A DNA stretch of 34,181 nt from a virus. Location: positions 1 to 34,181 of IMG/VR virus record IMGVR_UViG_3300035183_000502. The stretch is one strand, 5' to 3'. The notes under the pieces were generated by a model. The model ran no database searches and was not told the origin of the DNA. It saw only the letters and a list, made by a program, of their open reading frames with translations. The position numbers were made by a program, and so were the translations under genes. Positions 1 to 34,181 of the stretch are shown here, in pieces; the stretch's first letter is position 1, and each line of letters opens with the position of its first letter.

Positions 1-127
1 GTCTTGGATTTGTGGCGTCGAATATTGATTACATTTGGCGAAATTACAAGACAGGCGAATGGATGATTATCGAGGAAAAACGTCACGGAAAAGATTGTCC
101 GCAATGGCAAAGAGAAATTTTCATCAT
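1..127. repeat. Terminal direct overlap (copy 1) of a circular assembly
   Basis: Bases 1-127 are identical to 34055-34181. A gene begun at 33979 continues in frame through the right copy and matches the coding frame that enters the window at base 1. The simplest reading is a circular or circularly permuted genome of 34,054 bp whose linear contig was left with a k-mer-length overlap. A length of 127 is a common assembler k-mer, so this is probably not a biological terminal repeat. Confidence 0.93.
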
Positions 128-287
128 ACTGCATAACGCCGCAAAACACGACCCCAAATATCGCGGATTTTATTTTATCCAGTTTGAAAATACGAATCCA
201 GATGACGGAAAAATATTGATAAACAACAAACCAGCGACAAAAGAGTTGCTGTTGAAATTGTTGCGATTTGAATGGATAAGGAGATAA
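1..287 (+). CDS. PD-(D/E)XK-like nuclease, C-terminal part (gene starts at 33979 across the join)
   Basis: Joined to its 5' part at 33979-34054, the gene codes for 120 residues. I see E12, D35, an E50-x-K52 triplet within a hydrophobic strand (IIEEK) and Q60. This spacing fits the restriction-endonuclease-like PD-(D/E)XK fold, seen in phage Holliday-junction-resolvase-like and VRR-type nucleases. Inside the window the frame enters open at base 1; the GTG at 12 is only an apparent start. Only four bases separate its stop from the initiator gene at 292, and its true start overlaps the end of the ParB-methyltransferase gene, so it belongs to a replication/recombination operon. The family call is from motif spacing only; a non-catalytic protein of this fold remains possible. 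Confidence 0.6.
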   Translation, partial: LGFVASNIDYIWRNYKTGEWMIIEEKRHGKDCPQWQREIFIILHNAAKHDPKYRGFYFIQFENTNPDDGKILINNKPATKELLLKLLRFEWIRR

Positions 288-291
288 AGCC

Positions 292-1341
292 ATGAGTGAA
301 GAGCGAGAAAATTACATCACGGAGAGAGCGAAAGCCGAAAATGCTATGCTCCAAAAATACGCCGCCATGCAAAAGGCATCCGAGGACAGGATTGGATGCC
401 AGAAAATATATATTGACATGACGGGCGACATCGAGGCGGCGTTTGTATTGGACGAAATTATTTACTACACATTGCCGCGAGATGGACACAAAAGCGGACT
501 GCGAATCTGGAAGGATGGTTATCTCTGGATGGCAGTCAGGCGTTCGGAATGGTGGGAACGAAAACGATTGACGGAACGGCAGGCGGATAGAGCCATTGAA
601 AAACTCATCGAATTAAATCTAATTACAAAATCCGTTCACAGGTTCAATGGGCAGCCCACCATTCACATCCGATTGAACATTCCTGAATTTTTCAAAAAAT
701 ATACCGAACAACTCGAAAAAATGTCTCCGAGCGAGTCGGAGACGGATTCTATCATCCACGATATTAGCGAATTATACGAAATGATGGACTGGACGAAAGA
801 ATCGGAATCACCAAATGGTAAATTACCAAACGGTAAATTACCATTTGGTGACACCGAATCACCAAATGGTGACACCGAATCACCAAACGGTGATTTCATT
901 AACAATCACTACACAATCACTACACAATCACCGACCGGCTTGTCTCTCGAAAAACCGCAAAAACGCGGTGATTTGGTGGATGGCTATCTCCAACTCATGC
1001 ACGCTCCAGGACTGAAACGCGAGGCGCGTGTTGATGCGATTTTGTCGTATCTGGCTGTTCAGTTTGGCGTCAACACCGAGACGAAACGCTGGCGGGAATT
1101 TGCCAAATTTGCAGATGAGCGGCAGCATTATCATGGCGAGTCGGTGGAGACGTTCGTGCGCTGGATGAAAAGCCAGCCTGGATTCGACATGTCCTACTGG
1201 CCGCCGCAGCGCATGATGGAGCATTGGCCGAGGGCATTCGCGGCGCAGCCGCAGCAGCCGCAATACGAGCCAGTGCCAGAGCGGAAGGGCGTTCCGCGCC
1301 CGGCTAATCTGATTCCGAACATACGGAGGAACCATGATTGA
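292..1341 (+). CDS. Winged-helix replication initiator (replisome organiser-like) with embedded origin repeats
   Basis: A 349-residue protein. Residues about 75-125 look like a winged helix (acidic/basic helix with ADRAIEKLIELNLI, then a beta wing), the arrangement of N-terminal domains in phage initiators such as DnaD/RepA-like proteins. The C-terminal 110 residues are helical and W-rich. Between them, residues about 170-205 are a low-complexity repeat of S/L-P-N-G-K/D encoded by iteron DNA (separate entry). It sits directly upstream of a DnaB-type helicase, so its likely job is to bind the origin and load that helicase. Start: ATG at 292 behind AAGGAGATAAAGCC. The stop overlaps the next ATG (1334). 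Function is inferred from fold pattern and neighbours. Confidence 0.7.
   Translation: MSEERENYITERAKAENAMLQKYAAMQKASEDRIGCQKIYIDMTGDIEAAFVLDEIIYYTLPRDGHKSGLRIWKDGYLWMAVRRSEWWERKRLTERQADRAIEKLIELNLITKSVHRFNGQPTIHIRLNIPEFFKKYTEQLEKMSPSESETDSIIHDISELYEMMDWTKESESPNGKLPNGKLPFGDTESPNGDTESPNGDFINNHYTITTQSPTGLSLEKPQKRGDLVDGYLQLMHAPGLKREARVDAILSYLAVQFGVNTETKRWREFAKFADERQHYHGESVETFVRWMKSQPGFDMSYWPPQRMMEHWPRAFAAQPQQPQYEPVPERKGVPRPANLIPNIRRNHD
808..893. repeat. Five iterons inside the initiator gene (candidate replication origin)
   Basis: Five 14-bp near-palindromes of consensus T(C/T)ACCA(A/T)(A/T)(C/T)GGT(A/G)A lie at 808-821, 823-836, 838-851, 859-872 and 880-893. Spacings are 15, 15, 21 and 21 bp. 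Each half-site pair ACC...GGT is fully kept while internal bases vary. The arrangement matches the iteron-in-initiator-gene layout known from lambda O. Inference: initiator binding sites and origin of replication. Confidence 0.7.
902..931. repeat. 11-bp direct repeats next to the iterons
   Basis: ACAATCACTAC occurs at 902-912 and 913-923, followed by ACAATCAC at 924-931. The 11-bp period is not a multiple of three, so the encoded peptide is not repeated. The repetition therefore exists at the DNA level, about one helical turn per unit, immediately beside the iteron array. It could be a strand-opening or helicase-entry element of the same origin. Confidence 0.55.
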
Positions 1342-1576
1342 CGAAACCATCAAAACGATAAATAGCATTGTGGAAAATATGGGCGAAAATGGGGAATTGT
1401 CGGAGCGTGCGCTCGCAATCGCTATTGAATGCAATCAACGGTATATCGAATACCTGGATGATTTGCTGGATAGAGTCCACGTATGCGGCGATATTACCGT
1501 TTCCGTTGACGGCAAAAAAATCAAATTTCAAGACGCCGATTCAATGGCGGCGTGGATGGCGGAGGTGATGGAATGA
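1334..1576 (+). CDS. Small acidic hypothetical protein between initiator and helicase
   Basis: An 80-residue acidic protein I do not recognise. It is mostly helical with a short beta stretch near residues 52-65 (DITVSVDGKKIKF). The start ATG overlaps the initiator stop (ATGATTGA) behind CGGAGGA at 1324-1330, and its own stop overlaps the helicase start as ATGA at 1573, so all three are translationally coupled. Position suggests a replication accessory or helicase-loader role, but nothing in the sequence proves this. Confidence 0.75.
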   Translation: MIDETIKTINSIVENMGENGELSERALAIAIECNQRYIEYLDDLLDRVHVCGDITVSVDGKKIKFQDADSMAAWMAEVME

Positions 1577-2895
1577 CAACGGACATTAGACCAAAGAGTA
1601 TTGAGTCGGAACAGGCATTGATTGGCGCAGTATTGCGCGGCGGGCGGGTGGTATATGAAAAGGTGAATTTTATAAATTCGGAGAATTTTTTTTGCACATC
1701 TCATCAAACAGTCTGGCGCGCGATTGAGCGCGTCTATAAAAACGGATTGCAGATTGACGTTATAGTAGTGGGGGATGAAATCGAGCGAATGAATGAAATG
1801 AGCAGCGTGTCCGAATCTGGTATCAGCGGGCGTGCGTATCTGGCGGAATTGCGCGCGAATGGAGACCACCGACACGTTGAGACATACGCGGAGCAGGTGC
1901 AGGATTACCACATCAAGAGACATCTGCATAATTTTTCAGGCAAAATCGCCTACTGGTCGGCAAATGGACGGCGCGGAAGGGATATTATCGCAGACATCGA
2001 GGGGGAACTATCGAAAATAACCGTGTACAGTGCAAATGACGAATATACGGTATCCGCATCGGAGGCGGTGAGCCGCGCCTGGGACTGGACGGAGCGCGCA
2101 TCGCGCGGCGAGATTGTCGGTGTGCCGACGGGATTGGCGGACATTGACAGAATTATCGGCACGATGATTAACGGAAACGTTTACATTGTTGCCGGGCGTC
2201 CTGGTACTGGAAAAACGGCGTTTGCCGTAACGGTTGCGCTCAACCAGGCAAAACGCGGCAAACGCATCGGCATTTTTTCGCTTGAAATGTCCAGCGAACA
2301 GGTGGCGATGAGACTAATCGCACAGGACAGCGGGGTGGATTTGCAGAACATCATCCAGGGCAAAATGACTGAGGACGAATGGGCGCGATACACCGCGTCC
2401 GTCGAATATATAGCCGGTCTAAAAATTGCCATTAATGATTTGTCCAATATCAATATCGAGCAAATACGACAAATTGCGCGAAAAATCCAGGCGGAGCAGG
2501 GGCTGGATTTGCTGATTGTGGATTATGTGCAACTGGCAAATGCAATTGGAGACACATTCGAGCGGCGGGAGCAGGAGGTGAGCGCTGTTTCGCGCGGTCT
2601 CAAATATCTGGCGCGCGAACTGAATGTCCCCGTGCTGGCGATGGCGCAATTATCGCGCGCTGTGGAGCAACGCGCCAGCCGCCGACCGGTATTATCGGAT
2701 TTGCGAGAGAGCGGCAGCCTCGAACAGGACGCGTATTGTGTCATATTCCTCTACCGTGAGGATGATGCTAAAACCAGCAGCGTGTCTGTTGATATTGCCA
2801 AACACCGCAATGGTCCGGTCGGTGGATGCACGCTGTATTTTGCCGCGCCGATAGCCAGGTTCGAGAGCGCGGCGGTCAAGACAGTCAGTTTGTAA
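1573..2895 (+). CDS. dnaB-like: Replicative DNA helicase, DnaB family
   Basis: A 440-residue DnaB-type hexameric 5'-3' helicase. The N-terminal helical domain (about 1-110, beginning IESEQALIGAVL) is followed by a linker and a RecA-like motor. Walker A GRPGTGKT lies near residues 208-215, Walker B LLIVDYVQL near 312-320, then an arginine-finger/DnaB motif-4 region (SDLRESGSLEQDA) and the final KHRNGPVG motif, all in the order and length usual for the family. I chose ATG 1573 rather than the longer frame from 1552, because 1573 overlaps the previous stop (ATGA) and follows GGAGGTGATGG. It unwinds the phage origin after loading, probably by the upstream initiator. Confidence 0.95.
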   Translation: MTTDIRPKSIESEQALIGAVLRGGRVVYEKVNFINSENFFCTSHQTVWRAIERVYKNGLQIDVIVVGDEIERMNEMSSVSESGISGRAYLAELRANGDHRHVETYAEQVQDYHIKRHLHNFSGKIAYWSANGRRGRDIIADIEGELSKITVYSANDEYTVSASEAVSRAWDWTERASRGEIVGVPTGLADIDRIIGTMINGNVYIVAGRPGTGKTAFAVTVALNQAKRGKRIGIFSLEMSSEQVAMRLIAQDSGVDLQNIIQGKMTEDEWARYTASVEYIAGLKIAINDLSNINIEQIRQIARKIQAEQGLDLLIVDYVQLANAIGDTFERREQEVSAVSRGLKYLARELNVPVLAMAQLSRAVEQRASRRPVLSDLRESGSLEQDAYCVIFLYREDDAKTSSVSVDIAKHRNGPVGGCTLYFAAPIARFESAAVKTVSL

Positions 2896-2933
2896 AATTT
2901 GTAAAAATAGTACTTAAGTACCATTTGAACCGC

Positions 2934-2961
2934 TTGACAAATCAAACAGTTTGATTATAAT
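2934..2961 (+). promoter_or_regulatory. Consensus sigma70 promoter for the csx16-like gene
   Basis: TTGACA at 2934-2939 and TATAAT at 2956-2961 are separated by 16 bp. Both hexamers are perfect consensus. The predicted start near 2968 leaves a leader of about 50 bases containing two copies of GTGGCAG, then AAAGGA ahead of ATG 3021. Confidence 0.85.
2941..2955. promoter_or_regulatory. Operator-like perfect inverted repeat in the promoter spacer
   Basis: ATCAAAC-A-GTTTGAT is a perfect 7-bp inverted repeat with one central base, filling the spacer between the -35 and -10 of the preceding promoter. A dimeric repressor bound here would block polymerase. The candidate regulators in this genome are the HTH protein at 30299-30490 and the small protein at 3788-4060; which one binds is unknown. 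Confidence 0.65.
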
Positions 2962-3020
2962 TTGGGTTGTAAATAATTCCAAGTGGCAGCCACGGCTGAC
3001 AGTGGCAGAAAGGAAAAATT

Positions 3021-3314
3021 ATGTCTTCGGTATTAATCGTGACCCGCCACGAACCTTTGGTTGAGTGGCTCCGCCGTCGCGGAATTGCAGGAAAGGTAAT
3101 TTCTCAAGCAACCCCCGCAGACGTCGCTGGGAAAGATGTTTATGGCATTCTGCCGCTCTGGTTGGCGGCGGAAGCCAACAGTATCACTGAGGTCAGTATG
3201 CCGGGCTTGCCATTGGAAGCCCGCGCGAGGGTCAACGGGGGAGATTTTTCTGTTGAGGAGATGGATGCGTGGGGGGCGCATCTCCAGAAATTTGTAGTCC
3301 GCAAAGTCGAGTAA
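3021..3314 (+). CDS. csx16: Csx16-like protein (VVA1548 family), probable ring nuclease / anti-CRISPR
   Basis: 97 residues, the usual length for Csx16. Family landmarks I recognise in order: V-T-R-H at 7-10 after the first strand, EWLRRRGI at 15-22, D39-V-Y-G-I-L-P45 then LAAE at 48-51, LP-x-EARAR at 63-70, and the closing F-S-x-E-E-M-x-x-x-G-A at 76-86. Csx16 belongs to the CARF-related proteins associated with type III CRISPR systems and is predicted to cleave cyclic oligoadenylate, switching off the ancillary nucleases. No cas genes or repeats are nearby. It is the first gene behind a consensus promoter with an operator, so early expression as a type III anti-CRISPR is the best inference. 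SD AAAGGA lies 8 bases before ATG. Confidence 0.8.
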   Translation: MSSVLIVTRHEPLVEWLRRRGIAGKVISQATPADVAGKDVYGILPLWLAAEANSITEVSMPGLPLEARARVNGGDFSVEEMDAWGAHLQKFVVRKVE

Positions 3315-3326
3315 CCCGTCCAGCAT

Positions 3327-3354
3327 CCGCCCGTCAGCGAGAGTTGGCGGGCGG
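3327..3354 (+). other. Stem-loop downstream of csx16
   Basis: CCGCCCGTCA (3327-3336) pairs with TGGCGGGCGG (3345-3354) over ten positions with one G-U, loop 8. An outer arm GCATCC (3323-3328) and GGATGC (3365-3370) offers an alternative pairing. There is no T-run after it, so it could be an mRNA-stabilising or attenuating structure rather than a classical terminator. Confidence 0.5.
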
Positions 3355-3425
3355 TCAGGTGGACAGGATGCCCACCAACACATCATTCAACCCGCCCCGG
3401 ACACAGGGGCAGAAAGGAATAAAAA

Positions 3426-3809
3426 ATGGGAGAAGGAAAAATAATGGCAGCGGGGATGGCCTACCTAAATCCATCACCAAAAGGAGAGTTGTTCTGCCCG
3501 CTTTGCGGGAGTAAACTCGTGTTCGACGCGATGGGGGGATGGTTTTGCTACGGACAGAACCCCAACAGGGAACACCCCCATTGTGAAAAGCGGGATTACT
3601 ACAATGAAATGTTCGGCGACCCTGAAAAAGTTCAGGGGCAGACATTTGGGTACTACATCGTAAACGGCGAAAAAATCGCCGAGTGTTGGGCTGTCCGCAA
3701 TCGGGGACCGTATTGGCATGTGCGGCTCAGCCCGTATGAATTTGCCTTCCCGGACTATGAAATGCCTGAAAAGTTAAAAGGAGGCGAATGGGTAATATTA
3801 CTGAAATGA
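3426..3809 (+). CDS. Zinc-ribbon hypothetical protein
   Basis: 127 residues. An N-terminal treble-clef or ribbon candidate has C-P-L-C (about 24-27) with later Cys/His (FCYGQNPNREHPHCEK) near residues 41-54. The rest is beta-rich and aromatic (YWHVRL) with a C-terminal EWVILLK strand. I do not recognise the family. Two starts are plausible: ATG 3426 (AAAGGA 8 bases upstream) and ATG 3444 (AGAAGGAAAA upstream); I keep the first. Its 3' end overlaps the next gene by 22 bases, and the AAAGGAGG for that gene lies inside it. Probably part of the early accessory operon begun by csx16. Confidence 0.75.
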   Translation: MGEGKIMAAGMAYLNPSPKGELFCPLCGSKLVFDAMGGWFCYGQNPNREHPHCEKRDYYNEMFGDPEKVQGQTFGYYIVNGEKIAECWAVRNRGPYWHVRLSPYEFAFPDYEMPEKLKGGEWVILLK

Positions 3810-4060
3810 AACGGAGAACTCAACAGTTATCCTCCCTAGCCGCCGAGATTTTGGCGGCTAGCGGCGTGGACGTTAGCCAGCGGGTGGAGATTCGCCAGCT
3901 GGCGAAACTGATGCAGGCGCGATGTGACGCCTGCTATGAAACCTGCAAGCGCCACATCGTGCGGGCGGTACGCCGGGCGCGCGGAGAAATGCCTGGGCAG
4001 TGGGGCGGGAGGCGGGCTGGGGCGGGGAGACCGAAGAAAAATGAATTTAAGTATTTGTAA
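3788..4060 (+). CDS. Small basic DNA-binding protein (HTH plus GGRRAGAGRP tail)
   Basis: 90 residues, strongly basic. Residues about 34-62 (EIRQLAKLMQ...KRHIVRAVRRA) look like a helix-turn-helix. The C-terminus carries G-G-R-R-A-G-A-G-R-P-K-K, a glycine/arginine/proline motif common at the ends of small phage DNA-binding proteins. SD AAAGGAGG is just before ATG 3788; an internal ATG at 3806 is an alternative. The stop is coupled to the next gene as TAATG. It could be a regulator acting on the palindrome at 2941-2955 or a nucleoid-type protein. No homologue is recognised with certainty. Confidence 0.65.
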   Translation: MGNITEMKRRTQQLSSLAAEILAASGVDVSQRVEIRQLAKLMQARCDACYETCKRHIVRAVRRARGEMPGQWGGRRAGAGRPKKNEFKYL

Positions 4061-4545
4061 TGAATTTGCTTTGTGATGTGTCTGGTGTCAATCAAACAGC
4101 CGCCGTTGAGATGGCTCTCGCGGCATTGGCAAATGGTCTAACCAAAAGGAGCAATGCAATGAAATTCAAAATTGGAAATCAGGTAACAAATAAACACACT
4201 CACCCCGGACAGGTTGGCACAATCATTGAAATTGATCCATCTAAAAAATGTGCCTACCGCGTTGATTTTGCTGGACGCCCTGCAATCTGGCATCCTGAAA
4301 ACGAACTGGAATTGTACGTTGAAAAACAGTTTCAATCAATGGATATTTCCAGCGGTCTAGGTATTGGCGGTTTTGGTAGCGATGATTTAAATATCAACTC
4401 TGACATCATCTCTGACATCATCGAAACTGAAATTCGCCAATCGTGTTCGTGGGGTGGAACCCGCTACGATGAGGCGTGCGCTCGATGTGGGAGAATAACT
4501 GACATTTGCAATAACTGCGAACTCTGCGAGAACTGCCATGAATGA
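4060..4545 (+). CDS. Hypothetical protein with C-terminal zinc knuckle
   Basis: 161 residues from the TAATG-coupled ATG at 4060, or 128 from ATG 4159, which has a much better ribosome binding site (AAAAGGAG, 7-base gap). The 4159 product begins MKFKIGNQVTNKHTHPGQVGTI, a small SH3/KOW-like beta barrel pattern. The C-terminal 35 residues hold at least seven cysteines in C-x2-C pairs (CARC, CNNC, CENC), suggesting a binuclear zinc site. The N-terminal extension could be a separate small helical coding segment. Function unknown; last of the csx16-led small gene cluster. Confidence 0.65.
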   Translation: MNLLCDVSGVNQTAAVEMALAALANGLTKRSNAMKFKIGNQVTNKHTHPGQVGTIIEIDPSKKCAYRVDFAGRPAIWHPENELELYVEKQFQSMDISSGLGIGGFGSDDLNINSDIISDIIETEIRQSCSWGGTRYDEACARCGRITDICNNCELCENCHE

Positions 4546-4562
4546 GCAATCAAAATTTTGTC

Positions 4563-4608
4563 TTGACGCGGCGCAAAAAACGGAGGTACAATAACTCCGA
4601 AAGGAGTT
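4563..4608 (+). promoter_or_regulatory. Promoter and SD-overlapping stem-loop of the holin-like gene
   Basis: TTGACG (4563-4568), an 18-bp spacer and TACAAT (4587-4592) form a good promoter. Immediately downstream, AACTCC-GAAA-GGAGTT (4593-4608) is a perfect 6-bp stem closed by a GNRA tetraloop. Its 3' arm contains the GGAG ribosome binding site for ATG 4612. In RNA this would mask initiation; in DNA it could be an operator at the transcription start. Confidence 0.55.
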
Positions 4609-4611
4609 ACC

Positions 4612-4803
4612 ATGCTTCCAGAATTTGTAAAGTCTGTTCTGTACGTTGTGATTGCGTTCGCGCTGCGAGCGGCATTGAACGCAATCGGAGTTCAACTTGA
4701 CGACACTGTGTTCAACAGTATTGTCGCTGGCGTTGTGTCGTATTTGCTCGCGCTGCTCGGCTTCGAGGGCGTGCGCGCGCTCTTCCCACAGCGGTTCAAA
4801 TAG
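4612..4803 (+). CDS. Small two-helix membrane protein, holin-like
   Basis: 63 residues with two hydrophobic segments (about 8-27 and 36-52) joined by a short polar turn (QLDDTVFN) and a basic C-terminus (ALFPQRFK). That is the architecture of small phage holins, which form membrane lesions to release endolysin. Supporting context: the gene has its own promoter and SD hairpin, is followed by a strong hairpin terminator, and lies about 1.4 kb upstream of the GH25 lysozyme gene. Holins have no catalytic signature, so the call rests on topology and place. Other membrane candidates are the products of 4930-5229 and 24791-25558. Confidence 0.6.
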   Translation: MLPEFVKSVLYVVIAFALRAALNAIGVQLDDTVFNSIVAGVVSYLLALLGFEGVRALFPQRFK

Positions 4804-4828
4804 TTCCTCCTCCATTCCTCTTCTCCTT

Positions 4829-4865
4829 GTTTAGCCCCGTCGTCGTGAGACAGACGGGGCTAAAC
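4829..4865. terminator. Strong bidirectional hairpin terminator
   Basis: A perfect 13-bp stem GTTTAGCCCCGTC (4829-4841) / GACGGGGCTAAAC (4853-4865) with an 11-base loop. It has A/T-rich flanks on both sides but only a weak T-run (CTTTAA). It closes the accessory module before the morphogenesis genes. Confidence 0.75.
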
Positions 4866-4895
4866 TTTAATGGCAAATTGTAACTTTTTGCCGGC

Positions 4896-4923
4896 TTGAC
4901 ACGTCACGAAAACATGGTAAAAA
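4896..4923 (+). promoter_or_regulatory. Possible promoter before the 4930 gene
   Basis: TTGACA at 4896-4901 is perfect; 16 bp later TAAAAA (4918-4923) is a weak -10. The ATG at 4930 lacks a ribosome binding site and would lie almost at the predicted transcription start, so a near-leaderless message is possible. It may be the start of the late rightward operon. Confidence 0.4.
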
Positions 4924-4929
4924 ACCGCT

Positions 4930-5229
4930 ATGCCAGATAGCCCCGTAACCATCCTCGAGTTGGAGAAGGCGTTAGCGCCAATTGCGCGCGAGGTGAACGA
5001 TGCCCGGCGTGACGTGGCTGACATGCAGCGAGCAATCAGCGAGGTGAAGTCAAGAGCCGACAAAAGTTATCTCTATTTGTTTGGTAATGGCGAGCCTGGG
5101 CTGGACGAGCGTGTGCGGAACATCGAGCGCGCAATCAGTGATGCGCGTGGGGCGGTACGGTGGTTGATAGTCGTTATTGGGGGATATGTAGTCGTAAAAG
5201 CAGTAGAAATTATTTTGTCACATTTTTAA
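4930..5229 (+). CDS. Coiled-coil protein with C-terminal membrane anchor (XhlA/holin-accessory-like)
   Basis: 99 residues. Residues 7-70 form two charged coiled-coil helices separated by LYLFGNGEPG, and 78-97 is a single hydrophobic helix (WLIVVIGGYVVVKAVEIIL). This layout is shared with XhlA/hemolysin-type phage proteins that assist holins at the membrane. It sits one base from the following gene (TAATATG) and just upstream of the lysozyme. No clear SD is present. A membrane-associated lysis accessory is likely but not proven. Confidence 0.65.
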   Translation: MPDSPVTILELEKALAPIAREVNDARRDVADMQRAISEVKSRADKSYLYLFGNGEPGLDERVRNIERAISDARGAVRWLIVVIGGYVVVKAVEIILSHF

Positions 5230-5230
5230 T

Positions 5231-6199
5231 ATGCGCAGAGCGTGGACGAAATCGGAGGAGCAGCGATTGGTCGAGATGAAAAAACGGGGGATGAGCAATT
5301 TCGACATCGCGGAGGCTCTCAACCGTTCGTATAACAGCATCAGTGTTCATCTCTCGCGGCTCGATAAATCAACAGTCCCGCAATCGCAATACAATATATA
5401 TAATGGCGCAATCACAACGCAGGGCGATGCGCTGATATTATCCGACCTCGAGGCTCCGTTCCAGCACGCCGATTTTGTCAATCGCGTGCTGGATTTGGCG
5501 TTTGCGTGGGGCGTCAGGACGCTCCATCTGGCTGGCGACCTCATTCATTACGATTCTCTCTCGATGTGGGGCGCGGCATGGACCGGAGCCGAGGAACAGA
5601 TGCTGGATAAAATCATGCGGCTGGTCGAGGAGCGCAACGATAACGATTTGCGCGCTAAACTGCTGGAGATGTATAACGAGAGTCCGCTGTCGCGCGAGTT
5701 ATCTGCGGCGCGCAGCGTGTTTCGTTCGTTCGGCTCGTTCGACAAAATCGTCGTGGCGTTGGGCAATCACGATGACCGTTATCTGCGGGCAATCGACCGC
5801 ACGCTGGACGCCCGCGAGTTGCTCCACCAAATCGGACGCGATGACGATAACCGTTGGCAGATTGCGCCGTATTATTATAGTTTCGTAGAAACTGAAAACG
5901 GGACATACCGCGTCACGCATCCGCGCACGCGCGGACGCACGGCGGCGATGGATTTGGCGGTGCAATATCATCAACACATTATCATGGGACACTCTCACCG
6001 CTGGAGCGTCAACCGAGACCCATCTGGCAAATATTGGGCAATCCAGACCGGGCATTGCGTGGATGAGACACGGCTGGCATACGTCATGCAGCGCGACGCC
6101 AAACGCGATGCGCACATGCTGGGCGCAACTATCATACGCGGCGGCTATCCGTTCGTTTTGTCTCCAGATTCGCCGTTTAATCTACTTAAGCGCATGTAA
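5231..6199 (+). CDS. HTH domain fused to calcineurin-like metallophosphoesterase
   Basis: 322 residues. Residues 3-45 form a Myb/SANT- or HTH-like domain (WTKSEEQRLVEMKKRG...IAEALNR), then a metallophosphoesterase with all dimetal motifs: D72 with H79, G-D at 102-103, G-N-H-D at 178-181, H230 and G-H-S-H at 253-256. Such enzymes hydrolyse phosphodiesters (nucleic acid ends, cyclic nucleotides or phosphoproteins) with Mn or Fe. The N-terminal DNA-binding domain points to a nucleic-acid substrate, similar to stand-alone phage phosphoesterases near terminases. ATG 5231 lies one base after the previous stop, implying coupling. The exact substrate cannot be read from sequence. Confidence 0.85.
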   Translation: MRRAWTKSEEQRLVEMKKRGMSNFDIAEALNRSYNSISVHLSRLDKSTVPQSQYNIYNGAITTQGDALILSDLEAPFQHADFVNRVLDLAFAWGVRTLHLAGDLIHYDSLSMWGAAWTGAEEQMLDKIMRLVEERNDNDLRAKLLEMYNESPLSRELSAARSVFRSFGSFDKIVVALGNHDDRYLRAIDRTLDARELLHQIGRDDDNRWQIAPYYYSFVETENGTYRVTHPRTRGRTAAMDLAVQYHQHIIMGHSHRWSVNRDPSGKYWAIQTGHCVDETRLAYVMQRDAKRDAHMLGATIIRGGYPFVLSPDSPFNLLKRM

Positions 6200-6217
6200 T
6201 CGGAGTATAATGTCGGC

Positions 6218-7252
6218 ATGACTGAAAATTTTTCCGGGCAATTTTTACTGGGTGAGCGTCCGTCGTTTCTGGCGCGGCTGATTAGTCAATCTATCATCGT
6301 GCCAGATGACGCCGAAACGTTCGCCGACGTATCGTTCTATCAGGCGGGCATGGACTGGTCGCGCTATCCGCATCGCGCGGCAATTCTGCGCGTCGGGCAG
6401 AACGTGTGGAAAGACACGGAATTCGAGTACAACTATTCCGAATGCGTCCGCCGTAAAATTATCGTTGGCGGTTACTGGTTTTACGACGACCGCGTCTCGC
6501 CGCAGGCGCAGGCGGACGTTATCCTAAACGCAATGGCGGAAAAAAAATTTGCGATGGAATTTTTTATCGATTTCGAGCGCGTGTACGGCGGCCCGTTTGT
6601 TGGGCTGAAATACGTCAAGCAATTAATCGAACTCATCGAGAATAAAATCCAATGTAAGGCAATTGGAATTTACACGGGTTATTATTTTTGGCTTACGAAC
6701 ACCGCCAACGATACGGCGTATTATCCGTTTTTTGCGCCGCGTCCGTTATGGCTGGCGTGGTACTCCAGTGCCGTCAACGTCAAAGTTCCGCCACCTTGGA
6801 CAACGTGGACGCACTGGCAGTACGGTACGCCAACGGTGGACTGGGGTCAGCCGACAAGAGAGATTGATGCCAATCGTCACAACGGAACGCGGGCAGAATT
6901 CGAGGCGCGCTACGGTATCATTACCGTGCCGCCAACAACTGGAGGAAACATGCTGAAGGGAACTCTTAAATCCACTACAACGTCTCTTAAAATTCGCTCC
7001 GGACCATCAACCGCTTACCCGCAAATTGACGGCATCTACACCGGCGACACCGTGTACGGTGTGCTGGACGCCGCGACAAACTGGCTGCATGTGTCGAAAA
7101 TTGTACGCGCCAACGGTGCAACGCAGCCCATTGACGGATGGTGCAGCGCGGCGTATCTCGATTTGGTTGACGCACCAGAAACGGGGGAGATTACAGTGAC
7201 CGCCACGCTCAAATCGGACGGCACGGTTGTCGGAACATGGACACGCAAATAA
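6218..7252 (+). CDS. Endolysin: GH25 lysozyme plus SH3b cell-wall-binding domain
   Basis: 344 residues. Residues about 34-235 are a glycoside hydrolase 25 barrel: D37-V-S-F-Y-Q at strand 1, the catalytic strand F-I-D118-F-E120, IGIYTGYYFW near 149-158, and the closing W-x-HWQYG (about 195-203) with E215-I-D217. Residues about 250-317 are an SH3_3 (SH3b) domain with LKIRSGPSTAYP and WLHVSKI. It cleaves the MurNAc-GlcNAc bond in peptidoglycan and has no signal peptide, so it needs a holin. TATAAT at 6206-6211 lies only six bases before ATG, with a poor -35; CGGAG (6201-6205) is a distant SD. An internal start (separate entry) may yield the SH3b part alone. Confidence 0.92.
   Translation: MTENFSGQFLLGERPSFLARLISQSIIVPDDAETFADVSFYQAGMDWSRYPHRAAILRVGQNVWKDTEFEYNYSECVRRKIIVGGYWFYDDRVSPQAQADVILNAMAEKKFAMEFFIDFERVYGGPFVGLKYVKQLIELIENKIQCKAIGIYTGYYFWLTNTANDTAYYPFFAPRPLWLAWYSSAVNVKVPPPWTTWTHWQYGTPTVDWGQPTREIDANRHNGTRAEFEARYGIITVPPTTGGNMLKGTLKSTTTSLKIRSGPSTAYPQIDGIYTGDTVYGVLDAATNWLHVSKIVRANGATQPIDGWCSAAYLDLVDAPETGEITVTATLKSDGTVVGTWTRK
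6941..6952 (+). promoter_or_regulatory. Internal ribosome binding site and ATG inside the endolysin gene
   Basis: GGAGG (6941-6945) followed four bases later by in-frame ATG (6950-6952, Met245) sits exactly in the linker between the GH25 and SH3b domains. It is a better initiation site than that of the full gene. The product, 6950-7252, would be a 100-residue stand-alone cell-wall-binding subunit. This organisation is documented for several endolysins that assemble one full-length chain with extra binding domains. Confidence 0.65.
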
Positions 7253-7908
7253 CCCTCAATCTCAATCTGTCGTTCGACCCCGCTCCTCCGCCGCCAACAC
7301 CGACACGTTACACGGGTTGGCGGTTGCTCTATACGGGCGAGGGCGGCAATGACAATCCGCTCAATATGCCGGCTGTCGCTCCGTCATTTGACGCGCAGCC
7401 GATACCGTTTACGGAGACGCTGCAATTGCTATCGTGGCAACTCATGCAGCGCCTCAATCGGACGATTACATCCATGCAATGGCGTAGTGTTTACAGATAC
7501 GACCGCGCATTTACTAACTTCAACGGGTTCGACGACCCAAACAATGCGTGCGCCGATTATGTCAATCGGCTGGATTTGGGCGCGCCGCTGCCGAAACTGA
7601 TGAAGGCCATCATTTGCAGCGGCTCGCTGTATGATGGGGTTGTCGAGGGCGACAAACTGGTTATGTATCCGGGTGTCCACGCAATGGATGCGGCGACTCC
7701 TGTTTCGGTTGACGAACTCATCCGCCGCCGATGGTATTTTCTCGCTACGTCATGGACCGGTAAAGGCGGCGCTCATTTTCCGCAGGGCAACGGCGGCGTC
7801 GTGCCGATACCGTACATCATTCGCGCGCGCACGGAGTATCCGCTGGCATGGTTTCAGCGGTGGGACACGTTCGCACTGCCAGACCCGCTGAAAATGTACA
7901 ACGTATGA
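7237..7908 (+). CDS. Hypothetical phage protein after the endolysin
   Basis: 223 residues, unrecognised. After a proline-rich start (PAPPPPTPT) the chain is a mixed alpha/beta, W/Y-rich protein (WRLLYTG, WQLMQRLNRTITSMQWRSVYRY). There is no signal peptide, membrane segment or obvious catalytic motif. It overlaps the endolysin end by 16 bases and is coupled to the methyltransferase start (ATGA at 7905), so it is a genuine part of the late operon. It could be a virion component; there is no basis for more. Confidence 0.7.
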   Translation: MDTQITLNLNLSFDPAPPPPTPTRYTGWRLLYTGEGGNDNPLNMPAVAPSFDAQPIPFTETLQLLSWQLMQRLNRTITSMQWRSVYRYDRAFTNFNGFDDPNNACADYVNRLDLGAPLPKLMKAIICSGSLYDGVVEGDKLVMYPGVHAMDAATPVSVDELIRRRWYFLATSWTGKGGAHFPQGNGGVVPIPYIIRARTEYPLAWFQRWDTFALPDPLKMYNV

Positions 7909-9089
7909 ACAGGAAATTTATTCCGCAACGCAAAAATGCTAATAAACACACCCAGCGCGGATTGCGGCTGCTGGAACGCTCACTGCAGCGCGACGGCTGG
8001 ATTGATGCGCAGACGGCGGCGGCGGATGGAGAGATTATCAGCGGTTCTGCGCGTCTGGAGGTTGCCGCCGAGAAATTTGCCGACGTGGAGCCGATTATCG
8101 TGGAGAGCGACGGTACGCGCCCGGTGATTGTGGTGCGAACGGATATTCCGAACGCCGATGACCCGCGCGCGCGGCGGTTGTCTGTGGCTGCCAATCAAAT
8201 TGCGCATGTGGATTACGACCCTGATGGCGATTTGCTGATGCAGTGGGCAGAGGAGGACAAGCAACTCCGCGAGATGTTTGACGATTTGGAGTGGAATGAG
8301 TTTGTGGATGGCAACGCAGAGACTCGCGACGCCGAGCCGCAGATTGACCGCGCGGAGGAACTTCGCGAAAAATGGGGCGTGGAGACTGGACAGTTATGGC
8401 AAATTGGCGAGCATCGGCTGATTTGCGGCGATTGCACAGACGCGGCGGTGGTGGCGAGAGTGATGGGAGGGGAGAAGGCGCAAGCGGTCGTAACTGACCC
8501 GCCATATGGACAAAACCAAAAAGGCGTTACGAATGACGAACCAGAAAAACTTTATCAAATTCTTTTAGGATGTATTAAAAATCTCCCAGTAGATAACGCT
8601 GTTATTGTCTCGTTTGCAAGCCCGCGAACTTTCACGGAATGGCTAGATTTGACACGCGCAAGCGGTCACAAATTTGAGAGAATGTTATGGTTATACAAGG
8701 CGGCGCAAGAAACGTTTCCATGGCGAGGATGGCTTCTGAAGTCAGAAGCCATCCTAATCACATCAAAAGGCGCAGGCGTTTGGCAGGATGTACACCCCTA
8801 TTCGCATGATTGTTATTACAAGTCCGAAGTGAGTGGTCAACTCGTGCCGAGTGTTGGTTGGCACGGAAGCGTTAAGCCTCTTGATGTTGTGATGGATTTG
8901 ATAAAAAGAATATGCGATAGCACTGCTATTGTTTACGACCCGTTTTGCGGAAGCGGCACGACAATGGTTGCCTGCCAGAACCTGGGGCGCAAATGCCGCG
9001 CGGTGGAAATCAGCCCCGCCTACTGCGCCGTCATCCTGGAGCGCATGGCAACCGCATTCCCAGATTTGAGCATTGCGAGGCTGGAATGA
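7905..9089 (+). CDS. ParB/Srx-domain DNA methyltransferase (N6-adenine or N4-cytosine type)
   Basis: 394 residues from ATG 7905, chosen because it overlaps the previous stop (ATGA); a longer frame from 7848 exists but would overlap 61 bases. Residues about 1-110 are a ParB-like nuclease domain (IPQRKNANKHTQRGLRLLERSLQRDGW, then GSARLEVAAEKF). Residues about 165-390 are an amino-methyltransferase with D-P-P-Y at 198-201 and the SAM-binding D-P-F-C-G-S-G-T-T near 345-353, an order (DPPY before FxGxG) typical of beta-class enzymes. It probably modifies phage DNA, perhaps just before packaging, because small terminase follows immediately. The segment 8500-8940 is more A/T-rich than its flanks, hinting at a domain swap. 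Confidence 0.9.
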   Translation: MNRKFIPQRKNANKHTQRGLRLLERSLQRDGWIDAQTAAADGEIISGSARLEVAAEKFADVEPIIVESDGTRPVIVVRTDIPNADDPRARRLSVAANQIAHVDYDPDGDLLMQWAEEDKQLREMFDDLEWNEFVDGNAETRDAEPQIDRAEELREKWGVETGQLWQIGEHRLICGDCTDAAVVARVMGGEKAQAVVTDPPYGQNQKGVTNDEPEKLYQILLGCIKNLPVDNAVIVSFASPRTFTEWLDLTRASGHKFERMLWLYKAAQETFPWRGWLLKSEAILITSKGAGVWQDVHPYSHDCYYKSEVSGQLVPSVGWHGSVKPLDVVMDLIKRICDSTAIVYDPFCGSGTTMVACQNLGRKCRAVEISPAYCAVILERMATAFPDLSIARLE

Positions 9090-9475
9090 CCGATGATTCC
9101 AAAATCACAGCAAAATCTGTGAGAAACGCAAATTTGAAGCCGTTCCAAAAGGGGTACGACCCGCGCCGCTGGCTTGGCGGGCGCGGCAAAAAGTCTCCAG
9201 AGCAGCGCGAGGGAGAGCGCATTTTGCGCGCCGTTATTTGGGAGGAGTTGAGCCGCGAGTTTGACACCGCAACGATGAAACCGCTGGACACGTCGGACAC
9301 GATTGACGCGCTGCGGTTGATGGTTCGTCAGTGGATAAAAAAACATCCAGAGCAAATTGCCGAGCGCATTGCTGGCAAAGTCACCGAAAAAGTCGAACTC
9401 AATGGCGGTGAGAATGCTCTGGTTATAAAAATTGTGAAGGCGAGCGAGAGTGGAAAAAACGCTGACGATAAATGA
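9086..9475 (+). CDS. terS: Putative small terminase subunit
   Basis: 129 residues from ATG 9086 (ATGA overlap with the methyltransferase stop); a longer upstream frame would lie inside that gene. The N-terminus has KPFQKGYDPRRW-GG-RGKK, a pattern seen in phage small-terminase-like proteins of the DUF5681 type. It is followed by a helical region and a charged C-terminus. Its place immediately before the large terminase gene, which begins inside its last 26 bases, supports a DNA-recognition role in packaging. No clear HTH is visible, so the call leans on position. Confidence 0.65.
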   Translation: MTDDSKITAKSVRNANLKPFQKGYDPRRWLGGRGKKSPEQREGERILRAVIWEELSREFDTATMKPLDTSDTIDALRLMVRQWIKKHPEQIAERIAGKVTEKVELNGGENALVIKIVKASESGKNADDK

Positions 9476-10691
9476 CGTTTATCTGCCGTATCTGGAATTA
9501 CCGCATCGCACGCAGATATTTTTCGGCGGCTCATCCAGCGGTAAATCGGTTTTTTTGTCGCAGCGTGCCGTTTTGGATGTACTACGAGGAGGACGAAATT
9601 ATCTGATTGTCCGCGCCGTTGCCAAAACAATCAAGCGCAGCGTCTTCACCGAAATCAAACGCGTCATTGATGGACTTGGCGCAAATCGATTGTTTCGCAT
9701 CAACGAGACCGACATGACCATTACATGCACATCGAACGGTTGCCAGATACTGTTTAGCGGTCTTGACGATGTGGAGAAACTGAAATCCATCACGCCGCAA
9801 ACTGGAGCAATCACGGACATCTGGCTGGAGGAGGCAACAGAGGCGAGCCGCAGCGATTTGAAACAGTTGCTAAAACGTCAGCGCGGCGGCGATGAGCATA
9901 CTCCAAAGCGGCTGACATTATCGTTCAATCCGATATTGCAACTGCATTGGATTTATGAGGAGTATTTCAAGCCGATTGCGTGGACGGACGAGCAAACTAT
10001 TTATAACGGCGATGATTTGTTCATTCTCAAAACGACCTACCTCGACAATCAATTTTTGACCGCGCAGGACATCCATGACCTCGAGAACGAGCGCGATGAG
10101 TATTATCGTGACGTGTACACACTTGGCAGATGGGGTGTGCTGGGCGATGTGATTTTCAAAAATTGGCGTGTTGAGGATTTGTCGGGAATGCGCGATGCGT
10201 TCGACAAATACCGCAATGGTCTTGATTTTGGATTTGGTTCTCACCCCGCCGCGTTGGTGCATACGCACTACGATGCGGCACGCAAAATTATCTACGTGCT
10301 GGATGAGTTGTATTTGACTGGCGCGACTAATGACGTGCTGGCGCAGGAAATCAAAAACATGATTGGCGATGGTATTGTGGTATGCGATAGCGCGGAGCCG
10401 AAATCTATCGCAGAGTTGCAACGGCTTGGCGTCAATGCTGTTGCCGCCAAAAAAGGCAGGGACAGCGTCAATTTTGGCATTGACTGGCTGCGTCAGCAGG
10501 AGATTGTGATTGATGCACGATGTATTAATTTACGCAACGAATTACAGTTGTACCACTGGAAAAAAGACAAATACGGCAACGCAATGCGCGAACCGGTGGA
10601 TGCAAACAACCATGCAATTGACGCTTTGCGGTACGCGTATGAGATGGACATGCTTACGATAGACGTTGAGCGTGTCGTAGATTGGGTTTAG
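9450..10691 (+). CDS. terL: Large terminase subunit (PBSX/Terminase_3-like)
   Basis: 413 residues. ATPase half: Walker A G-G-S-S-S-G-K-S at 26-33, Walker B plus catalytic carboxylates I-W-L-E-E-A-T at 124-130, motif III LSFNP near 157-161. Nuclease half: RNase H-like acidic residues D259 (GLDFGFG), D313 (VVCDSAEPKSI) and D391 (HAIDALRYA). Together they translocate genome DNA into the prohead and cut it; a circularly closed contig fits headful packaging. The start is GTG 9450 with no strong SD, overlapping the small terminase end, so translation is probably coupled. The length is usual for this family. Confidence 0.93.
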   Translation: MEKTLTINDVYLPYLELPHRTQIFFGGSSSGKSVFLSQRAVLDVLRGGRNYLIVRAVAKTIKRSVFTEIKRVIDGLGANRLFRINETDMTITCTSNGCQILFSGLDDVEKLKSITPQTGAITDIWLEEATEASRSDLKQLLKRQRGGDEHTPKRLTLSFNPILQLHWIYEEYFKPIAWTDEQTIYNGDDLFILKTTYLDNQFLTAQDIHDLENERDEYYRDVYTLGRWGVLGDVIFKNWRVEDLSGMRDAFDKYRNGLDFGFGSHPAALVHTHYDAARKIIYVLDELYLTGATNDVLAQEIKNMIGDGIVVCDSAEPKSIAELQRLGVNAVAAKKGRDSVNFGIDWLRQQEIVIDARCINLRNELQLYHWKKDKYGNAMREPVDANNHAIDALRYAYEMDMLTIDVERVVDWV

Positions 10692-10702
10692 GAGGTTTCA
10701 TT

Positions 10703-12244
10703 ATGGCGTTTTTCGGATTTGTGACGAAGCGCGAGCATGAAAAACTGCTGAAGGAACTTGAGGCGATTAAAGCGCAGTTACCGTTCGAGCGCTGGCAACT
10801 GGCGGAGGCGGAGGCGGCAAAATATGACATTCCAGACCCGTCAGTGTATGCCAACCAGGCTGACACCTATCGGCTGGTCTCGTGGGTTTTACAGTCTGTT
10901 GATACCGTTGCGACGGCGTGTGCGTTGACGGATTTTGAAGTCAAGCGCGTTGTGCAAAACAAAGAGCCGGTTGATATTCCCAACCATCCGTTCGAGTTGT
11001 TGCTGCGGCAGCCAAACCCGCTCGATTCGCGATTTGAGTTTTTGTACGCAACGGTTGCGTATTGGATACTCAACGGTAACGCGTATTGGTGGCTCAACCG
11101 CAAAGATGAAAACTCGCCGCCTGATGAGTTGTGGGTTATTCCGCCGTCGCAAATCACGCCAATTCCAGATAACAAAATGTATTTGCGCGGATATTATTAC
11201 GAGCCAGGCAATAGCGTCAAACTATTTTTGCCAGTGCATGAGATTGTGCATTTTCGCAATTTCAATCCGCGTCCGTCTCGGTTTGTCGGGTTATCGAAAC
11301 TTGAGTCAATCGCAACGGTTGCACAGGGCGATTTGAGCATGAGCGATTGGAACACGCGGCTGTTTCGCGATAACAACGCGCGGCTTGCGAGTATTTTGAC
11401 GTTCGAGCAGATGATAGCCGACCCGACATGGGAAAAAATTAAAGCGGACACGCGCGAGGCGGCTCGAAAGCGCGAGATGCTGATGCTGCGCGGCGTTGGC
11501 GCCGGCGGCGTCAACTGGCTGCAAAATAGCGTCAGCCAAAAAGACATGGAGTTTCTCGCTGGACGGAGGGCGAACAAAGAGGAGATTATGGGAACGCTTG
11601 CGCCTGGGTTGTATACGTGGCTGTCGTCAGAGTCTACGTATAGCAACGCAAACGCAAACCGTGCGGCGTTCAACGAGTTGGCGGTGTATCCGATACATTG
11701 TATGATGGCGGAAAAAATCACGAATAGCATTTTGCCTGCATATCCTGGCAGACCGCTAATCGGTAAATTTGAAGATGTCCGCATCTACGACCGCGCTCTG
11801 CAACTGCGCGAGCAGGAGATGTATCAGCAGGTACATACGCTAGCGGAGGTGCGCGAAAAATATTACGGAGAACCGCCGCTTGGAGATGAGCGAGACAATC
11901 TACTGCCGTCTCAAATCACGGCGTCGTCTGGAGTCAATCAGCCGCCGCCGATTACTCCGCCAATGGCATCCACAAACGACACGCGCAATCAGTCAGATGG
12001 GATGAGTGACGCCGAAAAACGCGCACTTGCTACATGGAAACGGTACGCGCAGAGAGTTGGCGCACAACGAGCGTTGACATTCGAGCATCCGTCGTTGTCG
12101 CCTGCGGTAAAAATGAAAATCAGTGAGAGATTGCGGTCATGTCGGGACGATGAATTGGATGATGTTTTTGATGCGTTCGACACGACGCCGCGCGATGCGG
12201 CGGCGGTGTTGGAGGGAATCCGATTGGCACTGGAGCGATTATGA
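10703..12244 (+). CDS. HK97-family portal protein
   Basis: 513 residues from ATG 10703, preceded by AGGAGG at 10690-10695; a TTG at 10682 in the same frame is less likely. Hallmarks of the HK97-type portal: the early HPF-x-LL-x-PNP region (near residue 95), YWILNGNAYWW, the clip/stem region with FVGLSKLESIA, and LAPGLYTWLS with a later helical wing. It forms the dodecameric vertex ring through which DNA passes, contacting terminase and connector proteins. The last about 100 residues are polar and helical. The stop overlaps the next ATG (ATGAGC at 12241). Confidence 0.92.
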   Translation: MAFFGFVTKREHEKLLKELEAIKAQLPFERWQLAEAEAAKYDIPDPSVYANQADTYRLVSWVLQSVDTVATACALTDFEVKRVVQNKEPVDIPNHPFELLLRQPNPLDSRFEFLYATVAYWILNGNAYWWLNRKDENSPPDELWVIPPSQITPIPDNKMYLRGYYYEPGNSVKLFLPVHEIVHFRNFNPRPSRFVGLSKLESIATVAQGDLSMSDWNTRLFRDNNARLASILTFEQMIADPTWEKIKADTREAARKREMLMLRGVGAGGVNWLQNSVSQKDMEFLAGRRANKEEIMGTLAPGLYTWLSSESTYSNANANRAAFNELAVYPIHCMMAEKITNSILPAYPGRPLIGKFEDVRIYDRALQLREQEMYQQVHTLAEVREKYYGEPPLGDERDNLLPSQITASSGVNQPPPITPPMASTNDTRNQSDGMSDAEKRALATWKRYAQRVGAQRALTFEHPSLSPAVKMKISERLRSCRDDELDDVFDAFDTTPRDAAAVLEGIRLALERL

Positions 12245-12942
12245 GCAATACGGAACTCAAAAACAGTATCCGCGCTGCGCTGGCGTACCTGAATCAATAC
12301 GATATTCGGCTCCCGGATGAGATGCGCTACATGCTGCGGGCTAAAGGCATTGTCGGCAAGGCTTCATCGAGCCTCGCCGAAATCAATGCCATTTATCACG
12401 ATACCATTACGCAAACATTGATTGATTATTTTGAAAGCGGCGGCTCGATTGTCAGTCCGAAAAAAACAATCAAATCTGCGATGCAAGACGCATTTTACGA
12501 TGCGTTTTACGCTGGCTGGGAGGCGGGAGGAAACAAGCCGCCGCTTACGGACGAGGCAAAAGATTGGCTTGTGACGCGCATCAATCAGGAGTACGGCTAT
12601 ATTGATATGCTCATGCAGAACGCTAAAACGTTGCGAAATGAGGAGGAATTTAATTATTTCGAGTGGATTGAGAAGCGCGCGGACGGTTATACGTCATCGG
12701 TAGTAGGCGTGTATAACGCGGGCGTAATGTTTGCGAAAAACTCGAAAATGTTGACATGGGTGCTGGGTCCGACGGAGGAGCATTGCAAAACGTGCGCATC
12801 GCTCAATGGCAAGCGTCATCGCGCATCGTGGTATTTATCCAGGAATTACATTCCACGTCAGCCGGGAGCGGCGATGAATTGTGGCGGCTATAATTGCAAA
12901 TGCAGCCTGGTGGATGACAACGGCGTCGAGGTGACATTATGA
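12241..12942 (+). CDS. MuF-like minor head (morphogenesis) protein
   Basis: 233 residues. The C-terminal about 60 residues carry the MuF/minor-head signature C-K-T-C-x-SLNG followed by a proline-rich stretch and GG-YNCKC-L, a cysteine-rich module typical of the protein that follows portal in many phages. The N-terminal 150 residues are helical. It likely sits at the portal-proximal inside of the capsid and may be ejected with DNA. It overlaps both neighbours by 4 bases. Confidence 0.8.
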   Translation: MSNTELKNSIRAALAYLNQYDIRLPDEMRYMLRAKGIVGKASSSLAEINAIYHDTITQTLIDYFESGGSIVSPKKTIKSAMQDAFYDAFYAGWEAGGNKPPLTDEAKDWLVTRINQEYGYIDMLMQNAKTLRNEEEFNYFEWIEKRADGYTSSVVGVYNAGVMFAKNSKMLTWVLGPTEEHCKTCASLNGKRHRASWYLSRNYIPRQPGAAMNCGGYNCKCSLVDDNGVEVTL

Positions 12943-13409
12943 TAAAAATCGGAAAAATTACAGGCGATAAGAAAGTTGAGGCGCTATTAAAAAAATTACC
13001 GAAAAAATTTCGGCGATTATTTACGTCCGCATTTGCCGAGTACCTGGTTGGTAATCAGCAGCATGGATTTAGGCACGATGACCCGTATAGGCAGACTACA
13101 CGCGCGGCAGTGTACGGGCGGCAGTGGGAGAGCGACGCGCAACGGCGGTACGTCATGGGCGCAATAGCGCGCGGCGAGATAAAACTTGGCAGACGCCAGC
13201 ACGTTCCGACCGAGGCGTCGAAGGGGTATGGCTACAAAATAATCAACGACGGGTATGGCGCGATGATAACCAACCGAACGCCTGGCGCGTACTGGACACG
13301 TATATGGCGCGGTTGGAAAAACTGGCGTGACGCGATGGCTGTTGTCAATGCCAACATCAAAGGCGCGCTGCGACATGCGGCATCTAAATTGCGCGAGGCT
13401 GCAAAGTAA
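12939..13409 (+). CDS. Hypothetical head or neck protein
   Basis: 156 basic residues, coupled to the MuF gene by ATGA at 12939. The middle (AVYGRQWESDAQRRYVMGAIARGEIKLGRR) and the final helix resemble small neck/tail-completion proteins of phages, but I cannot assign a family. Followed by a fresh promoter (13414-13441), so it closes the packaging sub-operon. A role in head completion is inferred from position only. Confidence 0.55.
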   Translation: MIKIGKITGDKKVEALLKKLPKKFRRLFTSAFAEYLVGNQQHGFRHDDPYRQTTRAAVYGRQWESDAQRRYVMGAIARGEIKLGRRQHVPTEASKGYGYKIINDGYGAMITNRTPGAYWTRIWRGWKNWRDAMAVVNANIKGALRHAASKLREAAK

Positions 13410-13413
13410 CATC

Positions 13414-13441
13414 TTGACAAGATTGCTATTTTGGCTACAAT
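13414..13441 (+). promoter_or_regulatory. Promoter of the capsid gene block
   Basis: TTGACA (13414-13419), a 16-bp spacer and TACAAT (13436-13441). The predicted start is about 14 bases before AAGGAG and ATG 13463. It lies directly in front of protease and major capsid genes, which need high expression. Confidence 0.75.
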
Positions 13442-13462
13442 GACTTCGGTTTAAGGAGCATT

Positions 13463-14107
13463 ATGATTGGAGCAATCAAGGCGGTTGGGGATTGGGAGTT
13501 AGACGTTTTGGCTGTACCGTTCAACGTGGTTGACAGTGACGGTCAAATTTTTGACGACAGTACGGAGTACATGCTAGACGCATTTTCGTCTCCCGCTATC
13601 CTGTACCATCACGGCATCGAGCCGGGCGCGAAAAATCTCCAAAAAAAACCGACCGTCATCGGCAAGGCGGTTGGCGTTGAAAAGCGCGCCGACGGCATCC
13701 ATGTTCGTGTGCTGCTCGATAAAACTCTGGAGTGGGCGCGGCGCGTATGGGAAGCCGCAAAAAACGGCATTGCCGTTGCGTCGTCCGATAGTATCGCGCA
13801 TCTGGCGCGGCTTGAGGTGGATGGGAAAATCATACCGTATGCGAAGAACAAACCTGGGCGCGTGGTTGTGTGGCCGCTCGCTGGGGTGAGTTTATGGGAC
13901 AAAGTCGAGGGCATGTTTCAGCCAGCGTCTCGTTATGCGCTGGCGTTGCCGGCAATGAAAGCAATTTATCGGGATGCGGGATTACCGTTTCCCGAAATCA
14001 AAACGAACGGCGGCGATGTCTATGCCGATGAGGCGACACGGCGCGCGAGAGTAAAGTCGCTACAAGAGCGAGCCAAAAAACTACTCAAACAGACGAAAGG
14101 AAGTTAG
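13463..14107 (+). CDS. HK97-type prohead protease
   Basis: 214 residues. The herpesvirus-assemblin-like serine protease pattern is visible: I-L-Y-H-H-G at 46-51 (catalytic His) and G-I-A-V-A-S-S-D-S-I at 102-111 (catalytic Ser 107 or 108), plus a WPLAGVSL strand near 147-154. It should cleave the delta domain from the major capsid precursor after prohead assembly. The C-terminal 50 residues are basic and helical and may direct incorporation. The start has AAGGAG 7 bases upstream. Three bases separate it from the capsid gene. Confidence 0.8.
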   Translation: MIGAIKAVGDWELDVLAVPFNVVDSDGQIFDDSTEYMLDAFSSPAILYHHGIEPGAKNLQKKPTVIGKAVGVEKRADGIHVRVLLDKTLEWARRVWEAAKNGIAVASSDSIAHLARLEVDGKIIPYAKNKPGRVVVWPLAGVSLWDKVEGMFQPASRYALALPAMKAIYRDAGLPFPEIKTNGGDVYADEATRRARVKSLQERAKKLLKQTKGS

Positions 14108-14109
14108 TC

Positions 14110-15666
14110 ATGGACAAACAGAAAATTCTCGACCGTGTCCGCGTATTAGCGAACATGGACGATTTAACCAAGGACGAGGCGGAAGAACTCGAAAAACTCA
14201 ACGGCGAATTACTCGCCATCAAAGCGCGCGAAGACGCCGCACGTTTGCTCGAAGAGGAGCGGGCGCGTGAGGCTGCTGAAATTCAGCGCAAAATTGATGA
14301 GGCTGTAAATGCCGAGCGGCAGAAAATGGAGGCCGAGAAACGCCGTCTCGAAACCGATGGAGCGGTTCCGTATGCCGCCAAATTCACGGACGAATGGAAG
14401 TACGACAATTTGGACGCCGCTGAACTGTCTCTTGCAATTGAGACTGGCAAAAATCTCAATGTCAAATTTGCTCCAGGCGCATTTAAGGCTCTATCTCGCC
14501 GCATCGCCGAGATGAAAGAGGACGGCAGCGAGGAGCGGCGCAAAGGCGTTGCCTATGTCAAAGGCGCATTCAAGGCAGGAACCGCTTCTCACATCGAACC
14601 GACTGTCGAGGCTGTGGACGCTGCCATCAAAGCCGCGACTGACCCGATGTACACAGGCGGCTCTGGTATTGGTGCCGATTGGGTTGGCACTGCGTACTCC
14701 AATGCTATCTGGGAGGCAATCCGCGCTGAAACGCCTGTTGTCGAAAAAATTCCTAGCGACGTAATCCCCGATGGGTATTCGTCCAAAATCTGGCCTCTCG
14801 AATCAATTGACATGACCTGGTACAAGGTTGCCGAGGCTACTGCCAGTGATGCTACGCTCAAAGTACCTGCCGCGACTGTCACTGCGTCCCAGATTGTGAC
14901 TGGAAAAAAGACCATTTCAGTTGGGAAAATCGGCGCGCGCGGCTTGTACACCGGCGAACTGACCGAAGACTCTCTGATTGATTTTGCCCCGCAACTGCGC
15001 AGACAGTTGGAGGTCAGTGGTCGTGAGGTTATCGAACATCTGTTCATTGATGGCGATACCGAAACGAACGCAAACGCGAACATCAACCTGATTGACGGTA
15101 CTCCGCCTGCTGGTGCGGTGTACACGATTTTTGATGGTTTTCGCAAATTGGCTTTGGTGACCAATACTGCCAACAGCCGTTCGGCTGGCGGCTCGCTGGC
15201 CATCGAAGACTTTTTGCAGACCATGAAACTCATGGGAACCGCCGGGCTGGCTGGTACTGACCCGTCCAAAGTCGGCTTCATCGTTGACGGTAATACCTAT
15301 TACGCATTGGCGCAGTTACCGGAGGTCAAGTCCAAAGACGTTAACTCTGCTGCTACCGTCGAAAATGGTTTTGTCAAATTCGTGTGGGGCGTGCAGGTAC
15401 TCCCGTCGTGGCAAATGCATCGCAACTCCGCGAAACGCATGGCAAACAACGCCGGTAAAATCTCTGGCACTGACGGTAATAACACGCTCGGCGCAATCGT
15501 GTGTGTGCGCTGGGACCAGTGGAAACAGGCGTATAAACGCCGCATGACCATCGAGACCACGCGCATTGCCAACGCTGACGCCTATGAGATTGTTGCCTTG
15601 GCGCGCATCGGGCTGGCGTATCGTGACGCCGAGGCGGCCGCTGTGACGTATAACGTGGGCGTGTAA
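14110..15666 (+). CDS. Major capsid protein, HK97 fold with N-terminal scaffold-like delta domain
   Basis: 518 residues, longer than a mature HK97-fold subunit (about 300-400). Residues 1-85 are a highly charged coiled coil (EELEKLNGELLAIKARE...), the expected self-scaffolding delta domain removed by the upstream protease. The shell domain begins around 130-190 (GGSGIGADWVGTAYSNAIWEAIR) and ends with EIVALARIGLAYRDAEA, a beta-strand/P-domain ending typical of Phage_capsid proteins. The cleavage site cannot be set from sequence alone. SD AAGGAAG precedes ATG 14110. Driven by the promoter at 13414. Confidence 0.9.
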   Translation: MDKQKILDRVRVLANMDDLTKDEAEELEKLNGELLAIKAREDAARLLEEERAREAAEIQRKIDEAVNAERQKMEAEKRRLETDGAVPYAAKFTDEWKYDNLDAAELSLAIETGKNLNVKFAPGAFKALSRRIAEMKEDGSEERRKGVAYVKGAFKAGTASHIEPTVEAVDAAIKAATDPMYTGGSGIGADWVGTAYSNAIWEAIRAETPVVEKIPSDVIPDGYSSKIWPLESIDMTWYKVAEATASDATLKVPAATVTASQIVTGKKTISVGKIGARGLYTGELTEDSLIDFAPQLRRQLEVSGREVIEHLFIDGDTETNANANINLIDGTPPAGAVYTIFDGFRKLALVTNTANSRSAGGSLAIEDFLQTMKLMGTAGLAGTDPSKVGFIVDGNTYYALAQLPEVKSKDVNSAATVENGFVKFVWGVQVLPSWQMHRNSAKRMANNAGKISGTDGNNTLGAIVCVRWDQWKQAYKRRMTIETTRIANADAYEIVALARIGLAYRDAEAAAVTYNVGV

Positions 15667-15692
15667 TCGCCCTCCTGATATGAGAGCCTGAC

Positions 15693-15731
15693 CCCCTGCC
15701 GCGCAACGTAGTCCACGCCAAACGGCAGGGG
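15693..15731 (+). terminator. Hairpin after the major capsid gene
   Basis: A 9-bp perfect stem CCCCTGCCG (15693-15701) / CGGCAGGGG (15723-15731) with a 21-base loop and no T-run. It probably acts as a partial terminator or mRNA 3'-end stabiliser that raises capsid mRNA relative to the downstream connector genes. Confidence 0.55.
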
Positions 15732-15752
15732 CGAGGCAAAAGGATAACTATC

Positions 15753-16157
15753 ATGCCTGACAAATACAACTATATTGGGCGCGGCAATCAGCGCAAAATC
15801 GTTGTGTACTCGAAGGAGTACAACATTGACAACGGCGCTGGCGTAACGGATGACGATGTGATTTGCAATCTGCCATATGAGGCGCGTGTTGTCAGTGTGC
15901 GCGCAATCTATACAGAGGCAACTGCCGCTTCTGGAGCCGATAGCGCAAATTTCAAAGTCGGCGTATCCGCAGGAGACGGCTCAATCGTTGCCGCCACCGC
16001 TTTGCAAAATTCAAAAGCCATCGGCGCTACGACAACCGCCACAGTCGCGTCGGAGTTGCTCCCCGCGAACACTACTCTCTGGACGCGTCACACTGGGGTT
16101 GCCGTTACCGTTGTCGGCAAATACAAACTGCAAATTGTATTATTGCCGAAACCGTAG
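15753..16157 (+). CDS. Small beta-rich virion protein (decoration-like candidate)
   Basis: 134 residues, mostly beta strands with T/A/G/V-rich composition (ATAASGADSANFKVGV, GATTTATVASELL). The gene immediately after the major capsid gene often encodes a head decoration or fibre-like protein, and the composition fits a surface virion protein. No family recognised. SD AAAAGGA is 9 bases before ATG. Confidence 0.55.
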   Translation: MPDKYNYIGRGNQRKIVVYSKEYNIDNGAGVTDDDVICNLPYEARVVSVRAIYTEATAASGADSANFKVGVSAGDGSIVAATALQNSKAIGATTTATVASELLPANTTLWTRHTGVAVTVVGKYKLQIVLLPKP

Positions 16158-16165
16158 GAAACGCA

Positions 16166-16375
16166 ATGCCAAAAATAAAACTACTTCAGGACTTTCAGGG
16201 CGTTGAAACGCATAACGTATTTTACGCGGCTGGTGTGCATGACGTGCCTGATGATGTTGCGGAGCGGTTGGTAAAAGACGGGCGCGCCGAATATGTAGCC
16301 GAGGAGTTGTACTATGGCAGTACGCCAGAGCCGGCACTACGGCAGGATGACAAAAAGGCGCGGAGGCGGCAGTGA
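16166..16375 (+). CDS. Small hypothetical head-connector-region protein
   Basis: 69 residues. The beginning (MPKIKLLQDFQGVETHNVFYAAGVHDVPDDVAERLVKDGRAEYV) resembles short phage proteins with an SH3-like strand pattern in which a beta hairpin is followed by a helix ending G-R-A-E. The C-terminus is a basic tail. It is coupled to the next gene by GTGA (16372). Function unknown; probably a minor head protein. Confidence 0.6.
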   Translation: MPKIKLLQDFQGVETHNVFYAAGVHDVPDDVAERLVKDGRAEYVAEELYYGSTPEPALRQDDKKARRRQ

Positions 16376-16728
16376 AAAAAATCCAACTCAAATTCACGAC
16401 CGACGGCAGCGGTAATGCGACCGTGCAAGGCTCCGAATCTGCACTCGGATTGCTGTATGCCGTGCAGTTGATTGACGGCGACTTGGCAGATGGCGTGGAC
16501 ATCACGCTGACATGCGAGCAAGGCGATTTGTCAATTCCGCTGCTGACGATGGCGGATTTTAATACCGACCGCATGGTATATCCACGCGTTGCCGAGGCGT
16601 CTAATGTGGACGGCTCGGCTCTCACTACGACCGCTATGCCAGTTTTTAACGGCTATCCAAAAGCCGTAATCTCGCAGGGCGGCGCGGCGAAATCTGGCGG
16701 CTGCATCCTGTACGTGGTAGACGCATGA
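16372..16728 (+). CDS. Hypothetical virion protein
   Basis: 118 residues starting with GTG 16372 (CGGAGGCGG upstream; GTGA overlap with the preceding stop). A beta-rich, small-residue protein (FTTDGSGNATVQGSE...VDITLTCEQGDLSIPLLTM), consistent with a structural protein. Its stop overlaps the connector ATG (16725). No family recognised. Confidence 0.6.
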   Translation: MKKIQLKFTTDGSGNATVQGSESALGLLYAVQLIDGDLADGVDITLTCEQGDLSIPLLTMADFNTDRMVYPRVAEASNVDGSALTTTAMPVFNGYPKAVISQGGAAKSGGCILYVVDA

Positions 16729-17345
16729 CCATCACGAACGGCTACGCAACACTGGCAGACTATAAACAGTACGTTTCCACGCGCGGACTATCTGGCGTTG
16801 TCGGCGCGGATGCGAGCGATGACGCGGCAATTGAAATGCTGATAGAATCTGCGTCCCGTTACATTGACGCAGAGACGGGACGCAGATTCTATAAAGACGC
16901 AAACGATGGCGTATATTATTTTACAGCACAGTCTCCGCGTATTTGCTATCTGCCAGATTTTGCAAGCATCACATCTGTTGAGGTGGATTACAGCGGCGTC
17001 AGGAGTTACACCGCGCTAACGTCCGCCGATTATGATGTCGTGCCGTATAATTACGCCGCCGACGGATTGCCGATTACCGCTATTGTCGTGTCTCCGCTCT
17101 CGTCATACGGATATTTCCCCACATGCGAGCGCGGTATCAAAATCACGGGCAAACGCGGATGGAGCAGCGTGCCAACTGACATCAAACATGCGTGCATTGA
17201 GATTGCGCAAAATATTTACGCCAGCCGCAGCGGGCAAACATCTGCTGGACGCGTCAATATCACAGCGGCGGGCGTGGTCGTCAAACCAGACGATGTTCCG
17301 CATTACGCCGCCGCTATTATTGCCATGTACAGGATGATTGTATGA
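16725..17345 (+). CDS. Head-tail connector (gp6-like adaptor)
   Basis: 206 residues. The N-terminal helical bundle (YATLADYKQYVSTRGL, then DDAAIEMLIESASRYIDAETGRRFY) is the recognisable pattern of HK97 gp6/SPP1 gp15-type adaptors, which dock under the portal. A beta insert and C-terminal helices with HACIEIAQNIYASR follow, also typical. ATGA overlaps on both sides place it in the connector block. Confidence 0.8.
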   Translation: MTITNGYATLADYKQYVSTRGLSGVVGADASDDAAIEMLIESASRYIDAETGRRFYKDANDGVYYFTAQSPRICYLPDFASITSVEVDYSGVRSYTALTSADYDVVPYNYAADGLPITAIVVSPLSSYGYFPTCERGIKITGKRGWSSVPTDIKHACIEIAQNIYASRSGQTSAGRVNITAAGVVVKPDDVPHYAAAIIAMYRMIV

Positions 17346-17803
17346 GCATCTCGCTGCTGCTGCCGAATATCACTGCCGCAATTGCGTCCATCAATGTCAC
17401 GGGAGTTACAATCCGTGACACAAATAATTGGAGCGTAGCATATCCGCTCGCGCCGAACGTGTTGTATCCAAACCCAGAGGGGTTTCTGACGAATTTCAGT
17501 TTGCAGTATCAGTCATTTACGCGCGGCGCGAGCGCGCTGGTTGATGTGCGTTACACGCTCAATTATCGTTTTCTCGGCTCGGCAATCGGAGATAACGCCA
17601 CAATTGTCACGGGCTGGTCGGACATGATTGACAAACTGACATCTATCATTGCCAAGATGATTGAGGTTACTGCGCCTTATGACGGGCGTGTTGACATGGA
17701 GGTTGCCGAGGTGACGGTTGGAGCGCGGGCTGACCCGGCTGGCAATATGTATCACGGCGCAGACATTGCGATGACCGTGACAGAGATGCAAAACGCATCG
17801 TGA
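17342..17803 (+). CDS. Tail terminator / tail completion-like protein
   Basis: 153 residues, mixed alpha/beta. A first helix (LLLPNITAAIASI) is followed by beta strands (SALVDVRYTLNYRFLG) and a long helix (WSDMIDKLTSIIAKMIEV), a profile similar to small tail terminator proteins. Its position between connector and tail-tube genes agrees. The family match is by pattern only. ATGA-coupled to the connector. Confidence 0.55.
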   Translation: MSISLLLPNITAAIASINVTGVTIRDTNNWSVAYPLAPNVLYPNPEGFLTNFSLQYQSFTRGASALVDVRYTLNYRFLGSAIGDNATIVTGWSDMIDKLTSIIAKMIEVTAPYDGRVDMEVAEVTVGARADPAGNMYHGADIAMTVTEMQNAS

Positions 17804-17810
17804 GGTAATT

Positions 17811-18575
17811 ATGCCAAGAACAAACAGCAAATGGACACGCGTGTATATTGGCGGCTACGATTTATCCGGCAGCGCGCGGCAAATTGGACCGCTGGCTCTC
17901 ACATATGACGAAGCCGATATGACTACGCTGGCAGACGAGGTTAAATGCGTTCTGCCCGCTCATGCGCAGGTGAGCCTCGGCACGCTAAACGCTGTACTGG
18001 ACAATTCGACGAGCGGTATCCACACCGTATTATCATCGCCTGGTCAGATGCAATGCGTCATGGTTGCCATTGGTATGGCGGCGGAGCCGGCGCAGGGCAG
18101 CCCAGTATTTATGGGCGAGTTTGAGCAGAGCGGATACAATAGCGAGCAGAGCGGCGGCGTGTATGTCAGCGCGCCGTTTGAATCGTCCAGCGCGCGCAGG
18201 AGCGTCGTGGCGTACGAAAATCCGTTCGGCGTATTGCTGCGCCCCAAAACTGCAACAACGGCTGTCAATACGAGTGTTGGCGTTGACGATTATGGAGCGT
18301 CAACATCATTTGGCGGCTACATGACATATCAGGTATTTGCAGGCAACGGCACGGCAACCATTAAAGTACAACACGCATCTACCAACGCTGACGCTAGTTT
18401 TGCCGATTTGTCTGGATGCACGACTGGCGTTATAAATTGCTCGACGCCGAGCGCCGGACGCATCGCAACGACGTTGCGAACCACTACTGTTAATCGTTAT
18501 ATTCGCTGGCAAATTGTACTCGGGACAGCGACCAGCGTAACATTCGCGCTCGGTTTTCATCGGGCGCTACGATAA
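17811..18575 (+). CDS. Tail tube-like protein with extra C-terminal domain
   Basis: 254 residues. Residues about 25-70 (LALTYDEADMTTLADEVKCVLPAHAQ and the following strand) align clearly with residues about 35-80 of the next gene product (LTYDEVELTAFTDAIKGVLPAHPD), so the two are paralogues. The first about 150 residues would be the tube-fold part. The last about 100 residues (GVDDYGASTSFGGYMTYQVF to the end) form a T/S/A-rich beta domain lacking in the paralogue, perhaps displayed on the tail. SD GAGGTAATT precedes ATG 17811. Confidence 0.65.
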   Translation: MPRTNSKWTRVYIGGYDLSGSARQIGPLALTYDEADMTTLADEVKCVLPAHAQVSLGTLNAVLDNSTSGIHTVLSSPGQMQCVMVAIGMAAEPAQGSPVFMGEFEQSGYNSEQSGGVYVSAPFESSSARRSVVAYENPFGVLLRPKTATTAVNTSVGVDDYGASTSFGGYMTYQVFAGNGTATIKVQHASTNADASFADLSGCTTGVINCSTPSAGRIATTLRTTTVNRYIRWQIVLGTATSVTFALGFHRALR

Positions 18576-18586
18576 GGAGATAATCA

Positions 18587-19054
18587 ATGGCAGCACAAAC
18601 TGGACGGACTACTCAAAAATGGGTTTCGTTTTACGTCAAAGACAGCGGCGGGACGCTGCGAAATATTCCCGTTGACTCCATCAATGGCGTTGGCTTGACG
18701 TATGACGAGGTTGAACTCACCGCATTTACGGATGCTATCAAGGGCGTTTTGCCTGCGCATCCGGATTGTACGATTACCATCACCGGTCCATTTGATACCA
18801 CCGCGTTGACCGGCTCTCACACCGTTTTGAGCGGCATTGTCGGCGGGACAACGCCATTATCGTTGGATGTCCGTATTGGTATCCGTCACGATTGGGAGAG
18901 CGGCGAGCCGCAGTTTGGCATCACGTCCTCTGCGACTAACGGATTTTTGTGTACCGAATACCAGGTAGATGTCAACTCTGGAAAATATTCTGCAAAATTC
19001 CGCCTGGCCGCCGGCTCCGCTGCTCCCGCATGGGGTACGACCGCTGAAACGTAA
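18587..19054 (+). CDS. Major tail tube protein candidate
   Basis: 155 residues, beta-rich, with the motif LTYDEVELTAFTDAIKGVLPAHPD shared with its neighbour and a SHTVLSGIVGG turn. Size and place (just before the frameshifted chaperone genes) fit the major tail protein that polymerises around the tape measure. SD AAGGAGATAATCA is strong, as expected for an abundant protein. Which of the two paralogues is the main tube protein cannot be decided from sequence. Confidence 0.65.
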   Translation: MAAQTGRTTQKWVSFYVKDSGGTLRNIPVDSINGVGLTYDEVELTAFTDAIKGVLPAHPDCTITITGPFDTTALTGSHTVLSGIVGGTTPLSLDVRIGIRHDWESGEPQFGITSSATNGFLCTEYQVDVNSGKYSAKFRLAAGSAAPAWGTTAET

Positions 19055-19056
19055 TC

Positions 19057-19401
19057 ATGAAACTCGAAATTCGGAACAAGCGATTTTCTGGATACGTCAT
19101 ACTGCCAGAATTTCTGAATCTATTACAGGTTCGGGCATTCGAGGACTCTCTTGGCGACCCAAATGACGAGATAGACGAGAACATGAGGAACAAACGCGTT
19201 TGGGTCAGTGTGGCGGATGAAAAACGTCTGCCCGTCATACTACAAATCGTCAAGGAGTGGCATATTACTGGCGTTCCAGAAAATCCGACTATTGACAATT
19301 TTCCGATGACGCCGATTAGCGACAGTCATGCGCTAATTTCCGAGATTTATGCTGGCATTTACAAATTGTGGATTGGCGAGTCTCTCGTCCCAAACGAGTG
19401 A
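19057..19401 (+). CDS. Tail assembly chaperone, short form (gpG-like)
   Basis: 114 residues, unrecognised by motif but in the classic position between tail tube and tape measure. Its final codons contain the slippery heptamer CCCAAAC two codons before the stop (TGA 19399-19401). The -1 frame continues to 19679. That arrangement is the hallmark of the G/GT tail assembly chaperones. No SD is evident; the ATG lies two bases after the preceding stop, so translation is probably coupled. Confidence 0.8.
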   Translation: MKLEIRNKRFSGYVILPEFLNLLQVRAFEDSLGDPNDEIDENMRNKRVWVSVADEKRLPVILQIVKEWHITGVPENPTIDNFPMTPISDSHALISEIYAGIYKLWIGESLVPNE

Positions 19402-19679
19402 CGGCGGCGGCGTATGAGTATGCCGCTGGCGAGCATCTGGATACGCCGCCGCCGCAACCGTTTGAGTTGCAGTTACTCGGATACATTGACCGCTTTGGCG
19501 TCGAGGCAGTTGTCGGCAGACCGATTTTGTCGGCTGGCGAAATACGCCGCATGATAGCCGCGCACAACGTATATACGGCATACAGGTCTCGCGCGGCGTC
19601 GGACGATTGGGCAAAATGGGCGCACGAACATCCAACATATGCAGCAATCCTGGCAGAAATAGAGCGCGATGAGAACTGA
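19057..19679 (+). CDS. Tail assembly chaperone, frameshifted long form (gpGT-like)
   Basis: If ribosomes slip -1 at 19389-19395, residue 113 of the short form is followed by Arg (CGA at 19395) and 93 further residues, giving a 207-residue fusion. The downstream frame (19368-19679) has no ATG and no SD near its beginning; its first GTG is inside the upstream gene. This supports frameshift expression rather than independent initiation. In lambda-like phages the two products bind the tape measure and recruit tube subunits. The reading frame ends 11 bases into the tape-measure gene. Confidence 0.75.
19389..19395 (+). promoter_or_regulatory. -1 ribosomal frameshift site C-CCA-AAC
   Basis: In the zero frame the heptamer is read C CCA AAC, the canonical X-XXY-YYZ form. 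It lies inside the overlap of the two frames and six bases before... the zero-frame stop codon region (TGA at 19399-19401). A slip moves ribosomes exactly into the open -1 frame. Confidence 0.8.
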
Positions 19680-21735
19680 AAAAATCGAAATACCAATTGA
19701 GGTGATTGACAATGCGACCGAAGCCGTCGAGAAAATTAACGAATCACTCGGCGGAATTGGCAAGGGCGCGGATAAAGGCATCAAAGAATCGACGATGAAA
19801 TTTACCGAGTTGAGCAGTGCCATCGGTCTCGCTCGGCAGGGATTGGATTTACTCAAAAAAGGCTACGATTTCGCCAGAGAGGGGGCGCAATTAGAATTTA
19901 CTCGCACCAAATTTGACAGATTAGCGCAAACCATCGGAACGACGGGAGACGCGCTGCTAAACAAACTGCGTCCAGCCACGCGCGGTACGATGTCGGATAT
20001 GGAGATGATTGCCGCCGCGACTGATGTCATGTCGCTTGGGTTGGTAAAAAATGAAAAAGACGCCGTCCGTCTGACGTCCGTCATGTCTGGGCTGGGAATG
20101 GACATGAATCAGGTTGTACTGGCATTGTCGAATCAAACGACCATGCGGTTCGACCAGTTAGGCGTTTCGGTTGACGGTTTCAACGAGCGGCTCAAAAAAC
20201 TCAAAGCGTCTGGGCTGGATGCGAATGCAGCATTTACGGAAGCCTTTTTGCAGCAGGCGGAGGAGCAACTGCAAAAGGTCGGTCATGCGGCAGATACGGC
20301 GGCAGGCAAATTCGCGCAGTTTGAGGCGCATTTGAAAAATATTGGCGACAGCATCAAAGAGGATGTCGCAGATGCGTTTTTGCCAGTCGTTGAGGCGCTG
20401 TCCAATGGAATGAGCGATGCCCAAACGCGTGTGGAATCATTTGACCGCGCCGCTAAAGACCTGGGTGTTACCAGCGAGGAGTTGCAGCGGCGATTGAGGC
20501 AGGTCAGCAGCGTACAGGATGACTGGCAGGCGTATTTTGCGCAGGTCGAACGCGGCGCGGCAATGACTGATTACTACAAAAGCCGCGTGGATGCAGTTGT
20601 ATCTTCCACAACGAACGCCACCATGACGCAAGAGCAATTTAATCAGTCAATGAAGGATTTGTCGAGCGTCATGCGTGATGATTTGACGAAGTCGCAGGAA
20701 AACTACATAGAAAAAATGGCGGAATTGAGCCAGAAACTCGAGGAGGCAAAAAGTGAAAGTGACCGTAGTGCAATAATCGAACAAATCCAACGGGAGACGG
20801 AGGCGTACAACGAGCGCGCTACTGCTATTATGTTCAATATTCAGCAGCAGGCGATTATGGCGGCGGCTGAAAGCGGGCAGATTGATTTCAGCCAGGCGTC
20901 AGCCGCAATTTCAGCGCTGGCGGAACAATATGGGCTGATTGACGAAAATCAAAAGAAAGTGATGGATGCTACGAGCGAATTAATTTCACAATTCGCCGAG
21001 ACTGGGAACATTGAAAATTTTACCAATGGATTGATTTCGCTGCGCGATGCGACAATAGCAGTGCCGGAGCCAATTCAAAATACATCGGATGCCGCGCAAA
21101 CTTTCAACGAGAAACTCACCAAAGCGGTCGAATTGATTCACAAACTGCCCCCGTCTGGTACAGCGTGGAATTATAGTTTTAATTTTAACACTGGCGCGGT
21201 TATCACACAGAGCGGCGCAGTAGCGCATCCAGGAACATCGCTAATGCCAATACCAAAAGCGACTGGCGGTAGCGTATCTAATGGTTGGACGCTGGTTGGC
21301 GAGCGAGGCGCGGAATTGATTTCACCCGCTGGGTATGTTTATACCGCCGAGCAGACACGCGCGCTATTATCCGGCGGTATAAAGCCAAAATATTTCTATG
21401 CCGAAGGCGGGTTTTTAACTGAAATTTTTATGGCAAACACAAAAGGCGAAACTGGTACAGTTTCAAAATCTAATTTCCAAACATCGTTTCCTAAAATATC
21501 TGTTCCAAAATCTACTCCAACATCTGAACCGGTGCTTGACCAGCATGTGGAGCAGATTGTATCGGGTGTTAATCAGACCGTTTTGGCGCAACAGGTCGCC
21601 TTACAAATCGAGGTTAATAAATTATCGCAAAACACACGCGAGACCAATCAAATTTTGATGGGCATCTATAACAAAGTCGCGTCTGACAATGACGTCGCGC
21701 GTGCGATAGTCGAAGCGAGAGGTAAATTCTCATGA
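19669..21735 (+). CDS. Tape measure protein
   Basis: 688 residues, the longest protein here, with long coiled-coil helices (for example about 335-385, LTKSQENYIEKMAELSQKLEEAKSESD). The N-terminus (IPIEVIDNATEAVEKINESLGGIGKGADKG) matches tape-measure beginnings. A small-residue-rich region at about 500-575 has GERGAELI, a motif often present near tape-measure C-termini. Its length sets tail length; at about 1.5 angstrom per residue it predicts a tail near 100 nm. It starts inside the chaperone's last codons and is coupled by ATGA to the next gene. Confidence 0.9.
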   Translation: MRTEKIEIPIEVIDNATEAVEKINESLGGIGKGADKGIKESTMKFTELSSAIGLARQGLDLLKKGYDFAREGAQLEFTRTKFDRLAQTIGTTGDALLNKLRPATRGTMSDMEMIAAATDVMSLGLVKNEKDAVRLTSVMSGLGMDMNQVVLALSNQTTMRFDQLGVSVDGFNERLKKLKASGLDANAAFTEAFLQQAEEQLQKVGHAADTAAGKFAQFEAHLKNIGDSIKEDVADAFLPVVEALSNGMSDAQTRVESFDRAAKDLGVTSEELQRRLRQVSSVQDDWQAYFAQVERGAAMTDYYKSRVDAVVSSTTNATMTQEQFNQSMKDLSSVMRDDLTKSQENYIEKMAELSQKLEEAKSESDRSAIIEQIQRETEAYNERATAIMFNIQQQAIMAAAESGQIDFSQASAAISALAEQYGLIDENQKKVMDATSELISQFAETGNIENFTNGLISLRDATIAVPEPIQNTSDAAQTFNEKLTKAVELIHKLPPSGTAWNYSFNFNTGAVITQSGAVAHPGTSLMPIPKATGGSVSNGWTLVGERGAELISPAGYVYTAEQTRALLSGGIKPKYFYAEGGFLTEIFMANTKGETGTVSKSNFQTSFPKISVPKSTPTSEPVLDQHVEQIVSGVNQTVLAQQVALQIEVNKLSQNTRETNQILMGIYNKVASDNDVARAIVEARGKFS

Positions 21736-23378
21736 CAGAACTTTTCGAGAGCATCAAATTTTATATCAAGCGATATTCCGATTCTGCTTGGACTGACATA
21801 ACGAGTAGAGTTATGTCGGCGCGTGGGAGCGTTGGCATAATGAATACCGATTTTTCCGCACGCGTTGCCGATGGCGGCAGGATGACAGTTGTCTTGAAAA
21901 ATCATGATGGATATTTTTCAAAAGACTCAAACGGCGTTGCGTTATCCGAGGGGATGATTAAATTCGTTTGCAAATGGGACGGCGCAGAACGAATTAAATT
22001 TTTTGGCTACTATGAGCCAGGAACAAAAAAATTCGATGGTAATCCCAATGGAGCGCGAACATGCGAGATAACATATATGGACTGGATGGCGTGGGCGATG
22101 AATTGGCGCATTGACAATTTGACATACAAGACAAATTACAAAATCAATCACGCAGTGAGGGATATTTTGCTGGAAGCGCCTCTCCATCATGGCGCGACTG
22201 AAATGGATGAGGGATACTATACATTCCCGGACATGTTCGACATCGGTAGCAGTGAAACGACAATTGGAGGCGAATTTAACAAATTGGCAACATCCGAATT
22301 TGGATATATCTATTTGAGATTTACACACCCGGAAATGCCAACGCTGGTTGTTTTCAATCGCAGCCACCGCTCCATCAGTAATGGCAGTGGGACAATAAGC
22401 GAATTGCCCGTAAAAATATCTGACCACAACGGAAGCAAACTGCTGCTGCAAGATGGCGTTAGCAAACTGCTGTTGCAGGATGGCGTTAGCAAACTGCTTC
22501 TGGAGAACAATCAGGCTATTACGATTACTGGCGATGACATTGATGAGAGTGGGAGAACAGAATTTGTCCGCGATAAACACATTTACGCCAATATCAAAGT
22601 GTCCGTTAAGCCGCGAACGGTTGATACGTCCTACAAGACGCTTTGGACAATGGAGTCAAGCCTAAAACTTGAGCCTGGCGAAACGGTTGCTGGATTGCGC
22701 GGACGATATAGAGACCCATCTGGAGGCGCATCATATATCAACGGATTTGACATGCAGTATCCTGTTACGAACACGGATTATAAAGCGTACTCGAACAGCG
22801 ATGGTACGGGTACGGATTTGACTTCTAATCTGCAGGTTGATGCGATTTTCCATCGCGCCGAGGTAGAGTTGACATTGTCAAACAAAGGCGCAACAACGCT
22901 CTACACTGGAGGAGATATTTTGTTTCAGGTACGCGGCAAAGGCGTCTATGTGTACGATGAGGTACGCATGCAAAAAGAGATTGGCAAATACGAACCATAC
23001 GAAAATCCTGTTTATCCGTATGGAGGCAAGCGCACCATCGAATTTGATATGTATTACGCGTCTGACCCAAAGCCCGCGCTCGGTTTTGCCAACCTGCTAT
23101 ACTGGAAAAGTGTCCCGCGTACAACCTGTGAGGCAATGTCGTTCAACGCAAACCGCAACTCCAAAACCATGAGACTTTGGATGTACGGCGATGTCGGTAC
23201 GTCATATTATGTCAACATAGAAAATCCGCTTATTGATTATCTATTTTATACAAAATTTAATGCCAAAACATTTATTGCCGTTCACATCAACGGATATAAA
23301 TTTGAGGTGATTGGTAATCAATACGTTAATTTCACGATTATCCCATTCGAGGATACTCGCGCCTATTTACCAAACTAA
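21732..23378 (+). CDS. Tail tip / baseplate-like protein with SKLLLQDGV repeats
   Basis: 548 residues. The N-terminal about 200 residues (WTDITSRVMSARGSVGIMNTDFSARVADGGRMTVVLKNHDGYF...) resemble distal-tail or tail-hub proteins encoded just after the tape measure. Residues 235-257 are a tandem 9-residue repeat S-K-L-L-L-Q-D-G-V (DNA repeat 22434-22502). After that comes a beta-rich half with a YGGKRTIEFDMYYASD segment. It probably forms the tail tip hub with host-contacting parts. Starts by ATGA overlap with the tape measure. Confidence 0.7.
   Translation: MTELFESIKFYIKRYSDSAWTDITSRVMSARGSVGIMNTDFSARVADGGRMTVVLKNHDGYFSKDSNGVALSEGMIKFVCKWDGAERIKFFGYYEPGTKKFDGNPNGARTCEITYMDWMAWAMNWRIDNLTYKTNYKINHAVRDILLEAPLHHGATEMDEGYYTFPDMFDIGSSETTIGGEFNKLATSEFGYIYLRFTHPEMPTLVVFNRSHRSISNGSGTISELPVKISDHNGSKLLLQDGVSKLLLQDGVSKLLLENNQAITITGDDIDESGRTEFVRDKHIYANIKVSVKPRTVDTSYKTLWTMESSLKLEPGETVAGLRGRYRDPSGGASYINGFDMQYPVTNTDYKAYSNSDGTGTDLTSNLQVDAIFHRAEVELTLSNKGATTLYTGGDILFQVRGKGVYVYDEVRMQKEIGKYEPYENPVYPYGGKRTIEFDMYYASDPKPALGFANLLYWKSVPRTTCEAMSFNANRNSKTMRLWMYGDVGTSYYVNIENPLIDYLFYTKFNAKTFIAVHINGYKFEVIGNQYVNFTIIPFEDTRAYLPN
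22434..22502 (+). repeat. 27-bp tandem repeat coding SKLLLQDGV
   Basis: Two full 27-bp units (22434-22460, 22461-22487) and a 15-bp partial third unit (22488-22502) with a few silent changes. The unit is a multiple of three and preserves the peptide, so selection is on protein; copy number may vary by slippage. Confidence 0.8.
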
Positions 23379-23394
23379 ACCAGGAGAAAAAAAA

Positions 23395-24030
23395 ATGGCT
23401 GACACACCTGCACAAAATCTTCCGTATTTTGGAGACCCCATTGGAGCAGATGGAATCATTGCTATTGACGGCTACGGTTCGACCCCAGTTGTCAAGGTCA
23501 CGACATTTGACAAAATTTTCCAAACGATTAACGCACTGCCAAACTTATCTGGGTCATCGGTTAACCCAAATAGCGATATTTTGGCGGCACGGAGTTCGTC
23601 GGGTGGATACGGATACTCGATCTACCTTAAAAATGTTGGGACGTTTACGATTTCGCTCCACAGCATTTTTGCGAACACGCTTTCTGCGTCCACGACATAT
23701 TACGCTGGATTTGGATTTTCTACCGTTGCCAACACATTCGCTGTCCCGATTTTGAGGAGTTGTAAAATTTTCGGAGCGACAGTTTTTTTCATTGTTGATA
23801 CCACGCTGGCAAGCGCACAAACATTCTCATTATATCTGCGCGTCAACAATACAACGGATAACCTATTATTCACCGGCTGTCAGATGAATCAAAGCGTCAA
23901 CCGGTATACAACATCCGGGTTAAACATTAATATTTCCGCAGGCGATACTGTGGAATTTAAATTTACAGCCCCAGCGTGGACTACCGCGCCGGTAACTGTA
24001 CGCCTATTATCAATGTTGTGGGCGTATTAG
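23395..24030 (+). CDS. Tail fibre or receptor-binding-like protein
   Basis: 211 residues from ATG 23395 (CAGGAGAAAAAAAA upstream); an upstream in-frame start inside the previous gene is unlikely. Beta-rich, S/T/N/G-rich sequence (SGSSVNPNSDILAARSSSGGYGYSIYL, NRYTTSGLNINISAGDTVEFKF) resembling trimeric fibre heads. It is the last gene of the rightward operon; its TAG stop interlocks with the stop of the convergent gene. Receptor binding is inferred from position and composition. Confidence 0.65.
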   Translation: MADTPAQNLPYFGDPIGADGIIAIDGYGSTPVVKVTTFDKIFQTINALPNLSGSSVNPNSDILAARSSSGGYGYSIYLKNVGTFTISLHSIFANTLSASTTYYAGFGFSTVANTFAVPILRSCKIFGATVFFIVDTTLASAQTFSLYLRVNNTTDNLLFTGCQMNQSVNRYTTSGLNINISAGDTVEFKFTAPAWTTAPVTVRLLSMLWAY

Positions 24031-24383
24031 TCACATCTTGCATCTATGCCAATACTGCGCGCGCAAATGTAGCCGTCCGTAACGCGAATCCAGCCGTCCG
24101 ACACGTCGAGCGGCTGGATGTCTCCGCCGCACTGGACACGGACAACGCGACTGCCAAAACTCGGCTGCTCGCGCACATTCCAGCAGCCAGCAACTGCCAA
24201 CAGTTTCGGCGTATCTGTAACCGTTGCCAACACAGACGGAAAAACTGTTGGCAGCGGTTTTTCAGTTTCTACAACTGTTGGCAATGCGGTTTTTGGCGTT
24301 TCGGTCACTGTTGGCAACGCCTGGACGCCACACGCCAGCGTTGCCAACAGTGCCAACACTGCGACAACAATCAGCCGCCTCAT
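24027..24383 (-). CDS. Secreted SH3b-like protein
   Basis: 118 residues with an N-terminal signal sequence: RR, a 13-residue hydrophobic core and LATLAC (possible but imperfect lipobox at Cys18) or VQA for signal peptidase I. Then comes a P/T-rich linker (LPTV repeated three times) and a C-terminal bacterial SH3-like domain (CWNVREQPSFGSRVVRV...DGWIRVTDGYICA). It likely acts outside the cell membrane, at the cell wall, as a superinfection-exclusion or lysis-related factor. The start overlaps the upstream stop (ATGA at 24380-24383). The linker contains many copies of the TGTTGGCA motif. Confidence 0.75.
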   Translation of the reverse strand: MRRLIVVAVLALLATLACGVQALPTVTETPKTALPTVVETEKPLPTVFPSVLATVTDTPKLLAVAGCWNVREQPSFGSRVVRVQCGGDIQPLDVSDGWIRVTDGYICARSIGIDARCD

Positions 24384-24619
24384 TTTCGCTCCTCCGTTGG
24401 CAGTGTTGGCGCTAATCCACGCTGCTCGTCGAGCCGAACATTGTGGAAAAACACCGCAACCGCATTTCTGCCAACATAAATCTTGACTTTGCCGCGTTTC
24501 GCCAGCGTCTCAATCGCTGACCACGCGACTGCCAACAGTAACTCTGTTGGCTCCTCGCCACTGCTCAAAGACGAGTTTATATCTTTCAAATTCGTTTTTG
24601 TTGTTTCTCTTTCCGACAT
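24380..24619 (-). CDS. Small hypothetical protein
   Basis: 79 residues from ATG 24619 (AGAAAGG about 9 bases upstream); a longer TTG-start frame to 24688 is less likely. An acidic helical N-terminus is followed by an alpha/beta part (ELLLAVAWSAIETLAKRGKVKIYVGRNAVAVFF). Unrecognised. It couples to the SH3b gene by ATGA, so the two are probably functionally linked. Confidence 0.65.
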   Translation of the reverse strand: MSERETTKTNLKDINSSLSSGEEPTELLLAVAWSAIETLAKRGKVKIYVGRNAVAVFFHNVRLDEQRGLAPTLPTEERK

Positions 24620-24785
24620 ATCGCACTGCCTTTCTGTTGGCGTTCCTTTCGCGCCAACACACGCCGCGCAAATCGCCAGTGTTGGCAATGATGCGCCATT
24701 CTCGCCTCAGTCCAGTCTCACTGCCAACACTCGGTACGACATACTCCGTCCACGTTTCATCGAGTGTTGGCAGTCCGTCCGCCAC
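24510..24785 (-). CDS. Possible small protein overlapping 24380-24619
   Basis: 91 residues with a GTG start at 24785, five bases after the stop of the membrane protein gene. The first 60 residues (LPTLDETWTEYVVPSVGS...REWRIIANTGDLRGVCWRERNANRK) look like real protein. The last 35 overlap the coding sequence of the next gene in another frame and look like a shadow. Either a long overlap or a frame error near 24620 would explain this. No SD is visible. Confidence 0.4.
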   Translation of the reverse strand: MADGLPTLDETWTEYVVPSVGSETGLRREWRIIANTGDLRGVCWRERNANRKAVRYVGKRNNKNEFERYKLVFEQWRGANRVTVGSRVVSD

Positions 24786-24790
24786 AACCG

Positions 24791-25558
24791 CTACTGTTGG
24801 CGGTTTGGCGGCTGGGTAGGGTTTTCGGGTTTGAGCGGTGTATCAAATGCGTGCGTCACCATCATCTGCTGCTGGTTTTGCGGACGCTGCGGCGGCTGTT
24901 GTTTTTTGTTTTTTACTCCGCGCAATCGCTCGATTTGCTCTCTCACTGCATCCTCACCAAACTCATCTCGCAGCGCGTTTTCCTCAGCAAGGCTTTTTCG
25001 CAAATCCGCCAAAATAGAGCGCGTAATTTCATTGACCTTGCGCTGATGCGCGGCTTTTGCACGCGCCTCCGCCTCCATACGTTTGGCGCGGATACCGCTA
25101 TCCACCAACACATACAGGAGCAAAATGACGATGTAGAAAACCGTCAGATTGACAACCATTGAAACAATTTTATTCACGTCATACGTCAGCGACAAATCAG
25201 CCAGCCCGAAAACGGCGGACGTGTAAAGCGCAATCGCGCCCATGACAACGGCAATCACGCGCTGAATAGTGCTGGCATTGGGGTACAGCCACAAAATTTG
25301 AGACAAATAAAACGGAATCGCTGATACTAGCACAAAGCCGATAGATTTGTAGATGTCGTTGTTTGTAATTCGCATCGCAACATCCAAAACGCGATACTCC
25401 GCCACGAGTACCAGCAAATCCACGACAAGAAACGCAATCGCGACAGCGTTGTTCGGGAATACGGTCAGAATTTCCTTGAATGTCACGACGCCATTTTTAT
25501 CTTTGTCGAACACCTCGGATACATACTCCCCTAACGTTTTGAAAAAATTACCGCTCAT
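24791..25558 (-). CDS. Four-helix membrane protein with EF-hand loop
   Basis: 255 residues. Residues 18-29 (D-K-D-K-N-G-V-V-T-F-K-E) fit the 12-residue EF-hand calcium loop exactly at positions 1, 3, 5, 6 and 12. Four hydrophobic helices follow at about 37-56, 71-91, 101-121 and 132-152, then a charged coiled coil (155-215) and a Q/P-rich tail. It could be a large holin, an exclusion protein or a calcium-gated membrane sensor. It has an excellent SD (AAAGGAGAG) before ATG 25558. Its place in the leftward operon, away from the lysozyme, argues somewhat against a classical holin. Confidence 0.7.
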   Translation of the reverse strand: MSGNFFKTLGEYVSEVFDKDKNGVVTFKEILTVFPNNAVAIAFLVVDLLVLVAEYRVLDVAMRITNNDIYKSIGFVLVSAIPFYLSQILWLYPNASTIQRVIAVVMGAIALYTSAVFGLADLSLTYDVNKIVSMVVNLTVFYIVILLLYVLVDSGIRAKRMEAEARAKAAHQRKVNEITRSILADLRKSLAEENALRDEFGEDAVREQIERLRGVKNKKQQPPQRPQNQQQMMVTHAFDTPLKPENPTQPPNRQQ

Positions 25559-25724
25559 AGTCTCTCCTTTCGGAAAATAAAATCACCGCATCCGCGACGC
25601 GGCGTTTATGCAATCCATCCAGCCGCCGCCCGTCATACGTCTGCGCCGAAACAATGCCGAGCATGTCGGATATTATCGTCGCGCGTATCCAGTGGGCGGG
25701 CGTTTCTGCATACCACACAAACAT
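25548..25724 (-). CDS. 58-residue small protein (overlapping both neighbours)
   Basis: ATG at 25724 shares a TAATG with the stop of the upstream gene and follows GAGGCGG. The frame runs 58 codons to TAA at 25548-25550, eleven bases inside the next gene. The product starts MFVWYAETPAHWIRATIISDMLG and is basic at its end (LHKRRVADAVILFSERRDYER). Coupling on both sides and full coverage of the otherwise empty interval argue that it is real. Function unknown. Confidence 0.6.
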   Translation of the reverse strand: MFVWYAETPAHWIRATIISDMLGIVSAQTYDGRRLDGLHKRRVADAVILFSERRDYER

Positions 25725-26101
25725 TACCGCCTCTTTTTTACAACGGGCTGCGACAAAATATGTTCGATTTCCTCGTCAGTGTACGGCTGACGCAGCCGCA
25801 TAATCCGCTCCCACCGCTCATCGCTGGCGCGGCGATTTTTAGCAACCTCGTCGCGGTATTTTTGCTCAAATTCATGCGCCGCTTTCGGATTGCCAGAGCG
25901 GTCGGCGTAATACCACAACCACACAAGCCTCCGCGCACGTTCGTCCTCCGCTGCTCCGAGTTGGCGATGCAACTCCTCGAGCCGCTCCGCCTCATCCTGG
26001 CTGGGAAGTTGCAAAATCAGCCACGCAACCGAGCCGACCATGAACAACGCTATCACAATACAGATAGCGATAAATCCAAATGTAATGACTAAATCAACCA
26101 T
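25724..26101 (-). CDS. Membrane-anchored coiled-coil protein (spanin/Rz-like shape)
   Basis: 125 residues from ATG 26101, chosen for the AAGGAGGATAACG before it; six upstream codons in frame lack an SD. There is one N-terminal membrane helix (about 4-29), then a long charged helix (EAERLEELHRQLGAAEDERARRLVWLW...HEFEQKYRDEVAKNRRASDERWERIM). One membrane helix plus coiled coil is the shape of i-spanins, but also of many small phage proteins. Its neighbour encodes a calcium-loop membrane protein. Confidence 0.65.
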   Translation of the reverse strand: MVDLVITFGFIAICIVIALFMVGSVAWLILQLPSQDEAERLEELHRQLGAAEDERARRLVWLWYYADRSGNPKAAHEFEQKYRDEVAKNRRASDERWERIMRLRQPYTDEEIEHILSQPVVKKRR

Positions 26102-26112
26102 CGTTATCCTCC

Positions 26113-26601
26113 TTACCATTTCAAGGTAATATCGCGCAGGATACTCATCGCCTGTGCGTTATCGCCGCGCTCCAAACATCTCAAAGCGTCATAAATCATG
26201 GACTGCGTTTTCGGCATGACGAGATAACTGCTAACAATGGAAACGGCATCATCTGCGCCATACGCAACGGCTGACATATAGCCCTGCATTCGCGCAGCAC
26301 GCAAAAACTCCATTTGCTGCTCCGACAACCCTCCATCACGCTCGGATTTGCGTTCGGGAGTTTTAAACTCCAGAGCCAAACCGAGATAGCCACCATGTCC
26401 AGCCATAAAAACTGTATCTGAAACGCCAGGAACCAGTCCCTCGCGTTTCAATTTATTCATTTGCATTGCCTTTATTCGCCTGTCGCCGGCAAGATTCGCA
26501 CCGTTCGGAACAGCAAAAAACAACGGATGCAATTCTGGATATGTCGGTATCATGAGATTTATCCAGTCGAAAAATGTCGCTTGTTCGTTATGCTCGCTCA
26601 T
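26113..26601 (-). CDS. VRR-NUC family nuclease
   Basis: 162 residues from ATG 26601. VRR-NUC landmarks: E6-Q7 in the first helix, AVPNG (30-34) with R41-R42, EGLVPGVSD at 54-62 (catalytic D62), LALEFKTP at 75-82 (E78-x-K80), and a final GL-SEQQMEFL helix. This is a complete PD-(D/E)XK active site, related to stand-alone phage VRR-NUC proteins thought to act as structure-specific nucleases or Holliday-junction resolvases. The SD is modest (GGGTGATTGG). Together with the protein at 33979 the phage encodes two such folds. Confidence 0.9.
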   Translation of the reverse strand: MSEHNEQATFFDWINLMIPTYPELHPLFFAVPNGANLAGDRRIKAMQMNKLKREGLVPGVSDTVFMAGHGGYLGLALEFKTPERKSERDGGLSEQQMEFLRAARMQGYMSAVAYGADDAVSIVSSYLVMPKTQSMIYDALRCLERGDNAQAMSILRDITLKW

Positions 26602-26617
26602 ATCCAATCACCCGTCA

Positions 26618-26863
26618 TCATTCAACCGCATCCAATTCAAACATCTCAACCGGCGGCTCTCTGCCTTCCAACACATATTGATAACATTTTGACGGCGCGT
26701 CTTTTGTCGCTCTACGCCACAACCTGTACTGCCTGACGCGCCGCATTTGTTCATCCTCGGGAAGACCGGCCAATTTCAAACCGTTAGCAATGTGCGCGGC
26801 TGCGAAATTGTTGGCAGCCAGTTTTTCGTCTACAATCCATTGGATAATATTCATTTTTGCCAT
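26618..26863 (-). CDS. Small hypothetical protein
   Basis: 81 residues behind a very strong ribosome binding site (GGAGGTGATTGG, ATG 26863). Helical and basic in the middle (EDEQMRRVRQYRLWRRATKDAP), acidic at the end. It begins 13 bases inside the upstream gene. Unrecognised; a small DNA-associated or regulatory protein is possible. Confidence 0.65.
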   Translation of the reverse strand: MAKMNIIQWIVDEKLAANNFAAAHIANGLKLAGLPEDEQMRRVRQYRLWRRATKDAPSKCYQYVLEGREPPVEMFELDAVE

Positions 26864-27111
26864 CCAATCACCTCCAACACTTCCCGCAGCAACGCGATGG
26901 CTCGCTCTCTGCGTTCGGCTGACAATCCAACCATCTCACGCCACACGCCGATAAACATGCGCGGCAATCCAGTTTTCGCAAACTGTTCGCGCGCCTCGTC
27001 TGGCTCCGAGATGCGGAATATCGTCTCGATTTCGTCAACGCCGCATCGGTGGGTGAGATAATAGTTGATTACCTCATCTGGATTACTCCACTGGCGCGCG
27101 TGGTTGTACAC
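26851..27111 (-). CDS. Hypothetical helical protein (start uncertain)
   Basis: The credible coding part is about 86 residues from GTG 27111 (YNHARQWSNPDEVINYYLTHR...RRERAIALLREVLEVIGWQK), mostly helical. The open frame extends to 27327, but that extension overlaps the better-supported zinc-ribbon frame at 27131-27256, so I exclude it. There is no clear SD before 27111; coupling to the zinc-ribbon gene is likely. Function unknown. Confidence 0.55.
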   Translation of the reverse strand: MYNHARQWSNPDEVINYYLTHRCGVDEIETIFRISEPDEAREQFAKTGLPRMFIGVWREMVGLSAERRERAIALLREVLEVIGWQK

Positions 27112-27130
27112 GCTGTACGGGACACGCTCG

Positions 27131-27256
27131 TCACCGCCACTCCGTAACCCGATTGTATTTTTGTTTTTGCCGCTCACGATAAATTTTGCTGCGGCATTTG
27201 TTGCAATACGAGTTTCGGGTGTAAATTGTCTCACCGCACAATTTACATTTTCGCAT
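27131..27256 (-). CDS. 41-residue zinc-ribbon microprotein
   Basis: ATG 27256 follows GGAG at a suitable distance and opens a 41-codon frame ending at TGA 27131-27133. The product has C4-x2-C7 and C18-x2-C21 (MRKCKLCGETIYTRNSYCNKC), a complete four-cysteine ribbon, then a basic tail. Such small ribbons are frequent in phage accessory regions and often bind nucleic acid. The competing longer frame here lacks an SD. Confidence 0.7.
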   Translation of the reverse strand: MRKCKLCGETIYTRNSYCNKCRSKIYRERQKQKYNRVTEWR

Positions 27257-27310
27257 AGTGCATCTCCATTTGGGCGGCTCTGTGCAGGGAGGCAGTTCTG
27301 CATGGTGTAT

Positions 27311-27439
27311 TTACCATGTTGCCGCAAACCTCAGCACGGAACGCGACTGCGAGGGGTATGTATCGCGCGCAATCCACCTGGCAAAGTGATTTTTTGATTG
27401 CGCGGGCTTCGGTTCTCTTGTTGCCACAACTCCCTGCAT
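27311..27439 (-). CDS. Possible 42-residue protein at the cassette array border
   Basis: ATG 27439 lies seven bases beyond the last recombination site of the array (27446-27452 on the - strand side). The frame encodes a basic peptide (MQGVVATREPKPAQSK...) ending at TAA 27311-27313. The SD is weak. If real, its expression would depend on transcription through the array, and its 5' flank was created or altered by cassette insertion. Confidence 0.4.
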   Translation of the reverse strand: MQGVVATREPKPAQSKNHFARWIARDTYPSQSRSVLRFAATW

Positions 27440-27445
27440 ACAGCC

Positions 27446-27550
27446 GCCCAACGGTTATTTACTGGCGGGGCGACCTACCAGAACGCTTGCCACTAATAGA
27501 ACCTTTTTGAGCCGTGCGCTTCGCCCCGTCCAGTGCACGCGATGTTCGGC
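27446..27550 (-). repeat. attC: attC site A
   Basis: Ends GCCCAAC (27446-27452) and GTTCGGC (27544-27550). Inner arms ACTGGCGGGGCGA (27461-27473) and TCGCCCCG-T-CCAGT (27521-27534) pair completely except for the extrahelical T at 27529. Last site of the array in reading direction. Confidence 0.8.
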
Positions 27551-27677
27551 GGCGTGCTTCTATTGAACAGCGTAACTTACCGCAAACCTTTTTTGAATAA
27601 TAAAAACCATCGTGGACGCAACCTTCGCAGGAAAGCCCACATACTACGCATTTATATCTATATAAACGATTACACAT
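27459..27677 (-). CDS. Cassette gene: cysteine-rich small protein
   Basis: 72 residues. The N-terminal half has cysteine pairs (CVVCGLSCEGC, then C32 and C37), probably a zinc site; the C-terminal half is basic (AKRTAQKGSISGKRSGRSPR) and is encoded by attC A itself. ATG 27677 has GGAGG at optimal distance. The unit begins at the B site (GTTCGGC) and ends in A, whose matching half is exactly complementary. Function unknown; the cassette is the last of the array. Confidence 0.7.
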   Translation of the reverse strand: MCNRLYRYKCVVCGLSCEGCVHDGFYYSKKVCGKLRCSIEARRRTSRALDGAKRTAQKGSISGKRSGRSPRQ

Positions 27678-27691
27678 TTTTCCTCCAAGCC

Positions 27692-27793
27692 GCCGAACGG
27701 TCTTGCGTTAGCCGCCGCCGCTTTCAGAATTTTCGTCCACTGCCTCTCCGCCATGCGTTAGTTGCGCGTTGAATGCTGCACGCTGTGTTAGCC
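27692..27793 (-). repeat. attC: attC site B (hybrid, arms do not pair)
   Basis: Ends GCCGAAC (27692-27698) and GTTAGCC (27787-27793). The left half is nearly identical to site I (CGCTTTCAGAATTTTCGTCC shared), but the right half (TTGCGCGTTGAATGCTGCACGC) does not complement it. It appears to be a recombinant of two attC sites and is probably poorly active. Confidence 0.6.
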
Positions 27794-27926
27794 AGACTAA
27801 AAAAAATGCGGAGTCTTGCCAACATAATGCAACAAAACTTTCCTTCGGGGTCTGGAAGCCAAACAAACTAAGCATTGCCTGCCCCATCAAACAACTTAAG
27901 AACATTGACCATAAATTTATTTTCAT
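27708..27926 (-). CDS. Cassette gene: small membrane-type protein
   Basis: 72 residues with a hydrophobic N-terminal segment (LWSMFLSCLMGQAMLSLFGF) and a C-terminus ENSESGGG encoded by the attC. The same eight-residue ending occurs in the cassette at 30037 because the sites share sequence. No good SD; the region upstream of ATG is a truncated attC. Unrecognised. Confidence 0.5.
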   Translation of the reverse strand: MKINLWSMFLSCLMGQAMLSLFGFQTPKESFVALCWQDSAFFLVWLTQRAAFNAQLTHGGEAVDENSESGGG

Positions 27927-27928
27927 AC

Positions 27929-27994
27929 GCTTTCAGAATTTTCGCCGTCCGTCTCTCCGCCAGCGGCTGTCGGCTGCATGCTTTGTTGGTAGGC
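27929..27994 (-). repeat. attC: Truncated attC (site C)
   Basis: CGCTTTCAGAATTTTCG and AGCGGCTGTCGGCTGCATGC match the inner-loop and right-arm portions of site I, ending GTTGGTAGGC. The left arm and left core box are missing. Adjacent boundaries here are the ones that fail the complementarity rule, consistent with a deletion or rearrangement. Confidence 0.65.
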
Positions 27995-28148
27995 GTTTCA
28001 CTGCATTACGAGATACACATTCTCGCTGACCATTTTCAAACTCTATCAGGCACGAGTTCAGCGAGCCGCGCGCTACGATACGACAGGGACGCTTATACAG
28101 CGTCTCCCTTTTTTCGTTGTTCTTCCATGCGTAATAATATTCAAACAT
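27933..28148 (-). CDS. Cassette gene: hypothetical small basic protein
   Basis: 71 residues from ATG 28148, five bases after the R' box of site D, as is common for cassette genes with almost no leader. N-terminus aromatic (MFEYYYAWKNN), middle beta-like (PCRIVARGSLNSCLIEFENGQRECVSRNAVKRL), C-terminus basic and encoded by the truncated attC. A longer frame to 28190 would read through site D. It may be a small SH3-like domain. Unrecognised. Confidence 0.55.
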   Translation of the reverse strand: MFEYYYAWKNNEKRETLYKRPCRIVARGSLNSCLIEFENGQRECVSRNAVKRLPTKHAADSRWRRDGRRKF

Positions 28149-28152
28149 AAAC

Positions 28153-28242
28153 GCCCAACGGTTTGCGTTAGCGGTTGGCGATTGTGCCAAACCACTTTTT
28201 CAGGCGTGCCAGTAAGCCAATCCGCTGCACGCTGTGTTAGCC
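28153..28242 (-). repeat. attC: attC site D
   Basis: Ends GCCCAAC (28153-28159) and GTTAGCC (28236-28242). Arms GCGGTTGGC and GCCAA-T-CCGC pair with the extrahelical T at 28221; shared flanks are GTTTGCGTTAG and CTGCACGC. Confidence 0.85.
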
Positions 28243-28422
28243 AGCCCGCTTTATCATGGCTTGATAATATTCGGTAAATACTTGATAGTACTCACGGTAT
28301 TCCTCCTGCCACGTCGTGCAAAACGGGCTGCCGTACAACTCCCAACCCTCCGAGAGAAGACGGTTAATTTCTTGGGCGAATTTTTCTTTGTCATCAATTA
28401 CGCTTACTATCTGATATTCCAT
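28237..28422 (-). CDS. Cassette gene: DUF1737-like small protein
   Basis: 61 residues starting MEYQIVSVIDDKEKFAQEIN and continuing with LLSEGWELYGSPF. The pattern of a strand, then a helix, then LL-x-EGWEL-x-G-P matches the short DUF1737-type domain, abundant in environmental bacteria. The remainder is aromatic and acidic (EEYREYYQVFTEYYQ). ATG 28422 has AAAGGAG upstream. The stop lies in the core box of site D. Biochemical role unknown. Confidence 0.7.
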   Translation of the reverse strand: MEYQIVSVIDDKEKFAQEINRLLSEGWELYGSPFCTTWQEEYREYYQVFTEYYQAMIKRAG

Positions 28423-28451
28423 TTTTCAAACTCCTTTGTTTGCAACTCGCT

Positions 28452-28579
28452 TTCTAACGGTTATGCGTTAGCGGCTGTTGCGGCTTGACGAGATACCTGC
28501 GCCCCGGCGTTCGCCTGTTTGCCACGGACTATCTTCAAGCGGCTCCCGTAGCAACAGTCCGCTGCACGCTTTGTTAGAA
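28452..28579 (-). repeat. attC: attC site E
   Basis: Ends TTCTAAC (28452-28458) and GTTAGAA (28573-28579). Arms GCGGCTGTTGC and GCAACAG-T-CCGC pair with the extrahelical T at 28558. The right end is exactly complementary to the left end of site F. Confidence 0.87.
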
Positions 28580-28773
28580 AGCCTATCACGCACAGCAGAT
28601 TCAATAAAAACGATGACGCCTTCATCGACTTGAAAATCAACAATGCCACGCGGGTTCTTTCCACAAAAACAATCATGCGGGACAGCACTGGCAAATTGGC
28701 GCTCGCCAACTTCGCTTACCAGGGCACAAAGACGCTCGATAACTTCTTTAGGGTTTCTAATTGCAGATGACAT
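28468..28773 (-). CDS. Cassette gene: hypothetical protein
   Basis: 101 residues. The first about 65 form a compact alpha/beta sequence (NPKEVIERLCALVSEVG..., DFQVDEGVIVFIESAVRDRL); the last about 35 are encoded by attC E and look like run-through. SD GGAG before ATG 28773. The VDF-x-V-D-x-G-VIVF stretch is strand-like. No family recognised. Its start lies 17 bases inside the boundary set by site F. Confidence 0.6.
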   Translation of the reverse strand: MSSAIRNPKEVIERLCALVSEVGERQFASAVPHDCFCGKNPRGIVDFQVDEGVIVFIESAVRDRLSNKACSGLLLREPLEDSPWQTGERRGAGISSSRNSR

Positions 28774-28789
28774 AATTCTCCAAGAGGCT

Positions 28790-28879
28790 TTCTAACGGCA
28801 AGCGTTAGCAGCGTGGGGCATAACCGACTGTCCAAAAATTGCCCAGCCTGCCCCACGTCTGCTGCACGCTGTGTTATGT
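28790..28879 (-). repeat. attC: attC site F
   Basis: Ends TTCTAAC (28790-28796) and GTTATGT (28873-28879). Arms GCAGCGTGGGGCA and TGCCCCACG-T-CTGC pair with the extrahelical T at 28858. The right end is exactly complementary to the left end of site G despite its unusual sequence. Confidence 0.88.
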
Positions 28880-29140
28880 GCCGTCACTCCCTAGAACCAA
28901 CTCGCCAGGCTCAGGGCGACGGATCGTAATGATGTCGTTGCCACATTGAAAAACAAGATTGTTACCGTTCTCCTCAATAGCATTGAAAACCCACAATTCA
29001 AGTTTGCGGATTTGTCCGCCGATGGTTTCTCTCTCGAAAACAAAATGCTCATTTTTGCGAGCAGAGAATTTATAGGGTGCGCCCGCCCCATGACGAGCGC
29101 CACCCATTTTGCCTTTACTCATGCCCTTTTTGCCAGCCAT
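28874..29140 (-). CDS. Two-gene cassette, second gene
   Basis: 88 residues. The lysine/glycine-rich start (MAGKKGMSKGKMGGARHGAGAPY) is of the GGARxGAGxP type found in small DNA-associated proteins. A beta-rich body follows (HFVFERETIGGQIRKLELWVFNAI...DIITIRRPEPGELVLG). The ATG shares TAATG with the stop of the first gene, so translation is coupled. It may be one half of a regulated pair such as a toxin-antitoxin or defence module; that is inference from architecture only. Confidence 0.65.
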   Translation of the reverse strand: MAGKKGMSKGKMGGARHGAGAPYKFSARKNEHFVFERETIGGQIRKLELWVFNAIEENGNNLVFQCGNDIITIRRPEPGELVLGSDGT

Positions 29141-29433
29141 TACAGCACCTCAATTTCAGCCAGTAAACGGGACAACTTTCGATATGCCTCACTGCGCTCG
29201 GTGGAGCCTTCCATATGGCTCAAGTATTCATAGGATTTCACGGTTTCTTTCGGCTGGTAGCGGAACTGATGAGCACGATCGCCAGTGTGTACGGCGTATG
29301 TGATTGATACGCTATGCCCGCCTTGATTAGTCTGCCAGCGGGATAATGAGAAACCTTTTTGCTTGCAAACCGATTCGATTTTTGCGACTAACTGACCAAC
29401 TGCTGATGTTTCGGGGACGTTGTAGAGTTTCAT
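29140..29433 (-). CDS. Two-gene cassette, first gene (own promoter)
   Basis: 97 residues, alpha/beta, unrecognised (ETSAVGQLVAKIESVCKQKGFSLSRW, SVSITYAVHTGDRAHQFRYQPKE, then helices). ATG 29433 has an AGGAGATA ribosome binding site and, unlike other cassette genes here, a dedicated consensus promoter flanked by an 8-bp inverted repeat. An autonomous regulated promoter plus a coupled partner gene is the usual design of toxin-antitoxin cassettes in integrons. No known toxin or antitoxin motif is seen. Confidence 0.68.
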   Translation of the reverse strand: MKLYNVPETSAVGQLVAKIESVCKQKGFSLSRWQTNQGGHSVSITYAVHTGDRAHQFRYQPKETVKSYEYLSHMEGSTERSEAYRKLSRLLAEIEVL

Positions 29434-29442
29434 TTTTTATCT

Positions 29443-29504
29443 CCTATTGAATGATTGATTATCTTGATTACAATTATATTCAAAATAATCATAATGTCAA
29501 TAGG
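29443..29504 (-). promoter_or_regulatory. Cassette promoter with flanking inverted repeat
   Basis: On the - strand TTGACA (29495-29500) and TATAAT (29473-29478) are separated by 16 bp, both perfect. CCTATTGA (29443-29450) and TCAATAGG (29497-29504) form a perfect inverted repeat, one arm on the -35 and one on the ribosome binding site, suitable for autoregulation. Confidence 0.8.
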
Positions 29505-29537
29505 TTGAACCTTAAAAAATCGGCAGGCACGGAAGGC

Positions 29538-29629
29538 ACATAACGGTTTACGTCAGCGGCGGGGCGTGCCGCCAACGCTGTCTGATTCGGCGGACACGTC
29601 AGCCCCGTCCGCTGCACGCTGTGTTAGGC
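29538..29629 (-). repeat. attC: attC site G
   Basis: Ends ACATAAC (29538-29544) and GTTAGGC (29623-29629). Arms GCGGCGGGGC and GCCCCG-T-CCGC pair with the extrahelical T at 29608. Both ends are exactly complementary to the facing ends of sites F and H. Confidence 0.88.
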
Positions 29630-29760
29630 GTTTCTCTGGTGAGGGAGAGAGTCCTGCTGATCCTCGTATTCGGCTGACGCACCCACGCCCACTCGCCTTG
29701 CAGGAATCGAACCTGCCCACAGTATCTCTCCAGAGGAGTCGAACCTCTCACCAAACAAAC
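29630..29760 (-). ncRNA. Non-coding cassette with two tRNA T-arm-like hairpins
   Basis: This 131-base cassette has no convincing gene. Read on the - strand it contains AGAGG-TTCGACT-CCTCT and, 19 bases on, GCAGG-TTCGATT-CCTGC. Each is a 5-bp stem with a 7-base TTCRAYT loop, exactly as in tRNA T-arms. An outer stem TGGTGAG/CTCACCA joins the cassette ends, and GGAGAGA can pair with TCTCTCC. I see no anticodon arm and no complete cloverleaf. It is either a pair of tRNA 3'-fragments or a tRNA-mimic RNA. The 63-codon open frame crossing it lacks an SD and is not called. Confidence 0.6.
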
Positions 29761-29883
29761 GCCTAACGGTTTGCGTTAGTTGCCGCCGAATTAGCGGACG
29801 AACACAAACCAACAAATACCAAATCCAGCAATGAACGCCAGCATACCTACGCCAAAGGCGGTCAACTGCACGCGGTGTTGGGC
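29761..29883 (-). repeat. attC: attC site H
   Basis: Ends GCCTAAC (29761-29767) and GTTGGGC (29877-29883). Arms GTTGCCGCC and GGCGG-T-CAAC pair with the extrahelical T at 29862. The long loop contains the end of the gene at 29791. Confidence 0.87.
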
Positions 29884-29997
29884 GGCGTATTGTTCCAACG
29901 AATGTCGCCAGCAGTAGTGCGTCATTATTTCCGTGCGGCTGTTATAGCGACAACCGCATGACATTTCTCGGATACGGTCAGCAGACGTGAATGGCAT
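29791..29997 (-). CDS. Cassette gene: small membrane protein with Cys/His cluster
   Basis: 68 residues. The N-terminal part has C14-x-C16 and H27-x2-C29-x2-H (SCGCRYNSRTEIMTHYCWRH), a possible metal site. The C-terminus is a single hydrophobic helix (FGVGMLAFIAGFGICWFVFV) encoded inside attC H. SD AAAGGA precedes ATG 29997. Likely membrane-bound; function unknown. Confidence 0.65.
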   Translation of the reverse strand: MPFTSADRIREMSCGCRYNSRTEIMTHYCWRHSLEQYAAQHRVQLTAFGVGMLAFIAGFGICWFVFVR

Positions 29998-30020
29998 AAT
30001 TTTCCTTTCTGGGCAAAGCC

Positions 30021-30111
30021 GCCCAACGGACTGGCGTTAGCCGCCGCCGCTTTCAGAATTTTCGTCCGCAGACTCTCCGCCAGCGGCGGTCGGCTGCACG
30101 CTTTGTTGGGC
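30021..30111 (-). repeat. attC: attC site I
   Basis: Ends GCCCAAC (30021-30027) and GTTGGGC (30105-30111). Arms GCCGCCGCCGCT and AGCGGCGG-T-CGGC pair with the extrahelical T at 30090. Both ends complement their neighbours. Confidence 0.88.
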
Positions 30112-30234
30112 GGCTTTTTCTTCGCGTTCGGCGATGGATAGTAAAGATAAAGCAATCACCCATAAGGCATCTTCCTTGCTGCCTTCTGTTGCGTGACTTG
30201 AAGCATATTTCTTGGCGAGTTGAATGTAGTTCAT
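30037..30234 (-). CDS. First cassette gene: small helical protein
   Basis: 65 residues; helical and charged (MNYIQLAKKYASSHATEGSKEDALWVIALSLLSIAEREEKAA), then a tail (ENSESGGG) encoded by attC I. SD GAAGG precedes ATG 30234. This is the cassette nearest the leftward promoter and so should be the best expressed. The border GCCCAAC (30261-30267) is not backed by a full attC and marks the insertion point, attI-like or a secondary site. Function unknown. Confidence 0.65.
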   Translation of the reverse strand: MNYIQLAKKYASSHATEGSKEDALWVIALSLLSIAEREEKAAQQSVQPTAAGGESADENSESGGG

Positions 30235-30298
30235 ATTATTACCTTCTTTCTGGCGAAGCCGCCCAACTATGAATTATATGGAACTGATTAATAGAAGA

Positions 30299-30490
30299 TT
30301 AATTATCTTTCTCTAACTGTTGCGCGACAGCCTGGCGGCTAACGCCAAACTGTCGCCCGATTTTCTCCAGCGTCCATCCGCTGGAGCGGAGGCGGCGCAT
30401 CTCTGCCCGCCTCGCCGCGGTCCACAATGCAAGCCACTCCGCGCGGCTGTACTGGTAGATTTGTTTTTCAATGGTTTGCTTTTTGCTCAT
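30299..30490 (-). CDS. Small HTH regulator of the divergent switch
   Basis: 63 residues. Residues about 32-60 (MRRLRSSGWTLEKIGRQFGVSRQAVAQQL) are a clear helix-turn-helix of the sigma-region-4/Trp-repressor type. ATG 30490 lies only seven bases after a perfect -10, so the message should be leaderless or nearly so, with no SD, as known for cI made from lambda PRM. It reads divergently from the DNA-metabolism genes and directly precedes the cassette array. It is the best candidate for the repressor or regulator of both promoters. Confidence 0.75.
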   Translation of the reverse strand: MSKKQTIEKQIYQYSRAEWLALWTAARRAEMRRLRSSGWTLEKIGRQFGVSRQAVAQQLEKDN

Positions 30491-30497
30491 GTTTCCG

Positions 30498-30525
30498 ATT
30501 ATACGGATTTTTGCTACTCTGTCAA
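30498..30525 (-). promoter_or_regulatory. Leftward promoter (HTH gene, likely cassette expression promoter)
   Basis: On the - strand TTGACA (30520-30525), a 16-bp spacer and TATAAT (30498-30503), both perfect. Transcription enters the HTH gene and then the cassette array in the cassette reading direction. Confidence 0.85.
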
Positions 30526-30538
30526 GGGCAAATCACCA

Positions 30539-30566
30539 TTGACAAAACAACAGATTTGGATATAAT
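30539..30566 (+). promoter_or_regulatory. Rightward promoter of the SSB-tail gene block
   Basis: TTGACA (30539-30544), a 16-bp spacer and TATAAT (30561-30566), both perfect, back to back with the leftward promoter; the two -35 boxes are 13 bp apart. AAAAAAGGAG follows before ATG 30593. Confidence 0.87.
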
Positions 30567-30592
30567 CATCATAAAAAAGGAGATGAAAAAAA

Positions 30593-30973
30593 ATGCCACC
30601 AAGAAAACCTATGGAACTGATTAGTGCAATGGAAAAAATTGACGCCGCGTGGAAGAATTACGACGCCGCCATCGAAAGCGGCGCGTCGCGTGATGTGAAA
30701 GACAGCGCGTTCGCCGCCGCATTCAAAGCCGAACAGAATGTTCATGACTGGTACAACCGCTGGCAAAAACTCGGTGGCACATCGGACATTGAGTCCATTG
30801 TTGCCGCCGAGGAAGAGCGGTTGAGCGTCGGAAAAAGAACCGCTATGCAATACGGCGACGCAGACCTCGGCACGCGCTGCATTGTCAGCGGCGGAGATGT
30901 GCTCGAGGTGGATTATTATATTGACGCCTCTTACGAGGATAAAAACGGCGATACAGACGATTTGCCGTTCTGA
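30593..30973 (+). CDS. Small acidic protein with SSB-like DDLPF tail
   Basis: 126 residues. A helical N-terminal two-thirds (MELISAMEKIDAAWKNYDAAIES...) is followed by a short beta part and an acidic C-terminus ending D-T-D-D-L-P-F. That ending mimics the conserved DDIPF tip through which bacterial SSB recruits replication and repair proteins. It lacks an obvious OB fold, so it may be a partner-recruiting decoy or accessory rather than SSB itself. First gene behind the rightward switch promoter. SD AAAGGAG lies about 10 bases before ATG. Confidence 0.7.
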   Translation: MPPRKPMELISAMEKIDAAWKNYDAAIESGASRDVKDSAFAAAFKAEQNVHDWYNRWQKLGGTSDIESIVAAEEERLSVGKRTAMQYGDADLGTRCIVSGGDVLEVDYYIDASYEDKNGDTDDLPF

Positions 30974-31002
30974 AAAAAAACGATAAAAGGAGGCTTCTCG
31001 CT

Positions 31003-31083
31003 ATGTCAGTCTGGCGAACTGAACGTAAGATAAAAAAATCAAATCAACCGGGCATAGCCCACAAACAAAGAAAGGAAAATTGA
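31003..31083 (+). CDS. 26-residue basic microprotein or leader peptide
   Basis: ATG 31003 follows AAAAGGAGG. The frame encodes a short basic peptide beginning MSVWRTERKIKKSN and ends TGA 31081-31083, one base before the next ATG (31085). The AAAGGA for the next gene lies inside it. It may serve to couple translation. Real coding is plausible because of the strong SD, but the product is very short. Confidence 0.45.
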   Translation: MSVWRTERKIKKSNQPGIAHKQRKEN

Positions 31084-31084
31084 A

Positions 31085-31984
31085 ATGTCTAAATTTACCG
31101 ATGGTTCAGCAAGTGCATATGCAGAGTTGCCTGTTAGGGTCGCTTATCTGCGCTGGACGCGTGGAAACGCTCAATTACGACTTATTGCAAAAGATGACCC
31201 CGCTCAATATTTTGGTGGTTGGCGCGCAAATGTCGTAGACAAAGATGGAAAACCAAACCCCGAAATCCCGTTGCCAGTTGTTGAAAGGGTATCGCAGGAT
31301 GGAAAGCATACCTATAAAGTGTATGCTAGTAATGTGATTGAATTTTTGCCCATCCAACACCGCACGCGATTCGAGTTGCGCGAAAAAACCAAAGACCCAT
31401 TAACTGGACGTGAGGTCATTAAAATCAAAGCGACATCTAAAAAGCGTTTGCCTGGTTATACGCCGGTCAGACAAGTTTTCGGGCTTGTTTACAATGGCGA
31501 CAAATGCGCTCCAGCCGTGATTTACATTGACAAGTGGTCAACGTTCATCTCGTTCGAGCGCACCGGGCAAAAGTGGGGAAAAATTAAGGAGCCGGATGGT
31601 AAGGCTCTTGTCCGTCGCTATGGCACCGTTGGCAAAGACGGTCTCCCGGTATTTGAGACATACGGAGAATCACAGTCAACACCAATCGAGGCAATTGGCG
31701 TAGACCATCCTCGATTTGTTGACATCACGCCAGAACTGGATGATTTGTACGAACAGTCTTTGGCGTGGAAGGAGTGCCCGCGTTGGAACGCGGAAAGTGA
31801 CGATGTTGATGAAACTATTGGCGGAGACCCAGCCCTGAAATTGTTTGCTGAACGAGTGAAAGAACTCGGGTTGACAAATATCGAGATTGAACAACTTGTA
31901 AAGGAGCATAACGGTAATTACGCTGCGGCTTTAGCGGCAATTGATGATGCTCCTCTACAAGACGAGGATGCTTTCCCATACTGA
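31085..31984 (+). CDS. Putative ssDNA-binding / recombination protein with acidic aromatic tail
   Basis: 299 residues. The N-terminal about 230 are beta-rich (PVRVAYLRWTRGNAQLRLIA..., VFGLVYNGDKCAPAVIYIDKWSTFISFERT) and could hold an OB-like fold. Residues about 255-287 (RVKELGLTNIEIEQLVKEHNGNYAAALAAID) form a UBA-like three-helix unit. The end D-E-D-A-F-P-Y resembles an SSB/gp2.5-type C-terminal tip. With the preceding DDLPF protein and the replication genes nearby, single-strand DNA binding is the best inference. Followed by a structured repeat element. Confidence 0.6.
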   Translation: MSKFTDGSASAYAELPVRVAYLRWTRGNAQLRLIAKDDPAQYFGGWRANVVDKDGKPNPEIPLPVVERVSQDGKHTYKVYASNVIEFLPIQHRTRFELREKTKDPLTGREVIKIKATSKKRLPGYTPVRQVFGLVYNGDKCAPAVIYIDKWSTFISFERTGQKWGKIKEPDGKALVRRYGTVGKDGLPVFETYGESQSTPIEAIGVDHPRFVDITPELDDLYEQSLAWKECPRWNAESDDVDETIGGDPALKLFAERVKELGLTNIEIEQLVKEHNGNYAAALAAIDDAPLQDEDAFPY

Positions 31985-31985
31985 A

Positions 31986-32035
31986 ACACCCGCTGGCGGC
32001 GGGTTGCGGGTGAAGATGATAACAGCCCGCCGCCA
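31986..32035 (+). other. Structured repeat element, copy 1
   Basis: Two alternative perfect helices: CACCCGC (31987-31993)/GCGGGTG (32006-32012) and TGGCGGCGGG (31994-32003)/CCCGCCGCCA (32026-32035). They interlock and cannot fully form together. A second copy follows the next gene. Probably a termination or attenuation device. Confidence 0.7.
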
Positions 32036-32112
32036 ATGTTATCGGCTCCTAACATCACATCGGCTCATGCCGCAGGTTTGTCCGTTCCTGATAAAAACGG
32101 ACATTGGAGTCC

Positions 32113-32415
32113 ATGATGAAAAGAATGCTCTACTGCAAATCTTGTAAAACTGAAACCGCTCACGCCCAAACCAGCGGCGGCTGGATTTGCTGGTGTGGTA
32201 CGGAGCGCAAATCTGGATGTGACCACACCTCGACAATAACCATCGTCCAACGATGGTATCCTGGGTCAATATATGAGCCTCCAGAAGTGGCGGAGAGAGC
32301 GTACTGCGACATCTGCGGCGAGTACGGCGACCCAACGGATTTTCCAGACGCCGTAGTCAATCGGACGGTAGATGCGGATGATTTCCGCATGATGCCGCAC
32401 GAGCATTTTGATTGA
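32113..32415 (+). CDS. Double zinc-ribbon hypothetical protein
   Basis: 100 residues from ATG 32113 (GGAG four bases before). Two C-x2-C / C-x-C sets: C8-x2-C11 with C26-x-C28, and C65-x2-C68 (CDIC) plus other Cys/His residues nearby. The C-terminus is acidic (DADDFRMMPHEHFD). Probably a nucleic-acid-binding or transcription-associated small protein. It is enclosed by the two copies of the structured repeat element, with an extra hairpin (TGTCCGT/ACGGACA, 32079-32103) directly before its SD, so expression is probably controlled at RNA level. Confidence 0.65.
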   Translation: MMKRMLYCKSCKTETAHAQTSGGWICWCGTERKSGCDHTSTITIVQRWYPGSIYEPPEVAERAYCDICGEYGDPTDFPDAVVNRTVDADDFRMMPHEHFD

Positions 32416-32417
32416 TG

Positions 32418-32488
32418 ACACCCGCTGGCGGCGGGTTGCGGGTGAATTTACAAAAAAAATACAGAGAGATGATAACAGCCCGCCGCCA
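32418..32488 (+). other. Structured repeat element, copy 2 (with 21-bp insertion)
   Basis: A 29-bp block (32418-32446) and a 21-bp block (32468-32488) identical to copy 1, separated by 21 A/T-rich bases not present there. Both helices are conserved (CACCCGC 32419-32425/GCGGGTG 32438-32444; TGGCGGCGGG 32426-32435/CCCGCCGCCA 32479-32488). Confidence 0.7.
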
Positions 32489-32510
32489 TTTTCATAGAAA
32501 CTGAAAAAAT

Positions 32511-32609
32511 ATGAAAACAGATAAACTCGAAATTATATTCGCCATCGTTTTGATTTTGCTGGCGTGCGCGGCAATCAGCGCGGTGTTTGAATTTGTGTTA
32601 TTGACATAA
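32511..32609 (+). CDS. 32-residue single-helix membrane peptide
   Basis: ATG 32511 opens a 32-codon frame: a short charged start (MKTDKLE) then a hydrophobic helix (IIFAIVLILLACAAISAVFEFVLL) ending at TAA 32607-32609. Its last codons overlap the -35 of the next promoter. The SD is weak (CTGAAAAAAT). Small membrane peptides of this kind are common in phages; the long uninterrupted hydrophobic stretch favours a real gene. Confidence 0.5.
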   Translation: MKTDKLEIIFAIVLILLACAAISAVFEFVLLT

Positions 32610-32628
32610 TCACAAATTTGCATATAAT
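32590..32628 (+). promoter_or_regulatory. Promoter with inverted repeat around the -35 box
   Basis: TTGACA (32601-32606), a 16-bp spacer and TATAAT (32623-32628). AATTTGTG (32590-32597) and CACAAATT (32611-32618) are a perfect inverted repeat centred on the -35 box, a likely operator. It drives the ParB-methyltransferase and replication genes across the join. Confidence 0.8.
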
Positions 32629-32648
32629 ACGATTGACAAATCAAGCGT

Positions 32649-32727
32649 GTGGCAGCGCATAAAATGGAGCAATGGCAGGTTGTTTGTGTCCTGCCAGTTG
32701 CTGACGTTTGCTCCATACGTCTGCCAC
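32649..32727 (+). promoter_or_regulatory. Nested three-helix 5' leader of the ParB-methyltransferase gene
   Basis: Three perfect concentric helices: GTGGCAG (32649-32655)/CTGCCAC (32721-32727), ATGGAGCA (32664-32671)/TGCTCCAT (32709-32716), TGGCAGG (32673-32679)/CCTGCCA (32690-32696). It begins about 14 bases after the predicted transcription start and ends 50 bases before ATG 32778. An upstream-regulatory RNA or protein-binding leader is likely. Confidence 0.7.
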
Positions 32728-32777
32728 TGGCAACTGGTAGGACAGAGACAATCTGCTTTTTGCATTGCGGAGACAAT

Positions 32778-34001
32778 ATGGAACGAAACATTGATGAAAT
32801 AAAAATCTCAAACAGACATCGCAAAAATCTGGGGGATATTGAGGGACTGGCGTCCAGTATCGAAAAAATCGGATTACTGCATCCAATTGTCATCCAACCA
32901 GATAATACGCTCGTCGCTGGAGAGCGGCGGTTAGCGGCGTGCAAACTGCTCGGCTGGAAAAAAATACCAGTGCGAGTTGTGAATCTGGACGACATCGTGC
33001 GCGGCGAGCATGACGAGAACGTTTTCCGCAAGGATTTTACCCCGTCCGAAGCCGTTGCCATCGGCGAAGCACTCGAACCGCTGGAACGCCAGGCGGCGAA
33101 AGAGAGACAAGCGCAACACGGAAACACCGCGCCAGGAAGAAAATCAAACACTCTGGAAAATTTTTCCGAAGTGAAAAATAATCGCGCTCTCGACAAAGTG
33201 GCTTCGGCGGTTGGCATGTCGAGACCAACGTACCAGAAGGCGAAAGAGATTGTCCGGTTTGCGCAAACCGTCCAGATGCCTGAACTGATTGAGGTGATGG
33301 ACGAAAAAGGCGTTGAACGCGCACTGAAACAAAAACGAAAAATTGAGATTGAGAAGCGGCGCGCGGAGATGGCGAAGGCGGGCGCGCATGTGCTACCATC
33401 AGAGCGCTGGCGCATTTGGCATGGGGACATCAGAACGTGGAACGCGCCGCGCAAGTACGACTTCATCATTACAGACCCGCCGTATCCAAAGGAATACCTG
33501 CCGTTATGGGAAACGTTGGCGGAGCGAGCGAATGAATGGCTGACAGACGGCGGGCTGCTAATCGCCATGAGCGGACAAAGTTACTTTGACGGAATTATGG
33601 AGATGATGAGCCGCCATTTGGATTATTACTGGACTGGCTGCTATCTGACGCCCGGACAACCAACGCCAATGCGTCAGGTCAATGTAAACACCACATGGAA
33701 GCCGCTATTGATTTTTACAAAGCGCGGCGGAAAATATACGGGCAAAATTTTTGGCGACGTTTTCGTCAGCGATGGCAACGATAAAAGCCTGCACAAGTGG
33801 GGGCAATCGGAAAGCGGCATGTTTGACATTATCTCGAAAATCTGCCTTCCAGGACAATGGATTCTCGACCCGTTTTGCGGCGCGGCAACAACTGGCGTTG
33901 CCGCGCTTCGTCATGGATGCCTGTTTCACGGATTGGAACTGGAAGCCGAAAATGTTGAAATTGGAAAAGCGAGGCTGTATGACATCGAAAAGACGGGATA
34001 A
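32778..34001 (+). CDS. ParB/Srx-domain DNA methyltransferase (second copy of this architecture)
   Basis: 407 residues from ATG 32778 (GCGGAG five bases before); the open frame extends further upstream only through the structured leader. ParB-like N-terminus with the G-E-R-R box at 48-51 and an HTH-like segment (ASAVGMSRPTYQKAKEIV) near 142-160, a fuller ParB than in the 7905 gene. The methyltransferase has D-P-P-Y at 233-236 and D-P-F-C-G-A-A-T-T at 364-372. Likely modifies adenine or cytosine amino groups on phage DNA, early, and might also sense parS-like sites. It overlaps the nuclease gene at 33979 by 23 bases. Confidence 0.88.
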   Translation: MERNIDEIKISNRHRKNLGDIEGLASSIEKIGLLHPIVIQPDNTLVAGERRLAACKLLGWKKIPVRVVNLDDIVRGEHDENVFRKDFTPSEAVAIGEALEPLERQAAKERQAQHGNTAPGRKSNTLENFSEVKNNRALDKVASAVGMSRPTYQKAKEIVRFAQTVQMPELIEVMDEKGVERALKQKRKIEIEKRRAEMAKAGAHVLPSERWRIWHGDIRTWNAPRKYDFIITDPPYPKEYLPLWETLAERANEWLTDGGLLIAMSGQSYFDGIMEMMSRHLDYYWTGCYLTPGQPTPMRQVNVNTTWKPLLIFTKRGGKYTGKIFGDVFVSDGNDKSLHKWGQSESGMFDIISKICLPGQWILDPFCGAATTGVAALRHGCLFHGLELEAENVEIGKARLYDIEKTG

Positions 34002-34181
34002 CCACTCGACAGAATTTGGCTTATGGCTTCGTGAGCAAAAAGAAATTGACAGCGGTCTTGGATTTGTGGCGTCGAATATTGATTACATTTGGCGAAATTA
34101 CAAGACAGGCGAATGGATGATTATCGAGGAAAAACGTCACGGAAAAGATTGTCCGCAATGGCAAAGAGAAATTTTCATCAT
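33979..34181 (+). CDS. PD-(D/E)XK-like nuclease, N-terminal part (continues at base 1)
   Basis: ATG 33979 lies 23 bases inside the methyltransferase gene. The frame is open to the window end and, through the identical overlap, continues at bases 1-287 for a total of 120 codons. The N-terminus (MTSKRRDNHSTEFGLWLREQ) supplies E12 of the proposed active site. See the entry at 1-287. Confidence 0.75.
   Translation, partial: MTSKRRDNHSTEFGLWLREQKEIDSGLGFVASNIDYIWRNYKTGEWMIIEEKRHGKDCPQWQREIFI
34055..34181. repeat. Terminal direct overlap (copy 2)
   Basis: Identical to bases 1-127; marks circular closure of the assembly. Confidence 0.93.

Follow-up and report, generated by a model that had tools for sequence, protein, structure and literature searches.

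The window analysed here, the whole 34,181-nucleotide stretch of IMG/VR record IMGVR_UViG_3300035183_000502, is a phage genome. The same 127 bases stand at both ends (positions 1-127 are an exact copy of 34055-34181), so the contig closes into a circle of 34,054 bases. It is complete, with packaging and structural genes, and encodes a terminase, a portal protein, an endolysin, a ParB-methyltransferase protein and DnaB. Two of its genes (7848-9089 and 32649-34001) each have ParB-like and DNA methyltransferase matches. The protein encoded at 31085-31984 has no relatives in IMG/VR, a Rfam search of the window matched no family, and GenBank phages searched with the window DNA and one cassette protein gave no match.

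A gene-cassette array occupies positions 27270-30267. Since the cassette ORFs lie on the minus strand, the plus strand is the recombinogenic bottom strand of the attC sites, and on it lie eight full attC sites and one truncated site in a single orientation, as a preliminary description of this DNA had claimed. Its count of nine cassettes also holds, with a further distal cassette (27270-27446, minus strand, repeat I3) now added, which moves the left limit of the array from 27446 to 27270. This distal cassette has complementary ends and has lost its own attC, stopping exactly at the R'' cleavage position (27269/27270, GCCCAA|). Beyond it is a phage gene truncated at 27132 (26851-27132, minus strand), the intact homologue of which (190 residues) adjoins dnaB in two related phages, G012 and G426. 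The block 26613-27132, found beside dnaB in these relatives, is relocated, inverted and truncated at the distal array end of the window.

Numbered from the right, cassette 1 (30028-30267; attC 30021-30111) carries an ORF at 30037-30234 and cassette 2 (29768-30027; attC 29761-29883) one at 29791-29997. Cassette 3 (29545-29767; attC 29538-29629) has no long ORF; its body (29630-29767, minus strand) is predicted to form a very stable RNA fold (z -4.2) with two hairpins resembling tRNA T-arms (GGUUCGANUCC), and although neither Rfam nor ARAGORN matched this body, it is possibly a non-coding RNA cassette. Two overlapping ORFs (29140-29433 and 28874-29140) lie in cassette 4 (28797-29544; attC 28790-28879), and single ORFs in cassette 5 (28459-28796; ORF 28468-28773; attC 28452-28579) and cassette 6 (28160-28458; ORF 28237-28422; attC 28153-28242), the latter matching DUF1737 at 33.6 bits against a cut-off of 24. 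The ORF of cassette 7 (27928-28159; ORF 27933-28190) runs into the site, and the attC of this cassette is the truncated one (27928-27991). Cassettes 8 (27699-27927; ORF 27708-27926; attC 27692-27793) and 9 (27447-27698; ORF 27459-27677; attC 27446-27550) complete the nine.

The attC sites have RYYYAAC...GTTRRRY ends with L boxes. A profile trained on 42 sites, all from records other than the window, accepted seven of the eight full sites at 46-69 bits and gave the truncated site 29 bits, compared with a maximum of 17.9 bits in 60 random windows; the records behind the profile were first found with a window-derived pattern, which leaves the sequences independent of the window although the search itself was seeded from it. 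An attC model was the check that the preliminary description had proposed. The eighth site, 27446-27550, was not picked up by the profile yet carries consensus ends; it is of a different subtype and is 79% identical to one site in record G019. The single bulged T on the plus-strand arm, already remarked on in the window, is found in 146 of 153 related sites (95%) and is flanked by covariation as in true attC. Variable pairs beside it are complementary at 0.88-0.95, versus 0.40-0.53 when shuffled, and the covariation is strong on both sides of the T and vanishes unless the T is skipped. A bulged T with flanking covariation is the bottom-strand signature of integrons. The minimum-energy DNA fold is the canonical hairpin for four of the eight full window sites. 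Site 27692-27793 is chimeric, joining two attC halves, does not fold (z +1.6) and is probably dead, and the site at 27928 has lost half of its attC; because these two sites are broken, decay may be under way in part of the array.

The six adjacent cassette-end pairs reported to be exactly complementary are so, over 10-12 nt rather than the 7 first given. Among 110 cassettes from 31 records, end matching follows cassettes and not sites (mean 7.48 versus 3.97 nt; 0 of 2000 permutations). With cassettes in the same orientation and ends that match within the cassette, the region has the form of a gene-cassette array, and both the array and the end matching support the earlier proposal of cassette-by-cassette assembly by an integron integrase.

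At its right end the array reads AAC|TATGAATTATATGG and abuts a putative attI-like site (30265-30305, minus strand; junction AAC|TATGAATTATATGGAACTGATTAATAGAAG; crossover 30267/30268). A profile was made from 17 attI sites adjoining intI, 14 of them taken from other Anaerolineae genomes and three from phage-like contigs, and of 68,326 window positions scored with it the junction comes out first; this profile was partly collected with a TA-containing motif, and the TA core alone is therefore not countable from it. Four other phage array ends also rank first and the remainder rank 2-28 (some as low as 11-28), and the similarity spans only about 20 nt. When array ends were located by cassette-end complementarity alone, 17 of 20 began with TA (13 TAT, 4 TAG), and an eighteenth (L116) does so after a one-base frame shift. 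Genes flanking the arrays are mostly unrelated among the array-bearing records inspected, and the ends nonetheless read AAC|TA. In integrons of bacteria from the same class, this core lies roughly 145-250 bp upstream of intI, and six of seven exact-partner junctions there, found without any TA requirement, begin with TA. In chromosomal genomes no attI was found on the downstream side of intI, because the arrays there lie upstream.

A predicted Pc-like promoter (30498-30525, minus strand) with a perfect TTGACA-16-TATAAT arrangement, 12 of 12 positions of the sigma-70 consensus, would read through a small HTH protein gene (30299-30490, minus strand; weak HTH matches) and the attI-like site toward the cassettes. 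It is retained in the sister phage G426 (IMGVR_UViG_3300035183_000203). A motif at 30335 in the HTH gene (repeat I1) was considered as an attC half and rejected, being coding sequence with the rest of a site missing. A second perfect sigma-70 promoter (30539-30566, plus strand) diverges from the first, 13 bases apart, and is aimed at the gene 30593-30973. An exact 14-base direct repeat, TATGGAACTGATTA, occurs at 30277-30290 in the attI-like flank and at 30610-30623 at the start of the latter gene. From sequence, then, the window appears to have two elements of a complete integron, an attI next to the first cassette and a promoter into the cassettes. The third, the intI gene, is lacking: as first reported, no intI is present, and PF00589 (tyrosine recombinase) is without a match across the whole circle. 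With at least two attC sites and no intI the window is a CALIN, the label given in the preliminary description, which is right for the array but omits the attI-like site and promoter at its right end.

Cassettes can insert at attG sites outside integrons, and such insertions resemble the window in placing a cassette beside a single GTT core. The array might be a plain CALIN that entered at a chance secondary site of this type, attI-like merely through the core preference of the integrase. Off-target cassette insertion is well established, and beyond the short core ATA|GTT some array ends have little in common, but we consider this explanation unlikely. Unlike an attG insertion, the window site is attI-like and common to sister phages: the array of G426 ends at the same backbone nucleotide, and the approximately 36 bp past this junction are nearly identical in the two phages and conserved better than the adjoining HTH gene. 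Moreover, TATGTTTATACGG and GCGGAATGTACA are among the longer motifs that recur at array ends in different phage contexts, and AACTATGAATTA is common to the window and one attI-like site beside intI.

Outside the array the window and G426 are 87.5% (1-2890), 82% (26613-27132) and 89.7% (33388-34181) identical. Window positions 27447-27698 match G426 at 97.6% over exactly one cassette, cassette 9, including its own attC; the sequence differs at both borders and the cassette has other neighbours on each side. No second whole cassette is common to the two phages, despite backbones 82-90% identical. These comparisons weigh on a second explanation, in which a single event of ordinary recombination brought in the attI and array as a block from a bacterial integron, and the block has been a passive passenger since. 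The truncated and chimeric attC sites, the lost distal attC and the truncated neighbouring gene do speak of decay and rearrangement. A passive block is nevertheless improbable, given that the arrays occupying this spot in the two sister phages have hardly a cassette in common and that the one shared cassette exceeds the backbone in identity while keeping different company on both sides. It is very improbable indeed that the window is an assembly chimera, a hazard that the preliminary description had raised as a phage-bacterial join, or a bacterial contig wrongly classed as viral: assemblies do often break at cassette arrays, but terminase, portal, endolysin and DnaB are present, the contig is circular and the right junction is repeated in G426, a separate record.

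At the distal array end of G426 (L080, L081; reverse-strand 17735-18101) a gene for a holin-like small membrane protein sits between a half attC and a full attC, as if turning into a cassette. In the relative G012 (DnaB 88%), two attC sites elsewhere in the genome flank an ORF labelled methyltransferase-like from a reading of its translation. The attI platform is not essential, since G011, a complete circle with a related terminase (TerL), is without attC.

Arrays of this kind are widespread. At least two attC sites scoring at least 35 bits are present in 37 of 48 records examined, the window included; related records were gathered by attC pattern scans and protein scans, and a few may be one virus from different samples. 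More than 30 IMG/VR contigs besides the window carry its attC type, most readable ends being AAC|TA, and four array-bearing records are circular (G009, G016, G017 and G019, G017 having been read short by 50 bases). Of ten large cassette ORFs scanned in related arrays, eight match DNA methyltransferase families, two of these eight near or below the family cut-off. Because of these matches the cargo of the related arrays suggests counter-restriction; the window's own cassettes are small, and their proteins have no workable set of relatives.

Of 150 genomes from the class to which CFX6 belongs, 43 have IntI relatives, some adjoining the same attC type. The CFX6 intI (TIGR02249, 432 bits) lies near terminase and major head genes, and on account of these neighbours is placed inside a prophage. 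Three IMG/VR contigs carry an IntI 75-88% identical to that of CFX6, together with terminase. Since this prophage and these contigs carry IntI, the group holds both integrase-bearing and integrase-less phage integrons. Four phage or prophage contigs (L074, L075, L076 and L034) have complete integrons with intI, attI and attC. The window terminase has no match in 298 Anaerolineae genomes, in which no whole window cassette was found either, only attC arms. The cassettes may have come from the host's integron, as first proposed; the one whole-cassette match is in the phage G426. A strict attC pattern run over 400 genomes of the phylum matched only CFX6, the pattern being too strict. The host is probably a member of the Chloroflexota, and the attC and attI type would place it in the Anaerolineae.

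CALINs are known in both virulent and temperate phages, with 17 among 10,705 genomes in the survey of Qi 2023, who suggest entry by off-target or illegitimate recombination and whose assay showed phage attC sites to be recombined by IntI1 (PMC9892861). The window is like those CALINs in having an attC array without intI in a phage genome, and window-related arrays, too, include methyltransferase cassettes; unlike them, the present case has an attI-like site and promoter, different arrays in sister phages and dozens of related contigs. Complete integrons are present in Vibrio and Shewanella phages, and a Shewanella prophage CALIN also has an attI (PMC9892861). Complete prophage integrons (Vibrio, Shewanella, G423-G425 and the CFX6 contig) resemble the window in having attI and cassettes in phage DNA, but carry intI. 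The chromosomal (sedentary) integrons of Anaerolineae share its attC type and attI-like core, theirs upstream of intI, whereas the window has no intI and has phage sequence beyond attI. No paper on integrons of Anaerolineae phages was found, which is weak evidence as subscription papers and preprints were mostly outside the search. Phage CALINs were already known; the present analysis adds the resident attI-like platform with its promoter, the sister comparison and the breadth.

We therefore favour, with a probability of about 0.68, the reading that this phage carries an integron platform minus the integrase, with attI and cassettes of its own, on which IntI from the host or a co-resident prophage acts in trans. 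The phage has no such enzyme and the mostly different row of its sister starts at the same nucleotide, so that phages of this kind probably borrow the cassette-moving enzyme from their hosts. The platform would consist of the promoter, the attI-like site and some ten cassettes in a row. Most likely, IntI from the host chromosome, or from a co-resident prophage or phage having intI, would act cassette by cassette on folded single strands: the attC bottom strand (plus) would fold while the phage DNA is single-stranded, new cassettes, each a single unit bounded by attC, would be inserted at the attI of the phage, and attI-proximal cassettes would be transcribed from the promoter at 30525. In this scheme the sequence comparisons made here provide the basis for the unit and the acceptor site; for activity and the single-strand step the basis is known integron biology together with Qi et al. 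(PMC9892861).

A broader reading, for which the odds fall a little short of even, is that many Chloroflexota phages harbour attI platforms without an integrase, as satellites of the integrons of their hosts, trading cassettes, many of them for DNA methyltransferases, through host IntI in a phage-phage-host market of counter-defence. If the platform reading is true, phage CALINs would be, rather than stray remnants, functional platforms served in trans by a recombinase of the host. This would explain how small accessory genes are reshuffled faster than the phage backbone, and would provide integron biology with a mobile carrier testable with a few defined sites.
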